This document shows, one piece after another, positions 1-57,073 of a stretch of DNA of 57,073 nucleotides. Origin of the DNA: Ruminococcus sp. Its GTDB lineage: Bacteria > Bacillota > Clostridia > Oscillospirales > Ruminococcaceae. Made by a program: the position numbers and the translations under genes. A model generated the notes under the pieces. The model was given only the letters and a program-made list of their open reading frames with translations. It searched no databases and was not told the origin of the DNA. Every line of letters begins with the position of its first letter. Position 1 is the stretch's first letter. Where the stretch lies: positions 1 to 57,073 of the forward strand of contig JAAVHJ010000034.1 in assembly GCA_014799805.1 (NCBI GenBank), in the 5' to 3' direction.

Positions 1-1112
1 CTTTCATGGTCGCCTATTCCAGTTGAAACGCCTGCTGATACTTTAGTAGCACATATTTTTACTATGCCGTTTCTGAAATTTTCACTTTCTCTTGAGGATA
101 CCGTAATTCCGCAAAATGGCAAAAATATTCTATATGCACAAAGTATTTGACAAAGCTGTTTTTCATGAACATCAAGAGGATTGATATTAGCATTATTAAT
201 AATAGGTCTTAATCTTGGGCATGATAATGCTATCTCAGCATGAGGGTATTTTCTTTGCAAATAATAGACATGTAATGCACTTGCAAGGGCATCTTTGCGA
301 AAATCTGACAATCCAAGTAAAGCAGAACATGCAATTCCTCTCATTCCTGCCATTAATGCACGTTCTTGTGCATCAAATCTATATGGAAATACACGTTTAT
401 GACCCAATAAATGAAGTTGTTCATATCTATCACTGTCGTAAGTTTCTTGAAATACAGTTACATAATCAACACCACATTCATGAAGATATTGGTATTCATC
501 TGTATTTACAGGATAAATTTCAACTCCCACAAGCCGAAAATATTTTCTTGCAAGTTTACAAGCATCACCTATGTAATTAATACTTGATTTTGCACGACTC
601 TCACCTGTCAAAATAAGTATTTCTTCCATTCCGCTTTGTGAAATTATCTGCATTTCATGTTCAATCTGTTCCATACTGAGTTTCATTCGCTGTATTGTAT
701 TATAGCAATTAAATCCGCAATATACACAATAATTTTCGCAATAATTTGCGATATATAATGGCGTAAAAATATAAACCGTATTGCCAAAATGTTTCTGTGT
801 TTCAAGACGTGCTTTTTGTGCCATTTGTTCCAGAAAAGATTCGCCAGCAGGTGAAAGAAGTGCTTTAAAATCCTCAATTGTACAAGTATCATGACATAAT
901 GCACGGCGTACATCTACAGCAGTATAGCTATTATAATCATAATTTTTCATTTCTGACATGACTTTATCAAAAATATCTGAATTGATACGCTCCATACCAT
1001 CCATATATTCCATATGATTTGTACGTGAATATGGATTTGTTTCCAGTTCATGTTTTTTTTCAAGTGCTTTTTTTGAAAGCTTATCAGAATCAATAAAATA
1101 ATTATTTTTCAT
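1..1112 (-). CDS. thiH: 2-iminoacetate synthase ThiH (partial, C-terminus outside window)
   Basis: Radical SAM tyrosine lyase that cleaves tyrosine to dehydroglycine (2-iminoacetate) for assembly of the thiazole half of thiamine. About 370 codons are present and the frame is still open at base 1, so the C-terminus lies outside the window. The translation starts MKNNYFIDSDKLSKK and carries the cluster motif CENYCVYCGF (CxxxCxxC) roughly 130 residues in, which places the 4Fe-4S/SAM site. It ends in the window with the family-typical SAGVSTGIGDH stretch. It is the last visible gene of thiS-thiF-thiG-thiH, starting 9 bp after thiG. Expression should follow the TPP riboswitch upstream of thiS. Identification is secure; the ATG at 1110-1112 is the first in-frame start. 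Confidence 0.95.
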   Translation of the reverse strand, partial: MKNNYFIDSDKLSKKALEKKHELETNPYSRTNHMEYMDGMERINSDIFDKVMSEMKNYDYNSYTAVDVRRALCHDTCTIEDFKALLSPAGESFLEQMAQKARLETQKHFGNTVYIFTPLYIANYCENYCVYCGFNCYNTIQRMKLSMEQIEHEMQIISQSGMEEILILTGESRAKSSINYIGDACKLARKYFRLVGVEIYPVNTDEYQYLHECGVDYVTVFQETYDSDRYEQLHLLGHKRVFPYRFDAQERALMAGMRGIACSALLGLSDFRKDALASALHVYYLQRKYPHAEIALSCPRLRPIINNANINPLDVHEKQLCQILCAYRIFLPFCGITVSSRESENFRNGIVKICATKVSAGVSTGIGDHE

Positions 1113-1121
1113 TCTTCCACC

Positions 1122-1895
1122 TCAATCACGAAGAAATCCCGTAAGTGAATCTGACGGTGATGCTCCACGGGTCAGAACACGTCCCAAGCCTGATAAATAA
1201 GCTTTACGTCCTGCCTCAACAGCCTGGCGGAAAGCTTCCGCCATAACAGGTAAATCCCCTGCGGTTGCAAGTGCAGTATTTAACATAACTGCCGTTGCCC
1301 CCATTTCCATAACTTCACAAGCCTGTGATGGTCTTCCTATTCCCGCATCTACTATAATTGGCAGGTCGATTTCATCTATAAGAATTTGAATAAAATCTTT
1401 TGTTGCAAGTCCTTTATTTGAACCTATTGGAGCTGCAAGTGGCATTACAGAAACAGCACCTGCATTGACTAAATCTCTTGCTGTATTCAAATCTGGGTAC
1501 ATATATGGCATTACTAAAAATCCCTCTTTGGCAAGAATTTCTGTTGCTTTTACAGTTTCAGCATTATCAGGAAGCAGATATTTTGTATCTCTCATAATCT
1601 CAACTTTTACAAAATTACCACAGCCCAATTCTCTTGCAAGGCGTGCAATTCTTACTGCTTCCTCAGCATTTCTTGCCCCTGAGGTATTTGGCAGGAGTGT
1701 TATATTTTTGGGAATATAGTCAAGTATATTTTCATGTTCCGCAGTATTTGCACGGCGTACAGCAAGCGTAATCATTTCAGCTCCAGCATATTTTACGACT
1801 GCTTCAATCAGTTTCAGGGAATATTTTCCTGAACCAAGAATAAAACGTGAATGAAATTCATGTCCACCTATGATAAATTTATCATTGTTATGCAT
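1122..1895 (-). CDS. thiG: Thiazole synthase ThiG
   Basis: Forms the thiazole phosphate ring from 1-deoxy-D-xylulose 5-phosphate, dehydroglycine (from ThiH) and sulfur carried as ThiS thiocarboxylate. The 257-residue length is normal for this TIM-barrel family. Lys97 in FVKVEI matches the Schiff-base lysine, and the phosphate-binding glycine stretches ([20 protein letters not shown]) are present near residues 185-210. The end is the usual [18 protein letters not shown]. It sits between thiF (12 bp upstream) and thiH (9 bp downstream), all in one direction, so it is almost certainly co-transcribed. Cytosolic, acting with ThiH and ThiS. No oddity was seen. Confidence 0.97.
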
Positions 1896-1907
1896 TTAAA
1901 ATCCTCC

Positions 1908-2543
1908 TCATGCTTCATATTTTCCTGCAATTATTCTCAATATTGTATGTGCCTGATGTCCCGCACAAACCATTACTCTTGAAGAAAAAAGTCCCATTCC
2001 GTCAGCTATATCACTGTATTCATCTCCACACAGATAAAATTTTTCTGTTATTTTTCTTGTCTGTATCATATTTGCAGAATCAATTCCAGCCATTCCTGAA
2101 CCTGATACAAGATATTTGTCTGGCATATTTTCAAGCACACAATTCACAAACATTGCCTTTGTTTCAGCATTGTCAAAAGCTTCGCATATAATATCTTCGT
2201 GTTTCAACAGTTCAGGTATATTTATTTCATTAAGTTTCACACAATCAGCAGTAATTTCACAATAGGGTGCAATATGTGAAAGTGTTTCTTTTAAAGCGTC
2301 TGTCTTATACATTCCAAGTTGTTCTAAAAAATATTGCTGACGGTTGAGATTTGATATATCCACTTTATCAAAATCAATAATATGAATATTTTTAACACCT
2401 GCACGAGCAAGTGATATTGCTATGTTTGAACCAAGTCCACCTATTCCACAAACTGCAACCGAAGCGGAAGAAACTTTTTTCTGAAAAATTTTTCCATGAC
2501 GTTCCGCAAGTGCATTATACATTTCCATTTTTGATGGTATCAT
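1908..2543 (-). CDS. thiF: ThiS adenylyltransferase ThiF (short family-2 type)
   Basis: E1-like enzyme that adenylates the C-terminal glycine of ThiS before sulfur transfer. The 211-residue protein has the nucleotide-binding GIGGLGSN at about 33-40, the DFDKVDISNLNRQ segment that contacts ATP and Mg, and the later FDNAETK. It lacks the CxxC zinc pairs of the longer E. coli ThiF/MoeB, so it belongs to the short thiF_fam2 type common in Clostridia. The Shine-Dalgarno for its ATG lies inside the last glycine codons of thiS, with 5 bp between the genes, which suggests coupled translation. Function is inferred from family and operon; the operon makes ThiF far likelier than a MoeB or HesA role. Confidence 0.92.
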   Translation of the reverse strand: MIPSKMEMYNALAERHGKIFQKKVSSASVAVCGIGGLGSNIAISLARAGVKNIHIIDFDKVDISNLNRQQYFLEQLGMYKTDALKETLSHIAPYCEITADCVKLNEINIPELLKHEDIICEAFDNAETKAMFVNCVLENMPDKYLVSGSGMAGIDSANMIQTRKITEKFYLCGDEYSDIADGMGLFSSRVMVCAGHQAHTILRIIAGKYEA

Positions 2544-2548
2544 AATGA

Positions 2549-2743
2549 TTATCCTCCCCCTACAAAACGTACTATTTCAAGCTTATCATCATCATGAATC
2601 ATAATATTTTTATATTCTGCCTTTGGTGCGATATTTCCATTTAGTTCAACTGCAACACGTTTTTCATCATATCCGAGAATTTCAAGAAGTTCAGCAATTG
2701 TTTTCCTTACAAATTCAAGCTTTTCACCATTTACTGTTATCAT
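2549..2743 (-). CDS. thiS: Sulfur carrier protein ThiS
   Basis: A 64-residue ubiquitin-like (beta-grasp) sulfur carrier. It starts MITVNGEKLEF and ends FVGGG; the terminal Gly-Gly is adenylated by ThiF, converted to thiocarboxylate and used by ThiG. The central VAVELNGNIAP segment is the conserved strand and loop of the family. AAGGAGG sits 6 nt before the ATG, so the start is firm. It is the first gene of the thi operon and follows a TPP riboswitch and an intrinsic terminator, so it is the first gene shut off when thiamine is plentiful. Confidence 0.95.
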   Translation of the reverse strand: MITVNGEKLEFVRKTIAELLEILGYDEKRVAVELNGNIAPKAEYKNIMIHDDDKLEIVRFVGGG

Positions 2744-2780
2744 TTTTTCCTCCTTACAAAATAAATTAATAAATTAAAAT

Positions 2781-2811
2781 CAAAAAGAGAACTGCAATAA
2801 CGCAGTTCTCT
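2781..2811 (-). terminator. Intrinsic terminator of the TPP riboswitch expression platform
   Basis: Perfect 10-bp stem AGAGAACTGC/GCAGTTCTCT (arms 2802-2811 and 2786-2795 on the minus strand) with a 6-nt loop, followed by a U-run read from 2786 down to 2782. It lies between the TPP aptamer and thiS. The placement implies that ligand-bound aptamer permits the terminator and stops thi transcription. Confidence 0.93.
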
Positions 2812-2823
2812 AAAAAAATACAA

Positions 2824-2928
2824 GTATATTTCCAGCTCCCTACGTTGGCATTATCCAAATCAGGTTAAAGGGTCAAAAGTTATACTTTCCTCTCAGCCTG
2901 TCTTACAAGCTCCCCTACATATATTTTT
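2824..2928 (-). promoter_or_regulatory. TPP (THI-element) riboswitch
   Basis: On the minus strand the leader holds the conserved THI-element blocks in order: GGGGAGC (about 2918-2911), GGCTGAGAGG (about 2900-2890), GACCC, ACCTGATTTGGATAATGCC (about 2865-2846) and CGTAGGGAGCT (about 2845-2833). The CUGAGA and CUGAUN-GGAUAAUGCCA signatures bind the pyrimidine and pyrophosphate halves of TPP. P1 can be extended by an AU-rich pairing at both ends with one mismatch. It sits between an ideal promoter and a terminator ahead of thiS. Confidence 0.97.
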
Positions 2929-2978
2929 TATTTTTTTGAAATTCCCACACTTTTTTGCAGGATACTCTCTAAGCATTT

Positions 2979-3007
2979 ATTATAGCATATATTTTTTCGA
3001 ATGTCAA
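2979..3007 (-). promoter_or_regulatory. Sigma-A promoter of the thi operon
   Basis: Minus-strand TTGACA (3002-3007) and TATAAT (2979-2984) with a 17-bp spacer, a perfect consensus match, about 55 bp upstream of the riboswitch. The region 2744-3099 without genes is explained by this promoter, the riboswitch, its terminator and the amt terminator. Confidence 0.93.
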
Positions 3008-3057
3008 TAGTTTTTTTCAATTAATCAGAGCAACAGCATTTACTTTTTAAGATAATT

Positions 3058-3090
3058 AAAAAAAGTCCAGCTTTTCACTGAACTTTTTTT
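3058..3090 (-). terminator. Intrinsic terminator downstream of amt
   Basis: Stem AAAAGTTCAG/CTGGACTTTT (arms 3078-3087 and 3061-3070, one G-U pair), 7-nt loop, and a T-run on the minus strand. It lies 9 bp past the amt stop. The flanking A and T runs make it look usable on both strands, but no plus-strand gene ends here. Confidence 0.9.
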
Positions 3091-3099
3091 AATGAAATA

Positions 3100-4881
3100 T
3101 CAATTTGGAGAGTCTTGCAATGCATCATAACCATGTTCATTGGTTCTGACTTTTACAACATCTTCTACATCATAAATAAATATTTTACCATCACCAATAT
3201 TGCCAGTATATAAAGCTTTTCTGATTGCTGTGAGGGCTTTTTCCACAGGAACAGCGGTAATAACTGCCTCAACTTTTACTTTAGAATGCAAAGATGGTAA
3301 TTCCTGTTTGATACCACGATAATAAGTTGTATGTCCCATTTGCGTCCCGTAGCCTAAGACATGTGTCACTGTAATCCCATGAATGCCAACTTCAGCAAGA
3401 CAGGCTTGTAAATCTTCTAATTTTGCAGGGCGACAAACAATAGAAAGTTTTGTTAATTTTGCACCAGAGTTTCCAGTAGATTGATTAATAACAACTGGAG
3501 CTGGATTATTATTTAATTTCTCAACATCTGAACCGAATACATTTCGCATTTCTTTGCTGTCAACGTCATGGCGTTTTGCCTGACGGCTTACCTGTAACAT
3601 CGTATCTGTCGCTGGTGCAAAATCCGCATAAGAACTAGATAAACCATGTTCTGTTAAATCAAGACCAATAATTTCTTCTTCGGCAGTTGCACGCAATCCC
3701 AGTGTTTTTTTAATAATGAAAAACGTAATAGAAATCGTAATTGCAGTCCATGCACCAACAGCTAAAATTGCAAGAATTTGTAATCCAAGCTGATGAAAAC
3801 CACCACCATAGAATAAGCCTGTTACGGTATCATTATTTGGCACAGAAGTTGTTGCAAATAAGCCAACGGCAAATGTTCCCCAAATACCATTGCACATGTG
3901 AACAGCAACAGCTCCGACAGGGTCATCAATATGCAATACATGGTCTAGCAACCATACACCGAAAATAACTAATAAACCAGACACAATGCCAATACAAGTT
4001 GCACCCAGAGCATCTACAACATCACAACTTGCTGTAACACCTACCAAACCAGCAAGAGAAGCATTCAAGCACATGGAAACATCAGGTTTGCCATATTTTA
4101 TCCAGGTGAAAATCATACATGTAAAAGTCGCAATGGCAGGAGCAATTGTTGTTGCAACAAAAATGCTTGCTAACTGTCCGCCAGATGTTGCAGCAGCTCC
4201 ATTAAAGCCATACCAGCCGAACCATAAAATAAAACAGCCTAATGCACCAATTGTTAAATTATGTCCCTGAATCGCATTAACTTTAATTACTTTTCCGTCT
4301 TTATCTCTCTTAAATTTGCCAATACGTGCACCTTCCATTGCCGCACCAATCAAAGCAGAAATTCCGCCAACCATATGAATGGCACAAGAACCTGCAAAAT
4401 CATGAAATCCTAATTGCGACAACCAACCACCGCCCCAAATCCAGTGGGCTTCAATCGGATAAATAATACCAGAAATAATCGCTGAATAGACACAATAAGA
4501 TAAAAATTTCGTTCTTTCTGCCATTGCACCAGAAACAATAGTCGCAGTAGTTGCACAAAATACTAAATTAAATATAAAATTAGACCAATCAAAATTTTCG
4601 TAATCTGTGAAAATTTTCAGATTTGGCAAGCCAATCAGACCGCCTAGTGCATCTTCGCCCAAAAATAAGCCAAAGCCTATAGCGATAAATACAACTGTAC
4701 CAATACAGAAATCCATTAGATTTTTCATGATAATATTTCCAGCATTTTTTGCCCTTGTGAAACCAGTTTCCACCATGGCAAATCCAGCTTGCATGAAAAA
4801 TACAAATGACGCACCAATTAAAAACCAAATATTAAATATTTGTTCATTTGTGCTGGTTAAGACCTTGTTCAAAATATCCAT
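3100..4881 (-). CDS. amt: Ammonium transporter fused to a C-terminal P-II domain
   Basis: Inner-membrane ammonium channel, 593 residues from the chosen ATG. Residues about 1-405 are an Amt core with many hydrophobic segments and the pore twin histidines in GSCAIHMVGG and GAVAVHMCNG. A polar linker of about 70 residues follows. Residues about 474-593 form a complete P-II (GlnB-like) domain: AKLEDLQACLAEVGIHGITV, a T-loop with GHTTYYRG that keeps the usually modified Tyr, then GDGKIFIYDVEDVVKVRT. Free P-II proteins block Amt by inserting the T-loop, so this is a covalently attached gate (inference). An upstream in-frame ATG at 4947 was rejected because it lies inside the leader terminator hairpin; AAAGGATGG precedes the chosen ATG. 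It has its own promoter and an attenuator leader, and lies downstream of an ANTAR regulator and a glutamine synthetase homologue. Confidence 0.95.
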   Translation of the reverse strand: MDILNKVLTSTNEQIFNIWFLIGASFVFFMQAGFAMVETGFTRAKNAGNIIMKNLMDFCIGTVVFIAIGFGLFLGEDALGGLIGLPNLKIFTDYENFDWSNFIFNLVFCATTATIVSGAMAERTKFLSYCVYSAIISGIIYPIEAHWIWGGGWLSQLGFHDFAGSCAIHMVGGISALIGAAMEGARIGKFKRDKDGKVIKVNAIQGHNLTIGALGCFILWFGWYGFNGAAATSGGQLASIFVATTIAPAIATFTCMIFTWIKYGKPDVSMCLNASLAGLVGVTASCDVVDALGATCIGIVSGLLVIFGVWLLDHVLHIDDPVGAVAVHMCNGIWGTFAVGLFATTSVPNNDTVTGLFYGGGFHQLGLQILAILAVGAWTAITISITFFIIKKTLGLRATAEEEIIGLDLTEHGLSSSYADFAPATDTMLQVSRQAKRHDVDSKEMRNVFGSDVEKLNNNPAPVVINQSTGNSGAKLTKLSIVCRPAKLEDLQACLAEVGIHGITVTHVLGYGTQMGHTTYYRGIKQELPSLHSKVKVEAVITAVPVEKALTAIRKALYTGNIGDGKIFIYDVEDVVKVRTNEHGYDALQDSPN

Positions 4882-4920
4882 GTTTTTCCATCCTTTCAAA
4901 AATAAATCATCTGCCGGCAA

Positions 4921-4968
4921 AACAAAAAAACACGCTGAAACATACAAGATTCTTGCATGCTTCAGCGT
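4921..4968 (-). terminator. Intrinsic terminator inside the amt leader (attenuator)
   Basis: Minus-strand hairpin ACGCTGAA...TTCAGCGT (outer 8 bp), continued through a G-U pair by CATGCAAG/CTTGTATG with one wobble, about 17 bp in all, then seven or more T. It lies after the amt promoter and before the amt Shine-Dalgarno, so it is part of the amt leader as well as a possible end signal for the upstream regulator operon. Transcription of amt must pass it. Confidence 0.9.
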
Positions 4969-4976
4969 CTTTGCTG
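4963..4976 (-). promoter_or_regulatory. Candidate ANTAR-binding hexaloop hairpin overlapping the amt terminator
   Basis: Minus strand CAGC-AAAGAC-GCTG: a 4-bp stem closing a 6-nt loop with A at loop position 1 and G at position 4, the pattern known for RNA targets of ANTAR antiterminators such as EutV. Its 3' arm shares bases 4963-4968 with the 5' arm of the amt terminator, so the two structures exclude each other. The known motif is a tandem pair. I find only this one within the predicted transcript, so the call is tentative. Confidence 0.45.
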
Positions 4977-4988
4977 TTTACAGTTATT

Positions 4989-5017
4989 AGTATATAATAT
5001 TATTTTAAATTTGTCAA
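4989..5017 (-). promoter_or_regulatory. Sigma-A promoter of amt
   Basis: TTGACA (5012-5017) and TATACT (4989-4994) on the minus strand with a 17-bp spacer. The predicted start is near 4982, just a few bases before the hexaloop hairpin and terminator. The AT-rich stretch 5018-5174 between here and the upstream gene shows no further feature I can support beyond an A/T-run palindrome without a U-tract. Confidence 0.85.
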
Positions 5018-5174
5018 TTGGAAGTCATACTGTGAATTTTCATAAAGCCAAAATTTTTTTTGGTTATCCTGCATAATACTCACTGTTTTGCATTTATTTT
5101 AATTTATTTTTTTAAGTCTAAACAATAATTACTTTCAATAAATTTGCAAAATCAGCAAAAAACAAAATAGTTAT

Positions 5175-5543
5175 TTAAAATAATTTTAAAAAATATCTAT
5201 CTGGTGTGCCTTGCAATTGTTCTGTTTCGACAATGGCAAAATTTTTGCCAATAATAATTGCACTCATGCCATTGCTTAACACTAATTTTAATGCCTGTTT
5301 TAAATTACATGTTAATTTATCTAATTCTTGATGATACGCCATAATATAACATTCTGGATTGCCAAGTATTTTTTCAAAATCCTGTGTATCACAAATTTTT
5401 TGCATATCTAATAAATCTTCTGCATGATGGCAGAATCTGCCAAGACAATCCTGGCGTTTTTTAGAATTTTGTAATTCATATAATAATCTGTCCTGTTTGG
5501 AATTAATAATAAAATTTTTGACAAAAAATAATTCATAATTCAT
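5175..5543 (-). CDS. Unknown small protein translationally coupled to the ANTAR regulator
   Basis: 122 residues, no family recognised. It has no signal peptide or membrane segment. The N-terminal half is polar with Cys and His clustered around residues 33-64 (CLGRFCHHAED, CDTQ, ECYIMAYH); the C-terminal half is more hydrophobic (NGMSAIIIGKNFAIVE). Its ATG overlaps the end of the regulator gene by 11 bp in another frame and has no good Shine-Dalgarno at normal spacing, which suggests translation by ribosomes finishing the regulator. The context, between the ANTAR regulator and Amt-P-II, suggests a nitrogen-control partner, but I assign no function. Coding status is supported by the overlap architecture and an uninterrupted frame. 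Confidence 0.7.
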   Translation of the reverse strand: MNYELFFVKNFIINSKQDRLLYELQNSKKRQDCLGRFCHHAEDLLDMQKICDTQDFEKILGNPECYIMAYHQELDKLTCNLKQALKLVLSNGMSAIIIGKNFAIVETEQLQGTPDRYFLKLF

Positions 5544-6108
5544 AAGTCGATAAAATCCTCAAAGCAACTTCTTTTCGGGTAGAGCGTGTATCCATTGCCT
5601 GTTTTTCAATATAGCGATGTGCTTCTGGTTCAGTAAATTTTAAATACTGCATTAAAGCACATTTTGCACGGTTAATTAAACGCATTTCGTCTATTTTTAC
5701 CATTAATTGCGAATTTTCTCGTTTCAATCCCAGCATTCTGGAACGTGTTGCTTGTACAAGCCGAATAGACTGGTGCAAAATATTTCGATTCATGGGTTTT
5801 GAAACAATGCATACACCATAATCGCTGATTTTTTCAGCGACATCATCTGCAATGTCAGCCTTGCATAATAAAATAATGCCTGCACTGGTATTTTCTGCCA
5901 TATGGACAGATAATTCATGTCCAAATTCGTCTTTCAAGGGTGTATTAATAATAATTAATGCATAATCTACACTGTTCATGATACGGCGGGCTTCACTGCC
6001 ACTTGTCGCCGAAGTCAAATTTGTATAACCGTAAGAGTGCAAAAATTGGGCTATGATTTCCATATTCTTTTCAGAACCAGAAACAATCAAAGCTCTGTCC
6101 AAAATCAC
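5533..6108 (-). CDS. ANTAR-domain RNA-binding regulator with a degenerate receiver
   Basis: Predicted transcription antiterminator of the AmiR/NasT/EutV class, 191 residues. Residues about 1-115 have the receiver fold (ALIVSGSEKN, a beta-strand IIINTPLKDEFG, then SKP). The acidic pair after the first strand is replaced by Ser10-Gly11 and the phospho-acceptor position is Asn55, while Lys104-Pro105 is kept, so phosphorylation is unlikely. A coiled segment around 125-145 leads to the ANTAR helices at about 145-188 (INRAKCALMQYLKF...KQAMDTRSTRKEVALRIL), which bind RNA. AAGGAG precedes a GTG start at 6108. It lies 35 bp after the glutamine synthetase homologue. A glnA-ANTAR pair (glnA-nitR) is known from Clostridium. 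The likely target is the amt leader. Confidence 0.92.
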   Translation of the reverse strand: MILDRALIVSGSEKNMEIIAQFLHSYGYTNLTSATSGSEARRIMNSVDYALIIINTPLKDEFGHELSVHMAENTSAGIILLCKADIADDVAEKISDYGVCIVSKPMNRNILHQSIRLVQATRSRMLGLKRENSQLMVKIDEMRLINRAKCALMQYLKFTEPEAHRYIEKQAMDTRSTRKEVALRILSTYEL

Positions 6109-6143
6109 TCAACTCCTTCAAAATAATTCATGATTTTTATTCA

Positions 6144-7433
6144 TTACTCAGATAGAAAATACTGCTGTTCTTCAAATAAAGCCTTATCTTCTGCAACATC
6201 GTATAATGCAAGTTGTTTTTCAATATTTTGATAAAAATTTCTTCTGATTTCTTCTGGCAGATTTTCTTGAATAAATGCACTTGTTTTTGCAATTTCATAA
6301 GCTTTTCTAAGCGTTGCAGGCAATGCTGCAAATTGTTTTTCTTCTGCTGTAACAAGCATATTTTCTGATAATGTTAAATTTTTCTTCATGCCGTCAATCC
6401 CTGCAGATAATAATAATCTAAATGAAATATAGGGATTACAGCAACAATCCGCACTACGAATATCAATTTTTGCCAATCCGTCTGTGAATTTATGCACACG
6501 AATTAAGGGATTACGATTTTCAAAAGACCAATTAATATGATTAGGAGCACCTCTGTGTCTAAGTCTGGTATAAGAATTTACAATCGGATTCAAGAAAACA
6601 GTCATTTCTGGTGCATGTGCCAGAACACCTGCAATAAAACTTGCACCTTCTGGAGAAATCTGATTATTTTTTATTTCAAAAATATTTTTGCCGTTATATT
6701 TTAAGCTTATCACAATTGTTAAAGCACTTCCATAAGTGCCACTTAAAGGCTTAGGCATAAAAGACGCATACAAGCCATTCTGTGAAGCAATTGTTTTCAC
6801 GACATTTTTATAATGCACCATATTATCAGCGGCTGTCACAGGTTCACTGCATTTGAAATCAATTTCATTCTGTCCGTAGCCATATTTATGACAAGAACGC
6901 TGTGGATGCAAGCCCATTTCTTCAAGAGACAAACAAATTTCACGTCTGACATTTTCGCATTTATCTAACGGTGCAACATCAAGATAGCCTGCATGGTCAT
7001 GTGGGATTTTAGTTGGCTTGCCTAATTCATCACAGTCAAATAAATAAAATTCACTTCTTGTGCCAAATTCGCAGGAATAGCCTTTTGTATATAATTCTTG
7101 TATATAACTCTGTAGCGTATAACGTAATTCTCCTGCATAGGGCGAACCGTCTAAATTTTTAATATTACAGAAAAAACGCACAACACGCCCTGATTTTGGT
7201 CGCCAGGGCAACACAGACAAAGTAGAAATATCTGGTATTAATAATAAATCCTGATAACAATCAGAAAATCCTGCTGCATCTAGTAAAATGCCATGTGAAA
7301 AAGCTTTTGGCAATTCATCTGGCATGATAGCAATATTTTTTAAATTTCCCTGCATATCACAAAATGTCAAACGAATAAATTTGACGTCATTTTCTTTTAC
7401 AAAATTTAAAATTTCTTTCGGTGAAAAATTCAT
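6144..7433 (-). CDS. Glutamine synthetase homologue lacking key active-site residues (probable pseudoenzyme)
   Basis: 429 residues that align end to end with GSI-alpha enzymes such as B. subtilis GlnA (NDVKFIRLTFCDMQG, GQNEIDFK, FMPKPL, LNPIVNSYTRL and NPYISF are conserved). Many catalytic residues are changed by my reading: DGSS to DAAG at 52-55 with about 4 residues deleted after it; E-P-E to R-S-E at 126-128 (one metal Glu lost); the Glu of HEVA to Lys183; GSGMH to GSALT at 235-239 (metal His lost); GYEAP to HRGAP with Gly295 in place of the flap Glu; and metal Glu to Asp324. Glutamine synthesis is therefore unlikely and a sensing or scaffold role is inferred. GGAGG precedes the ATG. The gene is followed by the ANTAR regulator and Amt-P-II. 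A real GlnA should exist elsewhere in the genome. Confidence 0.9.
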   Translation of the reverse strand: MNFSPKEILNFVKENDVKFIRLTFCDMQGNLKNIAIMPDELPKAFSHGILLDAAGFSDCYQDLLLIPDISTLSVLPWRPKSGRVVRFFCNIKNLDGSPYAGELRYTLQSYIQELYTKGYSCEFGTRSEFYLFDCDELGKPTKIPHDHAGYLDVAPLDKCENVRREICLSLEEMGLHPQRSCHKYGYGQNEIDFKCSEPVTAADNMVHYKNVVKTIASQNGLYASFMPKPLSGTYGSALTIVISLKYNGKNIFEIKNNQISPEGASFIAGVLAHAPEMTVFLNPIVNSYTRLRHRGAPNHINWSFENRNPLIRVHKFTDGLAKIDIRSADCCCNPYISFRLLLSAGIDGMKKNLTLSENMLVTAEEKQFAALPATLRKAYEIAKTSAFIQENLPEEIRRNFYQNIEKQLALYDVAEDKALFEEQQYFLSE

Positions 7434-7471
7434 AATTAGCCCTCCGTACTTGATTTATTAATTTTTTTCTG

Positions 7472-7505
7472 AAAAATACGGCTCACAGACGGAATTGCGA
7501 GCCGT
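7472..7505 (-). terminator. Intrinsic terminator between flavin reductase and the glutamine synthetase homologue
   Basis: Minus-strand stem ACGGCTCGCA/TGTGAGCCGT (10 bp, one G-U), 8-nt loop, then ATTTTT. It begins about 15 bp after the flavin reductase stop and ends about 38 bp before the next ATG. No consensus promoter is visible in that remaining gap, so the downstream cluster may depend on readthrough. Confidence 0.88.
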
Positions 7506-7519
7506 TAGACTTTATTTTT

Positions 7520-8029
7520 TTAATCATGATTTTCATAAATAGCTAAAATTTTGCCAATATATAATTTATGCATTGCATCACTCGCATAAAATTTAGAAAA
7601 ATTTTCTTTTTCTATAAAATTTTCTGCTTGCATATCTTGTGCATATGTTTTCTGACAAACAAATACAATTTTGGCTTGTGAAAAACTGACACAGCCGTTT
7701 AATGCTACAGGCGTTAAGCCAGTTTCTTTAGCCTTGTCGCAATCTCTGCCAGAATGACTGCCACAGAATGCAAGTGCTTTGCGATATGCTTCTGAAAATA
7801 CACTGACTGTAAATAAATCATTTTTTTCTAAATAATCATATGTGTATCTGGAGCTTCTGACATAAGCCGTCAAAGAAGGTTGATTCCAGATAACACCCAT
7901 TGCTCCCCAAGAACAAGTCATAGTATTATAATTTTCTAAATTTCCAGAAGTCAACAAAAACCAATCTTTGCTAATCAAATCAAATGGATTACACTGCAAT
8001 TCAGAAATATTTTTTTGAATAAAAGCCAT
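7520..8029 (-). CDS. Flavin reductase family protein (FMN-binding split barrel)
   Basis: Likely NAD(P)H:flavin reductase or FMN-binding protein, 169 residues. The segment TMTCSWGAMGVIWNQPSLTAYVRSSRYTYDYLEK matches the FMN-phosphate contact region of the RutF/flavin-reductase family (about residues 38-70), and FTVSVFSEAYRKAL and FCGSHSGRD follow the family pattern. The first ATG at 8041 overlaps the Shine-Dalgarno AAAGGATG, so the second ATG at 8029 is chosen. It stands alone between two terminators, so no pathway can be read from its neighbours. The substrate is unknown. Confidence 0.8.
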   Translation of the reverse strand: MAFIQKNISELQCNPFDLISKDWFLLTSGNLENYNTMTCSWGAMGVIWNQPSLTAYVRSSRYTYDYLEKNDLFTVSVFSEAYRKALAFCGSHSGRDCDKAKETGLTPVALNGCVSFSQAKIVFVCQKTYAQDMQAENFIEKENFSKFYASDAMHKLYIGKILAIYENHD

Positions 8030-8079
8030 GAAAACTATCATCCTTTCTTAAAAGCCTAATTTATCATTATTCTATGCAG

Positions 8080-8109
8080 AAAACAGTGACAGAATACCTC
8101 TGCCACTGT
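8080..8109 (-). terminator. Intrinsic terminator after the efp-CD1247 unit
   Basis: Minus-strand stem ACAGTGGCAGA/TCTGTCACTGT (11 bp, one G-U), short loop, then TTTT. It lies 14 bp past the stop of the zinc-ribbon protein. The plus strand also has a T-run after the stem. Confidence 0.85.
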
Positions 8110-8122
8110 TTTTAGAAATACT

Positions 8123-8791
8123 TTATTCTTCATCAGCAGGAGCAAATTTTTCAATTTCTTCTGCATCAAAATCAAATTCTAACTCCTCACCGCAGTTTGG
8201 GCAGACTGTTTCGCCTTCTTCCAGCATACGTTCATCTAACAAAATATAATGCCCGCATGTTGGACAAACGGTTTCATATTCTTCTTCGCCGTCCATCAGA
8301 AAATTCTCTTCTGTTTCTGTATCATCAATCATATTATTACTATTATTTTCAACAGTTTCAATTGCTTGATTATTTTTTATATTTTCATCTTTTGTTACAG
8401 TAGCTTCCATTTTCTCAGTTTCTTCAACAGAATTTTCTTGTTCTTCTGTTGCATTTATTTGTTTTACTTCTTCTGATTCAGATTTAACTTCATCATCAGG
8501 AGAAACAGCTACATCTGGGGATTCTGCAATAAAATCTTCTGCCACTGTCAAACTGCCACAATTTTTACAGCTAAAATTATCATCTTCGAGCATTTCTTCC
8601 ACAAGCCCCAAATCTTGATCCAGAATATCGCATAATTCTTCTAATTCAGCGACACGGTTTTCAAGTTCTTCTGTATATTTCGCAGATTCTTCCAAAGCCT
8701 CACAAACAGCGTAAAAAATTTTACCTTCTCTTGATTCTGGATTTACATCAAGTCCAGCAAGCAGACCCTTTAAATAAGAAACTTTGTTCAT
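8123..8791 (-). CDS. CD1247-type N-terminal domain protein with zinc ribbons
   Basis: 222 residues, cytosolic and acidic. The N-terminus (MNKVSYLKGLLAGLDVNPESREGKI then a heptad-rich helix with ELENRVAELEELCDILDQDL) resembles the CD1247 N-terminal domain found in Clostridia; this match is from memory. A CKNC pair follows at about 75. A very acidic, Glu/Asn-rich linker (about 90-165) precedes a C-terminal CPTCG...CPNCG pair that probably forms one zinc ribbon. It lies 15 bp after efp with a good GGAGG, so it is co-transcribed with the translation factor. Function is unknown; a zinc-dependent protein- or RNA-binding role is only a guess. Confidence 0.75.
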   Translation of the reverse strand: MNKVSYLKGLLAGLDVNPESREGKIFYAVCEALEESAKYTEELENRVAELEELCDILDQDLGLVEEMLEDDNFSCKNCGSLTVAEDFIAESPDVAVSPDDEVKSESEEVKQINATEEQENSVEETEKMEATVTKDENIKNNQAIETVENNSNNMIDDTETEENFLMDGEEEYETVCPTCGHYILLDERMLEEGETVCPNCGEELEFDFDAEEIEKFAPADEE

Positions 8792-8806
8792 AGTAATTCC
8801 TCCGTG

Positions 8807-9370
8807 TTATTTATTCACACGTTCCATGTATTCACCAGTTCGTGTGTCAATACGAATGATTTCACCTTCATCAATAAACAATGGCACACGTACTTCTGCA
8901 CCTGTTTCCAAAGTAGCTGGCTTTGTTGCATTAGTAGCTGTGTCACCTTTAAAGCCAGGGTCAGTCTGTGTAACTTGCAATTCTACAAAATAAGGCGGTT
9001 CAACACCAAATACATTGCCTTTATAAGACAAAACTTTTACTTCCATGTTTTCTTTTACAAATGCAAAACTTGCACCAAGCTTTGCCTGTTCAACTGGCAA
9101 CTGTTCATAAGTTTCCATATCCATGAAATAATACAGACCAGAATCTTCATACAAATACTGCATGTCCTTACGTTCTACAAAAGCAGTCGGAAATTTTTCT
9201 GTTGGATTGAAAGAACGTTCTACGACAGAACCAGTGATAACATTCTTATATTTTGTTCTTACGAACGCTGCACCTTTACCAGGTTTTACATGCTGAAATT
9301 CCACAACCTGAACAACGTTGCCGTCAAGCTCAAACGTAACGCCGTTTCTGAAATCGCCTGCTGTAATCAT
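8807..9370 (-). CDS. efp: Elongation factor P
   Basis: Relieves ribosome stalling at polyproline stretches by binding beside the P-site. The 187-residue, three-domain protein has the usual start [17 protein letters not shown] and a C-terminal end with [14 protein letters not shown]. The tip loop of domain I is KPGKGAAF with Lys32 at the position modified in many bacteria. I see no epmA/epmB or ymfI-like modification gene nearby. GGAGG lies about 10 nt before the ATG, and a promoter stands 40-70 bp upstream. The gene pairs with the downstream zinc-ribbon gene. Confidence 0.97.
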
Positions 9371-9409
9371 AATTAAAAAACCTCCATAAAATTAAACTAA
9401 TATATTTTT

Positions 9410-9438
9410 ATTTTACACCAAAAATTAAAATTTTGCAA
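9410..9438 (-). promoter_or_regulatory. Promoter of efp
   Basis: Minus-strand TTGCAA (9433-9438) and TAAAAT (9410-9415) with a 17-bp spacer, ahead of efp. It overlaps the terminator of the upstream peptidase operon, so the two functions share bases. Confidence 0.65.
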
Positions 9439-9452
9439 TAGTTATCGCAAAA
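9422..9452 (-). terminator. Intrinsic terminator after the M24 peptidase gene
   Basis: Minus-strand hairpin TTTTGCGAT/ATTGCAAAA (9 bp, one G-U pair, loop 4; 9431-9452), then TTTTAATTTTT. It starts 4 bp beyond the peptidase stop. The stem is AU-rich, so efficiency may be modest. Confidence 0.65.
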
Positions 9453-9455
9453 ATA

Positions 9456-10529
9456 TTACAAACAAATCAACGTATTTGTAATATTTGTCAAATTTTCACA
9501 GCCATTTTTAGTAATATGCACGAAATCTTCAATACGCACACCAAACTTTTCAGGCAAATAAATTCCAGGTTCGATAGTTACCACATTGCCGATTTCTAAA
9601 ATTTTATGATAACCAGGGCTTGCCAGGGGATATTCATGAATTTCCATGCCAACACCATGCCCGAGAGAATGCCCGAATTGTTTTTCATAGCCTGCTTGTG
9701 AAATCACATTCCTTGCAACAGCATCTAAATCTTTGCCAGAAATTCCTGCTTTTGCGGATTTTTTTGCCATATCCTGTGCATGGCGAACAATTTCATAGAT
9801 ATAGTTCATTTCTTCTGTTGGTTGTCCAACACAGACAGTTCTTGTCATGTCGCTATGATAACCATCTACAACAGCTCCAAAATCCATTAAAACAAAATCA
9901 TGTTTCTGAATTTTTCTGTCATCTGGTACACCATGTGGCATAGACGTATGCGAACCAGTCAACGCAATTGTTTCAAAAGACAAATCTTCTGCTCCATTTT
10001 CCCGCATATTAAAATCTAATGCAAGTGCAACTTCCCGTTCTGTCATGCCGACATGCAGATTTTCTAATAAATTATGAAAAGCATGTTCTGCAAGTGCCTG
10101 AGCAGATTTGATTTTCTGAATTTCTTCCTGTGATTTGACAGTTCTTAAATCATATAAACTCTGACTTAGTATATCACTTGTGATAAATTCAAAATCTTTT
10201 AAATTTTCTTGAAAATTTCTTAATCTTTGCAATGTCATATGTTTAGATTCTACAGCAATTGTTTTGACATGATGTTTTTGCAAAATGATTTTTAATTGTG
10301 CAAATAGATTTTGCTCTTGTTCTATTACTTCACAAGATTTCACAAGACTTCTTGCTTTTTCAATATATCTAAAATCAATTATCAAATATGCTTGCTCTGG
10401 AAAAACTAAAACAAATCCAGCAGAAGATTTCATACCAGTTAAATATCTTCTGTTAATAGCATCTGTAATCAAAGCACAGTCTGCTTTATTAGAAATCAAA
10501 TTTATTAATGTCTCAATTCTGGTTTTCAT
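9456..10529 (-). CDS. M24 family aminopeptidase (Xaa-Pro type)
   Basis: Cytosolic metallopeptidase predicted to remove N-terminal residues preceding proline, 357 residues. An N-terminal creatinase-like domain (about 1-125) precedes the pita-bread catalytic domain. Metal ligands are visible in order: Asp in DFGAVVDGYHSD (two Asp), His in GHSLGHGVGMEIHE, Glu in TIEPGIYLP, and Glu in GVRIEDFV. The start overlaps the aroQ stop by 4 bp (ATGA), so translation is coupled. Placement next to efp is frequent in Firmicutes. Whether its substrate is a dipeptide (PepQ-like) or longer peptide cannot be read from sequence. Confidence 0.92.
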   Translation of the reverse strand: MKTRIETLINLISNKADCALITDAINRRYLTGMKSSAGFVLVFPEQAYLIIDFRYIEKARSLVKSCEVIEQEQNLFAQLKIILQKHHVKTIAVESKHMTLQRLRNFQENLKDFEFITSDILSQSLYDLRTVKSQEEIQKIKSAQALAEHAFHNLLENLHVGMTEREVALALDFNMRENGAEDLSFETIALTGSHTSMPHGVPDDRKIQKHDFVLMDFGAVVDGYHSDMTRTVCVGQPTEEMNYIYEIVRHAQDMAKKSAKAGISGKDLDAVARNVISQAGYEKQFGHSLGHGVGMEIHEYPLASPGYHKILEIGNVVTIEPGIYLPEKFGVRIEDFVHITKNGCENLTNITNTLICL

Positions 10530-10963
10530 GCAGTCATCTCCGATAATGCTTTTACAGCCAAATCATAGCTTAATAATCCAAAACCTGAAATACTGCCTGC
10601 ACAAACAGGTGCAATGACAGAATTGGACCTGAATTTATCTCTTGCAAAAATATTACTAATATGCACTTCAATAACTGGAATTTTAATTGCTTTAATTGCA
10701 TCAGCAATTGCATAGCTATAATGCGTATAAGCCCCTGCATTAAGAACAACGCCTGCAAATTCTTTTCTTGCTTCATGCAATTGATCAATTAATGCTCCCT
10801 CATGATTTGACTGAAAAATTTCAGCTTCCAAGCCAAGGAATTCTGCATAATTTACTAAATGCTGATTTAATTTCTGAAAATCAGTATTTCCATAAATAGC
10901 AGGCTCACGCTCGCCTAATAAATTTAAATTAGGCCCATGCATAATTAAAATTTTCTTTGCCAA
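10526..10963 (-). CDS. aroQ: Type II 3-dehydroquinate dehydratase
   Basis: Converts 3-dehydroquinate to 3-dehydroshikimate in the shikimate pathway; forms a dodecamer in the cytosol. It has the family start ILIMHGPNLNLLGEREP, the catalytic lid Arg/Tyr region (GEREPAIYG), FFQSNHEG-like FQSNHEGALID, and NAGAYTHYSYAI. I chose the TTG at 10963 (giving MAKKILIMHGP) because GAGGTGA lies 5 nt before it. A GTG three codons earlier has no Shine-Dalgarno. Length is then 145, normal for the family. It is coupled to yqeG upstream and the peptidase downstream. Confidence 0.95.
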   Translation of the reverse strand: MAKKILIMHGPNLNLLGEREPAIYGNTDFQKLNQHLVNYAEFLGLEAEIFQSNHEGALIDQLHEARKEFAGVVLNAGAYTHYSYAIADAIKAIKIPVIEVHISNIFARDKFRSNSVIAPVCAGSISGFGLLSYDLAVKALSEMTA

Positions 10964-10968
10964 AATAT

Positions 10969-11460
10969 TCACCTCATAAAATCTTGTTCTTTCGGAAGAA
11001 ACGGTTTTTCCATGAAACGTTTAAATTTAAAAAAATTTGTTTTTTCAAGTTCCATCGGTTTTACATAAATGCTTTTGACATGAAACCAGTTTGCCCCTAA
11101 AATATCTGTGTAAATTTGGTCGCCTACAACGCAAAGTTTATTTTTCGGGAGTTGCATTTCCTGCATTGCCTGTAAAAAACCTTTGCACAAAGGCTTTTTG
11201 CTTTCACAGATACAAGAAATATTTAAAATTTCCGAAAATTTCTGCACTCTGGGGGCATGATTATTAGAAACAAGACGCATTTGAATCTTAGCAGATTTCA
11301 TATTTGCAATCCAGTCCAGAACACCGATTGCAGGTTTAGGATTATCATGCGTTGTCAATGTATTATCAATATCCAATAATAAACCTGTTACACCCAAATT
11401 TTCTAACATTTCGGGGGTAATATCACACACAGATTTTACTGCTATTGTTGCCCGAAACAA
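10969..11460 (-). CDS. yqeG: YqeG family HAD-IIIA phosphatase
   Basis: 163 residues of the YqeG/HAD subfamily IIIA. HAD motif I is LLLDIDNTLTTHD near residue 28, motif II lies in MRLVSNNH, and motif III is VGDQIYTDILGANW, so the nucleophile Asp and Mg-binding residues are present. Substrate is not known; plant and yeast relatives act on phosphatidylglycerophosphate. The start is TTG with GGAGGT 9 nt upstream. It overlaps aroQ and follows the rpsU terminator with no clear promoter of its own, so it may be expressed by readthrough. Confidence 0.9.
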   Translation of the reverse strand: MFRATIAVKSVCDITPEMLENLGVTGLLLDIDNTLTTHDNPKPAIGVLDWIANMKSAKIQMRLVSNNHAPRVQKFSEILNISCICESKKPLCKGFLQAMQEMQLPKNKLCVVGDQIYTDILGANWFHVKSIYVKPMELEKTNFFKFKRFMEKPFLPKEQDFMR

Positions 11461-11483
11461 AAAAATTTACCTCCATTCGTCCG

Positions 11484-11520
11484 AAAAAACAGAGGCATGC
11501 CAGCTATAGCACACCCCTGC
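11484..11520 (-). terminator. Intrinsic terminator after rpsU
   Basis: Minus-strand stem CAGGGGTGTG/CATGCCTCTG (10 bp with several G-U pairs), loop CTATAGCTGG, then TTTTTT. It lies about 20 bp beyond the rpsU stop and before yqeG. Confidence 0.85.
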
Positions 11521-11538
11521 ATTTCACCAGTCACGCTA

Positions 11539-11712
11539 TTAATACTTGCGTTTGCGGGCAGCCTCGGACTTTTTCTTACGTTTTACCGAAGGCTTTTCAT
11601 AATGCTCTCTCTTACGCACTTCAGCAATCACGCCGTCCTTGGCACAGTTTCTCTTGAAACGCTTCAAAGCAGCGTCCAGAGATTCGTTTTTGCCAACACG
11701 TACTTCTGCCAT
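11539..11712 (-). CDS. rpsU: 30S ribosomal protein S21
   Basis: A 57-residue, very basic protein of the small subunit. It begins [19 protein letters not shown] and ends with Lys/Arg-rich SEAARKRKY, the whole being typical of S21. The Shine-Dalgarno GGGAGGG lies 8 nt before the ATG. It is a short gene with its own ideal promoter about 140 bp upstream, a long structured leader and a terminator directly downstream, so it is transcribed mainly as a single-gene unit. GC content is higher than in neighbours, as expected for a highly expressed gene. Confidence 0.97.
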
Positions 11713-11740
11713 TTAATTTCCCTCCCTTAACTTAGAGGTT

Positions 11741-11763
11741 CTACCTGATGCTAAACCAGATAG
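11741..11763 (-). promoter_or_regulatory. Hairpin in the rpsU leader
   Basis: Minus-strand CTATCTG/CAGGTAG (7 bp, one G-U) with a 9-nt loop, about 30 bp before the rpsU ATG in a roughly 130-nt leader. A competing pairing GGTT/AACC overlaps it. Possible autoregulatory site; no known S21 leader family was matched. Confidence 0.35.
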
Positions 11764-11850
11764 TATGATAAATGCCCTTTTATGGGAATTAGTCATCAAC
11801 CAAAATCACTCATAATATTTTTATTACTATTTAAAAAACAGCTTATTAAT

Positions 11851-11879
11851 ATTATAGCATGTCCAATAGAATTTGTCAA
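11851..11879 (-). promoter_or_regulatory. Sigma-A promoter of rpsU
   Basis: TTGACA (11874-11879) and TATAAT (11851-11856) on the minus strand, 17-bp spacer. Perfect consensus, as expected for a ribosomal protein gene. Confidence 0.93.
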
Positions 11880-11907
11880 TAGGATTTTTTAAAACGCACA
11901 AATTTTG

Positions 11908-14316
11908 TTATTTTACAACAAAATTAACAAGTTTATTTTGTACATAAATTTGCTTGATAATCGTTTTTCCAGCAACTGCTTCTGCAATTTTTGCATCAGC
12001 TAAAGCTTGTGCTAACACATCATCTTTTTCAGCATTGATAGAAATCATTAATTTTGTTCTAACTTTGCCATTAATTTGCACAACAATTTCAACAGTTTCA
12101 TCAATACATAAATTTTCATCATAACTAATCCAGCTTTGCTGATTTAAAACACCGCCAAAATCGCAGATTTCATAAAGTTCTTCTGTCATATGAGGTGCAA
12201 ACGGATTTAATAAAATCAGAAGTGTTTTATATTCTGCTTGATTAATACTTCCAGTTGCATAAATATCATTGACAAGAGCCATCATAGCCGCAATTGCAGT
12301 ATTAAATTTCAATGCTTCAATATCTTCAGTGACTTTTTTGATAGTTTTATGAAAATTAGAAACTAATTCTGGACGATAGTCATCACCAGCAATTAAAATA
12401 TCTTGCAAAGCCCAAACTCTGTCTAAAAATCTTTTACAGCCTTTAATACTTGATGGACTCCAAGGTGCAGTTTTTTCAAAATCGCCGATAAACATTTCAT
12501 ATAATCTTAGTGTATCTGCACCATATTGACGCACCACATCATCAGGATTAATCACATTGCCACGTGATTTAGACATTTTCTGACCGTCTTGCCCTAAAAT
12601 CATACCATGAGATGTACGTTTCATATAAGGTTCTTTACAAGGCACAGAACCAATATCATATAAAAATTTATTCCAGAATCTTGAATATAATAAATGCAAA
12701 GTAGTATGCTCCATACCGCCGTTATACCAATCAACAGGCATCCAATATTCTAATGCTTCTTTAGAAGCAAGTGCTGTAGTATTATGTGCATCACAATAAC
12801 GCAGGAAATACCATGAAGAACCTGCCCATTGTGGCATTGTATCTGTTTCACGTTTTGCAGGAGAACCACAGCAAGGACAAGTTGTATGAATAAAACTTTC
12901 CAGTGTTGACAAAGGCGATTCGCCGTTATCAGTAGGCATATAGCTTTCTACTTCTGGTAAACACAATGGCAGTTCTTCTTCTGGAATGGCAACCCAACCG
13001 CATTTTTCGCAATTAACAAGTGGAATCGGCTCACCCCAATATCTTTGGCGACTGAACACCCAGTCACGAAGTTTATAATTAATTTTTCTATGTCCTTTGC
13101 CAGTTTCTTCCAGCCAGTCCTTGATTTTAATTTTGGCATCTTCCACGCTTAAACCAGTTAAAAATCCTGAATTTACCATGACACCAGTTGCACAATCTGT
13201 AAATGCACATTCTTGAATATTACCACCTGCAACAACTTCAATCATATCAATATTAAATACTTTTGCAAATTCCCAGTCTCTGTCATCATGAGCAGGAACA
13301 GCCATAATAGCACCTGTGCCATAACTCATTAAAACATAATCAGAAATAAAAATCGGAATTTCATTGCCATTCACTGGATTAATCGCACGAACACCCTCTA
13401 ATTTGACACCTGTTTTGTCTTTATTCATTTCAGTTCTGTCAAAATCAGATTTTTTAGCAGCCAATTCTTGATAAGCTTTAATTTCATCTAAATTACTTAA
13501 TTTATCAGCCCATTTTTTCAGCATAGGGTGTTCAGGGGCGATTACCATATAAGTCGCACCAAACAACGTATCAGGTCTGGTTGTATAAACTGTTAAAATA
13601 TCTCCTGAAGTTGTTTCAAAATCTACTTCTGCACCCTCTGAACGACCAATCCAGTTAATTTGCGTTGTCTTGATTTTATCTAAATAATTTACTTCTGTTA
13701 AATCATCAATTAATTTCTGCGCATATTCTGTAATTTTCAGCATCCATTGACTTTTTACTTTGCGAATTACCTCACCGCCACAGCGTTCACAGCAACCGCC
13801 GACAACTTCTTCATTTGCCAAAACAACTTTACAAGAAGTACACCAGTTAACAGCCATTTCTTTTTTATAAGCAAGTCCATGTTTAAATAACTGAATAAAA
13901 ATCCATTGTGTCCATTTGAAATATTCTGGACTTGTTGTATTGACTTCTCTATCCCAATCAAAGCTTAAACCCAAAGATTTTAATTGTTCTTTGAAACGTT
14001 TGACATTATTTTCTGTTACAATTGCAGGGTGAATTTTATTTTTAATTGCAAAATTTTCCGTTGGCAAGCCAAATGCGTCCCAACCCATTGGGAATAATAC
14101 ATTGTAGCCTTCTAAACGGCGTTTTCTGGCAACAATATCCATAGCCGTATAAGGTCTTGGGTGACCAATATGCAAGCCTTGTCCTGACGGATAGGGAAAT
14201 TCTACCAAAGCATAAAATTTAGGCTTAGAATAATCTGTACCTGCTTTAAAACTTTCATGTTCGTCCCAATAATTCTGCCATTTTTTTTCAATACTTGTGT
14301 AATCATAATTTTTCAT
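11908..14316 (-). CDS. leuS: Leucyl-tRNA synthetase
   Basis: Class I synthetase that charges tRNA-Leu, 802 residues, normal for bacterial LeuRS. The HIGH motif is HIGH at 49-52 and the KMSKS loop at 580-584. Zinc-type Cys pairs (CTSC, CERCGG; CEKCG; CPCCG) lie in the catalytic and insert regions. The editing (CP1) domain with its [14 protein letters not shown] signature is complete, so misacylated tRNA can be hydrolysed. The anticodon-binding and C-terminal domains follow. The gene starts 33 bp after rsfS and is the last gene of the long leftward run. No T-box leader is seen in front of it. Confidence 0.97.
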
Positions 14317-14348
14317 GAAAAAAACCCTCTTTCAAAATAAAATAATAA

Positions 14349-14708
14349 TTATTCTCTTACAATCCAGTTAGAAATATCTACCTGCTCCGCATCAGCCCAA
14401 AGTTGTTCCAACCTGTAAAATTCTCTTGTTTCCTGATAAAATACATGAATAATAATATCTCTATAATCCAGAATATACCAGTTAGAACCATTCATACCCT
14501 CTCTATGATGTGGTTCAATGCCCTGTTGGGAGAGCTGAAATTCCACTTCTTCGGCAAGCGTTTTTGTATGCGTTGTGCTATTACCATTGGCAATAATAAA
14601 ATAATCGCCTAAAATTGTCAAATCTGTAACTTTTAATACCTGAATATCTTCTGCACGTTTAGAATCCAGTGCTTTTACAGCAATTTTAATTTTTTCTTCT
14701 GTTGTCAT
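14349..14708 (-). CDS. rsfS: Ribosomal silencing factor RsfS
   Basis: Binds ribosomal protein L14 and blocks subunit joining when nutrients are low. The 119-residue protein shows the family features: a short helical start, the central LTILGDYFIIANGNSTTHTKTLAEEV, and HHREGMNGSNWYILDYRDIIIHVF. The ATG at 14708 is chosen because GAGGTG lies 9 nt upstream; a GTG four codons earlier overlaps that signal. It follows the LCP gene and yqeK, the standard nadD-yqeK-LCP-rsfS order in Firmicutes, and precedes leuS. Confidence 0.95.
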   Translation of the reverse strand: MTTEEKIKIAVKALDSKRAEDIQVLKVTDLTILGDYFIIANGNSTTHTKTLAEEVEFQLSQQGIEPHHREGMNGSNWYILDYRDIIIHVFYQETREFYRLEQLWADAEQVDISNWIVRE

Positions 14709-14741
14709 AAAAAATATCACCTCATCATAAAATAAATTAAT

Positions 14742-15986
14742 TTAATTTTCATAATCCGCATCATATTTGTTTTTATAACTAGAATTTAATTGCGGATTAT
14801 TTCCCTTTTCACCATCGTCAATATCCTGAAAATTTGCAGACATATCATCATAATCTGTATTTTTATAATTTTCTTCTGTGATATATTCTACAATTGCACT
14901 TTTTTTATCTGTTAATTTAATTTGCTGTGTTCTAAAATGTTCATTCAGAATTTCCAGTGTTGCGGACTTATGCACAGACCAAATGGACTGGTCGCCAGCC
15001 ATTGCACTTTCTCCAGGGAGCATAAAAATATTAACATTTTCCATAGCAATTGTACCAGCTAAATCAGCAATTCGGCTAATATCTTCCATGCTTAAATCTG
15101 TTGCAATTAATTCTTGTTTATAAATTTTATTAACAGCATTGAAAATCTGTACTGTATTCATGCTAATTGCTTTTTTCATAGCTGCAACCATAAAAATTCG
15201 TTGTGCTTGCACTCTGCCAATATCGCCGTTCTGATAGCCGTAACGAAATCTTAAAAACCATTCAGATTCTTCACCGCTCAGAATTTGCTCACCATCTGGA
15301 ATTACTTTATCTGCCTCAAATACAACAGGATACGGCATATCAATTGGCACACCGCCGACAATATCCACAATTTCTGCAACATTATCACAAGTTGTAGTTA
15401 CATAGGCATCTACAGGCACACCGAAATTTTCCTGCACACAGTCAACGACACGTTGAATATTGCTTTTTTCTTTATTTCCATGTGTATATATGCTGTTAAA
15501 TTTTCCTGTAGATGAATTTGTATAATAAGGCATATAGGTATCACGAGGAATTTGCAAAATATTCATACTGGCTGTCAGTAAATTAAACTGAATTAAATAA
15601 TTTACATCATGCAAACTGCCACTGCCATTATCATCACTATCAAAACCTAAAAACAGAATTGTAAATTGTCCTTCGATAGTTTGCTTTAAATCCAAGCCAT
15701 CATTAAAATCTTGATCAATATCTTCACGAATGTTTAAATCCTGTGTTTTTAATCTGGTAATATTCCCTTCAAGATATTGCATTGGCTTACGTGTTTTGAA
15801 ATATTTTGTAATAGAAATCTGTGAAATTTTATTAAAATTATCCGTATCAGTATAAGACAAAATAGGGGCATTTAAAATCATAACTGCCATTAATACCATT
15901 GTGAGAGCAACAGAAATTAATTTTACACAAAGATTCAATGCAAATTCATTGCGTAAATTTTCTTTATTTTTATGACTTTTGGGCAT
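14742..15986 (-). CDS. LytR-CpsA-Psr (LCP) family cell-wall ligase
   Basis: Membrane-anchored phosphotransferase predicted to attach wall polymers to peptidoglycan. 414 residues: a short cytoplasmic N-terminus, one membrane segment at about 20-45 (LCVKLISVALTMVLMAVMIL), then an extracytoplasmic LCP domain with ILFLGFDSDD, LQIPRDTYM (catalytic Arg-Asp), VDIVGGVPIDM and RFRYGYQNGDIGRVQAQR. An acidic, Asn/Asp-rich tail ends the protein. AAAGGAG precedes the ATG. It overlaps yqeK by 17 bp and lies before rsfS, the common Firmicute arrangement. The polymer it transfers cannot be told. Confidence 0.93.
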   Translation of the reverse strand: MPKSHKNKENLRNEFALNLCVKLISVALTMVLMAVMILNAPILSYTDTDNFNKISQISITKYFKTRKPMQYLEGNITRLKTQDLNIREDIDQDFNDGLDLKQTIEGQFTILFLGFDSDDNGSGSLHDVNYLIQFNLLTASMNILQIPRDTYMPYYTNSSTGKFNSIYTHGNKEKSNIQRVVDCVQENFGVPVDAYVTTTCDNVAEIVDIVGGVPIDMPYPVVFEADKVIPDGEQILSGEESEWFLRFRYGYQNGDIGRVQAQRIFMVAAMKKAISMNTVQIFNAVNKIYKQELIATDLSMEDISRIADLAGTIAMENVNIFMLPGESAMAGDQSIWSVHKSATLEILNEHFRTQQIKLTDKKSAIVEYITEENYKNTDYDDMSANFQDIDDGEKGNNPQLNSSYKNKYDADYEN

Positions 15987-16608
15987 GACTGGAAGCTCCT
16001 TTCTTAGAAACAGAATCTTTTTCTTTATGTTCTTTATTTTCCAGTGCCTTATTCATATAAAAATTATATGCCTCTATCGTATAAACAGGAACGAATCCAT
16101 TTTTTTTCATAACAGAGCTAACCGCATCTCGTAATGCTTCTAACATTGCTGACTGTAAATTTTTTTGTGCCAGACGTCTCATTTTATCAACGCCTTTATA
16201 ATCCCGTTCTTCTGAAATCATGTCAGCAATATAAATAATTTCTTCCAGAATAGACATATTAGCTCTGCCAACTGTATGAAACCTAACAGCATTTAAAATA
16301 TCCATATCTTCAATATGAAATTCCTGTTGTAAAAAATAGGCACCTGCGATACCATGCCAAAGCTTCTTAGAATGCAATTCTGCAAAATCGGGCTTAAAAT
16401 TTCCAGCTTTTACAAGTTCATATTGTTTCTCAAAATTCATTTCTTTACAGATATCATGCACAAGCCCAGCGAAATATGCTTTTTGCATATCCGCTCCATA
16501 TTGCTGAGCAAGTAATTTTGCTGCTCTTGCAACATTACATGAGTGTTTAAATCTCTTAGCCGATAGTGTCCTTTCAAGAAATGCAATTTTTGTTTTTACT
16601 TGATACAA
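15970..16608 (-). CDS. yqeK: HD-domain Ap4A hydrolase YqeK
   Basis: Predicted bis(5'-nucleosyl)-tetraphosphatase (symmetrical), 212 residues, with the HD phosphohydrolase motif: His in FKHSCNVARAA, His-Asp in GLVHDICKE, a later His in KLWHGIAGAYF, and the helix with DILNAVRFHTVG and YIADMISEERDY. The start is a TTG with AGGAAGTG about 7 nt upstream, inside the end of nadD (13-bp overlap). The basic tail runs into the LCP gene start. Its link to NadD suggests shared nucleotide metabolism; the Ap4A activity is known from the family. Confidence 0.93.
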   Translation of the reverse strand: MYQVKTKIAFLERTLSAKRFKHSCNVARAAKLLAQQYGADMQKAYFAGLVHDICKEMNFEKQYELVKAGNFKPDFAELHSKKLWHGIAGAYFLQQEFHIEDMDILNAVRFHTVGRANMSILEEIIYIADMISEERDYKGVDKMRRLAQKNLQSAMLEALRDAVSSVMKKNGFVPVYTIEAYNFYMNKALENKEHKEKDSVSKKGASSHAQKS

Positions 16609-17216
16609 TCCGCACCACTTCCTGTGTACAAATTTCTTGTTCTAATATATTGTACTATTTTTTCGGGCAAATAGCAAGAATAATTTTCATTTTTTTCTAT
16701 CATTTTTCTAATTTTTGTAGAAGATACTGCAAAACTTTGTGTATTTATCAAGAATATTTCACCAGATTGACATAATTTATTAGCAAATGATAGTAAATTT
16801 TCATATTCACCATCTTCACGGGCAATACATGCAAGAGATGCATATTTTAAAATTTCTTGCCACTTGAACCAAGTTTGAAAACTAGCCAGCATATCACCGC
16901 CAATGACTAGAAATAACTTTGCATCTGGCATTAATTTTTTAAAATATTTTACAGTATAATACGTGTAACTCACACGATTTTGACACAATTCAAAATCTTC
17001 TGCCACTAACCATGGATATAATTCTGAAATGATTTCACACATTGCAAATCTGTCCATTTCAGAAATATAAGCCTGATTTGACTTGTGTGGCGGTTTTTTT
17101 GCAGGAATCAATCTGATTTCATCTAGTGATAATACATCATGCACTGTTTTTGCAAGGTGTAAATGTCCCAAATGCGGTGGATTAAAACTACCGCCAAATA
17201 ATCCGATTTTCCGCAT
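16596..17216 (-). CDS. nadD: Nicotinate-nucleotide adenylyltransferase
   Basis: Transfers AMP from ATP to nicotinate mononucleotide in NAD synthesis. 206 residues. The nucleotidyltransferase motif GGSFNPPHLGHLHLA (with HxGH) lies at 9-23, and the C-terminal SSTKIRKMI matches the ATP-binding ISSTxIR motif. The region LIPAKKPPHKS is also typical. Its ATG shares one base with the yhbY stop (TAATG), so translation is coupled. The yhbY-nadD-yqeK order is conserved in Firmicutes. Confidence 0.96.
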   Translation of the reverse strand: MRKIGLFGGSFNPPHLGHLHLAKTVHDVLSLDEIRLIPAKKPPHKSNQAYISEMDRFAMCEIISELYPWLVAEDFELCQNRVSYTYYTVKYFKKLMPDAKLFLVIGGDMLASFQTWFKWQEILKYASLACIAREDGEYENLLSFANKLCQSGEIFLINTQSFAVSSTKIRKMIEKNENYSCYLPEKIVQYIRTRNLYTGSGADCIK

Positions 17217-17515
17217 TATCTTGCTAATTTTAAATCAATTACAGGTTCTTGTGGATTGCGTTTAAATAACACAAATCTGCTTCCGATAACCTGCACAACA
17301 TCAGATTTTGTCAATTCTGCTAATTCATCAGACGCTTCTCTTGCTGTGAGCATAGAATTATCCAGTACACGCAATTTAATTAATTCACGTTTTTTCAAAG
17401 CATCTTGCACTTGTTGCACAAGATTTTCAGAAATGCCAGCTTTGCCAATCTGAAAAATTGTCTCATATTTTGATGCAATTCCACGCAAATATGCTCTTTG
17501 TTTACTATTCAGCAT
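17216..17515 (-). CDS. yhbY: YhbY-type CRM-domain RNA-binding protein
   Basis: 99-residue single CRM domain associated with ribosome assembly. The family start MLNSKQRAYLRGIASKYET, the GKAGISENLVQQV loop (GxxG type), and the KLRVLDNS and VQVIGSRFVLFKRN strands are all visible. AAAGGAG lies in the end of rdgB, which it overlaps by 11 bp. It is followed at once by nadD. No oddity. Confidence 0.95.
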   Translation of the reverse strand: MLNSKQRAYLRGIASKYETIFQIGKAGISENLVQQVQDALKKRELIKLRVLDNSMLTAREASDELAELTKSDVVQVIGSRFVLFKRNPQEPVIDLKLAR

Positions 17516-18092
17516 GATTCAAGCTCCTTTCTTTAAGAATTTCATATAATTTCCGAAGTGCAATGCCTCTATGACTAATTGCATTTTTTTCATCTGCTGA
17601 AAGCTCTGCAAATGATTTTCCCTGATACAAAAATACAGGGTCATAGCCGAAACCATTTGTACCTTTTTTTTCAAATCCAATTGCACCTTGACAAACACCT
17701 TCACAAAGAATTTCTTTGCCATTTTCATCTAAAAAAGCAATTACTGTCACAAACTGTGCAGTTCTCTGATTTTCTGGAATGTTTTCTAATTCCTGCAATA
17801 ATTTTTCACATTGTTGACCCTCTGGAGCATATCTTGCAGAATAAACATTTGGTCTGCCGTCCAAAGCATCTACACAAAGACCGCTATCATCTGCAATCAC
17901 AGGGCATTTTAACAAATCATATACAGCATGAGCTTTAATCAAAGCATTTTCTGCAAAAGTCTTGCCATTTTCTTCTGGTTCTATTGCAATACCTGCTTCT
18001 TTCTGTGAAATAATTACAATTCCAAGAGAATCAAAAATTTCTCTTGCCTCTTTAAGTTTATTTTGATTATTAGTTGCCATGACAATTTTCAT
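17505..18092 (-). CDS. rdgB: RdgB/HAM1 non-canonical purine NTP pyrophosphatase
   Basis: Hydrolyses dITP, ITP and XTP to monophosphates to keep deaminated purines out of DNA. 195 residues, starting MKIVMATNNQNKLKEA (substrate-binding TxNxxKxxE) with VIADDSGLCVDAL, RYAPEGQ, GFGYDPVF and SHRGIALRKL, which are the complete HAM1 motifs. GGAGG lies 9 nt before the ATG, 4 bp after ftsY. It is part of the ftsY-rdgB-yhbY-nadD series. Confidence 0.96.
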   Translation of the reverse strand: MKIVMATNNQNKLKEAREIFDSLGIVIISQKEAGIAIEPEENGKTFAENALIKAHAVYDLLKCPVIADDSGLCVDALDGRPNVYSARYAPEGQQCEKLLQELENIPENQRTAQFVTVIAFLDENGKEILCEGVCQGAIGFEKKGTNGFGYDPVFLYQGKSFAELSADEKNAISHRGIALRKLYEILKERSLNHAE

Positions 18093-18095
18093 AAA

Positions 18096-19412
18096 TTAAT
18101 CCTCCTTTTTGCCAAACAGTCTTGAAAATAAAGATTTTTTCTTTTTAGGAGTTTCTTCTTGTTCTGTTTCAGTTTCTTTCATAATAGATTCTATTTCTTC
18201 TGGTTCTACTTTTTCTATAACAGATTCTATTTGTTCAGTTTCCTCTATAACAGGTTCAACTTGTTCAGTTTCTTCTACAACAGATTCAATTTGTTCAACT
18301 TCTTCTGCAACAGATTCAATTTGTTCAGCTTCTTCTGCAATAGGTTCAATTTGTTCTGGTTCTTCTGCAACAAGTTCAACTTGTTCTGACTCTTCTGATT
18401 CAGCATCTTTTTTCTTCCCAAATGAAAACCAAGATTTTTTTTGTTCTGGTTCTTCTTCCTGAATTTCTTCAGTTTCTGCATTTTCATCAAATATCACATC
18501 ATCAGAATGGTCAAATAATGCCTTTACAAAATCTGCATTATTAAATTTCTGCAAATCATCAATTTTTTCACCAACGCCAACAAGTTTTACTGGAATTCCC
18601 AATTCATTTTTGATAGAAACAACAATACCACCTTTTGCAGTGCCATCAAGTTTTGTTAAAACAATACCTGTAATATTAGCAACTTCACTGAATAATCTTG
18701 CCTGATTCACAGCATTTTGTCCTGTCGTCGCATCTAATACTAACAGTGTTTCAATGGCACACCCTTCCGCACGTTGTTGTAAAATGCGATTCATTTTTGC
18801 AAGTTCGTCCATGAGATTTTTTTTATTCTGCAAGCGTCCAGCAGTATCTACAATGACAATATCACAATTTCTTGCAATGGAAGCCGTAACAGCATCATAA
18901 ACCACAGAAGCAGGGTCACTGCCTTCAGCATGTTTCACAATATCCACACCAGCTCTTTGTGTCCAGACTTCCAACTGGTCAATTGCAGCAGCCCTGAATG
19001 TATCTGCGGCAGCAACTAAAACTTTTTTTCCTTCGTTTTTAAATTGATAGCATAACTTGCCAATTGTTGTTGTCTTTCCCGCACCATTGACACCAATTAC
19101 CATAATCACAGCAGGCTTTGTTGACAAATCTAATTCTGTTTCTTCACCCATCATGTCGCTGATAATTTCTTCAATCAGATTCATAATTTCAGCAGGATTT
19201 TTTACGCCACGTTCTTTGACAAGTTTTCTAAGCCGTTCGCAGATTTCAACAGAAGTTTCTACCCCCATATCGCTCATAATCATAGTTTCTTCTAATTGTT
19301 CAAATAATTCTTCATCAATTTTAGTAAACGAATTTAAAATAGATTGCATTTTCTGCATCATAGCATTTCTTGTTTTTTGCAGACTTGCTTTAATTTTAGA
19401 AAAAAATCCCAT
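18096..19412 (-). CDS. ftsY: Signal recognition particle receptor FtsY with acidic C-terminal repeat tail
   Basis: SRP receptor GTPase that docks ribosome-SRP complexes at the membrane. 438 residues. The N and G domains fill about 1-303: P-loop GVNGAGKTTT at 107-116, DTFRAAAIDQL, DTAGRL at 189-194 and TKLDG at 253-257. The usual N-terminal acidic A-domain is absent; after the NG core comes a tail with KKSWFSFGKKKD, six decapeptide repeats (340-399), and a final KKKKSLFSRLFGKKED that could form a basic amphipathic helix. Family members normally stop soon after the G domain. AAAGGAGG precedes the ATG, 12 bp after smc. Confidence 0.96.
   Translation of the reverse strand: MGFFSKIKASLQKTRNAMMQKMQSILNSFTKIDEELFEQLEETMIMSDMGVETSVEICERLRKLVKERGVKNPAEIMNLIEEIISDMMGEETELDLSTKPAVIMVIGVNGAGKTTTIGKLCYQFKNEGKKVLVAAADTFRAAAIDQLEVWTQRAGVDIVKHAEGSDPASVVYDAVTASIARNCDIVIVDTAGRLQNKKNLMDELAKMNRILQQRAEGCAIETLLVLDATTGQNAVNQARLFSEVANITGIVLTKLDGTAKGGIVVSIKNELGIPVKLVGVGEKIDDLQKFNNADFVKALFDHSDDVIFDENAETEEIQEEEPEQKKSWFSFGKKKDAESEESEQVELVAEEPEQIEPIAEEAEQIESVAEEVEQIESVVEETEQVEPVIEETEQIESVIEKVEPEEIESIMKETETEQEETPKKKKSLFSRLFGKKED
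18216..18395 (-). repeat. 30-bp in-frame tandem repeats in ftsY
   Basis: Six imperfect 30-bp units encode decapeptides of the form EE-x-EQ-[IV]-E-[SPL]-[VI]-[AVI]. Units differ mainly at the third and last residues. A seventh, diverged unit follows at about 18186-18215. The regular length and near-identity suggest expansion by slippage or recombination. Confidence 0.92.
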
Positions 19413-19424
19413 AAAAAACCTCCT

Positions 19425-22400
19425 TTAATAATTTTCATCTTCTGGCTGTTCTAATTTCAACAATCTGGAAATCCCGTCTTCCTGCATTGTGACACCATAT
19501 AAAACATTAGCTTCTTCCATAGCACTTCTTCGATGTGTAACCAGAACAAATTGAGTATGATTGATAAAATTTCTGATATAACGGGCATATTTTCGGACAT
19601 TTGCTTCATCAAGAGCAGCGTCTATTTCATCTAGAATACAAAACGGTGCAGGACGTAATTTTAAAATTGCAAAATAAATCGCAATTGCAACAAAAGACTG
19701 TTCACCCCCAGAGAGTGAAATTAAATTTTTAATTATTTTTCCAGTGGGAGAGACTTTAATTTCAATTCCAGAATCTAAAACATGTTCTGGCTCTGTGAGA
19801 ATTAATTCTGCGTGTCCGCCACCGAATAAATCCCGAAAAATTTTTTTAAAATTCTGATTAATTATCACAAAGCTTTCTGAAAAAATCCGACACATTTCTT
19901 GTGTAAGTTCTTCAATCATTTTTTCAAGTGCATGTCTGGATTTTTTAATATCTGTCATTTCTTTGGCATAGAGGGCATACCGTTCTGAAACTTCCTGATA
20001 TTCTGCAAGAGAATCTAAATTCACGCTACCCAAAGCACGAATTTTTTGTTTTAAATCTGATAATTTTTTTTTAGCAAATAGAATATCTGTTACAGGTTCA
20101 GCCATTGCCTGTGCTTCTGAACGGGTTAATTCATAAATTTCAAATAATTTTTCAATGATTTTATCATGTTCTGATTTTAAATTTAATTCACGTTCAGATA
20201 ATCTGGTAATTTCTGTAGAAAGTTTTTCTTTTGTCGCATGATAAGCATTTAAATCAGATTGCAAGTCCTGAATTTTAATATACTGCTCATCATGTTTTTT
20301 TGTAAAAAATTTTGCTTCCTGTTCGGAATTTATTATTTTTTTCTCTATGTCAGCAAGAAAAATTTCCCGCTCCTGAATCAGTTTTGATTTTTCAGCAATT
20401 TCATTCTGATAATATTTAGATTCCAGTATATATTTTTCTTCTGTTTGCTTTGCTTTCTGAACAGAATCCTGTAATTGTTGTAATGCATATGCAGAAGATT
20501 CCCTGTCTTTTTCAACTTGTGCGAAATATATTTTTAAATTATGATAATTTTCAGATATTTGCTCATGTTCTTGTTGCATTATCATTCTGGATTTTTTCAA
20601 ATCAGCAATGCTAATTTCAGCCAATGCAATTTCTTGCAATTTTTTTTCATAAGCTAATTTTGCATTGTCAAGTGCATGATTAGCCTGTGCAGATTTTATT
20701 TTTAAATTTTCCATGTGTTCAGAATACACTTGCATTTGCTTTTGAAATTGCGAAACGGGAAAAGCTAATTGCTCTGTTTTATTTTGTGCCTGTAAAAAAT
20801 TTTGTTTTAATAAATTAAAATTTTCTGTTTCCAGTTTTAAAATTTTTTCATATTCTGCCGCTTGTTCAGCACAAGTAATGGCATGTTTTTCAGCTTCCTG
20901 ACATTGCAGAGCAAGCTGTTTGATTTCTTCTTGCAAAGCATGAATTTCTGTTTTTCTAGTAAGCATACCGCCAGTTTTCTGAACAGAACCACCTGTAAAT
21001 GAACCGCCAGCATGAATCACTTGTCCATCTATTGTAACAATACGAAATTTAAAATGACAAGTTTTTGCAATTACAGCTCCAGTATCCAGATTTTCTGCAA
21101 TAATAATTTTACCTAATAGATTTTCAACTATTTGTTTATAACTAGATTCGCAAGTTACTAAATCACTTGCAATGGCAATAAATCCTGCGATGTTAGAAAG
21201 CGATTCTAAATCCTGTTGACTAATATATCTGCTTTTGGTAGTCGTCAACGGCAAAAAAGTAGCACGTCCAGCCTTATTATCACGCAAAAATTTTATACCT
21301 GCTTTTGCGGCATTTTCGTCTGCAACAACTAAATGCTGAACACTTGCACCTAATGCTGTTTCAATCGCAATACTAAATTTTGAATCTACTTGAATTAACT
21401 GTGCCACACTGCCAAAAATATAATTTAAATGATTTTGCTTGACATATCGCATAATTGCTTTTGCACTGCCTGAAAAACCTTCCAGATTATTTTCTAAATC
21501 TGTTAAAATTTTATGCCTTTGTTTTTTATCTTGTAGCTGAAAACGAAACTGTTTTAATAATTCTTCTGCTTGTTCTTCTTTTGTTTTAGATTCCTGTGCA
21601 TTTTTTTGAAAATCAGCAAGTTTTTGTTCTTGTATCAAAACTTGATTTTGTAAATCCTGCGTGATGAAAAAACTATCTTGATATATTTTTTCAGCTTGTT
21701 GTAAATCTTGTATATTAGAATTTATTTCTATTTCAAGATTGGCAATTTCGGTTAAAAATTGCTCTTTTTTTTCTTCGGCAGAACGAATTGCAAATTGTAA
21801 TTCACTTCGTTGCAAATATAATGCATGTAAATTTTCATCAGCTTGTTTTGCAGTTTCATCTTTTATTTGAAAATTTTCTTCCATTTTTTGAAATTCTTGT
21901 TCTGCATTTGCAAGAGCCTGTCTGGTTGTAATAAACAATTCCTGTATTTTCAGATTTTTTTCTTCTGCCTGTTTTAATTCAGAAAGCAAACAATTTAGTT
22001 CCTGTAAACCCTGTTTATGCCGATTTTTTAAAACCTGCAAAGCCTCCTGACTATGAATTTTATCATTTTCCCAGACAGCAATATCAGATTTTGCCTGTAA
22101 AATTTGTTCTTGTAAATTTTTCACATAAGCATGTGTTTCTTCTGCCTTTGCAGAATATGCCTGTATATTTTGATAGCAGGTCTGAATTTTTAATTCTTCA
22201 CTTGTAATATCAAGTTTTATATTTTCATATTCTGTTTGATTTATCAGCAATATTTCCTGTAAATTTTTTAAATTTTCCTGCAAGTCATTTAGTTGCTGAA
22301 TCCAGACAGAAACTTCTAATTTTTTTTCTTCTTCTGCAAGTATTAAAAATTTTTGGGCTTTTTCTGACTGTAATCTAAGCGGTTCTATTCTGTTTTCCAG

Positions 22401-22991
22401 TTCTGAAAAAATATCTTGCACACGTTCCATTTTTTCCTGTACCTGAGCAAGACGGCGTTCTGCCTCTGATTTTCGATAACGAAATTTAGAAATTCCAGCA
22501 GCTTCTTCAAAAATTTCACGGCGTTCATTACTTTTGGCACCTACGATTTCAGAAATTCTTCCCTGACCAATCAGAGAATAACCATCACGTCCAAGCCCTG
22601 TATCCATAAAAAGCTCATTAATATCTTTTAGTCTGACAGCCTTTCCGTTAATGCGATATTCACTATCACCACTACGATATAATTTTCTTGTCACGTTGAC
22701 TTCTTGTTCATAGCCTTCTAAGCGATTTTCGCTATTATCAATTACTAGCGTGACGGAAGCAAAACCTGTAGGTTTTCTGCCGACTGTACCGGAAAAAATA
22801 ACATCTTCCATTTTATTACTACGAAGTGTTTTTGTGGATTGTTCCCCAAGCACCCACCGCACAGCATCACTAATATTACTTTTTCCGCTACCGTTAGGAC
22901 CTACAATTGCCGTCAAACCTCTGTCAAAACTTAATTTAATTTTATCTGGAAAAGATTTAAAGCCTTGTAATTCCAAAGATTTCAGATACAT
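19425..22991 (-). CDS. smc: Chromosome segregation protein SMC
   Basis: Condensin ATPase that extrudes and compacts DNA with ScpA and ScpB. 1188 residues, the usual bacterial size. The Walker A GPNGSGKSN lies at 31-39 and the signature LSGGEQ at 1093-1098, with Walker B FCILDEIDAALDE shortly after. Two long coiled-coil arms, rich in Gln, Glu and Lys, flank a hinge at about 510-680 (EGFSGSAKAIM, GSVAQLI, GGVFTGGS-like GGSFTGGS). It sits between a radical SAM gene and ftsY, the classic rnc-smc-ftsY cluster with one insertion. scpA and scpB are not in the window. Confidence 0.98.
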   Translation of the reverse strand: MYLKSLELQGFKSFPDKIKLSFDRGLTAIVGPNGSGKSNISDAVRWVLGEQSTKTLRSNKMEDVIFSGTVGRKPTGFASVTLVIDNSENRLEGYEQEVNVTRKLYRSGDSEYRINGKAVRLKDINELFMDTGLGRDGYSLIGQGRISEIVGAKSNERREIFEEAAGISKFRYRKSEAERRLAQVQEKMERVQDIFSELENRIEPLRLQSEKAQKFLILAEEEKKLEVSVWIQQLNDLQENLKNLQEILLINQTEYENIKLDITSEELKIQTCYQNIQAYSAKAEETHAYVKNLQEQILQAKSDIAVWENDKIHSQEALQVLKNRHKQGLQELNCLLSELKQAEEKNLKIQELFITTRQALANAEQEFQKMEENFQIKDETAKQADENLHALYLQRSELQFAIRSAEEKKEQFLTEIANLEIEINSNIQDLQQAEKIYQDSFFITQDLQNQVLIQEQKLADFQKNAQESKTKEEQAEELLKQFRFQLQDKKQRHKILTDLENNLEGFSGSAKAIMRYVKQNHLNYIFGSVAQLIQVDSKFSIAIETALGASVQHLVVADENAAKAGIKFLRDNKAGRATFLPLTTTKSRYISQQDLESLSNIAGFIAIASDLVTCESSYKQIVENLLGKIIIAENLDTGAVIAKTCHFKFRIVTIDGQVIHAGGSFTGGSVQKTGGMLTRKTEIHALQEEIKQLALQCQEAEKHAITCAEQAAEYEKILKLETENFNLLKQNFLQAQNKTEQLAFPVSQFQKQMQVYSEHMENLKIKSAQANHALDNAKLAYEKKLQEIALAEISIADLKKSRMIMQQEHEQISENYHNLKIYFAQVEKDRESSAYALQQLQDSVQKAKQTEEKYILESKYYQNEIAEKSKLIQEREIFLADIEKKIINSEQEAKFFTKKHDEQYIKIQDLQSDLNAYHATKEKLSTEITRLSERELNLKSEHDKIIEKLFEIYELTRSEAQAMAEPVTDILFAKKKLSDLKQKIRALGSVNLDSLAEYQEVSERYALYAKEMTDIKKSRHALEKMIEELTQEMCRIFSESFVIINQNFKKIFRDLFGGGHAELILTEPEHVLDSGIEIKVSPTGKIIKNLISLSGGEQSFVAIAIYFAILKLRPAPFCILDEIDAALDEANVRKYARYIRNFINHTQFVLVTHRRSAMEEANVLYGVTMQEDGISRLLKLEQPEDENY

Positions 22992-23008
22992 GGATTTATT
23001 TTACTCCT

Positions 23009-24043
23009 CTAGCAATTTAATAATCTTACTTCAAACAGCCCTAAATTTTCATCAGGTTTGATTTTAATAGTTACAAAAAACTTATTTTTAAAATAATTAA
23101 TATTACATTTTTTTTGTCCGATAGCTTTACTGATGCATTTGTTATTTACAGCAAATATTAATTCTTTATTTTTAAAATAACTTAAATTTTGTAATATTAT
23201 TTTTTCAAAATAATTTCTATAGATTCTGCTTTCGCACAGTTCCCGAAATGCAGGGTGATAATAACCTGCAATTTTATCAGATTCCACAAATTCACTGGCA
23301 TGTAATCCGACTTTGATAATTTTAATATGATTTTGCATAAATTTTTGCATATAAACAGCCGTCATTGCAACGACATCATCTAATGAATTTTGCTTATTAT
23401 TAAAAAAATGATAATTCCCAGCCTGATAAATTTCAGCAAGTTTCGTATGTTTTAAAACCACAACAGGATAAATTCTGACTGTATCAGGCTTAATTTTAAT
23501 CATTTTATCAACAGTTTCAGATTCATCTTGCCAAGTGCTTTGATATAAGCCTATCATCATTTGTAAACCCAATTCAAAATGATATTCTTGAATTAATTTT
23601 GATGCATAAATAATATCTTGCTCTGTATGCCCTCTTTGATTGGCAAGCAATATTTTATTGCTCATAGATTGTGCACCAAGTTCAATACTTGTAACATGAT
23701 AATATTTTAATAATGCTAATATTTCGGGATTAATATAATCTGGTCTAGTAGAAATTCTGATACCAGAAAATTTATTTTTTCCAATAAATTCTTGTGCAGA
23801 TTCCAGCAATTCCAGCATATAAGATTGTTTAATTGCTGTAAAACTACCACCAAAAAAAGCAATTTCTGTATTAATTTTAGAGTTATCAGGAATTTGAAGC
23901 ATAGCCTGTTGACAGATTTTTTTAATATCCGCACCATGTGGTAAATGATTTTGTTCTGTAATTATTTTCTGATTACAGAATGCACATTGATGTTGACAAC
24001 CTGCATGCGGAATAAAAATAGAAATATTATGATGCATCTTCAT
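23009..24043 (-). CDS. Radical SAM protein (Elp3-like)
   Basis: 344 residues, with the 4Fe-4S motif GCQHQCAFCNQ (CxxxCxxC) at about 15-25, followed by FFGGSFTAI, the SAM-binding GIRISTRPDYI, and IELGAQSMSN. These segments match the radical SAM part of the Elp3/TIGR01211-like group often annotated next to smc in Clostridia. No acetyltransferase domain follows, so it is not a full Elp3. The substrate is unknown; a tRNA-modifying role is only suggested by the family. It overlaps rnc by 17 bp and has no strong Shine-Dalgarno, which suggests coupled translation. Confidence 0.85.
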   Translation of the reverse strand: MKMHHNISIFIPHAGCQHQCAFCNQKIITEQNHLPHGADIKKICQQAMLQIPDNSKINTEIAFFGGSFTAIKQSYMLELLESAQEFIGKNKFSGIRISTRPDYINPEILALLKYYHVTSIELGAQSMSNKILLANQRGHTEQDIIYASKLIQEYHFELGLQMMIGLYQSTWQDESETVDKMIKIKPDTVRIYPVVVLKHTKLAEIYQAGNYHFFNNKQNSLDDVVAMTAVYMQKFMQNHIKIIKVGLHASEFVESDKIAGYYHPAFRELCESRIYRNYFEKIILQNLSYFKNKELIFAVNNKCISKAIGQKKCNINYFKNKFFVTIKIKPDENLGLFEVRLLNC

Positions 24044-24725
24044 AACCCATTAAGGCAAGTGCTTCTTTTGCAGCCATTTGTTCAGCTTCTTTTTTGCTTT
24101 TGCCAATGCCTTTGCCGATAACATTAGAATTTAAATATACTTCCACGACAAACGTTTTATTATGGTCTGGACCTGATTCTTCAATTAATTGATAATCTAC
24201 TTTTTCCTCAGGGTTTTTCTGAATAACTTCTTGTAAAGCTGTTTTATAATCCCCAAATAAGATAGAATGCTTTTCTGGGATATTTTTTGGAATAAAATGC
24301 AAAATATGCTCTCTTGCAGATTCTAAACCACCATCAAGATAAATTGCCGCAATCACAGCCTCAAAAGCGTCTGCTAAAATAGAAGGACGTTCACGCCCAC
24401 CCGTATGAACTTCACCTTTGCCCAATAATAAATAATCACCTAAATTAATTTTTAAAGCAAATCTATGCAGAGATTTTTCACAAACAAGAGCCGCACGGAT
24501 TTTTGTCAATTCCCCCTCTGGTAAATCAGGGTAATGCTCAAATAAATACTGTGATACAACAAGTGATAAAATACTATCACCTAAAAATTCCAGTCTTTCG
24601 TTGCTTTTTCTTTGTTTTTTTTTCTCATTCGCATAAGAAGAATGCGATAATGCTTCATAAATAAAATCCTGATTTTTAAAACAATAACCGATTTTTTTTT
24701 CCAGTTCTGAAAAAGAAATATTCAT
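24027..24725 (-). CDS. rnc: Ribonuclease III
   Basis: Cuts double-stranded RNA in rRNA and mRNA maturation. 232 residues. The catalytic signature ERLEFLGDSILSLVV starts at 43, with a second acidic set at DAFEAVIAAIYLDGG. A double-stranded-RNA-binding domain occupies about 158-228 (DYKTALQEVIQ...GKGIGKSKKEAEQMAAKEAL). AAGGAGG lies upstream of the ATG. It lies 5 bp after plsX; the acpP gene that often separates them in Firmicutes is not here. Confidence 0.97.
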   Translation of the reverse strand: MNISFSELEKKIGYCFKNQDFIYEALSHSSYANEKKKQRKSNERLEFLGDSILSLVVSQYLFEHYPDLPEGELTKIRAALVCEKSLHRFALKINLGDYLLLGKGEVHTGGRERPSILADAFEAVIAAIYLDGGLESAREHILHFIPKNIPEKHSILFGDYKTALQEVIQKNPEEKVDYQLIEESGPDHNKTFVVEVYLNSNVIGKGIGKSKKEAEQMAAKEALALMGYEDAS

Positions 24726-24730
24726 AAAAA

Positions 24731-25729
24731 TTAATTTCCTCCTTTCATGCTTTCCAGAATATCAGTAATCACAGAAATCATATTGCCATCAACACATTTT
24801 TTTGCCTGACGAATTGCGTTATAAAAAGCTTTTGCGTCGGAGCTTCCATGTGCTTTAATCACTGGATAGGCAATCCCTAATAAAATTGCACCACCTTCTT
24901 CTTTGTAATCCATTAATTTCTGAAAATCTTTAATTTTATTTAATAATAACAAAGCCGATAATTTACCTTTGACACCACTGAACCAATTTTTTAAATTATC
25001 TCGGAATAAAGCTCCCATGCCTTCATAAAGCTTTAATGTAATATTGCCAGAAAATCCATCACAGACAATGACATCATAATTACCCTCTGGGAGTTCTCTT
25101 GCTTCCGCATTGCCAATAAAATTAATAGGTGCATTTTTTAACAATTCATAAGCCTGTAATTCCTGTTCTCGTCCCTTTGTTTCTTCTGCACCGATATTTA
25201 ATAACCCGACTCTTGGATGAGCAATATGTTTCACACATTTCATATAAGCTGTTCCCATGATAGCAAATTGTACCAACATGTCAGCTCTGCATTCTGTATT
25301 TGCACCAGCATCTAATAATATAAATTTATTCCGATTAGATGGCAACATAGGTGCAAGAGCAGGACGCTTAATGCCTTTAATGCGTTTGGTCAAAAGCGTT
25401 GCACCTGTTACCAAACCTCCAGTACTTCCTGCACTGACAAAAGCGTCACCTTTGCCATCACGAAGAGCCTGTAATCCTACTGCTAGAGAAGTATTTTTGC
25501 CTTCTCTTAAAATACTTGCGGGCTGTGCATGAATATCAAAAATTTCATCAGCCTGCAAGATTTCAAATCCTGCAATATCAAGATTTTCTTGTGTTGCAAC
25601 TTGTTTAATTTTTGTCTCATCGCCTGTTAAAATAATATCTACCTGTAATTCTTGTTTTGCCAGTTGACAACCTTTGATGACTTCCAATGGTGCATTATCA
25701 CCGCCGAAAGCGTCTACAATAATTTTCAT
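24731..25729 (-). CDS. plsX: Phosphate acyltransferase PlsX
   Basis: Makes acyl-phosphate from acyl-ACP for phospholipid synthesis (substrate for PlsY); peripheral membrane protein. 332 residues with the typical start MKIIVDAFGGDNAPLEVIKG, SAGSTGGLVTGATLL, LDAGANTECRADML, and VCDGFSGNITLKLYEG. The ATG is preceded by GGAG at about 11 nt, overlapping the end of trmFO, 8 bp upstream. The gene does not have plsY, fabD or acpP next to it. Confidence 0.97.
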   Translation of the reverse strand: MKIIVDAFGGDNAPLEVIKGCQLAKQELQVDIILTGDETKIKQVATQENLDIAGFEILQADEIFDIHAQPASILREGKNTSLAVGLQALRDGKGDAFVSAGSTGGLVTGATLLTKRIKGIKRPALAPMLPSNRNKFILLDAGANTECRADMLVQFAIMGTAYMKCVKHIAHPRVGLLNIGAEETKGREQELQAYELLKNAPINFIGNAEARELPEGNYDVIVCDGFSGNITLKLYEGMGALFRDNLKNWFSGVKGKLSALLLLNKIKDFQKLMDYKEEGGAILLGIAYPVIKAHGSSDAKAFYNAIRQAKKCVDGNMISVITDILESMKGGN

Positions 25730-25737
25730 AAATTAAA

Positions 25738-27042
25738 TTACTCCAAGTTCTGTAAAAATTCTGTCAATCTTGAGACAGCAAGTTCTGCTGTTTTTTGATA
25801 GCGTTCTTGTTTCCCTTTGATACGTTCAGATAAAGCAGGCAGTAATCCCATATTTGCACCCATAGGCTGAAATTCAGAAAAGCCTCCCTCACTGACATAA
25901 TTAGCTAATGCCCCTGTCATTGTATCTTTTGGCAGAATATATGCTGATTTGCCTTGTAATTTCCTTGCAAGGCTCTTTCCAGCAATCATACCACTGGAAG
26001 CTGATTCCATATAGCCTTCAACGCCTGTGATTTGTCCAGCAAAAAACATAGTTTCAGCATTTTTAAGCGAATAATCTGGATTTAATAATGCAGGACTATT
26101 CAGGAAAAAATTTCTATGCATGACACCATATCTTAGAAATTCTGCATGTTCTAATCCTGGAATCATGCCAAACACCCTTTTTTGTTCATTGAATTTTAAA
26201 TTTGTCTGAAATCCAACTAGATTAAACATTGTTGCATTTTTATTTTCACGGCGTAATTGTACAACAGCATAGGGTCTTTTGCCTGTTTTCGGGTCACGCA
26301 AACCGACAGGTTTTAAGCAACCAAATCTAAGTGTGTCAATTCCTCTTGATGCCAGAACTTCTACAGGCATACAACCTTCATATACTTTAAAGAATTCTTT
26401 ATCATGTTCATGCAAGGGAGCTTTTTCAGCAGTTACCAGAGCATTCCAGAAATTTTCATATTCTTGCTGATTCATGGGACAATTTAAATAATCTGCGTCA
26501 CCTCTGTCATATCTTGATTGCAAGAAAATCTTATCCATAGCAAGACTTTCAGCAGAAACAACAGGAGCTGCGGCATCAAAAAAACTTAATCTATTGCCAC
26601 AGAGTAATTCTATTTTTTCAGCAAGCAAATCCGAAGTGAGAGGTCCTGTTGCAATAATTGCATTTTTATCTGGCAATTCTGTAATTTCTTCACGAATTAT
26701 AGTAATTAATTCTTGATTTTGCATTTTTTCCGTCACAAGTTCTGAAAATTGTTCACGGTCAACGGCTAATGCACCGCCAGCAGGTACTGCACAAGCTTTG
26801 GCACAGGAAATTAATAAACTACCTTGCAATTCCATTTCTGCTTTCAGCAATCCGCCAGCAGATGCCAGACGGGAAGCTTTTAACGAATTAGAACAGACAA
26901 GTTCTGCTAAATTTTCATGATGATGTGCTGGACTATATTTATTTGGCTTCATTTCGTAAAGCATAACAGAAATTCCTGCCTGACTTAACTGCCAAGCAGC
27001 TTCACAGCCAGCAAGACCTCCACCAATTACAATTGCATTCAT
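25738..27042 (-). CDS. trmFO: tRNA (uracil-5-)-methyltransferase TrmFO
   Basis: Folate- and FAD-dependent methyltransferase that makes ribothymidine 54 in the T-loop of tRNA. 434 residues. FAD-binding IGGGLAGCEAAWQL is at 6-19; the segments YSPAHHHENLAELVCSNSL, CMPVEVLASRG, and PVGLRDPKTGKRPYAVVQLRRE are characteristic of the family. It overlaps the end of topA by 4 bp (ATGA). The topA-trmFO order is standard in Firmicutes. Confidence 0.97.
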   Translation of the reverse strand: MNAIVIGGGLAGCEAAWQLSQAGISVMLYEMKPNKYSPAHHHENLAELVCSNSLKASRLASAGGLLKAEMELQGSLLISCAKACAVPAGGALAVDREQFSELVTEKMQNQELITIIREEITELPDKNAIIATGPLTSDLLAEKIELLCGNRLSFFDAAAPVVSAESLAMDKIFLQSRYDRGDADYLNCPMNQQEYENFWNALVTAEKAPLHEHDKEFFKVYEGCMPVEVLASRGIDTLRFGCLKPVGLRDPKTGKRPYAVVQLRRENKNATMFNLVGFQTNLKFNEQKRVFGMIPGLEHAEFLRYGVMHRNFFLNSPALLNPDYSLKNAETMFFAGQITGVEGYMESASSGMIAGKSLARKLQGKSAYILPKDTMTGALANYVSEGGFSEFQPMGANMGLLPALSERIKGKQERYQKTAELAVSRLTEFLQNLE

Positions 27043-29111
27043 TTTAAATTCCTTTCATAACCACAGCCATCTTTTTGACAAATCAGCATTCCCATTTTAC
27101 CGCCTTTTTTAAATAACGTAGACTGACATTGTGGACAATGTTCTTCTGTAGGCGTGAACCAAGTCATAAAATGACAGTCAGGATAGCCTAGACAACCATA
27201 AAAACTTCTGCCACGTTTGGACTTTTTTTGAATAATTTTATTGCCACAGGCAGGACATATACCACAGGTTTCCTGTACAATTTTTTGTGTATTTTTACAA
27301 TCAGGATACCCTGTACAAGCAATAAACTTTCCAAAACGTCCAAATTTAATTACCATAGGTTTTCCACATTGTTCACAGATAATATCTGTTTGTTCTTCTG
27401 GAATTTTCATGTGTTTGCCGTCCATCGCTTCTTCAGCCGTTGCAAGTGTTTTTGAAAAATCCTGATAAAAATTATCCAGCATATTCACCCAATCCGCAGA
27501 ACCTTGTTCAATATTATCAAGCTCTGTTTCCATATTTGCTGTGAAATCTGCATCTACAATATGCTGAAAATGTTCTTTCATGACTTGTGTTGTCACGTCT
27601 CCTAAAGGCGTTGGACGGAGCTGTTTTCCTTCACGTTCTACATACATTCTGGATAAAATTGTTGTAATCGTTGGTGCATAGGTACTCGGTCTGCCGATTC
27701 CATTTTCTTCCAATGTTTTAATCAAACTCGCTTCAGAATATCTTGCAGGAGGCTGTGTAAAATGCTGATTGCCGTCAAGACTAGCAATTTTCAAAATATC
27801 CTGTTCTTTGAGTGGCGGAAGCATTTTTTCATTTTCTTCTGAATCATTCTTGTCATCATATAGAACTGTAAAGCCATCAAATTTTACAGAATAACCAGAG
27901 GCTTTAAAAATACAATTATCTGCTTGAATCTCTACAGAGATAGTATTTAATAAAGCATTTGCCATCTGACTTGCAATAAATCTTTCCCAAATTAATTTGT
28001 ATAATTTATACTGGTCGCTCGTTAAACTTGATTGAATACTATCAGGTGTTACATTTGGCATAGATGGACGAATTGCCTCGTGGGCATCTTGTGCATTTTT
28101 CTTGCTTTTAAATACACGGGGTTTTTCAGGTAAATAATTATCACCATAACTATTTTTAATATATTCTGTTGCTGCTTCCTGAGCATCAGCAGAAATTCTT
28201 AAGCTATCTGTTCGCATATAGGTAATCAAACCAACAGCTCCCATACCATTTACATCAATGCCTTCATAAAGTTCCTGTGCTGTTTTCATAGTACGTTTGG
28301 ATTGAAATCCTAATTTTTTAGATGCTTCTTGTTGCAATGTTGAAGTAATAAACGGTGGTGATGGTTGTCTTTTGGTAACACGCTTTTTTATCGTTTGTAC
28401 TTGAAATACTGCATTTTTAAGCCGTTCCAGAATTTTTTCTGTCTGTTCCTGATTTTCAAGCTCTATTTTTTTACCATCTACAGAAGCTAATTTTGCAGAA
28501 AAGATTTTATCACTATCTGCATATAATTTTGCGTCAATTGTCCAATATTCTTTTGGAACAAATAATTTAATTTCTTCTTCCCTGTCAACAATTAATCGCA
28601 CTGCGACTGACTGCACACGACCAGCAGATAAGCCACGTTTGACTTTTTTCCAAAGAAATGGACTAAGTTTATAGCCAACCAATCTATCTAAAATTCTTCT
28701 TGCCTGTTGTGCATTGACTAAATCCAAATCAATTTTATGCGGATTAGACATGCCATTCTGGACACCTGTTTTTGTAATTTCATTAAAAGCAATTCGATTA
28801 TTTGCGTTCAAGTCAAGACCAAGCATTTGTGCAAGATGCCATGAAATTGCTTCACCCTCTCTATCGGGGTCAGTTGCAAGATAAACATAGTCACTTTTTT
28901 TAGCTCGTTTTTTCAAATCTTTGATGACATCGCCCTTGCCTTTCATATCTACATATTGTGGTGTAAATCTATTTTCAACATCGACACCAAGTTTAGATTT
29001 TGGCAAATCTCGCACATGTCCCATAGATGCAATCACTTCATAACCTGTACCCAAGTATTTCTGAATCGTCTTAGCTTTCGCTGGGGACTCTACAATTACT
29101 AAATTAGACAT
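27039..29111 (-). CDS. topA: DNA topoisomerase I
   Basis: Type IA topoisomerase that relaxes negative supercoils. About 690 residues. The TOPRIM domain starts LVIVESPAKAKTI and has DPDREGEAISWHL; the active-site Tyr is in LITYMRTDSLRIS. Three C-terminal zinc-finger modules follow, with CEQCG...CTGYPDC, CPACG...CLGYPDC, and CPQC...C...C. I chose the ATG at 29111 (MSNLVIVE), preceded by GGTGA; a GTG eight codons earlier has an AAGGAG only 3-5 nt away and cannot be ruled out. It follows dprA, as in many Firmicutes. Confidence 0.96.
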   Translation of the reverse strand: MSNLVIVESPAKAKTIQKYLGTGYEVIASMGHVRDLPKSKLGVDVENRFTPQYVDMKGKGDVIKDLKKRAKKSDYVYLATDPDREGEAISWHLAQMLGLDLNANNRIAFNEITKTGVQNGMSNPHKIDLDLVNAQQARRILDRLVGYKLSPFLWKKVKRGLSAGRVQSVAVRLIVDREEEIKLFVPKEYWTIDAKLYADSDKIFSAKLASVDGKKIELENQEQTEKILERLKNAVFQVQTIKKRVTKRQPSPPFITSTLQQEASKKLGFQSKRTMKTAQELYEGIDVNGMGAVGLITYMRTDSLRISADAQEAATEYIKNSYGDNYLPEKPRVFKSKKNAQDAHEAIRPSMPNVTPDSIQSSLTSDQYKLYKLIWERFIASQMANALLNTISVEIQADNCIFKASGYSVKFDGFTVLYDDKNDSEENEKMLPPLKEQDILKIASLDGNQHFTQPPARYSEASLIKTLEENGIGRPSTYAPTITTILSRMYVEREGKQLRPTPLGDVTTQVMKEHFQHIVDADFTANMETELDNIEQGSADWVNMLDNFYQDFSKTLATAEEAMDGKHMKIPEEQTDIICEQCGKPMVIKFGRFGKFIACTGYPDCKNTQKIVQETCGICPACGNKIIQKKSKRGRSFYGCLGYPDCHFMTWFTPTEEHCPQCQSTLFKKGGKMGMLICQKDGCGYERNLK

Positions 29112-29179
29112 AGTTTCACCGTTTGTACGGCACACTCTCCTTTCAAATCAAATCAATCAAATCAATAGTTGCTTTAAAT

Positions 29180-30397
29180 TTATTTTAAATTATCTGCTAA
29201 TTGATAGTAATCCATGCCTTTATTAAAAATCCAACCTTGAATTTCCATTTCTACTAGATTTGTTGACAACACTTCAAAATGCATTTCTGCAAGTTGACAA
29301 AGCATATTTATATTTTTATCACTTTCTTTAAGTAATTCTAGAATTTTTTGCTGTTCTGATGTAGCTTCTGATGGAATCCAGTCAGTCGTCATAACAGAAT
29401 GTTTTATTTCTGTTAATTCAGATGCTAATTTTTCTTGAGATTCAGAAACAGAAAGTTTATTTTCTTGTTTTTTATTTTTTTGCTGTTTGATTGATTTAAC
29501 AGGTTTTTGCATTGGCTCAAAAATTTTATCATTTTTTATTGATAAAATATCTTCTGCGCTGAAAACAGGTGTTGCACCATCACGCAATAAAATTGCCTGC
29601 CCATCATAACGCTTATCAAAAATATTCGTAGGTGGTAAACAGAAAACAGTTCTGTTCTGGTCACATGCATTATTAGCAGTAATCATTGCACCACTTTTTT
29701 CTGCTGCTTCTAAAATCAAAGTTCCTTTGCTAATACCAGAAAGAATTCTATTTCTAATAGGAAAATTTCTGCTATAAGCAGGTGTACCAGGGAAATATTC
29801 TGAAATAAAAATTCCTGTTTCAAGAATTTTTTCTCGTAATGGTCTATTTTCTTTTGGATAATCAAAATCGATTCCACAGCCCATGACAGCAATTGTTGGC
29901 TTTCCTGCCATAAGAGCCGATTTATGGGCAACGCTATCCATTCCCATAGCACCACCACTTGCTATGATAATATCCTGCTCGGCAATCTCTATGCAAAGCT
30001 GTTCTCCTGTATAAATACTGTAATTTGATGGATATCTTGTACCTACAACGGTTAAAATATCTTCTTCTTGTAAAATAGTTGGGTCTCCTTTATAAAACAG
30101 CACCGCTGGTGCATCATAAATATTGCGGAGATGTTTGGGATAATAAATACTATCCCATGTGATAACACCAATACCATTCTGTTGACAAGATATTAAAATC
30201 TGTTTGGCTGCACCAAGTGAAGTTTCTGTTACTTTTCGATATTCATTTTCTTTTAAAAATTCGTTATCAGGTTCATGCATCATATAGTATAATGCTTTAA
30301 TATCTGGATATTCTTTGATAAGTTCTATTGTTCTTGCATTTGCAATGCCCATTACCATAACAAGCCAAAGCCAGCCTATGACCATGCCATCTTGCAT
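29180..30397 (-). CDS. dprA: DNA-processing protein DprA
   Basis: Binds incoming single-stranded DNA and loads RecA during transformation. 405 residues. The Rossmann-like core has TVVGTRYPSNY, ASGGAMGMDSVAHKSAL, MGCGIDFDYPKENR, and NFPIRNRILSGIS, all DprA signatures, at about 110-235. A Lys/Gln-rich linker and a winged-helix-like C-terminus (SEQQKILELLKESDKNINMLCQLAEMHFEVLSTNLVEMEIQGWIF) follow. GGGGG is 8 nt before the ATG. Whether the organism is competent cannot be judged; dprA is widely kept. Confidence 0.95.
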   Translation of the reverse strand: MQDGMVIGWLWLVMVMGIANARTIELIKEYPDIKALYYMMHEPDNEFLKENEYRKVTETSLGAAKQILISCQQNGIGVITWDSIYYPKHLRNIYDAPAVLFYKGDPTILQEEDILTVVGTRYPSNYSIYTGEQLCIEIAEQDIIIASGGAMGMDSVAHKSALMAGKPTIAVMGCGIDFDYPKENRPLREKILETGIFISEYFPGTPAYSRNFPIRNRILSGISKGTLILEAAEKSGAMITANNACDQNRTVFCLPPTNIFDKRYDGQAILLRDGATPVFSAEDILSIKNDKIFEPMQKPVKSIKQQKNKKQENKLSVSESQEKLASELTEIKHSVMTTDWIPSEATSEQQKILELLKESDKNINMLCQLAEMHFEVLSTNLVEMEIQGWIFNKGMDYYQLADNLK

Positions 30398-30449
30398 AAA
30401 TATGCCCCCTAGTGATGTTAATATGCTATTATTTTTATTATTTTTATCA

Positions 30450-31250
30450 CTATTTTGATTTCATCATTTCCCATGCCAAAATACCAGCTGCCATTGCTGC
30501 ATTGAAAGATTCCGCACCACCACGCATAGGAATTGTAATTTTATTTTCACATGCGGAAATAATTTCTTTTGGTAATCCGTTGCCCTCATTGCCAACCCAA
30601 ACAGCACAACCATTTTGAAAATGACAGTCTGTCAAAGAAATTGCCTGTTGAGATGGAACAGAAGCATAATTACAAATATGCTGAGCTTGTAATACTTGAA
30701 GTAAATGCATTGCGTTTGGTTCGTCCCAAACAGAAACCCGAAGTGCAGAACCCATTGCAGAACGTATTGTTTTCGGATTATATAACTCACAACTGCCACT
30801 TGTTAAAACAGCATCAATTCCCAATGCGTCACAAGTTCGCAAAATCATTCCCATATTTCCAGTATCTTGCAGATTGCATAATACTAAATACCTGCCATGA
30901 GATTGTAATAATTCTGCAACTGGTTTTTGAACAGGCATTTTACAGATTGCAAAAATGCCCTGTGTATGTTCAGTATCTGTTAAATATTCGCCAATATAAT
31001 CTGAAATATGTAATAATTGAATTTTTTCTATTTTTTTTAAATCCTGTAATATTTCATAATACTTATGCCAACATGTTTCTGTAATAAATATTTGCTGTAT
31101 TAAGAACGCATATTGCAAAGCATCTTTTACAATACGTAATCCTTCAATTACAAATAACTGTTCTGTGCGTCTTGCTTTTTTACTATCTCGCAATTTTTTA
31201 TAATGTTTTACAGCAGGATTATCTTTTGAAACAATTTCTTTTTGTAACAT
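30450..31250 (-). CDS. TrmH/SpoU family RNA methyltransferase
   Basis: 2'-O-ribose methyltransferase acting on rRNA or tRNA, about 266 residues. An N-terminal substrate-binding domain (NPAVKHYKKLRDSKKARRTEQLFVIEGLR) precedes the SPOUT knot with NLQDTGNMGMILRTCDALGIDAVL (motif I), VGNEGNGLP (motif II) and IPMRGGAESFNAAMAAGILAWE (motif III). I chose MLQKEIV at 31250, 11 nt after GGAG; an ATG three codons earlier is also possible. It follows rplT, a common place for this gene. The exact nucleotide is unknown. Confidence 0.92.
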   Translation of the reverse strand: MLQKEIVSKDNPAVKHYKKLRDSKKARRTEQLFVIEGLRIVKDALQYAFLIQQIFITETCWHKYYEILQDLKKIEKIQLLHISDYIGEYLTDTEHTQGIFAICKMPVQKPVAELLQSHGRYLVLCNLQDTGNMGMILRTCDALGIDAVLTSGSCELYNPKTIRSAMGSALRVSVWDEPNAMHLLQVLQAQHICNYASVPSQQAISLTDCHFQNGCAVWVGNEGNGLPKEIISACENKITIPMRGGAESFNAAMAAGILAWEMMKSK

Positions 31251-31274
31251 TTTTATCATGACTCCTATCAGGCA

Positions 31275-31310
31275 ATATAACAAAACACGCCATTTGGCGT
31301 GTTCTGTTAT
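31275..31310 (-). terminator. Terminator-like hairpin after rplT
   Basis: Minus-strand AACAGAACACGCC/GGCGTGTTTTGTT with an AAAT loop, 13 bp with one G-U. It lies about 17 bp after the rplT stop. The T-tract is weak (TTATATT), so partial readthrough to the methyltransferase gene is plausible. Confidence 0.7.
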
Positions 31311-31326
31311 TGTCTGAATCTCTGAA

Positions 31327-31680
31327 TTAAAGAGCAGACTTTGCCTTTTCTACGATTGCTGCAAATCCCTCTGCATCGTGAATTGCAATTTCAGAGAGCA
31401 TTTTTCTATTAAGCGTAATACCAGCTTTTTTACAGCCATTCATGAATGTAGAATAATTCATACCATTGCTTTTTGCAGCAGCAGAAATTCTAGCAATCCA
31501 AAGCTGGCGGAAGTTTCTTTTTTTCTGTTTTCTGCCAATATATGCATATTGACCAGATTTCATGACAGCCTGTTTTGCCATCTTGAAATGTTTGCTCTTT
31601 GCACCAAAATAGCCCTTTGCAAGTTTCAGGGTTTTATTTCTTCTTTTACGTGTTGCTAACGCACCTTTAATACGTGCCAT
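31327..31680 (-). CDS. rplT: 50S ribosomal protein L20
   Basis: Early-binding large-subunit protein, 117 residues, very basic. It starts [29 protein letters not shown] and keeps [19 protein letters not shown], both typical. L20 also represses its own operon in Bacillus by binding the leader. GGGAGG lies upstream of the ATG. It is the third gene of infC-rpmI-rplT. Confidence 0.98.
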
Positions 31681-31711
31681 AATTTAATACCTCCCAGTGT
31701 GAAATTTTTAA

Positions 31712-31918
31712 TCAAAGATATGGAATCATTTTCTTAATAGCTGGTGCATTGGTCACATCTGCTACACCTGCATTTCTTGCGATTCTCTTACGTTTTGTGT
31801 CTTTCTGGGTCAGTCTATGACGCTTATTTGTGTGCTGATACTTTACTTTACCACTTGCGGTAAGCTTGAATCTTTTTTTGGCACCAGAATGTGTCTTGAC
31901 CTTTACTTTTTTAGCCAT
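31712..31918 (-). CDS. rpmI: 50S ribosomal protein L35
   Basis: Small large-subunit protein, 68 residues, starting MAKKVKVKTHSGAKKRFK and containing RHRLTQKDTKRKR. AAGGAGG lies upstream of the ATG. It lies 14 bp after infC and 31 bp before rplT. Confidence 0.98.
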   Translation of the reverse strand: MAKKVKVKTHSGAKKRFKLTASGKVKYQHTNKRHRLTQKDTKRKRIARNAGVADVTNAPAIKKMIPYL

Positions 31919-31932
31919 GATAAAAAGCCTCC

Positions 31933-32460
31933 TTATGCTTTTGTTGCTTTCGGGGATATGAACATAACAATACTGCGTCCCTCGGTTTTCGCAGGTTTTT
32001 CGACAATCCCAAATTCAGAACAAGCTTCTTTGAATCGTTCTAATAATTCTTCGCCGAACTGCGGATGTGCAATGGCACGCCTTCTGAAACGTACGGAAAC
32101 TTTAAGCTTATCACCGGATTTCAGGAATTTAATCCCCTGATTGACTTTGGTTTCAAAATCATGTGTATCAATTGTAGAAAACATGCGAATTTCTTTAATT
32201 GACATCACTTTTTGATTTTTCTTGGCTTCTTTTTCACGTTTCTGTTGTTCAAAACAGAATTTGCCGTAATCTAAAATACGACATACAGGCGGTTTCGCCT
32301 GTGGTGCAATTTTCACCAAATCCAGATTTTTCTCATAAGCGAGCATTTGTGCATCTCTTGCAGACATGACACCAAGTTTCTTTCCGTCAGAATCAATGAC
32401 CAGAATTTCTTTATCCCGAATCATTTCGTTAATCTGCATGTCCTTATTTTCCTTGCTTAT
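31933..32460 (-). CDS. infC: Translation initiation factor IF-3, probable ATA start
   Basis: IF-3 checks the start codon and initiator tRNA on the 30S subunit. The protein aligns with B. subtilis IF-3 through INEMIRDKEI, KLGVMSARDAQMLA, PPVCRILDYGKF and FRRRAIAHPQFGEELLERF. I place the start at an ATA at 32458-32460 giving (M)SKENKDMQINEM, 175 residues, since GGGGGTG lies 6 nt upstream and the SK-x(n)-INE pattern matches family N-termini beginning with ATT. Alternatives are a TTG at 32475 that overlaps the Shine-Dalgarno or the ATG at 32439-32441, which has only a close AAGG. Non-AUG starts in infC allow IF-3 to repress its own synthesis. Confidence 0.95.
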   Translation of the reverse strand: MSKENKDMQINEMIRDKEILVIDSDGKKLGVMSARDAQMLAYEKNLDLVKIAPQAKPPVCRILDYGKFCFEQQKREKEAKKNQKVMSIKEIRMFSTIDTHDFETKVNQGIKFLKSGDKLKVSVRFRRRAIAHPQFGEELLERFKEACSEFGIVEKPAKTEGRSIVMFISPKATKA

Positions 32461-32489
32461 TGCTGGCACCCCCAAGCATTAAAATTTTT

Positions 32490-32529
32490 AAAAAACAAAA
32501 ATGAGTGCGGATACAAACTCTGCACTCAT
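32490..32529 (-). terminator. Intrinsic terminator in the infC leader
   Basis: Minus-strand ATGAGTGC/GCACTCAT (8 bp; arms 32522-32529 and 32501-32508), then TTTTGTTTTTT. It lies about 150 nt after the promoter and 30-40 bp before the infC ribosome-binding site, so it attenuates the operon. Confidence 0.9.
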
Positions 32530-32679
32530 GCAATTGCTAATTTTATTATAATCTATCATAACTAAAATAACAGCAATTGACCGTTTCGGCATATCAGAAA
32601 AAAACTAAATTTATTTTATAAAATTTTTACAAAATTCTGTGTCAAACGGTGAGATACAGTCTGCATCTGCTTTGTTCTA
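32530..32679 (-). promoter_or_regulatory. Structured infC-rpmI-rplT leader, candidate L20-type
   Basis: Leader between the promoter and the terminator. A 5' hairpin GATGC/GTATC (loop AGACT), a long-range 7-bp pairing ACCGTTT (32644-32650) with AAACGGT (32580-32586), and an 8-bp stem CAATTGCT (32572-32579) with AGCAATTG (32531-32538) can stack in series, ending next to the terminator's 5' arm. The size and long-range pairing fit the L20 leader known in Bacillus. Exact family membership is not shown by eye. With the two promoters, this accounts for the 32461-32887 gap. Confidence 0.55.
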
Positions 32680-32685
32680 AATGCT

Positions 32686-32714
32686 ATTATAGCAGATTAA
32701 AATTTATTTGTCAA
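32686..32714 (-). promoter_or_regulatory. Sigma-A promoter of infC-rpmI-rplT
   Basis: TTGACA (32709-32714) and TATAAT (32686-32691) on the minus strand, 17-bp spacer. Perfect consensus. Start predicted near 32679. Confidence 0.93.
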
Positions 32715-32783
32715 GTGTTTTTTTGCAAAATCTAATTTTTTTTTTATTGCATAGCATTTTATACAGAATTTTTATGCAAGCTA

Positions 32784-32812
32784 TTGACTTTTCTGTAAAA
32801 ACAGTGTATAAT
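32784..32812 (+). promoter_or_regulatory. Sigma-A promoter of the phoH-ybeY-era unit
   Basis: TTGACT (32784-32789) and TATAAT (32807-32812) with a 17-bp spacer. It faces away from the infC promoter 70 bp to the left, forming the strand switch of the window. Confidence 0.9.
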
Positions 32813-32887
32813 GAAAGGGTGAGCGTAAGAATTTAGATTGCTGAAAAATAAAAAATTGTAATTTTTAGATAAGCAAGGGTGAAAAAT

Positions 32888-33853
32888 TTGACAATAGAAA
32901 AATATATTCATTTTGATAATCCTGCTGTGATGCAGGCTGTGTTCGGAAATTATGACGAAAATTTAAATTTACTCCAACGGGAATATCATGTGGTTATCAT
33001 TGGTCGGGGGTGTGATATTGCTATCACAGGAGAATCTGAGCAGACAGATAAAGCCATACGGGTATTGCATAGTATTATCTCACTTGTTAACAAAGGAAGA
33101 TTAATCACAGAACAAACTGTTCGTTATATGATAGCAATGGTGAATGAAAACAAAGATACTGAACTTCATGACATGAGTAGTGATGATATTTGTATCACGG
33201 CTACTGGCAAAATTATCCGTTCCAAAACAGTCGGTCAAAAAAAATATGTAGATGCAATTAAAAAAAATACAATTGTACTAGGTGTAGGACCTGCTGGAAC
33301 TGGTAAAACTTATTTAGCCGTGGCACTTGCTGTGAAAGCGTTTAAATCCCATGAAGTGCAGAAAATTATTTTAACACGCCCAGCTGTAGAGGCAGGCGAA
33401 AAATTGGGTTTTCTTCCTGGAGATTTGCAAGATAAAGTTTATCCGTATTTAAGACCATTATATGACGCTTTATTTGACATGTTTGGTGCAGAGACTTTTG
33501 CAAGATATATGGAAAAAAATATTATCGAAGTTGCACCGCTTGCTTATATGAGAGGCAGGACATTAGATGATGCATTTGTAATTTTAGATGAAGCACAAAA
33601 TACAACTTCGGAGCAAATTAAAATGTTTTTGACTCGTTTGGGAACAAATAGCAAAATGGTAATTACAGGTGATATTACACAGATTGACTTACCTGAAAAA
33701 AACAAATCAGGGCTAATAGAAGCTATGAAAGTTTTGCAAAAAATTGATGATATTGCTATCATGCGATTTACAGAAAAGGACGTTGTCCGTCATAGGCTCG
33801 TACAGGATATTATAAAAGCCTATGAGCATTATTATCATTCTAAAAATAAATAA
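32888..33853 (+). CDS. phoH: PhoH-like ATPase
   Basis: Predicted RNA-linked ATPase of the PhoH/YbeZ group, 321 residues. An N-terminal KH-like segment (IHFDNPAVMQAVFGNYDENLNLL...IIGRGCDIAITGE) precedes the ATPase with GPAGTGKTYLA, LTRPAVEAGEKLGFLPGDLQDKVYPYLRPLYDAL and FVILDEAQNTTSEQIKMFLTRLG. I chose the TTG at 32888 because AAGGGTGA lies 5 nt upstream; the GTG at 32879 overlaps that signal. It is directly followed by ybeY and era, the standard order. Confidence 0.95.
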   Translation: MTIEKYIHFDNPAVMQAVFGNYDENLNLLQREYHVVIIGRGCDIAITGESEQTDKAIRVLHSIISLVNKGRLITEQTVRYMIAMVNENKDTELHDMSSDDICITATGKIIRSKTVGQKKYVDAIKKNTIVLGVGPAGTGKTYLAVALAVKAFKSHEVQKIILTRPAVEAGEKLGFLPGDLQDKVYPYLRPLYDALFDMFGAETFARYMEKNIIEVAPLAYMRGRTLDDAFVILDEAQNTTSEQIKMFLTRLGTNSKMVITGDITQIDLPEKNKSGLIEAMKVLQKIDDIAIMRFTEKDVVRHRLVQDIIKAYEHYYHSKNK

Positions 33854-33887
33854 AAAAATAATTGATTTACAGAAAAGGAGCTTGATT

Positions 33888-34409
33888 ATGGCACAGCAAA
33901 CAGGTAAATTAAAAGTAAGTATTAAAAATAATCAGAATACTGTGAAAATTCCGTCTGGTATTCGGTTGTTAATTCGGCGTTGTTGTCATGCAGTGTTAAT
34001 TTCTGAGGGATTTACACAGAATGCAGAAGTCAGCGTTTCGTTTGTATCAAATCAGGAAATTAAAAATTTAAATAAAACATATCGTCAAAAAGACAGCGTT
34101 ACAGATGTGTTATCTTTTCCGCTTACCAGCGAAGATGGAACTGTAGAAATCAGTGCAGAAACTGGTTTTGTCATGCTTGGTGATATTGTAATCTCAATTG
34201 AAACAGCAGTAAAACAGGCTAATATTTACGGACATTCGTTAAGCCGTGAAATCGGATTTTTAACAGTGCATTCTATGTTGCATCTGTTGGGTTATGACCA
34301 TGAAACCAGTCCGCTTGATGAAAGAATTATGCGTGAAAAAGAAGAATCTGTTTTAGACAAACTGGGCATTTCCAGAGAATTAACTTTTACGTCTGGAGAG
34401 GAAATATAA
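33888..34409 (+). CDS. ybeY: rRNA maturation factor YbeY
   Basis: Metalloprotein involved in 16S rRNA 3' end processing and ribosome quality control. 173 residues from the ATG at 33888, which has AAAAGGAG 9 nt upstream. The metal motif is VHSMLHLLGYDHE (three His); the family also shows YRQKDSVTDVLSFPL and LGDIVIS. An earlier in-frame ATG at 33822 lies inside phoH and has no Shine-Dalgarno. One base separates it from era. Confidence 0.96.
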   Translation: MAQQTGKLKVSIKNNQNTVKIPSGIRLLIRRCCHAVLISEGFTQNAEVSVSFVSNQEIKNLNKTYRQKDSVTDVLSFPLTSEDGTVEISAETGFVMLGDIVISIETAVKQANIYGHSLSREIGFLTVHSMLHLLGYDHETSPLDERIMREKEESVLDKLGISRELTFTSGEEI

Positions 34410-34410
34410 C

Positions 34411-35307
34411 ATGACAGAAACAAAATCTATTTTTTTAACGCTGTCAGGTCGCACAAATGCAGGAAAATCTACTTTGTTAAATGCTTTAATTGGTGAAAAA
34501 ATAGCTTCTGTCAGCAGTAAACCGCAGACAACCAGAACCAGAATTACAGGCATTTTAACACGAGGAAATACACAATATGTATTTATTGACACGCCAGGAT
34601 TGCATAAGCCAAAAAATAAATTAAGTGGCTATATGTTGAAAACAGCAGAGACTTCTGCAACAGATGCAGACGCTGTTTTATATGTCATTGACTGTACAAA
34701 GAAATTACATGAACAAGATGAAATTATGCTTGAAAATTTAGCTAAGAAAAAAATTTCTTGTGTGATAATTCTGAATAAAATTGATTTATTACAGGATAAA
34801 TCTGCTATGATGCCTCTGATGTTAAGACTTGAGAATCAATATAAGCCCTATGCGATTATTCCAGTCAGTGCATCAGAACAAGACGGTTTGAAAGAAATTC
34901 TTGCTGTTGCAGAAGAATTAGCACAGCCGTCTGTGCATTTTTTTCCTGATGATAAATTCACAGACCAGCCAGAACGTGTGCTTGTTGCAGAAATTATCCG
35001 TGAAAAATTATTAAGATTATTAAATGAAGAAGTTCCACACGGGATTGCAGTTACAATTGAGAAATTACAGGAACGGCAGGACAAAGATTTATTAGATATT
35101 TCAGCTGTTATTTATTGTGAACGTGATTCTCACAAAGGCATTGTGATTGGTAAGAAAGGCAGTATGCTGAAAAAAATTGCCAGTTCAGCAAGACGGGATT
35201 TAGAAAGTTTTTTTGAAATTCAGGTAAATTTGCAATGCTTTGTCAAAGTCAAAGAAGATTGGCGTAATAGAGAAAATTTAATTAGAAGTTTCGGCTTGTC
35301 TGAATAA
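34411..35307 (+). CDS. era: GTPase Era
   Basis: Ribosome-assembly GTPase that binds the 3' end of 16S rRNA. 298 residues. G1 GRTNAGKS at 13-20, switch II DTPGLHKP, G4 NKID, then the KH domain at the C-terminus (CERDSHKGIVIGKKGSMLKKIASSARRDLE). The P-loop has Arg-Thr where most Era proteins have Arg-Pro (GRPNVGKS), a mild change outside the phosphate contacts. GAGGAA precedes the ATG. Operon with ybeY. Confidence 0.97.
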   Translation: MTETKSIFLTLSGRTNAGKSTLLNALIGEKIASVSSKPQTTRTRITGILTRGNTQYVFIDTPGLHKPKNKLSGYMLKTAETSATDADAVLYVIDCTKKLHEQDEIMLENLAKKKISCVIILNKIDLLQDKSAMMPLMLRLENQYKPYAIIPVSASEQDGLKEILAVAEELAQPSVHFFPDDKFTDQPERVLVAEIIREKLLRLLNEEVPHGIAVTIEKLQERQDKDLLDISAVIYCERDSHKGIVIGKKGSMLKKIASSARRDLESFFEIQVNLQCFVKVKEDWRNRENLIRSFGLSE

Positions 35308-35370
35308 AATTATTTCCAACAATATTTCCTCCTGTTTTGCAAATAATATTCAAAAACAGGAGGGCGTATT

Positions 35371-35502
35371 ATGCTAGAATTATGGGAAAAATTTCAAGCA
35401 ACTGGAAAAATTTCAGATTATTTGCAGTATGCTGAACAGAAAGGAAATTATGACAATCAAGGGTGTTGTTCTCTCACAGAAAACATGGGGCGAACAGGAT
35501 AA
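35371..35502 (+). CDS. yqzL: YqzL-like small protein
   Basis: 43 residues, MLELWEKFQATGKISDYLQY then a short polar end. The pattern (M)L-x-W-x-F-x-x-TG-x-I-x-x-YL and the position between era and recO match B. subtilis YqzL, a protein of unknown function and about the same size. CAGGAGGG lies 7 nt before the ATG, a strong signal. The 3' third overlaps the start of recO by 53 bp in another frame; residues past about 28 are therefore constrained by recO and do not resemble YqzL. Too short for most gene finders. Confidence 0.8.
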   Translation: MLELWEKFQATGKISDYLQYAEQKGNYDNQGCCSLTENMGRTG

Positions 35503-36187
35503 ATTTATTGATATTCTCACAGAAACAGGAGTTGTGGAAATTCTTGTAAAAGGCTCTGCAAAGATGACTAGTAAAACAGGCAGTGCAACACAATTATTTG
35601 CCTATGCAGAATTTGATGTTTCAGATAAGAAAAACAGAAAAAATTTTTATATGCTTAGAACTGTTGTGCCGATTCAAATTTTTTATGGATTAAGAAATTC
35701 TGTTAGTTCTGTAGCATTGGCATCTTATTTTGCACAGGTAATATTATATTCTGCACTGCCACAGACAAATACACCAGAAATTTTGCGGTTGCTATTAAAT
35801 TGTTTTTATTATTTATCAGAAAAAAATGAAACTCTTGACGAATTATTATTAAAATGCATTTTTGAATTACGAATTGCAAGTTTATTAGGTTTTTTGCCAG
35901 ATGTTATTATGTGCAGAAATTGTAATTGCTATTTGCCAGAAAATTTATATTTTTCTGTAGAACAGGGCTGTTTTTATTGCGAATCTTGTAAAAAAATTGG
36001 AATTTTCATGCCTGCTGGTGCATTACAGGCAATCCGTCATATTGTGTTGCAGGATTTTGAAAAAATTTTTTGGTTTAAAATTTCTGAACATTGCAAAAAG
36101 CCTTTATTTGCATTCGCAGAAGAATTTCTGCAATATCATACAGATAACTCTTTTCAAGCTTTAGAATATTATAAAAAAATAATATAA
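35450..36187 (+). CDS. recO: DNA repair protein RecO
   Basis: Loads RecA on SSB-coated DNA with RecR. 245 residues: an OB-fold N-terminus (GVVLSQKTWGEQDKFIDILTETGVVEILVKGSAK), a helical middle, and four zinc cysteines in CRNCNCY and CFYCESC around 160-185. The ATG at 35450 is chosen because AAAGGA lies 5-6 nt upstream; an ATG at 35429 lies seven codons earlier without a signal. It overlaps yqzL, implying coupling. The era-yqzL-recO order is conserved in Firmicutes. Confidence 0.95.
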   Translation: MTIKGVVLSQKTWGEQDKFIDILTETGVVEILVKGSAKMTSKTGSATQLFAYAEFDVSDKKNRKNFYMLRTVVPIQIFYGLRNSVSSVALASYFAQVILYSALPQTNTPEILRLLLNCFYYLSEKNETLDELLLKCIFELRIASLLGFLPDVIMCRNCNCYLPENLYFSVEQGCFYCESCKKIGIFMPAGALQAIRHIVLQDFEKIFWFKISEHCKKPLFAFAEEFLQYHTDNSFQALEYYKKII

Positions 36188-36244
36188 TTAATACAGGTGT
36201 GGCATTCCGCTATGCCTGATTGCCTTATTAAGGAGGTTAAATTT

Positions 36245-38626
36245 ATGAAATCTTTTGAACAAGTTTTAGAATTACATAAAGTATTAGCACAAGCTTCTGA
36301 ATTTGCTTCTAATGAAACAAGTAAAAATATGATATTATCTTGTCAGCCAAGTAGTGATTTAACAGAAGTTCGCAGAGAAATTGAAAAAACAGATGATGCA
36401 TTGCAATTGGCTTTACAATTTGGAACGCCACCCTTTTCAGATTTTAAAAATATTTGCAACATGGTGACAAGAGCATCTTCTGGTGCAAGATTATCTCTAA
36501 AAGATTTGCTAGATGTTGCGGATTTGTTGCGACAAGTGCAAAGTTTATATCATTGGTATAGCCATTGCAGTGAAACAGCAACTTCGTTAGATTATTTATT
36601 TTCGCTGATAGTTCCTGATGATGTTTTATTAAATTCATTAGAGCGTTCTATTATTTCAGAAGAAGAAATTGCTGACAGTGCAAGCCCAACACTTGCCGAA
36701 ATCAGAAAAAAATTAGTGCGTTCCAGAGCAAATTTGCGTGAAACACTTGACAAAATGGTAAAAAATAAAACAACACAGAAATATTTACAAGAAAATACAG
36801 TAACAATTCGTGATGGCAGATTTGTATTACCTGTCAAAACAGAATATCGCAGTCAAATTGCAGGATTAATTCATGATACTTCGTCTAGTGGGCAGACTAT
36901 TTTTGTTGAGCCTCTGCAAATTGTAGAGGCAAATAATGATATTAGACTGCTAGAAAGCCGTGAACTGGAAGAAATAGAACGCATTATGCAAAAACTTTGT
37001 ACAGAAGTCGGCAAACAAGCAGATAATTTAAAAAATTTACATGCCACTTGTGCAGAATTAAATTATTATTTTGCCAAAGCGAATTATGCGTTATCTATCA
37101 AAGCAATTAAGCCCATGATTCGTGATGATGGTGTGTTAGAACTCAAAAAAGCAAGACACCCGTTATTAGATAAAAATAAAGCCGTGCCAATTGATTTAGC
37201 TTTAGGCGAGTTTCATAATGCTTTAATCGTCACAGGTCCTAATACTGGTGGTAAAACAGTTGCTTTGAAAACAGCAGGTTTATTAACAGCTATGACAATG
37301 TGCGGATTATTAATCCCTGTTGCAGAGGGAAGTAAAATTTCAGTTTTTCGACATATTTTAGCTGATATTGGTGACAGCCAAAGCATTGAACAAAATTTAT
37401 CTACATTTTCTTCTCATACGCTTAATCTTGTGGAAATTTTAAAAATTGCTGATGATAGTACACTTGTATTATTAGATGAATTAGGTTCAGGCACTGACCC
37501 TGTAGAGGGTGCAGCATTGGCAATTTCTGTGATTGATTATTTAAAACAGCTCGGTTCAAAACTCATGGTAACAACGCATTATCAGGAATTAAAATTATAT
37601 GCATCTGATACGCCAGATGTTATTAATGCTTCTTGTGAATTTAACACAGAGACTTTAAAACCGACTTATCGCTTAATAATTGGTTCTGTCGGCAAATCTA
37701 ATGCATTTGCAATTTCCAGCCAGCTTGGTATACCAGAAATTATTTTAAATCATGCAAAATCACTGATTAGTGAAGAAAATAAAAATTTTGAACATGTGAT
37801 TGAAAAATTTGAACAGACTAGAAAAGAATTAGAACAAGAAAAAGAATTCACAGTTCAGCTCCGTCAGGAAGCAGAATTATTAAAATCAGAATGGGAAAAA
37901 AAATCCCGTGAATTAGCTGAAAAAGAAAAACAAATTTTAGAACATGCAACAGAACAAGCTAGTCGTATTGTAGAATCAACAAAAGCACAGTCAAATGCAT
38001 TACTTGATGAATTGGAGCATTTAAGAAAAGAAAAAGAAAAAGCAGATTTTTCTTCTCGTGTATCTAATATCAAAAGCTCCAGCACACAGCAATTAAGAGA
38101 CATGTATAAAACAGCAAATCCTGTGATTGGTAGTATTGATGAGAATGGTAATTATCGTTTGCCAAGAGCTTTGCAAAAAGGCGATAAAGTATTCATTGCA
38201 GATTTGCATCAAGAAGGTTTTATTGTTTCTGAACCCAAAAATTCTGATTCTGTATTCGTGCAAATTGGTGTCATGAAAATGAAAGTGCAGATTTCCAGAT
38301 TAAGATTATTAGATAAAACAAAACAAAATAAAAATGCTAAAAAATCGAAACAGCATAATATTTCTACAAAAGTAGAACGCAAAGGTTCTATGGAATTAGA
38401 TATTCGGGGTTATACTTGTGATGAGGGTGTTTATGAAGTAGAAAGCTTTATTGCAAGTGCTGTGCTTGCAAATATGAATACCGTTATGATTATTCATGGC
38501 AAGGGAACAGGCTTGCTTAGAAAAGCTGTTCAGCAAAAATTAAAATCAATGCATTGCGTAAAAGAGTATCGTAATGGTGTTTATGGGGAAGGCGAAGAGG
38601 GTGTAACTGTTGTTACTCTAAAATAA
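36245..38626 (+). CDS. mutS2: MutS2 / RqcU endonuclease-ATPase
   Basis: Acts on collided ribosomes and on recombination intermediates. 793 residues from the ATG at 36245, with AAGGAGG 8 nt upstream; an upstream ATG at 36197 was rejected. The MutS-like ATPase has GPNTGGKT at 331-338, DIGDSQSIEQNLSTFSSH, and LLDELGSGTDPVEGAAL. A charged coiled coil (about 515-620) and a KOW-like part lead to the Smr nuclease domain at 716-793 (ELDIRG, HGKGTGLLRKAV). The domain set is complete. A terminator follows. Confidence 0.97.
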   Translation: MKSFEQVLELHKVLAQASEFASNETSKNMILSCQPSSDLTEVRREIEKTDDALQLALQFGTPPFSDFKNICNMVTRASSGARLSLKDLLDVADLLRQVQSLYHWYSHCSETATSLDYLFSLIVPDDVLLNSLERSIISEEEIADSASPTLAEIRKKLVRSRANLRETLDKMVKNKTTQKYLQENTVTIRDGRFVLPVKTEYRSQIAGLIHDTSSSGQTIFVEPLQIVEANNDIRLLESRELEEIERIMQKLCTEVGKQADNLKNLHATCAELNYYFAKANYALSIKAIKPMIRDDGVLELKKARHPLLDKNKAVPIDLALGEFHNALIVTGPNTGGKTVALKTAGLLTAMTMCGLLIPVAEGSKISVFRHILADIGDSQSIEQNLSTFSSHTLNLVEILKIADDSTLVLLDELGSGTDPVEGAALAISVIDYLKQLGSKLMVTTHYQELKLYASDTPDVINASCEFNTETLKPTYRLIIGSVGKSNAFAISSQLGIPEIILNHAKSLISEENKNFEHVIEKFEQTRKELEQEKEFTVQLRQEAELLKSEWEKKSRELAEKEKQILEHATEQASRIVESTKAQSNALLDELEHLRKEKEKADFSSRVSNIKSSSTQQLRDMYKTANPVIGSIDENGNYRLPRALQKGDKVFIADLHQEGFIVSEPKNSDSVFVQIGVMKMKVQISRLRLLDKTKQNKNAKKSKQHNISTKVERKGSMELDIRGYTCDEGVYEVESFIASAVLANMNTVMIIHGKGTGLLRKAVQQKLKSMHCVKEYRNGVYGEGEEGVTVVTLK

Positions 38627-38634
38627 TTAAAATT

Positions 38635-38674
38635 ACTGTCAGAATTTTTCAATTTCTGACAGTTTGTTTTTTTA
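38635..38674 (+). terminator. Intrinsic terminator after mutS2
   Basis: Stem ACTGTCAGAA/TTCTGACAGT (perfect 10 bp), 9-nt loop, then TTGTTTTTTT. It lies 8 bp past the mutS2 stop and closes the phoH-mutS2 unit. Confidence 0.93.
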
Positions 38675-38705
38675 AATATTTTTCAAAAAATTTGACAGCC
38701 GTGTA

Positions 38706-38734
38706 TTGACGAAAAGGTTTTTTTTCGGTATAAT
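38706..38734 (+). promoter_or_regulatory. Sigma-A promoter of rpe
   Basis: TTGACG (38706-38711) and TATAAT (38729-38734) with a 17-bp spacer. A TTGACA 14 bp further up is too far from the -10 to serve. Confidence 0.85.
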
Positions 38735-38768
38735 ATTATTATAGAGAAAAAATAGGAGGTAGGATAAT

Positions 38769-39410
38769 TTGAATACGCAAATTGCTGTGTCAATGTTAAG
38801 TGCTGATATGTTGCATTTGCATGACGAATTGGAAAAATTAAAACAGGCTGGTGCAGATATATTGCATTTTGATGTCATGGACGGAATGTTTGTTCCAAAT
38901 ATTTCATTTGGATTGCCTGTATTGCAAGCCGTATCCAAACAAACAGATTTATTTATTGATGTGCATTTAATGATTCAGAATCCTGTGGATTACATACAGG
39001 ATTTTGCAAAAGCTGGAGCTGATTTAATTACATTTCATTTAGAAAGCAGTAGCAATCCATTTGAAGTAATTAAATTAATTAAAAATACTGGCTGCCAAGT
39101 CGGGATTTCTGTAAAACCTGCTACACCAGCAAAGGCTTTGTTGCCGTTTCTTGATGATATTGATGTAATTCTTGTTATGACAGTTGAACCAGGATTTGGA
39201 GGGCAAAGTTATCTACATGAAATGACAGCAAAAATAGCAGAAATAAAATCTATGATGCAAGATAGAAATATTAAAATTGAAGTTGATGGTGGTATTGATG
39301 CCACAACTGCATCAGAGGCATTACAAGCTGGTGCAACTATATTAGTATCAGGAAGCTACTTGTTCAATCAAAGAGAGATGAGAAAAGCAATTGAACAGTT
39401 GAGAAATTAA
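38769..39410 (+). CDS. rpe: Ribulose-phosphate 3-epimerase
   Basis: Interconverts ribulose 5-phosphate and xylulose 5-phosphate in the pentose phosphate pathway. 213 residues, TIM barrel. Metal and catalytic segments are present: VSMLSADMLHL, LHFDVMDGMFVPNISFG (His, Asp), DVHLMIQNP, MTVEPGFGGQ and EVDGGID. The start is a TTG with AGGAGGT 9 nt upstream; no closer ATG exists in frame. First gene after the promoter and followed by a wall-side hydrolase-like protein. Confidence 0.95.
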   Translation: MNTQIAVSMLSADMLHLHDELEKLKQAGADILHFDVMDGMFVPNISFGLPVLQAVSKQTDLFIDVHLMIQNPVDYIQDFAKAGADLITFHLESSSNPFEVIKLIKNTGCQVGISVKPATPAKALLPFLDDIDVILVMTVEPGFGGQSYLHEMTAKIAEIKSMMQDRNIKIEVDGGIDATTASEALQAGATILVSGSYLFNQREMRKAIEQLRN

Positions 39411-39463
39411 TTTTTAGAATTTTTAGAACAAGAGAATAATCAGAGAGGAGACTTTGAAATTCT

Positions 39464-40621
39464 ATGAAAATCAAACCAAAAGGTCGAAAAATTTACAGAA
39501 GAAAAGACCGGTTTGAACACGCAAAGCATGTCAGACATAATACAGCTTCCGTGATTATGACATTTCTGTTAGCTGGTGCAATTGGATTTGTTGGCTATAG
39601 TGTAGGCGCTCCTATTTTGGCATTTTTGCAGGAGAAAAATTTTTTTGTCACAGAATCAGAAAATAATAATAATCCTGAAATAACAGATACAACAGAATCA
39701 GAAGAAAATACAGAAATAACTGAAACAACAGAAATCATAGAAACAACGGAAGAAATCACAGAACCAACGACAGAAGAACAACTTGGTTTTATACAGAAAG
39801 CCCCTGACATGCAAGGCTATGAACTGGATATTTCTGCTTTGATGACAGAAACAGCATTAGAACAGGCTCTGGAAGAATTACCAGAGGGTTTATCTCATGT
39901 GTTAGTACCGTTAAAAATAAATGGTGGCGGTGTTTATTATGCAACATCTGTACAAGATGCTGTTAAGAGCAGTGCTGTGCAAGCAGTTTTGTCATTGGAT
40001 AAAATTTATGAAATGATAACTGCCAAAGGCTATGAACCTGTTGCCGTAATTAATGCATTACAAGATGATAATTATGCAAAAAATTATTCGGCTTCTTCTT
40101 ATCTGAAAAAAGACACAGGCGAGCTTTGGGAAGATAAATCTGCTGCAGAAACAAGACTTTGGCTTTCTCCAGAAAGTTCTTTAACACAAGATTATCTTAG
40201 TGCATTTGCAGAAGAAATTGAACAGGCAAATTTTAAAATTTTAGTCTGTGAAGGGTTAAGTTTTCCGAATTTTCCAAGAAGTGATTTGGATAATTTAGAG
40301 GCTGTCTGTGGTGATACAGATAGATATCAGGCTTTGACAGATTTATTAGTTGCTATGCGTACAAATGCCCCAGAAATTTCCATTTTTATAAGAATAGATG
40401 GTGATAATGCGTTATTTGGTGATTTAGAAACCATGTATGCAGCAGAATATTTACCTGCTGATTGCTTACTAGTGACAATGAATGCTGAAAATAGAAACGA
40501 TGTAGAAACATTAAAAAGCTTATCTACAACTGTGCCAATTATTATCGAATGGCAGGGAGAGGAAGCTCCAAAAACGCCAAAGCTAGAAAGTTATGTTTTA
40601 AATCCAGAAAGTGAATCGTGA
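39464..40621 (+). CDS. Membrane-anchored putative glycoside hydrolase (DUF4015-like)
   Basis: 385 residues. A basic N-terminus (KIKPKGRKIYRRKDRF) and one membrane segment at about 28-50 are followed by a Thr/Glu-rich low-complexity linker (about 62-105) and an extracytoplasmic domain from about 115. That domain has LKINGGGVYY, GYEPVAVINALQD, and RLWLSPESSLTQDYLSAFAEEI, which resembles the TIM-barrel DUF4015 group of putative glycosidases. I see the second half less clearly and cannot place a catalytic pair. The family match is from memory. It lies between rpe and hprK with no functional link to either. Confidence 0.65.
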   Translation: MKIKPKGRKIYRRKDRFEHAKHVRHNTASVIMTFLLAGAIGFVGYSVGAPILAFLQEKNFFVTESENNNNPEITDTTESEENTEITETTEIIETTEEITEPTTEEQLGFIQKAPDMQGYELDISALMTETALEQALEELPEGLSHVLVPLKINGGGVYYATSVQDAVKSSAVQAVLSLDKIYEMITAKGYEPVAVINALQDDNYAKNYSASSYLKKDTGELWEDKSAAETRLWLSPESSLTQDYLSAFAEEIEQANFKILVCEGLSFPNFPRSDLDNLEAVCGDTDRYQALTDLLVAMRTNAPEISIFIRIDGDNALFGDLETMYAAEYLPADCLLVTMNAENRNDVETLKSLSTTVPIIIEWQGEEAPKTPKLESYVLNPESES

Positions 40622-40648
40622 TAATTTTATTAAAGGAGTTGCTTTTTT

Positions 40649-41608
40649 ATGGCAGAAAGATTTACAATTTCACTGCAAAAAATTATTGATGAGTTTAAAC
40701 TCGAAGTAATTTACACCCCAAAAGCTCCAGCAGAGCTTTTGATTGACGAAAATGATGTGAACAGACCAGGACTACAGCTCATGGGATTTTATGAATATTT
40801 TAATCCTGAAAGAATTCAGATTATTGGCAAAATGGAATTTGCCTATTTATCAACGATTGATGAAAAAACAAGACGGGAACGTCTGGAATTGTTATTTTCG
40901 CAGAAACTTCCTGCATTGATTATTACAAGAGAATTGCCCTATTTTACAGAAATGCTGGAATTAGCACAAAAATTTGAAATGCCTTTATTAAGAAGCAAAG
41001 AAAGTACTTCTAATTTTATGTCAGGTTTAATTGCATTTTTAAATTTAAATCTTGCTCCTAGAATTACCCGTCATGGTGTTTTGATTGAAATTTACGGCGA
41101 AGGCATATTTTTGACGGGTGAAAGTGGTGTTGGAAAAAGTGAAACAGCAATCGAACTTGTCAAGAGAGGTCATAGATTAGTTGCAGATGATGCTGTTGAA
41201 ATTAGAAAAGTTTCTAATATTAGTCTTGTGGGCAGCTCACCAGATAATATCAGACATTTTTTAGAACTTCGTGGCATTGGTATTATTAATGCAAGAAGAT
41301 TATTCGGTATGGGTGCTGTTAAAATGACTGAAAAAATTGACTTAGTTGTAGAAATGGAACTCTGGAATCCTGAAAAAATTTATGACAGAATGGGCATTGA
41401 TACAGAATATGCTTCTATATTAGGCGTGAAAGTACCTTGTTTAACAATTCCAGTGAAACCGGGCAGAAATCTTGCTGTTATTTTGGAAGTTGCCGCTATG
41501 AATAACAGACAGAAGAAAATGGGTTATAACGCTGCAACAGAATTACTAGACCGTTTGGGAATGGATATGGAAGGAACAGAATCTGTAAAAGATTATGATG
41601 TATTTTAA
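40649..41608 (+). CDS. hprK: HPr kinase/phosphorylase
   Basis: Phosphorylates and dephosphorylates Ser46 of HPr or Crh to control carbon catabolite repression. 319 residues. An N-terminal domain (1-about 130) precedes the kinase with Walker A GESGVGKS at 157-164, VADDAVEIRKV, and the HprK signature ELRGIGIINARRLFG; VEMELWNPEKIYDR and the C-terminal region complete it. AAAGGAG lies upstream of the ATG. ptsH is not in the window. First of the hprK-murB-rapZ-whiA order. Confidence 0.97.
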   Translation: MAERFTISLQKIIDEFKLEVIYTPKAPAELLIDENDVNRPGLQLMGFYEYFNPERIQIIGKMEFAYLSTIDEKTRRERLELLFSQKLPALIITRELPYFTEMLELAQKFEMPLLRSKESTSNFMSGLIAFLNLNLAPRITRHGVLIEIYGEGIFLTGESGVGKSETAIELVKRGHRLVADDAVEIRKVSNISLVGSSPDNIRHFLELRGIGIINARRLFGMGAVKMTEKIDLVVEMELWNPEKIYDRMGIDTEYASILGVKVPCLTIPVKPGRNLAVILEVAAMNNRQKKMGYNAATELLDRLGMDMEGTESVKDYDVF

Positions 41609-41639
41609 TAAATTTTAAATTTTACAGGGGGTTTGTTCT

Positions 41640-42572
41640 ATGAACAGAGAATTACAGGAAATTTGTCATGCATATCAAATGCAGCTGCAAGAAAATATTT
41701 CTCTTGCTCGTCATACGACTTTTCATATTGGTGGTAATGCTGATTTTTGGATTGAAATTAATTCTATACAAGGATTAGAGAAATTATTGCAATTTTGTCA
41801 TGAAAAAAAAATAAATTATTTTATCATGGGCAGAGGAAGTAATATTTTAGTTTCTGATAAAGGCTATCAAGGTGTGATTCTGCATTTAGGAAATTGTTTT
41901 TCTGAAATAAAAATGCATGATGAAGTTATGTTAACTTGTCAAGCTGGTGCAATGCTTAGTAATATTGCAAAATTTGCAATGGAACATCATTTAACAGGCA
42001 TGGAGGCATTAAGCGGTATTCCTGGTACTGTTGGCGGAGCGTTGTACATGAATGCTGGTGCTTATGGCAGTGAAATGAAAGATATTGTAACAGAATGCAG
42101 TTATATAGATAGCTCAGGCAAAGAATATTGTTTAAAAAATAAAGATTTAGATTTATCTTACAGACATAGCTTTTTTACAGAACATGTTGGAACTATTATA
42201 ACTTCTGTGACAATATGTTTGCAAAAAGGCAATCCAGAAGAAATTGCAGAAAAATATGCGGATTTCGCCCAAAGACGAAAAGCCAAACAACCATTAAATT
42301 ATCCAAGTGCTGGTAGTACGTTCAAACGTCCTAAGGGCAGCTATGCGTCTAAATTAATTGACGAATGCGGTTTGAAAGGCTATCAAATCGGTGACGCACA
42401 AGTCAGTGAAAAACATGCTGGCTTTGTAATTAATAAAGGACATGCGACTTGTCAAGATGTGCTAGATTTATGTCAGCATGTGCATGATGTTGTATTAGAA
42501 AAAACAGGGTATCTATTAGAACTTGAGCCTATTTTTTTAGGAATGCAAGGTGGTAAGTCATTATGCGATTAG
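41640..42572 (+). CDS. murB: UDP-N-acetylenolpyruvoylglucosamine reductase
   Basis: FAD enzyme that reduces the enolpyruvyl group to make UDP-MurNAc for peptidoglycan. 310 residues with HTTFHIGGNADFW, MGRGSNILVSDKG (FAD binding), ALSGIPGTVGGALYMNAGAYGSEM and the catalytic PSAGSTFKRP (Ser). Near the end GYQIGDAQVSEKHAGFVINKG matches type II MurB. Preceded by GGGGG. Overlaps rapZ by 10 bp. Confidence 0.97.
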   Translation: MNRELQEICHAYQMQLQENISLARHTTFHIGGNADFWIEINSIQGLEKLLQFCHEKKINYFIMGRGSNILVSDKGYQGVILHLGNCFSEIKMHDEVMLTCQAGAMLSNIAKFAMEHHLTGMEALSGIPGTVGGALYMNAGAYGSEMKDIVTECSYIDSSGKEYCLKNKDLDLSYRHSFFTEHVGTIITSVTICLQKGNPEEIAEKYADFAQRRKAKQPLNYPSAGSTFKRPKGSYASKLIDECGLKGYQIGDAQVSEKHAGFVINKGHATCQDVLDLCQHVHDVVLEKTGYLLELEPIFLGMQGGKSLCD

Positions 42573-43429
42573 TAATCATTACTGGTATGTCTGGTTCTGG
42601 TAAATCCACAGCTATGAAAGTTTTGGAAGATATTGGATTTTATTGCATTGATAATCTTCCTCCGCAATTTATTCCCAGTTTTGTAGATGTTTGTACTAGA
42701 ACTGGGGGAAGTTTGAATAAAGTAGCAATTGCTGTTGATATTCGTACTGGTGACATGTTTTCTGAAATTTATGAAGTGCTGACACGGTTGAAAAAAAATA
42801 TGTCAGGAAAATTAAAAGTATTATTTACAGATGCCTGCGATGAAGTATTAATTCGGCGTTATAAGGAAACAAGACGAAAACACCCACTTTTTGAAAAATA
42901 TAATGCATTGCCTGATGCGATACAAGCAGAACGTGAAAAACTTTTGCCATTGAAATCATTAGCTGATTATGCAGTAGAAACTTCGTATTTGAGTACATCA
43001 CAGCTTGGTGAAGAAATTCGGGATATTTTTCTGGAAAATAAAACAGATTCTTTGTTAGTAAAAGTTATGTCTTTTGGTTATAAATATGGTGCGTCTACAG
43101 AGTCAGATTTGATTTTTGATGTCAGATGTTTGCCAAATCCGTTTTATATTCCAGAATTAAAAAAACATACTGGTTTAGAATCTTGTGTACGTGATTATGT
43201 TATGCAGTTTCCACAATCGCAGATGTTGCAGATAAAAATCAATGATTTACTGGAATTTTTATTGCCGTTATATATTTCGGAGGGGAAAAGTCAGTTAGTG
43301 ATTGCATTCGGCTGCACTGGCGGGAAGCACAGAAGTGTGACTTTTGCAGAGCTTATCGGAAATAATTTGAAAGAAAAAGGCTATCGTGTGCATAAAATGC
43401 ATAGAGATATCAAAAAAGGCAGACATTAA
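42563..43429 (+). CDS. rapZ: RapZ/YvcJ nucleotide-binding protein
   Basis: 288 residues. The P-loop GMSGSGKS is at 8-15; the C-terminal domain has SFGYKYG, FDVRCLPNPFYIPELK and GCTGGKHRSV (phosphate/metabolite site). In E. coli it guides RNase E to the GlmZ RNA; in Bacillus YvcJ affects competence. Reading frame starts inside murB with AAGGTGG upstream. In many Firmicutes the next genes are yvcK and whiA. Here the yvcK slot is filled by an unrelated gene. Confidence 0.96.
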   Translation: MRLVIITGMSGSGKSTAMKVLEDIGFYCIDNLPPQFIPSFVDVCTRTGGSLNKVAIAVDIRTGDMFSEIYEVLTRLKKNMSGKLKVLFTDACDEVLIRRYKETRRKHPLFEKYNALPDAIQAEREKLLPLKSLADYAVETSYLSTSQLGEEIRDIFLENKTDSLLVKVMSFGYKYGASTESDLIFDVRCLPNPFYIPELKKHTGLESCVRDYVMQFPQSQMLQIKINDLLEFLLPLYISEGKSQLVIAFGCTGGKHRSVTFAELIGNNLKEKGYRVHKMHRDIKKGRH

Positions 43430-43432
43430 AAA

Positions 43433-44032
43433 ATGAATTATCAATTAATTACCTATCCTGATATGATAGGAAAAAGCAATTATACATTGGAGCAAGTTAA
43501 AGAAATAGCGAAAAATTATATCAAGAGTTATCAGAATAATAAATTAAAATTAAGAGTAAAATTAGATTCGTTTTTATATTGTCCAAATCTTATGTTTTAT
43601 TATGAGGCGGTTTGGATTGTAGAAATTGAAAGTAAAATATCTAAAAATATTTATAGTATTTTCAGGACAATATTAATTTCTGATAAAACTGGTGAAATAT
43701 GTGAAACTTTTGTAAATCTATCTGAAACAAGTGGAAATACAATTCTTACTTTGAATGAAGTAATTACAATTGCAACAGAATATAAAAATAATTTAGAACA
43801 AAAATATAAATATAAATTTCATTATCATGTTGTGATAAATCATATTAGCTATGATATGTGTTTCAAAAATAAAAATAATATCTATGAACCTAGTTGGTTT
43901 ATTCCCATCGAATGTGAAGAAATGAAAATTTTTTCTGACCCGTGTCATTATTTATTTGTTTCTGATATTTCAGGTGAAATCATAGCAATTATGAATAATC
44001 ACGGCAGAATGCTAGCACTTTCAGAGATGTAA
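43433..44032 (+). CDS. Unknown protein with two similar halves, inserted between rapZ and whiA
   Basis: 199 residues, no signal peptide or membrane segment, Lys/Asn/Tyr-rich. Two halves look alike: TLEQVKEIAKNYIKSY...EAVWIVEIES...ILISDKTGEI (about 17-92) and TLNEVITIATEYKNNLEQKY...PSWFIPIECE...LFVSDISGEII (about 105-190). Each is a helix, a strand pair with a Trp, and a closing (F/I)VSD-x-(T/S)GEI strand, a layout like PepSY or small immunity-protein folds. It starts 3 bp after rapZ with no good Shine-Dalgarno. A cargo or immunity gene is possible. I assign no function. Confidence 0.75.
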   Translation: MNYQLITYPDMIGKSNYTLEQVKEIAKNYIKSYQNNKLKLRVKLDSFLYCPNLMFYYEAVWIVEIESKISKNIYSIFRTILISDKTGEICETFVNLSETSGNTILTLNEVITIATEYKNNLEQKYKYKFHYHVVINHISYDMCFKNKNNIYEPSWFIPIECEEMKIFSDPCHYLFVSDISGEIIAIMNNHGRMLALSEM

Positions 44033-44060
44033 ATAATTAAAAATAAAGGAAGTGATGAAA

Positions 44061-44981
44061 TTGTCGTTTTCCCATAATGTCAGAGAATGTATCAGAACAA
44101 CTATCAATGACCATGATAGACGGTTTGCTTGTTTATATGGCATGTTGTTATATGGAAGAGCTATCACAAAAGAAGAAATTTGTTTAAAAAGTGAGAGCGA
44201 AGTATTCCGTTCTGTTTTCCCAGTATTAATAAAAACTATTTTTGGTGCATCTGTAAAACTGGACATGAAAGCAAAGCCCAGAAAAACAGGTAGAAATCTT
44301 TGGATTTATAAAATTACAGATAAAAAACAAGTGACGGAAATCAGACATGCGTTTCACATTCATGAAGAACGGCGAATTGATATGCGAAATTTGCCTATGA
44401 ATAGTATGGGGGCATTCTTGGGTGGTGTGTTTTTAACATGTGGAAGTGTGACGAACCCTGCAAAAGAATATCATCTGGAATTTACTGCCCCTACAGAAAC
44501 GCTTTACAAAGATTTATGCGATATTTTATATAGTGTTGGTGTTCACCCGAATGTCATACAAAGACGTTATGCATGGGCAGTCTATTTAAAAATAAGTGGT
44601 GAAATTGAAGATTTATTGACTTTCATGGGTGCACAAAAATGTACACTTGAATTAATTGATATTAAAATTGACAAAGAAGTCAAAAATAAAATTAATAGAA
44701 TCAGTAACTGTGATATGGCAAATATCGAAAGAACTATTTCAGCTTCAGAAAGACAGTGTCAGGATATTCAAGAAATTATGAAACATGATGGTATGAAAAA
44801 ATTATCTCCTGAATTAAGAGCTTTGGCAGAATTAAGAATAGAAAATCCGCATTTGAGTTTGTCTGAAATTGCAGAATTACTAGAAAAGCCTATCGGACGT
44901 TCTGGCGTGAATCATAGATTTCGCAGAATTGCTGTGATTGCCGAACAATACAGAAAGGAAAATCCAAATGACAGCAAATAA
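44061..44981 (+). CDS. whiA: Sporulation/cell-division regulator WhiA
   Basis: DNA-binding protein with a LAGLIDADG-like N-terminal domain and a C-terminal helix-turn-helix (about 225-300: LSPELRALAELRIENPHLSLSEIAELLEKPIGRSGVNHRFRRI). 306 residues. The family start (M)SFSHNVRECI is reached with a TTG at 44061, and AAGGAAGTGA lies 5 nt upstream; GTG 44052 and ATG 44055 fall inside that signal. It modulates division and chromosome segregation in Bacillus. It overlaps dnaE by 14 bp. Confidence 0.93.
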   Translation: MSFSHNVRECIRTTINDHDRRFACLYGMLLYGRAITKEEICLKSESEVFRSVFPVLIKTIFGASVKLDMKAKPRKTGRNLWIYKITDKKQVTEIRHAFHIHEERRIDMRNLPMNSMGAFLGGVFLTCGSVTNPAKEYHLEFTAPTETLYKDLCDILYSVGVHPNVIQRRYAWAVYLKISGEIEDLLTFMGAQKCTLELIDIKIDKEVKNKINRISNCDMANIERTISASERQCQDIQEIMKHDGMKKLSPELRALAELRIENPHLSLSEIAELLEKPIGRSGVNHRFRRIAVIAEQYRKENPNDSK

Positions 44982-47900
44982 TAATTTTGTGCATTTACAT
45001 GTACATAGCGAATATAGTTTATTAGATGGTGTTTGTCGTTTAGAAAATCTTGTGCAACAGGCAAAGGCATTAGGACAATCTGCTGTTGCAATCACTGACC
45101 ATGGGAATTTGTATGCTGCTTTGAAATTTTATCAGATTGCCAAACAAGCAGGGATTAAGCCAATTATTGGCTGTGAAGTGTATGTTGCAAAAAGAACCAG
45201 ATTTGATAGAGATGCAAAACTTGATAGAAAAAGTTATCATTTAGTTTTGCTTTGTGAAAATCAAATGGGCTATCAGAATTTAATCAAATTAATTTCTCTT
45301 GCCAATATAGAGGGCTTTTATGAAAAACCAAGAATAGATTTGGAATTATTAAAAAAATATCACAAAGGCTTAATTTGCTTATCAGGCTGTATTTCTGGAG
45401 AGATTGCAAGATTATTATTAGAAAATAATTATTCTGGTGCAAAAGAAAAAGCTTTGACATATCAAAAAATTTTTGGAGCTGAAAATTATTTTTTAGAAAT
45501 TCAGAATCATGGCTTGCAGGAAGAAAAAAATATAGTAAATTTATTAGTAAGGTTATCGCAAGAAACAGGCATTGCTTTAGTCGCTACAAATGATGTGCAT
45601 TATATTAAAAAATCAGATTCTGTAATCAGAAATATTATGCTGTGTATCATGAAAAATAAAACAATTTATGATAATCATAATTTAAAATTTTCAACAGAAG
45701 AATTTTATTTGAAATCTTCAGAAGAAATGATAAATTTATTTTCTAATCTACCAGAGGCTATTATAAATTCTGCCAAAATTGCTGAAAGATGTCATCTTGA
45801 AATAAAATTTCATGAAAGAAAATTGCCATATTTTAAACAAGAGGGTGTCATAGATAATCAGGCTTATTTCAGAAAATTGTGTCAAGAGGGCATGATTCAG
45901 CATTATGGAAAAAATCCTGCTCCAGAAGTGCAGGAAAGATTAGAATATGAAATGCAAGTGATTACAGAATTGGGATTTGTAGATTATTTTTTAATTGTGT
46001 GGGATTATGTGCGTTATGCCAAAAGTCAAGATATCCCTGTTGGTGCAGGACGTGGTTCAGGTGCAGGGAGTTTATGTGCATATTGCTTGCATATTACAGA
46101 AATTGACCCAATTGCAAATGATTTATTATTTGAAAGATTTTTAAATCTGGGACGGAAAAATATGCCTGATATTGATGTTGATTTCTGTATTGAGGGCAGA
46201 CAAAAAGTAAAAGATTATATTGTCAGACGTTATGGAAAGGAACATGTTGCAGAAATTGTTGTGTTTGATAGGATAAAAGCCAAAAGTGCCATTCGGTGTG
46301 TTGGCAAAGTATTAAATTTAAAATATGAATTTTATGACAAGATAGCAAAATATATTGATAATTTATTATCTATCAGGGAAGCTTTAGAAACAGTGCCAGA
46401 ATTAAAATTACTATATCAGCAAGATGCACAAGTGAAATATTTGCTGGATATTGCTTTGCAAATAGAGAGAATGCCTAGAACAATTTCTGTGCATACGGCA
46501 GGCATTGTTATTACACAAGAACCTGTCATGAATGATTTTCCTGTTTCTATGATGAAAAATAATAATATTTATGTTTCGCAGTATAGCATGGATATTTTAG
46601 AGCAATTAGGCTTGCTGAAAATGGATTTGCTGGGATTAAAAAATTTGACTATTATCAGAAATACTGAAAAAGCCGTGCGAAACTATCAAAAGGGCTTTAC
46701 GATTCAGAATATTCCTCTTGATGATAATGCAGTATATGCTTTGCTTGCCAGTGGGAATACTTCAGGAATTTTTCAGCTTGAAAGTGATGGTATGCGGAAT
46801 TTTCTTATTCGTCTGCAACCAACATGTATGGAAGATATGATTGCAGTGCTGGCATTATACAGACCAGCAACGACAGAGTATATTAAATTATATATTGAAA
46901 ATAAAAATCACCCTGAAAAAATTAAATATTTGCACCCGATTCTTGAAAAAATATTAGCTTCTAGTTATGGCTGTATGCTGTATCAGGAACAAGTCATGCA
47001 AATTTGCTGTGATATGGCAGGTTATTCTTATGCCCAAGCAGATAATGTTCGTAGGGCTATGTCTAAGAAAAAACAAGATATTATGAATCAGGAAAAACAA
47101 ATATTTTTACAGGGAGCAATAAAAAATCATATTCCAGAACAAATCGCAAATCAGGTTTTTGAACAAATGGCAAATTTTGCATCTTATGCGTTTAATCGTT
47201 CTCATGCAACAGCTTATGCAAAAATTGCTTATCAGACAGCCTATTTAAAATGTCATTATTTTGGTGATTATATGGCATCTCTTATGACATATGCAGAAAG
47301 TAATTATGAAAAAATTCCATGTTACCTAGATGAATGCCGTAAACAAGGTTTGAAAATTTGTAAACCAGATATTAATATCAGCGAATGGCAATTTATCTAT
47401 CAGAATGGAAAATTATATTTTGGTCTGTCAGGAATAAAAGGCTTAGGCAGAATGCTAGTTGATAAATTAATAGAAGAACGCAGAAAAAATGGCAAATTTA
47501 TTAGCTTTGTAGACTTTTGTAAGAGAACACAGTCTTTGGGGACTGGGAAATTGCATTTTGAAGTGTTAATTAAATCTGGTGCATTAGATAATTTAGATTG
47601 TAATAGAAAACAAATGTTGCAGTATTATAAGCAAGTTCTGGAATCTGTTAATTCTAATCATAAAAATATTACAGATGGACAAATGAGTTTTTTTGAAGAA
47701 ATAAATGTTTCTGAAAATCATGATTTGCCCAAAATAGCAGATTTTTCAGATTCTGAAAAATTACAGTTAGAAAAAGAAGTATTTGGATTTTATTTTACAA
47801 GTCATCCAGTAAAGAAACTGCAATATTTACAGGAGCTTCTCAAATGCCATAAAATTTCTGAATTAGAAAATTTACAAGAATCTACACATGTTAGAATCTT

Positions 47901-48390
47901 GGCTTTGATACAGTCTGATAGAAAATATCAGACCAAAAATAATCAGACAATGTGTTTTATGCGATTAGAAGACAGCTTTGGCATGATAGATGCTGTTGTA
48001 TTCCAAAATGAATATTTAAAATTTCAAAACAGAATAAAAACGGGACATATTATTTATCTCACAGGGAAAATTTCTAAAAAAAATCAGCATGTAAATCTGA
48101 TTTGTGAACAGGTCAGAACACAAAAAGAATTGCCTGCAATATTAGAAAATATGCAATTATGTATTAAAATTTCTCATGAAGAAAAATTATTATTACGGAA
48201 AATTGCAGAAATTTGTGAGAAATTTTCTGGCAAAACAGAAGTCATATTTTATTTGACAGAAACAGGAAATTATATTTTGCCTAAGAAAAAAATTTCCGTT
48301 GCTATAACAGAAAATTTATATCAGGCTTTATGTGAAATTATTTCACCTGAAAAAATAGGCTGTATTCCTGCTGTCATAAAATTAAAATAA
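44968..48390 (+). CDS. dnaE: DNA polymerase III alpha subunit DnaE
   Basis: Replicative/primer-extending C-family polymerase, 1140 residues. The PHP domain starts FVHLHVHSEYSLLDG; the palm has GAGRGSGAGSL and the catalytic aspartates in NMPDIDVDF; an OB-fold part (THVRILALIQSDRK) lies near the end. No proofreading exonuclease domain is seen, so it is DnaE and not PolC. The ATG at 44968 has AAAGGA 7-8 nt upstream; an earlier ATG lies deeper in whiA. Usual neighbour of pfkA in Clostridia. Confidence 0.97.
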   Translation: MTANNNFVHLHVHSEYSLLDGVCRLENLVQQAKALGQSAVAITDHGNLYAALKFYQIAKQAGIKPIIGCEVYVAKRTRFDRDAKLDRKSYHLVLLCENQMGYQNLIKLISLANIEGFYEKPRIDLELLKKYHKGLICLSGCISGEIARLLLENNYSGAKEKALTYQKIFGAENYFLEIQNHGLQEEKNIVNLLVRLSQETGIALVATNDVHYIKKSDSVIRNIMLCIMKNKTIYDNHNLKFSTEEFYLKSSEEMINLFSNLPEAIINSAKIAERCHLEIKFHERKLPYFKQEGVIDNQAYFRKLCQEGMIQHYGKNPAPEVQERLEYEMQVITELGFVDYFLIVWDYVRYAKSQDIPVGAGRGSGAGSLCAYCLHITEIDPIANDLLFERFLNLGRKNMPDIDVDFCIEGRQKVKDYIVRRYGKEHVAEIVVFDRIKAKSAIRCVGKVLNLKYEFYDKIAKYIDNLLSIREALETVPELKLLYQQDAQVKYLLDIALQIERMPRTISVHTAGIVITQEPVMNDFPVSMMKNNNIYVSQYSMDILEQLGLLKMDLLGLKNLTIIRNTEKAVRNYQKGFTIQNIPLDDNAVYALLASGNTSGIFQLESDGMRNFLIRLQPTCMEDMIAVLALYRPATTEYIKLYIENKNHPEKIKYLHPILEKILASSYGCMLYQEQVMQICCDMAGYSYAQADNVRRAMSKKKQDIMNQEKQIFLQGAIKNHIPEQIANQVFEQMANFASYAFNRSHATAYAKIAYQTAYLKCHYFGDYMASLMTYAESNYEKIPCYLDECRKQGLKICKPDINISEWQFIYQNGKLYFGLSGIKGLGRMLVDKLIEERRKNGKFISFVDFCKRTQSLGTGKLHFEVLIKSGALDNLDCNRKQMLQYYKQVLESVNSNHKNITDGQMSFFEEINVSENHDLPKIADFSDSEKLQLEKEVFGFYFTSHPVKKLQYLQELLKCHKISELENLQESTHVRILALIQSDRKYQTKNNQTMCFMRLEDSFGMIDAVVFQNEYLKFQNRIKTGHIIYLTGKISKKNQHVNLICEQVRTQKELPAILENMQLCIKISHEEKLLLRKIAEICEKFSGKTEVIFYLTETGNYILPKKKISVAITENLYQALCEIISPEKIGCIPAVIKLK

Positions 48391-48430
48391 TGCTTTGATA
48401 TTTTTTTATCAAAGAATTAGAAAAAAATAC

Positions 48431-48459
48431 TTGACAGAATAAATAAAATATAGTAAAAT
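48431..48459 (+). promoter_or_regulatory. Promoter of pfkA
   Basis: TTGACA (48431-48436) and TAAAAT (48454-48459) with a 17-bp spacer, 87 bp before the pfkA ATG. A hairpin CTTTGATA/TATCAAAG at 48393-48414 after dnaE lacks a clear U-tract and may be a weak terminator. Confidence 0.8.
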
Positions 48460-48545
48460 AAAAGAGTAACAATTATTAATTATTATGAAAGGAGTAAGCT
48501 ATTCAAAAAAAATTTGTTCGTGTTTTGAGTAGCAGAAAGATTTTT

Positions 48546-49511
48546 ATGAAAAAAATAGGTGTTTTAACAAGTGGCGGTGACGCTCCTGGCATGAATGCAG
48601 CCGTTAGAGCCGTTGCACGTACGGCATTAAGCAAGGGCATGGAAGTAATTGGCATTCAAAGAGGCTATGTAGGGCTTTTAAATCGTGAATTTATTGACAT
48701 GAATGCAAGTGCTGTTTCTGGTATTATTCAAAGAGGTGGTACTTGTCTGTATACAGCTAGATGCCCTGAATTTCGCAATATGGAAGGCGTTTTAAAAGGC
48801 AAGGAAGTTTGCGAAGAAATTGGTCTGGAGGGCTTAGTTGTTATCGGCGGTGACGGTTCTTTCAGAGGTGCAGGTGATTTGTCCAGTGTCGGTATTCCTT
48901 GCATTGGCATTCCTGGTACGATTGATAATGATATTCAATGTACAGAATATACTATCGGCTATGATACAGCTATGAATACCGCTATGGAAATGATAGACAA
49001 ACTTCGTGATACAACGCAGTCACATGATAGATGCTCTGTTGTAGAAGTTATGGGCAGACGTGCTGGCTTTATTGCTGTAAATGTTGCTTTAGCTGTTGGT
49101 GCAGAAGCTGCCATTACATTGGAGCGTGAATATGATTTAAACGAAATTGCTAAAAAGATGACAAAAACTATGAGCGAAAAAGGTGGTAAACATCATTTTA
49201 TTTTAGTTGTTTCTGAGGGCGTTGGACGTACGGAAAATATCGCTAGAGAAATTCAGGAAATGACTGGTATTGAATCCAGAGCGACAATTTTAGGCCATGT
49301 ACAAAGAGGTGGTTCTCCTACTTTGCGTGACCGTGTCGTTGCAACAGAAATGGCTTATCATGCTGTAGAGCTTTTGGAACAAGGCATTGGCAATAGAATT
49401 GTTGGTCTGAAAAATGGTAAAGTTTATGATATTGACTTGCAAGAAGGTCTGAATATGAAAAAACCATTTATTGACCATCGTTATGATATTTTAGGAGCAA
49501 CGGCTTATTAA
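48546..49511 (+). CDS. pfkA: ATP-dependent 6-phosphofructokinase
   Basis: Commits fructose 6-phosphate to glycolysis. 321 residues from the ATG: KKIGVLTSGGDAPGMNA, GGDGSFRGA (the Gly of GGDGS is typical of ATP users), GTIDND (catalytic Asp), MGRRAGFIA, GHVQRGGSPTLRDR. Tetrameric cytosolic enzyme. Only AGAAAG lies just before the ATG, while a stronger AAAGGAG is about 50 nt upstream, followed 6 nt later by an in-frame ATT; an extended product is possible. Promoter is 87 bp upstream. Confidence 0.97.
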   Translation: MKKIGVLTSGGDAPGMNAAVRAVARTALSKGMEVIGIQRGYVGLLNREFIDMNASAVSGIIQRGGTCLYTARCPEFRNMEGVLKGKEVCEEIGLEGLVVIGGDGSFRGAGDLSSVGIPCIGIPGTIDNDIQCTEYTIGYDTAMNTAMEMIDKLRDTTQSHDRCSVVEVMGRRAGFIAVNVALAVGAEAAITLEREYDLNEIAKKMTKTMSEKGGKHHFILVVSEGVGRTENIAREIQEMTGIESRATILGHVQRGGSPTLRDRVVATEMAYHAVELLEQGIGNRIVGLKNGKVYDIDLQEGLNMKKPFIDHRYDILGATAY

Positions 49512-49513
49512 TT

Positions 49514-49963
49514 GTGCTTAAAATTTTAAAAAATATTATATTAATTTATTTAATATTTTCTATTATATGTTGCATAGGTAGTATTTTTATGCTTTCGCAA
49601 AGAAAAGATTGGGTTTCTACTACAGCAATTATAACAGAAGTTGATTCATTGAGTGGTACTGTAAGTGGTATGTTTACAGATATAAATGGTGTCACACATT
49701 CTAATGTGGAAATATATGCTAATAGAACTTATCAAGGTGATGAACATTTTGAAGATAGAAAGTTGATTATGAGAAAAGAAATAAAAATAGTATATAATCC
49801 AATTACTTATTATTCAACGCCTTATGGTTCATCTTTTGATGAAATAGATAGAAGTCGTATTGATTTTTATTGTTTTTCTGTCATTTCTTTGCTAATTTCA
49901 ATCATTTTGCTATCTGTCTGTAAAAAAAATCTAAATTTATATGATAAAAATTGCGGGAGCTGA
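49514..49963 (+). CDS. DUF3592-like small membrane protein
   Basis: 149 residues with membrane segments at about 4-27 and 118-139, and an extracytoplasmic middle of about 85 residues (TTAIITEVDSLSGTVSG...IKIVYNPITY). The layout and AIIT-V...I-YNP pattern resemble DUF3592. The likely start is a GTG 2 bp after pfkA with no good Shine-Dalgarno, so coupled translation is assumed. Function unknown. A similar gene lies at 54741-55211. Confidence 0.65.
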   Translation: MLKILKNIILIYLIFSIICCIGSIFMLSQRKDWVSTTAIITEVDSLSGTVSGMFTDINGVTHSNVEIYANRTYQGDEHFEDRKLIMRKEIKIVYNPITYYSTPYGSSFDEIDRSRIDFYCFSVISLLISIILLSVCKKNLNLYDKNCGS

Positions 49964-49977
49964 TAGTTTCAGCTCCT
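49955..49977 (+). terminator. Weak terminator-like hairpin after the DUF3592-like gene
   Basis: GGAGCTGA/TCAGCTCC (8 bp plus a G-U), 5-nt loop, spanning the stop codon of the gene before it. The following sequence is GTTATATT, a poor U-tract. Confidence 0.5.
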
Positions 49978-50008
49978 GTTATATTATTACTGGAAAGAAG
50001 TTATAAAT

Positions 50009-51289
50009 ATGAATTATTCTGAAATTGAAATTTATTTAAGACAAGTTTCTAGAAGAGGTATAAAATTAGGGCTTGCCCGTGTAAAAGAATTGGCAAATCG
50101 TTTAGGAAATCCTCAAAATCAAGTGAAAATCATTCATATTGCAGGAACAAATGGCAAAGGCTCTGTTGGTGCAATGCTGGCAAATATTTTAAAATTTGCA
50201 GGTTACAAGACAGGACATTTTTCATCTCCAGCATTATTAAATTTAAATGATTATTTTAGGATTAATAGCAAAATCATTTCAGATAGATTATTAACTGAAA
50301 TAATGTCAGAAGTGATTTTTCATGCAGAACAAATGCTTGATAAACCGACTGAATTTGAAATACTTGCTGTAACGGCGTATTTGCTTTTTGCAAGAACAAA
50401 ATGCGAAATTGCGGTGATAGAATGCTGTATGGGCGGCGATATGGATTGTACTAATATTAATATAAAAGCTTTGTTAGCAGTGATTACTAATATTCAAAAA
50501 GACCATTGTGCTTTTTTGGGGAATACGCTTGCAGAAATTGCCTTGCATAAAGCAGGCATTATAAAATATAATGCCCCTGTTTTGACTGGCGAAAAAAATT
50601 TAGAAGCATTGCAAGTGATTAAAAATCAGGCTAATTTATTACATGCGGAATGTTATCTTGCTGAAAATTTAGTACAGGATAGTAATTTTAAAATTGATGG
50701 AACAGAATTAATTTGTCAGGATTTTGGCAAATTATATTTATCTTTGTTGGGATTATATCAGCCTGAAAATGCAAATCTTGTATTAAATTCTGTGAAAATT
50801 CTTAGAAAATTAGATATTAATATCTCAAATCAAGCTGTAAAAAATGGGCTTGCGAATTGTTCGTGGCATGGCAGATTTGAAATATTTTCAAAAAAGCCTT
50901 ATATTATTTTTGATGGTGGTCATAATCCTGATGGCATGAAATTATTAACAGAAAGTCTAAAAAAATATTTTTCTGAAAAAAGTATTATAATAATTGGCAT
51001 TATGGCAGATAAAGATGATTCTAGTTATGCAGAATTATTAGAATCCTGTGCAGATAGTATTATTACTGTTCAGGCAAATCATCTACGTGCATTAAATGCA
51101 GAATTATTAAAAACTAGTTTACAAGAAAAAATGCCAAATTTAACTATTATTTCTTGTGATTCTGTAGAACAGGCACTAGAAAAAGCATTACAAAATGCTA
51201 AATATTCTAAACAAATTATTTGCTTAGGGTCATTATATTTATATTCTGAATTTTATCACGCTGTAAAAAAATTAGAAAATCTTGGCTAA
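50009..51289 (+). CDS. folC: Folylpolyglutamate/dihydrofolate synthase
   Basis: Adds glutamate to folates. 426 residues, Mur-ligase fold: HIAGTNGKGSVG (P-loop) near residue 45, FSSPALLNLNDYFRIN, ECCMGGDMDCTNI, ITNIQKDHCAFLGNTLAEIALHKAGIIK, and FDGGHNPDGM. The ECCMGGDMDCTN region is more Cys-rich than the usual EVGLGGRLDATN, though the overall pattern and GHNP motif are kept. Weak GGAAAG upstream. Starts 45 bp after the preceding gene. Confidence 0.93.
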   Translation: MNYSEIEIYLRQVSRRGIKLGLARVKELANRLGNPQNQVKIIHIAGTNGKGSVGAMLANILKFAGYKTGHFSSPALLNLNDYFRINSKIISDRLLTEIMSEVIFHAEQMLDKPTEFEILAVTAYLLFARTKCEIAVIECCMGGDMDCTNINIKALLAVITNIQKDHCAFLGNTLAEIALHKAGIIKYNAPVLTGEKNLEALQVIKNQANLLHAECYLAENLVQDSNFKIDGTELICQDFGKLYLSLLGLYQPENANLVLNSVKILRKLDINISNQAVKNGLANCSWHGRFEIFSKKPYIIFDGGHNPDGMKLLTESLKKYFSEKSIIIIGIMADKDDSSYAELLESCADSIITVQANHLRALNAELLKTSLQEKMPNLTIISCDSVEQALEKALQNAKYSKQIICLGSLYLYSEFYHAVKKLENLG

Positions 51290-51313
51290 TTATAGTTTTT
51301 TGTGAAAAAATAC

Positions 51314-51342
51314 TTGCTTTTTTGTATGTTTTGATGTATAAT
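51314..51342 (+). promoter_or_regulatory. Promoter of proC
   Basis: TTGCTT (51314-51319) and TATAAT (51337-51342) with a 17-bp spacer, about 40 bp before the proC ATG. Confidence 0.75.
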
Positions 51343-51384
51343 AAAAGCAAAGTATTTTTTAATTTAGAAAGGATTTGATAAAAT

Positions 51385-52200
51385 ATGAATTCAAATTTAA
51401 ATTTAAATTTAACAATTGGTTTTATTGGAGCTGGCAACATGGGAACTGCTATTATGAAAGGCATTGCAGGAAGTGAGTTACAGGCAGAATTATTCGCATT
51501 TGATACGGATATTGAAAAATTAAATAAATTACAGGATTATCATGTAACAGCTTGCCATTCTGGTCTGGAAATTTTACAAAAATGTAAATATGTATTCTTA
51601 GCTGTAAAGCCTCAAATGTTTGATGAGGTGCTTGCACAAATTGCAGATGGTGTCAATGAAAATACGGTATTAATTTCTATTGCTGCGGGAATTACAGCAG
51701 AATATATTAGAAATAAAACAAATACAAATGCAAAAGTTGTTTTAGTTATGCCAAATACGCCATTATTATTAGGTGCAGGTGCATCTGCTTTGGCGAAATC
51801 TGAACCAACTACAGAGGAAGAATTTGCAGTTGTTTGCAATATTTTTAATTCTTGTGGTATAACAGTTAAAATTTCAGAACATAAAATGAAAGAAATTATT
51901 GCAATTAATGGCAGTAGCCCTGCATTTATTTATTTATTTGCAAAAGCATTTGTAGATTACGCTTCTCAAGCAGGCATTTCACAGGAAATTGCTTTGCCGT
52001 TGTTTGCACAAAGTTTAATTGGCAGTGCCAAAATGCTAACAGATTCTGGTTATTCTATTGAAGAATTAATTAAAATGGTTTCTTCTCCAGGCGGAACAAC
52101 GCTAGCTGGTCTTGAAAAATTATATCAAGGCGAACTAGAAAAAACAGTAAATAATGCTTGTGAAGCTTGTACCAAAAGAGCTTATGAATTATCTAAATAA
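51385..52200 (+). CDS. proC: Pyrroline-5-carboxylate reductase
   Basis: Last step of proline synthesis, NAD(P)H-dependent. 271 residues. The Rossmann motif GFIGAGNMGTAI is near 13-24; VMPNTPLLLGAGASAL, NGSSPAFIYLFAKAFVDYASQAG and SSPGGTTLAGL (C-terminal signature) are present. AAAGGA lies upstream of the ATG. The five N-terminal repeats of Asn-Leu (NSNLNLNLN) are unusual but short. It has its own promoter and is followed by spoIIM. Confidence 0.96.
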   Translation: MNSNLNLNLTIGFIGAGNMGTAIMKGIAGSELQAELFAFDTDIEKLNKLQDYHVTACHSGLEILQKCKYVFLAVKPQMFDEVLAQIADGVNENTVLISIAAGITAEYIRNKTNTNAKVVLVMPNTPLLLGAGASALAKSEPTTEEEFAVVCNIFNSCGITVKISEHKMKEIIAINGSSPAFIYLFAKAFVDYASQAGISQEIALPLFAQSLIGSAKMLTDSGYSIEELIKMVSSPGGTTLAGLEKLYQGELEKTVNNACEACTKRAYELSK

Positions 52201-52264
52201 TAATTTTAAATTCGCATAATATGCTAGTGATATGCATATGTTCTATTAAAAAGGAGCTATGTAT

Positions 52265-52846
52265 ATGACGATTTTGAAACAACGGACAAGCCAAATGCTT
52301 GTGCTACTGCTTGCTGTATTTGCAGGTGTCATTCTGGGAAGTGTTCTGCATGCGTTTTATCCCACATGGGCAATTTGGGAAAATGCAACGTTCTTGCAAG
52401 GTATGGGATTAACTGTCATACACGGAAAAATATTTTATTATATTTTAACGCCGTTTTTCTGGCTTGCTATTTTGGGCATGCTTGGATTATCTGCTGTTGG
52501 ACTTGTTGGCACACCAATTGTATTAATTCTAAGAGGCACAGCATTAGGGGCAATTTTAGAAATATTATATGCTTCTAATGGGTTCAAAGGCATTTTAACA
52601 GCATTATTATTTATTATGCCTTATGCATTTGGTGCAACTATTATTATGTCACTGGGTGCAAGAGAAACGTTTCGATTTTCTATGCAAATAGCAGGACTTG
52701 TGTGCGAAAAAACACAGGATAATTTAATTTCTGTGCAGTTATATATTATTAGATTTCTTGTATTATTTGCTTTGCTCGCAGTATCAGGCATTTTACAATG
52801 TTTGCTAATGCAATATGGTTATCCTTTGTTTATGAAATTTTATTAA
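52265..52846 (+). CDS. spoIIM: SpoIIM-like membrane protein
   Basis: 193 residues and five or so hydrophobic segments. SpoIIM works in engulfment during Bacillus sporulation, within the SpoIID/M/P machine. Here the N-terminal QMLVLLLAVFAGVILGSV, GKIFYYILTPFFWLAILGMLGLSAVG and VLILRGTALGAIL segments fit the SpoIIM/DUF95 pattern. I chose the ATG at 52265 with AAGGAG 8 nt upstream. It could have a vegetative role if the organism does not sporulate. spoIID and spoIIP are not in the window. Confidence 0.7.
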   Translation: MTILKQRTSQMLVLLLAVFAGVILGSVLHAFYPTWAIWENATFLQGMGLTVIHGKIFYYILTPFFWLAILGMLGLSAVGLVGTPIVLILRGTALGAILEILYASNGFKGILTALLFIMPYAFGATIIMSLGARETFRFSMQIAGLVCEKTQDNLISVQLYIIRFLVLFALLAVSGILQCLLMQYGYPLFMKFY

Positions 52847-52886
52847 ATATTTATGATTTAAAATTTGAAAGGAATGATGTAAAAAA

Positions 52887-53843
52887 ATGAGTTTATTCGG
52901 AAATTCTATCAAAACAGGTACAGGTATTGCCAAAGATGCTCCTAAAAAAAAGCCCTTTTTTCGTTATTGGGAAATTGCTTTTCGGAAATTCTGGAAAATT
53001 ATTGATATTAATATGTTAATGGCTTTTGGCTTTTTGCCGTTATTGCTTGCAGGAATCGTGATTTATTATTTTGCTGAAAATTATGCAAAAACGGCTTTAT
53101 TACTTGCTGGCGGATTAGTCATTTTATTTGCGGTTTGTTTTGGTCCTTTGCTAGCTGGCTGTACACAGGTTTTAAGAAATTTTGCAAGAGAAAAGCCAAT
53201 TTTTTTATTAGATACGTTTTTTAAAGCGTTTAAAAATAATTTTAAACAGGCTTGTCTTGTGGGAATAATTGATCTAATTATGATAACTTCCGTTGCAAGT
53301 AGCTTTTATGTGTATCCAAAAATGATACAAGCTGATGGTTCTGTGATTTATTATATATTATTTATTTCTACACTCAGCATTGCAATTGCTGTAACTATGA
53401 TGAGCTTTTATGCATATCTCATGATTGTTTCTACAGATTTAAGCATGAAAAATATTTTAAAAAATTCTCTTGCATTAAGTTTTATTGCTTTGAAACAAAA
53501 TTTAATTACTCTCTTAATTGCAATACTTGTTATGGGAATTTTCGGGATATTAACTTATTTATTCCCATATATCTTGGCAATATTCTGGGTGTTTATTCCA
53601 ACTGGATTTGTTGCATTTATGATAGTATTTAATTGTTATCCAGTGATTCAGAAATTTGTCATTAATCCGTATTATACACAAAAGGGCGAAATTAATCCTG
53701 AACTTACTGCAAATAGTACAGGTGGCGAAAATATTTTTGAAGACCGTGGCGGTTCAGAAAAGCCAACAGAGATTATTAACACAAAAGAAAACGAATCTAA
53801 AAATCACAAAACACCTAGAAAAAAAGGAAAAGTGATTTCTTAA
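52887..53843 (+). CDS. YesL-family (DUF624-like) membrane protein
   Basis: 318 residues with about six membrane segments between 40 and 255. The start SIKTGTGIAKDAPKKKPFFRYWEIAFRKFWKIIDINMLMAF matches the N-terminal pattern of YesL/DUF624 proteins in Clostridia (KGV-KDAPKK, then a helix). A Lys/Glu/Asn-rich cytoplasmic tail of about 55 residues follows. Function unknown; sometimes near sugar-uptake genes, but not here. AAAGGA precedes the ATG. Ends at a bidirectional terminator. Confidence 0.75.
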   Translation: MSLFGNSIKTGTGIAKDAPKKKPFFRYWEIAFRKFWKIIDINMLMAFGFLPLLLAGIVIYYFAENYAKTALLLAGGLVILFAVCFGPLLAGCTQVLRNFAREKPIFLLDTFFKAFKNNFKQACLVGIIDLIMITSVASSFYVYPKMIQADGSVIYYILFISTLSIAIAVTMMSFYAYLMIVSTDLSMKNILKNSLALSFIALKQNLITLLIAILVMGIFGILTYLFPYILAIFWVFIPTGFVAFMIVFNCYPVIQKFVINPYYTQKGEINPELTANSTGGENIFEDRGGSEKPTEIINTKENESKNHKTPRKKGKVIS

Positions 53844-53859
53844 ATATATAAATAAATAT

Positions 53860-53892
53860 AAAAAACGCATCTTGAATACAGATGCGTTTTTT
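53860..53892. terminator. Bidirectional intrinsic terminator
   Basis: AAAAAACGCATCT/AGATGCGTTTTTT, 13-bp stem, 7-nt loop, A-run on one side and T-run on the other. It separates the yesL-like gene (plus) from the gene at 53903-54526 (minus) that converges on it. Confidence 0.93.
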
Positions 53893-53902
53893 AGTAATAT
53901 GA

Positions 53903-54526
53903 TTAAGATAAATTAATTTCATACTCCCAAAGTGTCGGATGTTCTTCTGTCTTGTCTTTCCATTCATATGGCTGATTTAAATCACCATAATCTAATAGCA
54001 ATGTAAAAATTTTTGCATTTTCGTCATAAATATAACTAACTTGTTGATTTTCAAGCATATGCTGGTTTACAAACATATCTTCATAAATCTGCTTGCATTC
54101 AAGAACACCAAATTTACTAACTTGATAAACTGTTAATTTTGAATATGTACTATTAGAAGCAGTGGATTTTTCTGTTGATTCTATTAGCAAAATATTTTTA
54201 CCATCAGCTAGCGGAATTGTTTGTTTTACATTTTTTTGATGATTAGTAATCATATTAAAAATATCCCCTATGATAAATAACATACAGATTGCAATCCATA
54301 TAATAATTATTTTAAATAATCGAGGTCTTTTTTTTCTATTGTAAGTGAAATTAATATTCAGTAAATTTAATAATACAACACATAAATTTAAAAAACTTTC
54401 TCTCCAAATACACCCGAACAAATATAATTTCTGACTTGTATGGTTAAGATAAATGTCTAATATTAAAATTATAACCATAATACTTATAGAAATCCATTGA
54501 AAAATGGGAAATAATTTTATTTTCAT
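53903..54526 (-). CDS. Unknown membrane protein
   Basis: 207 residues, no family recognised. Two or three membrane segments lie at about 10-27, 42-60 and 72-92; the rest (about 95-207) is a polar extracytoplasmic-type domain with LLIESTEKSTASNSTYSKLTVY and LLDYGDLNQPYEW. AAAGGAG lies 8-9 nt before the ATG, and a promoter is about 80 bp upstream, so it is a real single gene. It is the only minus-strand gene in the right half of the window. Confidence 0.75.
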   Translation of the reverse strand: MKIKLFPIFQWISISIMVIILILDIYLNHTSQKLYLFGCIWRESFLNLCVVLLNLLNINFTYNRKKRPRLFKIIIIWIAICMLFIIGDIFNMITNHQKNVKQTIPLADGKNILLIESTEKSTASNSTYSKLTVYQVSKFGVLECKQIYEDMFVNQHMLENQQVSYIYDENAKIFTLLLDYGDLNQPYEWKDKTEEHPTLWEYEINLS

Positions 54527-54604
54527 ATTTGAACAGCTCCTTTTTTTATTATAATAATTTAACAGCTCTGGCTCCTGTTTTTTAACTCCTATTGCTTACT
54601 TTTA

Positions 54605-54633
54605 ATTATATCACATGTTGCTTTGTTTGTAAA
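54605..54633 (-). promoter_or_regulatory. Promoter of the minus-strand membrane protein
   Basis: TTTACA (54628-54633) and TATAAT (54605-54610) on the minus strand, 17-bp spacer. Confidence 0.75.
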
Positions 54634-54666
54634 TACTTTTTGTGCTAATAAATTTTAATATGCCAC

Positions 54667-54695
54667 TTGACAACTTATTCAAAAAGTGTTACACT
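54667..54695 (+). promoter_or_regulatory. Promoter of the DUF3592-like gene
   Basis: TTGACA (54667-54672) and TACACT (54690-54695) with a 17-bp spacer. It is back to back with the minus-strand promoter, 33 bp away. Confidence 0.8.
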
Positions 54696-54740
54696 TTACT
54701 ATAAAGGGGAATAAACGAAACAAAGAAAGGAGATGAAAAT

Positions 54741-55211
54741 ATGCCCTATTCACCAGAAGAAAAAGCAATCATACGGTCTTATATGTATCGAAAAATTCGC
54801 ACAATTCCATTTTTTGTTATGATATTTATTTCTTTTGCAATTCTTTGTTCTGATGCATTTCAATGGGTGAGAGGACAACTTGCATGGAATAAAACTGATG
54901 CAATTATCACACTAGTCACTTCAGAAACAGGCTATCAATATCAATATATTTGTAACAAAGATGAAATGTTTTATAAAAGTTCTACAACACGTCCAAAATT
55001 ATTCTGGTATTTTTCTTATAAAAAAGATTTGCAAGAAGATGAAATATTAGAAATTGCCTATAATTCTAAAAATCCAAATCAACATGTGATTTTTCAGAAA
55101 TTAGAAAGTCGTATGATAACATGGGGAATTATTTTTTTATTTTGTTTTATCATGTATTTCTGGTTGGAGTCTGTTTTTAAACGAAAAGCACAAATCAGAC
55201 TTGTTGGTTAA
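54741..55211 (+). CDS. DUF3592-like small membrane protein (second copy)
   Basis: 156 residues. Membrane segments lie at about 21-42 and 128-146, flanking an extracytoplasmic middle with AWNKTDAIITLVTSETGYQYQY and EDEILEIAYNSKNPNQHV. The pattern W-x-x-T-x-AIIT-x-V ... I-x-YN is shared with the protein at 49514-49963, suggesting distant paralogues. AAAGGAG precedes the ATG. It has its own promoter. Function unknown. Confidence 0.7.
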   Translation: MPYSPEEKAIIRSYMYRKIRTIPFFVMIFISFAILCSDAFQWVRGQLAWNKTDAIITLVTSETGYQYQYICNKDEMFYKSSTTRPKLFWYFSYKKDLQEDEILEIAYNSKNPNQHVIFQKLESRMITWGIIFLFCFIMYFWLESVFKRKAQIRLVG

Positions 55212-55279
55212 AACATATTTTTCAGAAAATTGTACATGATATTATTATTAATTATTAATTTTAGAAAGGATTGCATGCA

Positions 55280-57070
55280 ATGATGCTTAGAAATGAAATT
55301 GCAGAACAGGATAAATGGAATTTATCCAGTATTTATGAATCTGTTCAGGAATGGGAGCTGAATTTTCAGTCAGTACAGGAAAATTTAACTATTTTTTCAG
55401 ATTTAGAAGAAAAAATGCTGAATTCTTCCGAAGATTTATACCAAACTTTAAAAAATATATTTCAAATTGGCGAACAGGTCAATAGAATTTATACGTTTGC
55501 AAGTCTGAAATATTCTGAAGATACAACAAATCAAGAATCTAAACGATTGATTGGATTGGCACAGAATTTGCTAACAGCGTATTCTGAAGCAACTGCTTTT
55601 TTTGATACAACGCTATTAGAATTACAGCCTGAAGTATTAGAAACATTTTTGCAGGAGCATAAAGGCTTACAGGAGTATGAAATTTTATTACGAAATATCT
55701 ATCGCTATCAGCCTCATACTCTGCCAAAATCAGAAGAAAAATTATTAGCTATGTTTCAAAAAGAACGTGAAACAGCCTCTGATGTCTATCAGACATTAAC
55801 AGATTCTGATATGAAATTTGGTAATATTACAGATGAGAATGGAAATTCTGTAGAATTAACGGATACAAACTATATGTTATATATTCGTTCTGAAAACAGA
55901 CAAATCCGCAAATCTGCTTTTCAGCAATTATATGCTTCTTACAAGCAATATCAAAATACAATCGCAGGATTATATTCTGGACAATTGGAAGTAGAAAAAA
56001 CAGTAGCAAAAGTTAAGAAATTTCATTCTGCTTTGGAAATGTCATTATTTGCAGATTATGTCACACCTGAAATTTATAATAATATTATTAACAGCATTTC
56101 AGGGCATTTAGATGTATTATTTAAATATTATCAACTCAAGAAAAAAGTGTTAAAATTAGATGAATTGCATATTTATGATATTTATGTACCAATGATTTCT
56201 GGTTCACAAAAAAAATATTCTTATCAAGAAGCAGTTCAGGAAGTATTATCCGCTGTGAAAATTTTTGGAAACGAGTATGTAGAAATTCTGAAAAAAGGCT
56301 ATGCTGACAGATGGGTTGATGTTTATCCCAACAAAGGCAAAACTGGTGGCGCATTTTCAGGCGGTTGTGCAACAACAAATCCATTTATTTTATTAAATTT
56401 CTTAGGACTTGACGAAGATGTTTCTACTTTAGCACATGAGTCAGGGCATTCTATGCATAGTTATTTCACAAGAAAATATAATCCTTTGCAATATGCAGAT
56501 TATACAATTTTTGTTGCCGAAGTACCATCTACTGTGAATGAATTAGTTCTGGCATATTATAAATTAGAACATTCTGAAAGTAAAGAAGAAAAACTTGCAG
56601 TATTAAATCACTTGATGGAACTGTACAAAGGTACAATTTATCGGCAAATTATGTTTGCAGAATTTGAAAAAATCACACATGAACTTTCTGAACAGGGTGA
56701 AATTTTAACAGCAGATTTGCTGAATGAAAAATATTATGCATTAAATCAAAAATATTTTGGCAATGAAGTAATCCTTGACAAAGAAATTGCTTTAGAATGG
56801 GCAAGAATTCCGCATTTTTACTATAATTTTTATGTGTATAAATATGCGATTGGATTAACTGCTGCTAGTCATATTGTAAAGCGTATCAGGAACCATGAAC
56901 CTAATGCGTTAGAAGACTATTTTGCATTTTTAAAAACAGGCAGTAAAAAAAATCCTGTGGAATCTTTAAAAATTGCAGGTGTTGACATGACCAAAACAGA
57001 TGCTTTTGATAGTGCAGTAGAAATTTTTAGTGAATTAATTGACGAATTTGAAAAAATTTATCAGGATTAA
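55280..57070 (+). CDS. pepF: Oligoendopeptidase F (M3 family)
   Basis: Zinc metallopeptidase that cuts small peptides in the cytosol. 596 residues. The HExxH motif is LAHESGHSMHSYF (two His, one Glu), with the downstream Glu in FVAEVPSTVNELVL, as in the M3 family. An N-terminal helical lobe (about 1-200) and C-terminal GLTAASHIVKRI are typical. I chose the ATG at 55280, 9 nt after AAAGGA; a TTG at 55271 abuts the signal. It ends 3 bases before the window end and is complete. No closer functional neighbour. Confidence 0.96.
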   Translation: MMLRNEIAEQDKWNLSSIYESVQEWELNFQSVQENLTIFSDLEEKMLNSSEDLYQTLKNIFQIGEQVNRIYTFASLKYSEDTTNQESKRLIGLAQNLLTAYSEATAFFDTTLLELQPEVLETFLQEHKGLQEYEILLRNIYRYQPHTLPKSEEKLLAMFQKERETASDVYQTLTDSDMKFGNITDENGNSVELTDTNYMLYIRSENRQIRKSAFQQLYASYKQYQNTIAGLYSGQLEVEKTVAKVKKFHSALEMSLFADYVTPEIYNNIINSISGHLDVLFKYYQLKKKVLKLDELHIYDIYVPMISGSQKKYSYQEAVQEVLSAVKIFGNEYVEILKKGYADRWVDVYPNKGKTGGAFSGGCATTNPFILLNFLGLDEDVSTLAHESGHSMHSYFTRKYNPLQYADYTIFVAEVPSTVNELVLAYYKLEHSESKEEKLAVLNHLMELYKGTIYRQIMFAEFEKITHELSEQGEILTADLLNEKYYALNQKYFGNEVILDKEIALEWARIPHFYYNFYVYKYAIGLTAASHIVKRIRNHEPNALEDYFAFLKTGSKKNPVESLKIAGVDMTKTDAFDSAVEIFSELIDEFEKIYQD

Positions 57071-57073
57071 TTA

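Follow-up and report, generated by a model that had tools for sequence, protein, structure and literature searches.

In gut Ruminococcus-like bacteria, a catalytically dead glutamine synthetase (GS) is probably a nitrogen sensor, because it is kept under selection, is encoded beside an ANTAR protein with a dead receiver, and has an ANTAR-type RNA switch at the neighbouring ammonium transporter gene amt. The locus lies in a 57,073-nucleotide stretch of Ruminococcus sp. DNA (hereafter the window), in which a reading made from the sequence alone had singled out four genes. These are all found on the minus strand where this sequence-only reading had placed them, and they encode a GS-like protein of 429 amino acids (6144..7433), an ANTAR antiterminator of 191 amino acids (5533..6108), a small unknown protein of 122 amino acids that overlaps the ANTAR stop (5175..5543), and an Amt ammonium channel with a fused P-II domain (593 amino acids, 3100..4881). 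The 88%-complete host assembly holds the single ANTAR gene found and a type III GS (GSIII). A kinase gene was not noted in the ORF lists of the window, which were read by eye.

Two further features flank these genes. In the spacer that separates the GS gene from its upstream neighbour, a hairpin followed by ATTTTTC (7478..7505, minus strand; -17.3 kcal/mol for a 61-nt stretch) lacks the P1 sequence described below and is either the terminator of the upstream gene or an attenuator of GS. In an Rfam search, a TPP riboswitch was the only match passing; a match at 3038-3092 (E-value 0.57) to a viral element was discarded, as this region is the terminator behind amt.

The GS-like protein has lost catalytic residues and is retained

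The GS-like protein scores above the cut-offs of PF00120 (258.5 bits) and PF03951 (56 bits) and falls below that of TIGR00653, which describes the active type I enzyme (293.5 vs 429.15 bits). Alignment to the Bacillus subtilis enzyme (4lnf) showed that four of its six metal ligands are changed (E132R, E189K, H245T and E333D, with E134 and E196 kept) and that the catalytic Glu304 is replaced by Gly, while the arginines R298, R316, R321 and R335 are retained. The sequence-only reading of a protein without most catalytic residues thus holds for the metal ligands and Glu304, and fails for the arginines. An AlphaFold model was of low confidence (mean pLDDT 65); its Foldseek matches were GS, and we draw no conclusions about active-site structure from it.

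The same picture extends to the genus, where all 24 GS copies examined have three or four changed metal ligands and carry the substrate arginines R298 and R335. The replacement residues themselves are fixed (E189K in 24/24, E132K/R in 24/24), and K183 and Y234 are invariant (19/19). Of 29 GS comparisons, 13 had a finite dS, and in these dN/dS ranged from 0.027 to 0.070. These alignments support a gene that was inactivated yet kept under strong purifying selection. The missing catalytic residues would also suit a decaying pseudogene, an explanation to which we give next to no credence: the open frame is intact in 24/24 genus loci (two of which are truncated at contig ends), and the dN/dS test rules decay out.

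Ligand loss in ANTAR-linked GS points to several origins

To place this loss in a wider context, we scored the metal ligands of GS across the family and class. At least one ligand is changed in 26 of 88 ANTAR-linked family GS vs 0 of 11 type I GS not beside an ANTAR gene, a difference that is indicative given the small control set and rows related by descent (one-sided Fisher p 0.028). The 11 controls were chosen by eye among GS-I matches not beside an ANTAR match, leaving out the partial G128:C9; from the family set, L052 was excluded for gaps, and L074 (overlapping open frame) and L085 (716 nt) were not scored as adjacent. At class level, where the repeated loci L240 and L253 were excluded, at least one ligand is changed in 9 of 38 distinct GS. 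All six ligands are intact in most pairs (62/88 in the family, 29/38 in the class), so catalysis may still matter there, which speaks against a purely sensory role.

On a quick tree of 151 rows, loss of at least two ligands required six changes, five of them forced by strongly supported branches. One separate clade comprises seven family rows (SH-aLRT 98). Another, from a different family (8 rows, 7 distinct; SH-aLRT 99), lost E134, E189 and E196 but kept E132 and E333. Judging from this tree, multi-ligand loss in ANTAR-linked GS has several origins, one of them in a second family, where mostly other ligands were lost.

The pattern of loss also bears on whether the GS-like protein is a ligase for another substrate or for metal-poor chemistry, with the ANTAR protein controlling the operon in the ordinary way. 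GS-fold enzymes for other substrates are known, the substrate arginines are retained, and the NCBIfam profile of gamma-glutamylputrescine synthetase also matched, far below its cut-off. We nevertheless hold such a ligase to be quite improbable, since two of the ligands are now Lys or Arg, the catalytic Glu304 is gone, and different ligands were lost in different lineages, unlike what one new activity would produce. Moreover, other GS-fold ligases are not known to have given up their metal ligands.

GS and a dead-receiver ANTAR protein form a conserved pair

The ANTAR protein matches PF03861 with 55.7 bits (cut-off 27.3). Its ORF starts with GTG, about two codons before the start of its relatives. 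At the CheY positions D12, D13, D57, T87 and K109 its receiver reads S, G, N, C and K, so that the receiver indeed lacks the phosphoacceptor, with Asn at D57. EutV-type, kinase-driven two-component ANTAR proteins differ in having the Asp. The substitution is widespread: Asn stands at D57 in 90 of 101 receivers and Asp in three, and 41 of 49 class loci have the Asn.

We surveyed neighbourhoods in the 80 best family ANTAR matches besides the window, together with 29 further places mostly chosen for listing both GS and ANTAR. A GS ORF is present in 68 of the 80 regions (69 with the window), the family regions having been selected around ANTAR matches, so that adjacency is counted from the ANTAR side. 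At class level, GS is adjacent to ANTAR in 21 of 29 loci. The survey supports the pseudo-GS and the dead-receiver ANTAR protein as a conserved gene pair. A GS neighbour is not obligatory, as 12 of the 80 regions lack a GS ORF, two of these at contig ends. Several ANTAR genes without a GS neighbour follow glutamate-synthase-like genes.

It is therefore conceivable that the ANTAR protein senses alone or through another partner, such as the P-II domain of Amt, GSIII or a small molecule, and that the GS-like gene is a leftover of co-regulation. Most of the ANTAR proteins without a GS ORF nearby retain the same dead receiver and so can work without a GS partner, which counts against GS as the sensor; moreover, ANTAR genes often lie close to GSIII, amt or glutamate-synthase-like genes. 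A non-catalytic passenger should decay, yet GS is under strong purifying selection with fixed new residues, and inactive GS was retained beside ANTAR in several lineages. We therefore consider ANTAR sensing independent of the GS-like protein unlikely.

A further alternative is that the GS-like protein regulates an enzyme and not the ANTAR protein, for instance by buffering glutamine or through joint assembly with GSIII. GSIII was detected in 136 of 148 genomes and is often encoded near the pair. The conserved neighbour, however, is the ANTAR gene and not the GSIII gene glnN, and GS of types I and III are far apart in both size and oligomeric form. Such a role appears very improbable to us.

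The amt leader carries a putative ANTAR-responsive attenuator

The transporter matches both PF00909 and PF00543, which confirms the Amt-P-II fusion, and its alignments with many family relatives extend over the P-II domain. The ATG at 4881 is a likelier start than the TTG at 4947 because the leader hairpins occupy 4928-4976. The leader, on the minus strand, holds a -35 box TTGACA (5012..5017), kept in the nine genus leaders, and, after a spacer of 17 bases, a -10 box TATACT (4989..4994). These are followed by P1, a hexaloop hairpin with A1 and G4 (CAGC-AAAGAC-GCTG, 4963..4976), which we predict to be the ANTAR site and antiterminator, and by an intrinsic terminator hairpin with a T run (4928..4972). 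The 3' arm of P1 is part of the 5' arm of the terminator, making the two mutually exclusive. The attenuator proposed at amt is borne out by its folding energy of -27.6 kcal/mol (z -6.6), with 0 of 200 shuffles as good. P1 and the terminator occur in all nine genus amt leaders, and covariation supports the terminator in 9 of 14 pairs. Taken together, leader comparison and folding support an ANTAR-type antiterminator upstream of amt-P-II.

A second A1/G4 hexaloop (P2) is found in seven of the nine genus leaders. It is altered in the window species and L115, while Enterococcus faecalis needs both hexaloops, an observation that speaks against the sensor model.

Beyond the genus, P1 also precedes family amt, glnN, asnA and the GS-ANTAR operon. 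The exact pattern tracks ANTAR, occurring in 71 of 106 genomes with an ANTAR gene vs 7 of 42 without (p 2e-8, for rows related by descent). It is missing in 35 of the 106. A pattern-reversed control (7 sites) underestimates chance, and the genomes without ANTAR (14 sites in 42) provide a better background. The seven genomes with P1 and no detected ANTAR also weigh against the sensor model. Within the host genome, allowing one mismatch yielded eight sites, with leader context at amt only as judged by eye; in 3/3 genomes sampled from the genus, the amt site was the only exact P1 found per genome.

From the fetched loci, many of which centred on amt or GS, we selected 56 leaders by the presence of P1, a -10-like box and a T run, and aligned 42 of them. 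Most leaders found have one clear hexaloop whose 3' arm is the 5' arm of the terminator. A strict scan for two hexaloops plus a terminator gave nine matches in 102 loci, most of them genus amt leaders, vs 2.0 in Markov shuffles; the match at L133 looked spurious.

Of the 22 genus loci that contain an ANTAR ORF, 8 have Amt directly downstream of the pair, as does the window, and this adjacency is restricted to part of the genus. The expected co-occurrence of pseudo-GS, ANTAR and Amt-P-II was thus seen class-wide for the GS-ANTAR pair and not for Amt. Where amt is not adjacent, it would be reached in trans via the same P1 hairpin. The small protein, considered as a third component, was set aside since it adjoins the pair only in the window, L114, L115, L116 and L135. 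It had no Pfam or NCBIfam match, its homologues at L299 and L301 lie beside other genes (neighbouring ORFs judged by eye), and its poor model (pLDDT 69.7, second-best 54.8) had no PDB match at E 0.001. It is probably a passenger.

Discussion

We consider it reasonably likely that the GS-like protein is a former enzyme that now serves as the non-catalytic, ligand-sensing partner of a kinase-independent ANTAR antiterminator. Since the GS fold and the substrate arginines are kept, glutamine, glutamate or a nucleotide is a plausible ligand of this protein. The ligand state would decide whether it holds or releases its ANTAR partner, as NasS does NasT. The free ANTAR protein would bind the P1 hairpin, which lies 5'-most in the amt leader, and, because one sequence serves both as the 3' arm of P1 and within the 5' arm of the terminator, let polymerase read into amt-P-II. 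The expected polarity is amt on at low glutamine, with catalysis presumably left to GSIII. The nitrogen switch with a pseudoenzyme sensor proposed initially thus retains the conserved pair, the inactivated GS under selection and the ANTAR-type amt leader, and loses the three-way co-occurrence and the small protein.

Each half of this arrangement has a described counterpart. As outlined in PMC9249791, the FBI-GS/GlnR-TnrA circuit of Bacilli uses a type I GS that shares an operon with a regulator, as the GS-like protein does in the window, to report the nitrogen state by direct binding of the regulator in the active-site cavity, where Glu304 contacts glutamine. FBI-GS is active and its partner is a MerR-type DNA-binding protein, whereas GS in the window is catalytically disabled and its predicted partner is an RNA-binding REC-ANTAR protein, not GlnR/TnrA. 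In NasS-NasT and AmiC-AmiR, as presented in PMC3795266, a receiver-like ANTAR antiterminator is controlled by a ligand-binding protein from an adjacent gene and no kinase; these partners resemble periplasmic binding proteins, while the conserved adjacent gene here has a GS fold. By its description, NitR of Clostridium saccharobutylicum is likewise an ANTAR protein tied to GS genes, inducing GS/GOGAT genes by antitermination under nitrogen limitation; the NitR descriptions in PMC6316151 and PMC4676874 contain no statement that GS is a sensor or inactive.

For the RNA, A1/G4 hexaloops overlapping a terminator were described by Ramesh et al. (2012; PMC3369931) and in an EutV-RNA structure (PMC8934654), and these sources report targets at ammonium transporter, P-II and GS genes. 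The classic element combines P1 with a P2 in the terminator, in contrast to the single clear hexaloop of most leaders here; PMC8934654 reduces the minimal binding motif to a single hexaloop, yet states that antitermination requires contact with each of the two. The Amt-P-II fusion itself is ordinary and nothing new. Fusions elsewhere have the same two-domain architecture, and putative AmtB and P-II domains are given for Clo1313_2260 of C. thermocellum (PMC4676874).

We see about an even chance that Clostridia have repeatedly made type I GS the dedicated sensor of a kinase-independent ANTAR protein with a single-hexaloop switch, the enzyme function being gone in this genus; the regulon would then comprise amt-P-II, glnN, glnA-ANTAR, asnA and occasionally gdh, gatC and purC. 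If true, this would name the nitrogen sensor of a large group of gut Clostridia with glnA beside an ANTAR gene, and one switch would join GS as a nitrogen reporter to an ANTAR protein with a ligand-binding partner. The P1 motif supplies a list of candidate regulon members, and the recurrent inactivation of GS is a natural experiment that separates its catalytic from its regulatory role. A metabolic enzyme would then have evolved into a pure sensor more than once.

The ANTAR locus and its GS-like protein

The four genes of the locus lie on the minus strand. First in gene order is the glutamine synthetase-like protein (6144-7433; pseudo-GS), followed by the ANTAR protein (5533-6108), an RNA-binding antiterminator with a REC-like domain, a small unknown protein whose frame (5175-5543) overlaps the ANTAR stop, and the Amt-P-II fusion, whose start is likely the ATG at 4881, because the listed TTG would fall within the leader hairpins. 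The P-II T-loop of the fusion (3550-3600 region) reads GHTTYYRGIKQELP and apparently lacks the tyrosine that serves as the uridylylation site in enterobacterial P-II. Homologues of the small protein, which has no Pfam match, occur at other sites (L301 895-1896; L299 1483-1887), in one case forming the C-terminal portion of a 333-aa frame. The region 1122-2926 (minus strand) carries a TPP riboswitch (2820-2926) and then thiS-, thiF- and thiG-like genes, with a thiH-like frame beyond (gene names by eye).

Aligned to B. subtilis GS (4lnf), the pseudo-GS has R, E, K, E, T and D in place of the six metal ligands E132, E134, E189, E196, H245 and E333, and a glycine at Glu304, which passages of PMC9249791 describe as catalytic. 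Every genus copy (24/24) has three or four metal ligands changed: position 132 is Lys or Arg and 189 is Lys throughout, and none has His245 or Glu304 (0/24 each). R298 and R335 are retained in all 24, and K183 (position 189) and Y234 (in place of the Asn of the NGSGMH motif; window numbering) are invariant across 19 aligned copies. A finite dS was obtained in 13 of 29 comparisons, in several of them a high one, and dN/dS there was 0.027-0.070. These sequence features argue that the GS-like protein is disabled, yet selected. Relatives at 68-97% identity in the GS are entered under Ruminococcus, Oscillospiraceae, Clostridia or Clostridiales. The assembly itself contains two GS genes, the pseudo-GS and a GSIII (glnN product), and GSIII was detected in 136/148 family genomes.

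GS-ANTAR pairing and recurrent loss of metal ligands

Of 148 family genomes, 113 gave an ANTAR relative, 106 of them with a hit at E 1e-20 or below; at E 1e-10, the class count is 110 of 291 genomes. The sequence-only reading had joined pseudo-GS, ANTAR and Amt-P-II in one system. The GS-ANTAR part of this held: a GS ORF is present in 68/80 family regions fetched around the best ANTAR hits, and GS is adjacent on the same strand in 21/29 class loci. The pair is old. The Amt part gave a mixed picture: of the 22 genus loci that have an ANTAR ORF, eight show Amt downstream, eleven lack it (at least 3.4 kb read each) and three are undecided. These Amt counts and the 12/80 regions in which no GS ORF was found, two of them at contig ends (L089, L101), count against the pseudo-GS as sensor. 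At L071, L104 and L106, ANTAR genes without a GS neighbour lie downstream of glutamate-synthase-like genes (GXGXG and Pyr_redox domains at L104).

Among ANTAR-adjacent family GS, all six metal ligands are intact in 62/88, at least one is changed in 26/88 and at least two in 16/88; in the class, 29/38 distinct proteins are intact, eight have three ligands changed and one has one. All 11 controls, family GS-I not beside ANTAR, are intact. In a quick tree built from 151 rows with the catalytic columns left out, loss of at least two ligands maps to six changes, five of them forced by strongly supported branches. The pure ligand-loss clade of the window comprises 15 rows with weak basal support (42); the other such groups are seven family rows (support 98), a two-row clade (47) and three isolated rows. 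A further clade in another class family has eight rows, seven distinct (support 99; L222, L223, L231, L233, L234, L235 and L237), in which E134 and E189 are lost, E196 is also changed in 6/7, and E132, H245 and E333 are kept. This is nearly the opposite set to that of the window, an independent inactivation, and GS beside ANTAR appears to lose catalysis repeatedly. Among metal-intact adjacent GS, Glu304 is kept in 41/62 family and 15/29 class proteins, as against 11/11 controls, so that the ammonium side of the active site may be altered in more ANTAR-linked GS than the metal ligands show. The replacement is Lys, despite all metal ligands being kept, in 17/62 family and 10/29 class GS.

The phosphoacceptor Asp of the ANTAR receiver is replaced by Asn in 90/101 family and genus proteins (Asp kept in 3/101), in 20/29 further family loci and in 41/49 class loci (two being repeats), which indicates a receiver predicted to be dead in the window and widely among relatives. 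Asn occurs beside intact GS (38/42) and beside GS lacking at least two ligands (26/27) alike; therefore, non-kinase control of ANTAR is probably older than the loss of catalysis in GS.

The amt leader and a candidate regulon

TTGACA-17-TATACT is common to all nine distinct amt leaders of the genus and is followed by CAGC-AA(A)GRY-GCTG, an A1/G4 hexaloop hairpin (P1) that is the predicted ANTAR site and inside which the 5' arm of the terminator begins. A second A1/G4 hexaloop inside the terminator, present in 7/9, gives the dual element of Ramesh 2012 (PMC3369931); the leaders of the window and L115 differ in having no second A1/G4 hexaloop, and by eye it was not seen in most family leaders either. 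When 42 leaders were aligned, the P1 core hardly varied, and nine of the 14 terminator pairs showed two-sided changes. Passages of PMC8934654 give a single hexaloop as the minimal ANTAR binding motif, but in E. faecalis antitermination needs both. A leader whose one hexaloop itself acts as antiterminator would be a putative natural compact version of the dual element.

The own genome has one exact P1 site, at amt. In the family, pattern CAGCAANGRCGCTG gave 119 sites in 78/148 genomes (reversed pattern, 7), namely in 71/106 genomes with ANTAR versus 7/42 without (14 sites). By eye, 17 of 30 sampled loci, one per genome, were leader-like with promoter and terminator, the other 13 chance-like; the next gene, assignable in 16, was GSIII (6), AsnA (4), GS (3) or Amt (3). 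Leaders picked by features, 56 in all, precede Amt (22), GSIII (16), AsnA (6) and GS (6). The remaining six comprise a truncated Amt (L117), two that end too early, and leaders before glutamate dehydrogenase (L067 2303-2364), SAICAR synthetase (L082 11066-11127) and GatC (L105 1973-2034; Pfam assignments), three possible further regulon members.

A proposed nitrogen switch

The switch probably works as follows. The pseudo-GS, with its arginines kept and two acidic metal ligands of the cavity now basic, would bind glutamine, glutamate or a nucleotide and control the ANTAR protein by contact; once released, ANTAR would bind P1 and prevent the terminator from forming, with low glutamine presumably turning amt on. 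Control by contact is described for FBI-GS and GlnR (passages of PMC9249791) and for NasS and NasT (passages of PMC3795266); here it is proposed from sequence. Literature searches in open-licence PMC papers listed none that names GS as partner of an ANTAR protein. In genera with an intact GS, one protein could be enzyme and reporter together; where GSIII is present, GS-I catalysis would be dispensable and has probably been lost several times.
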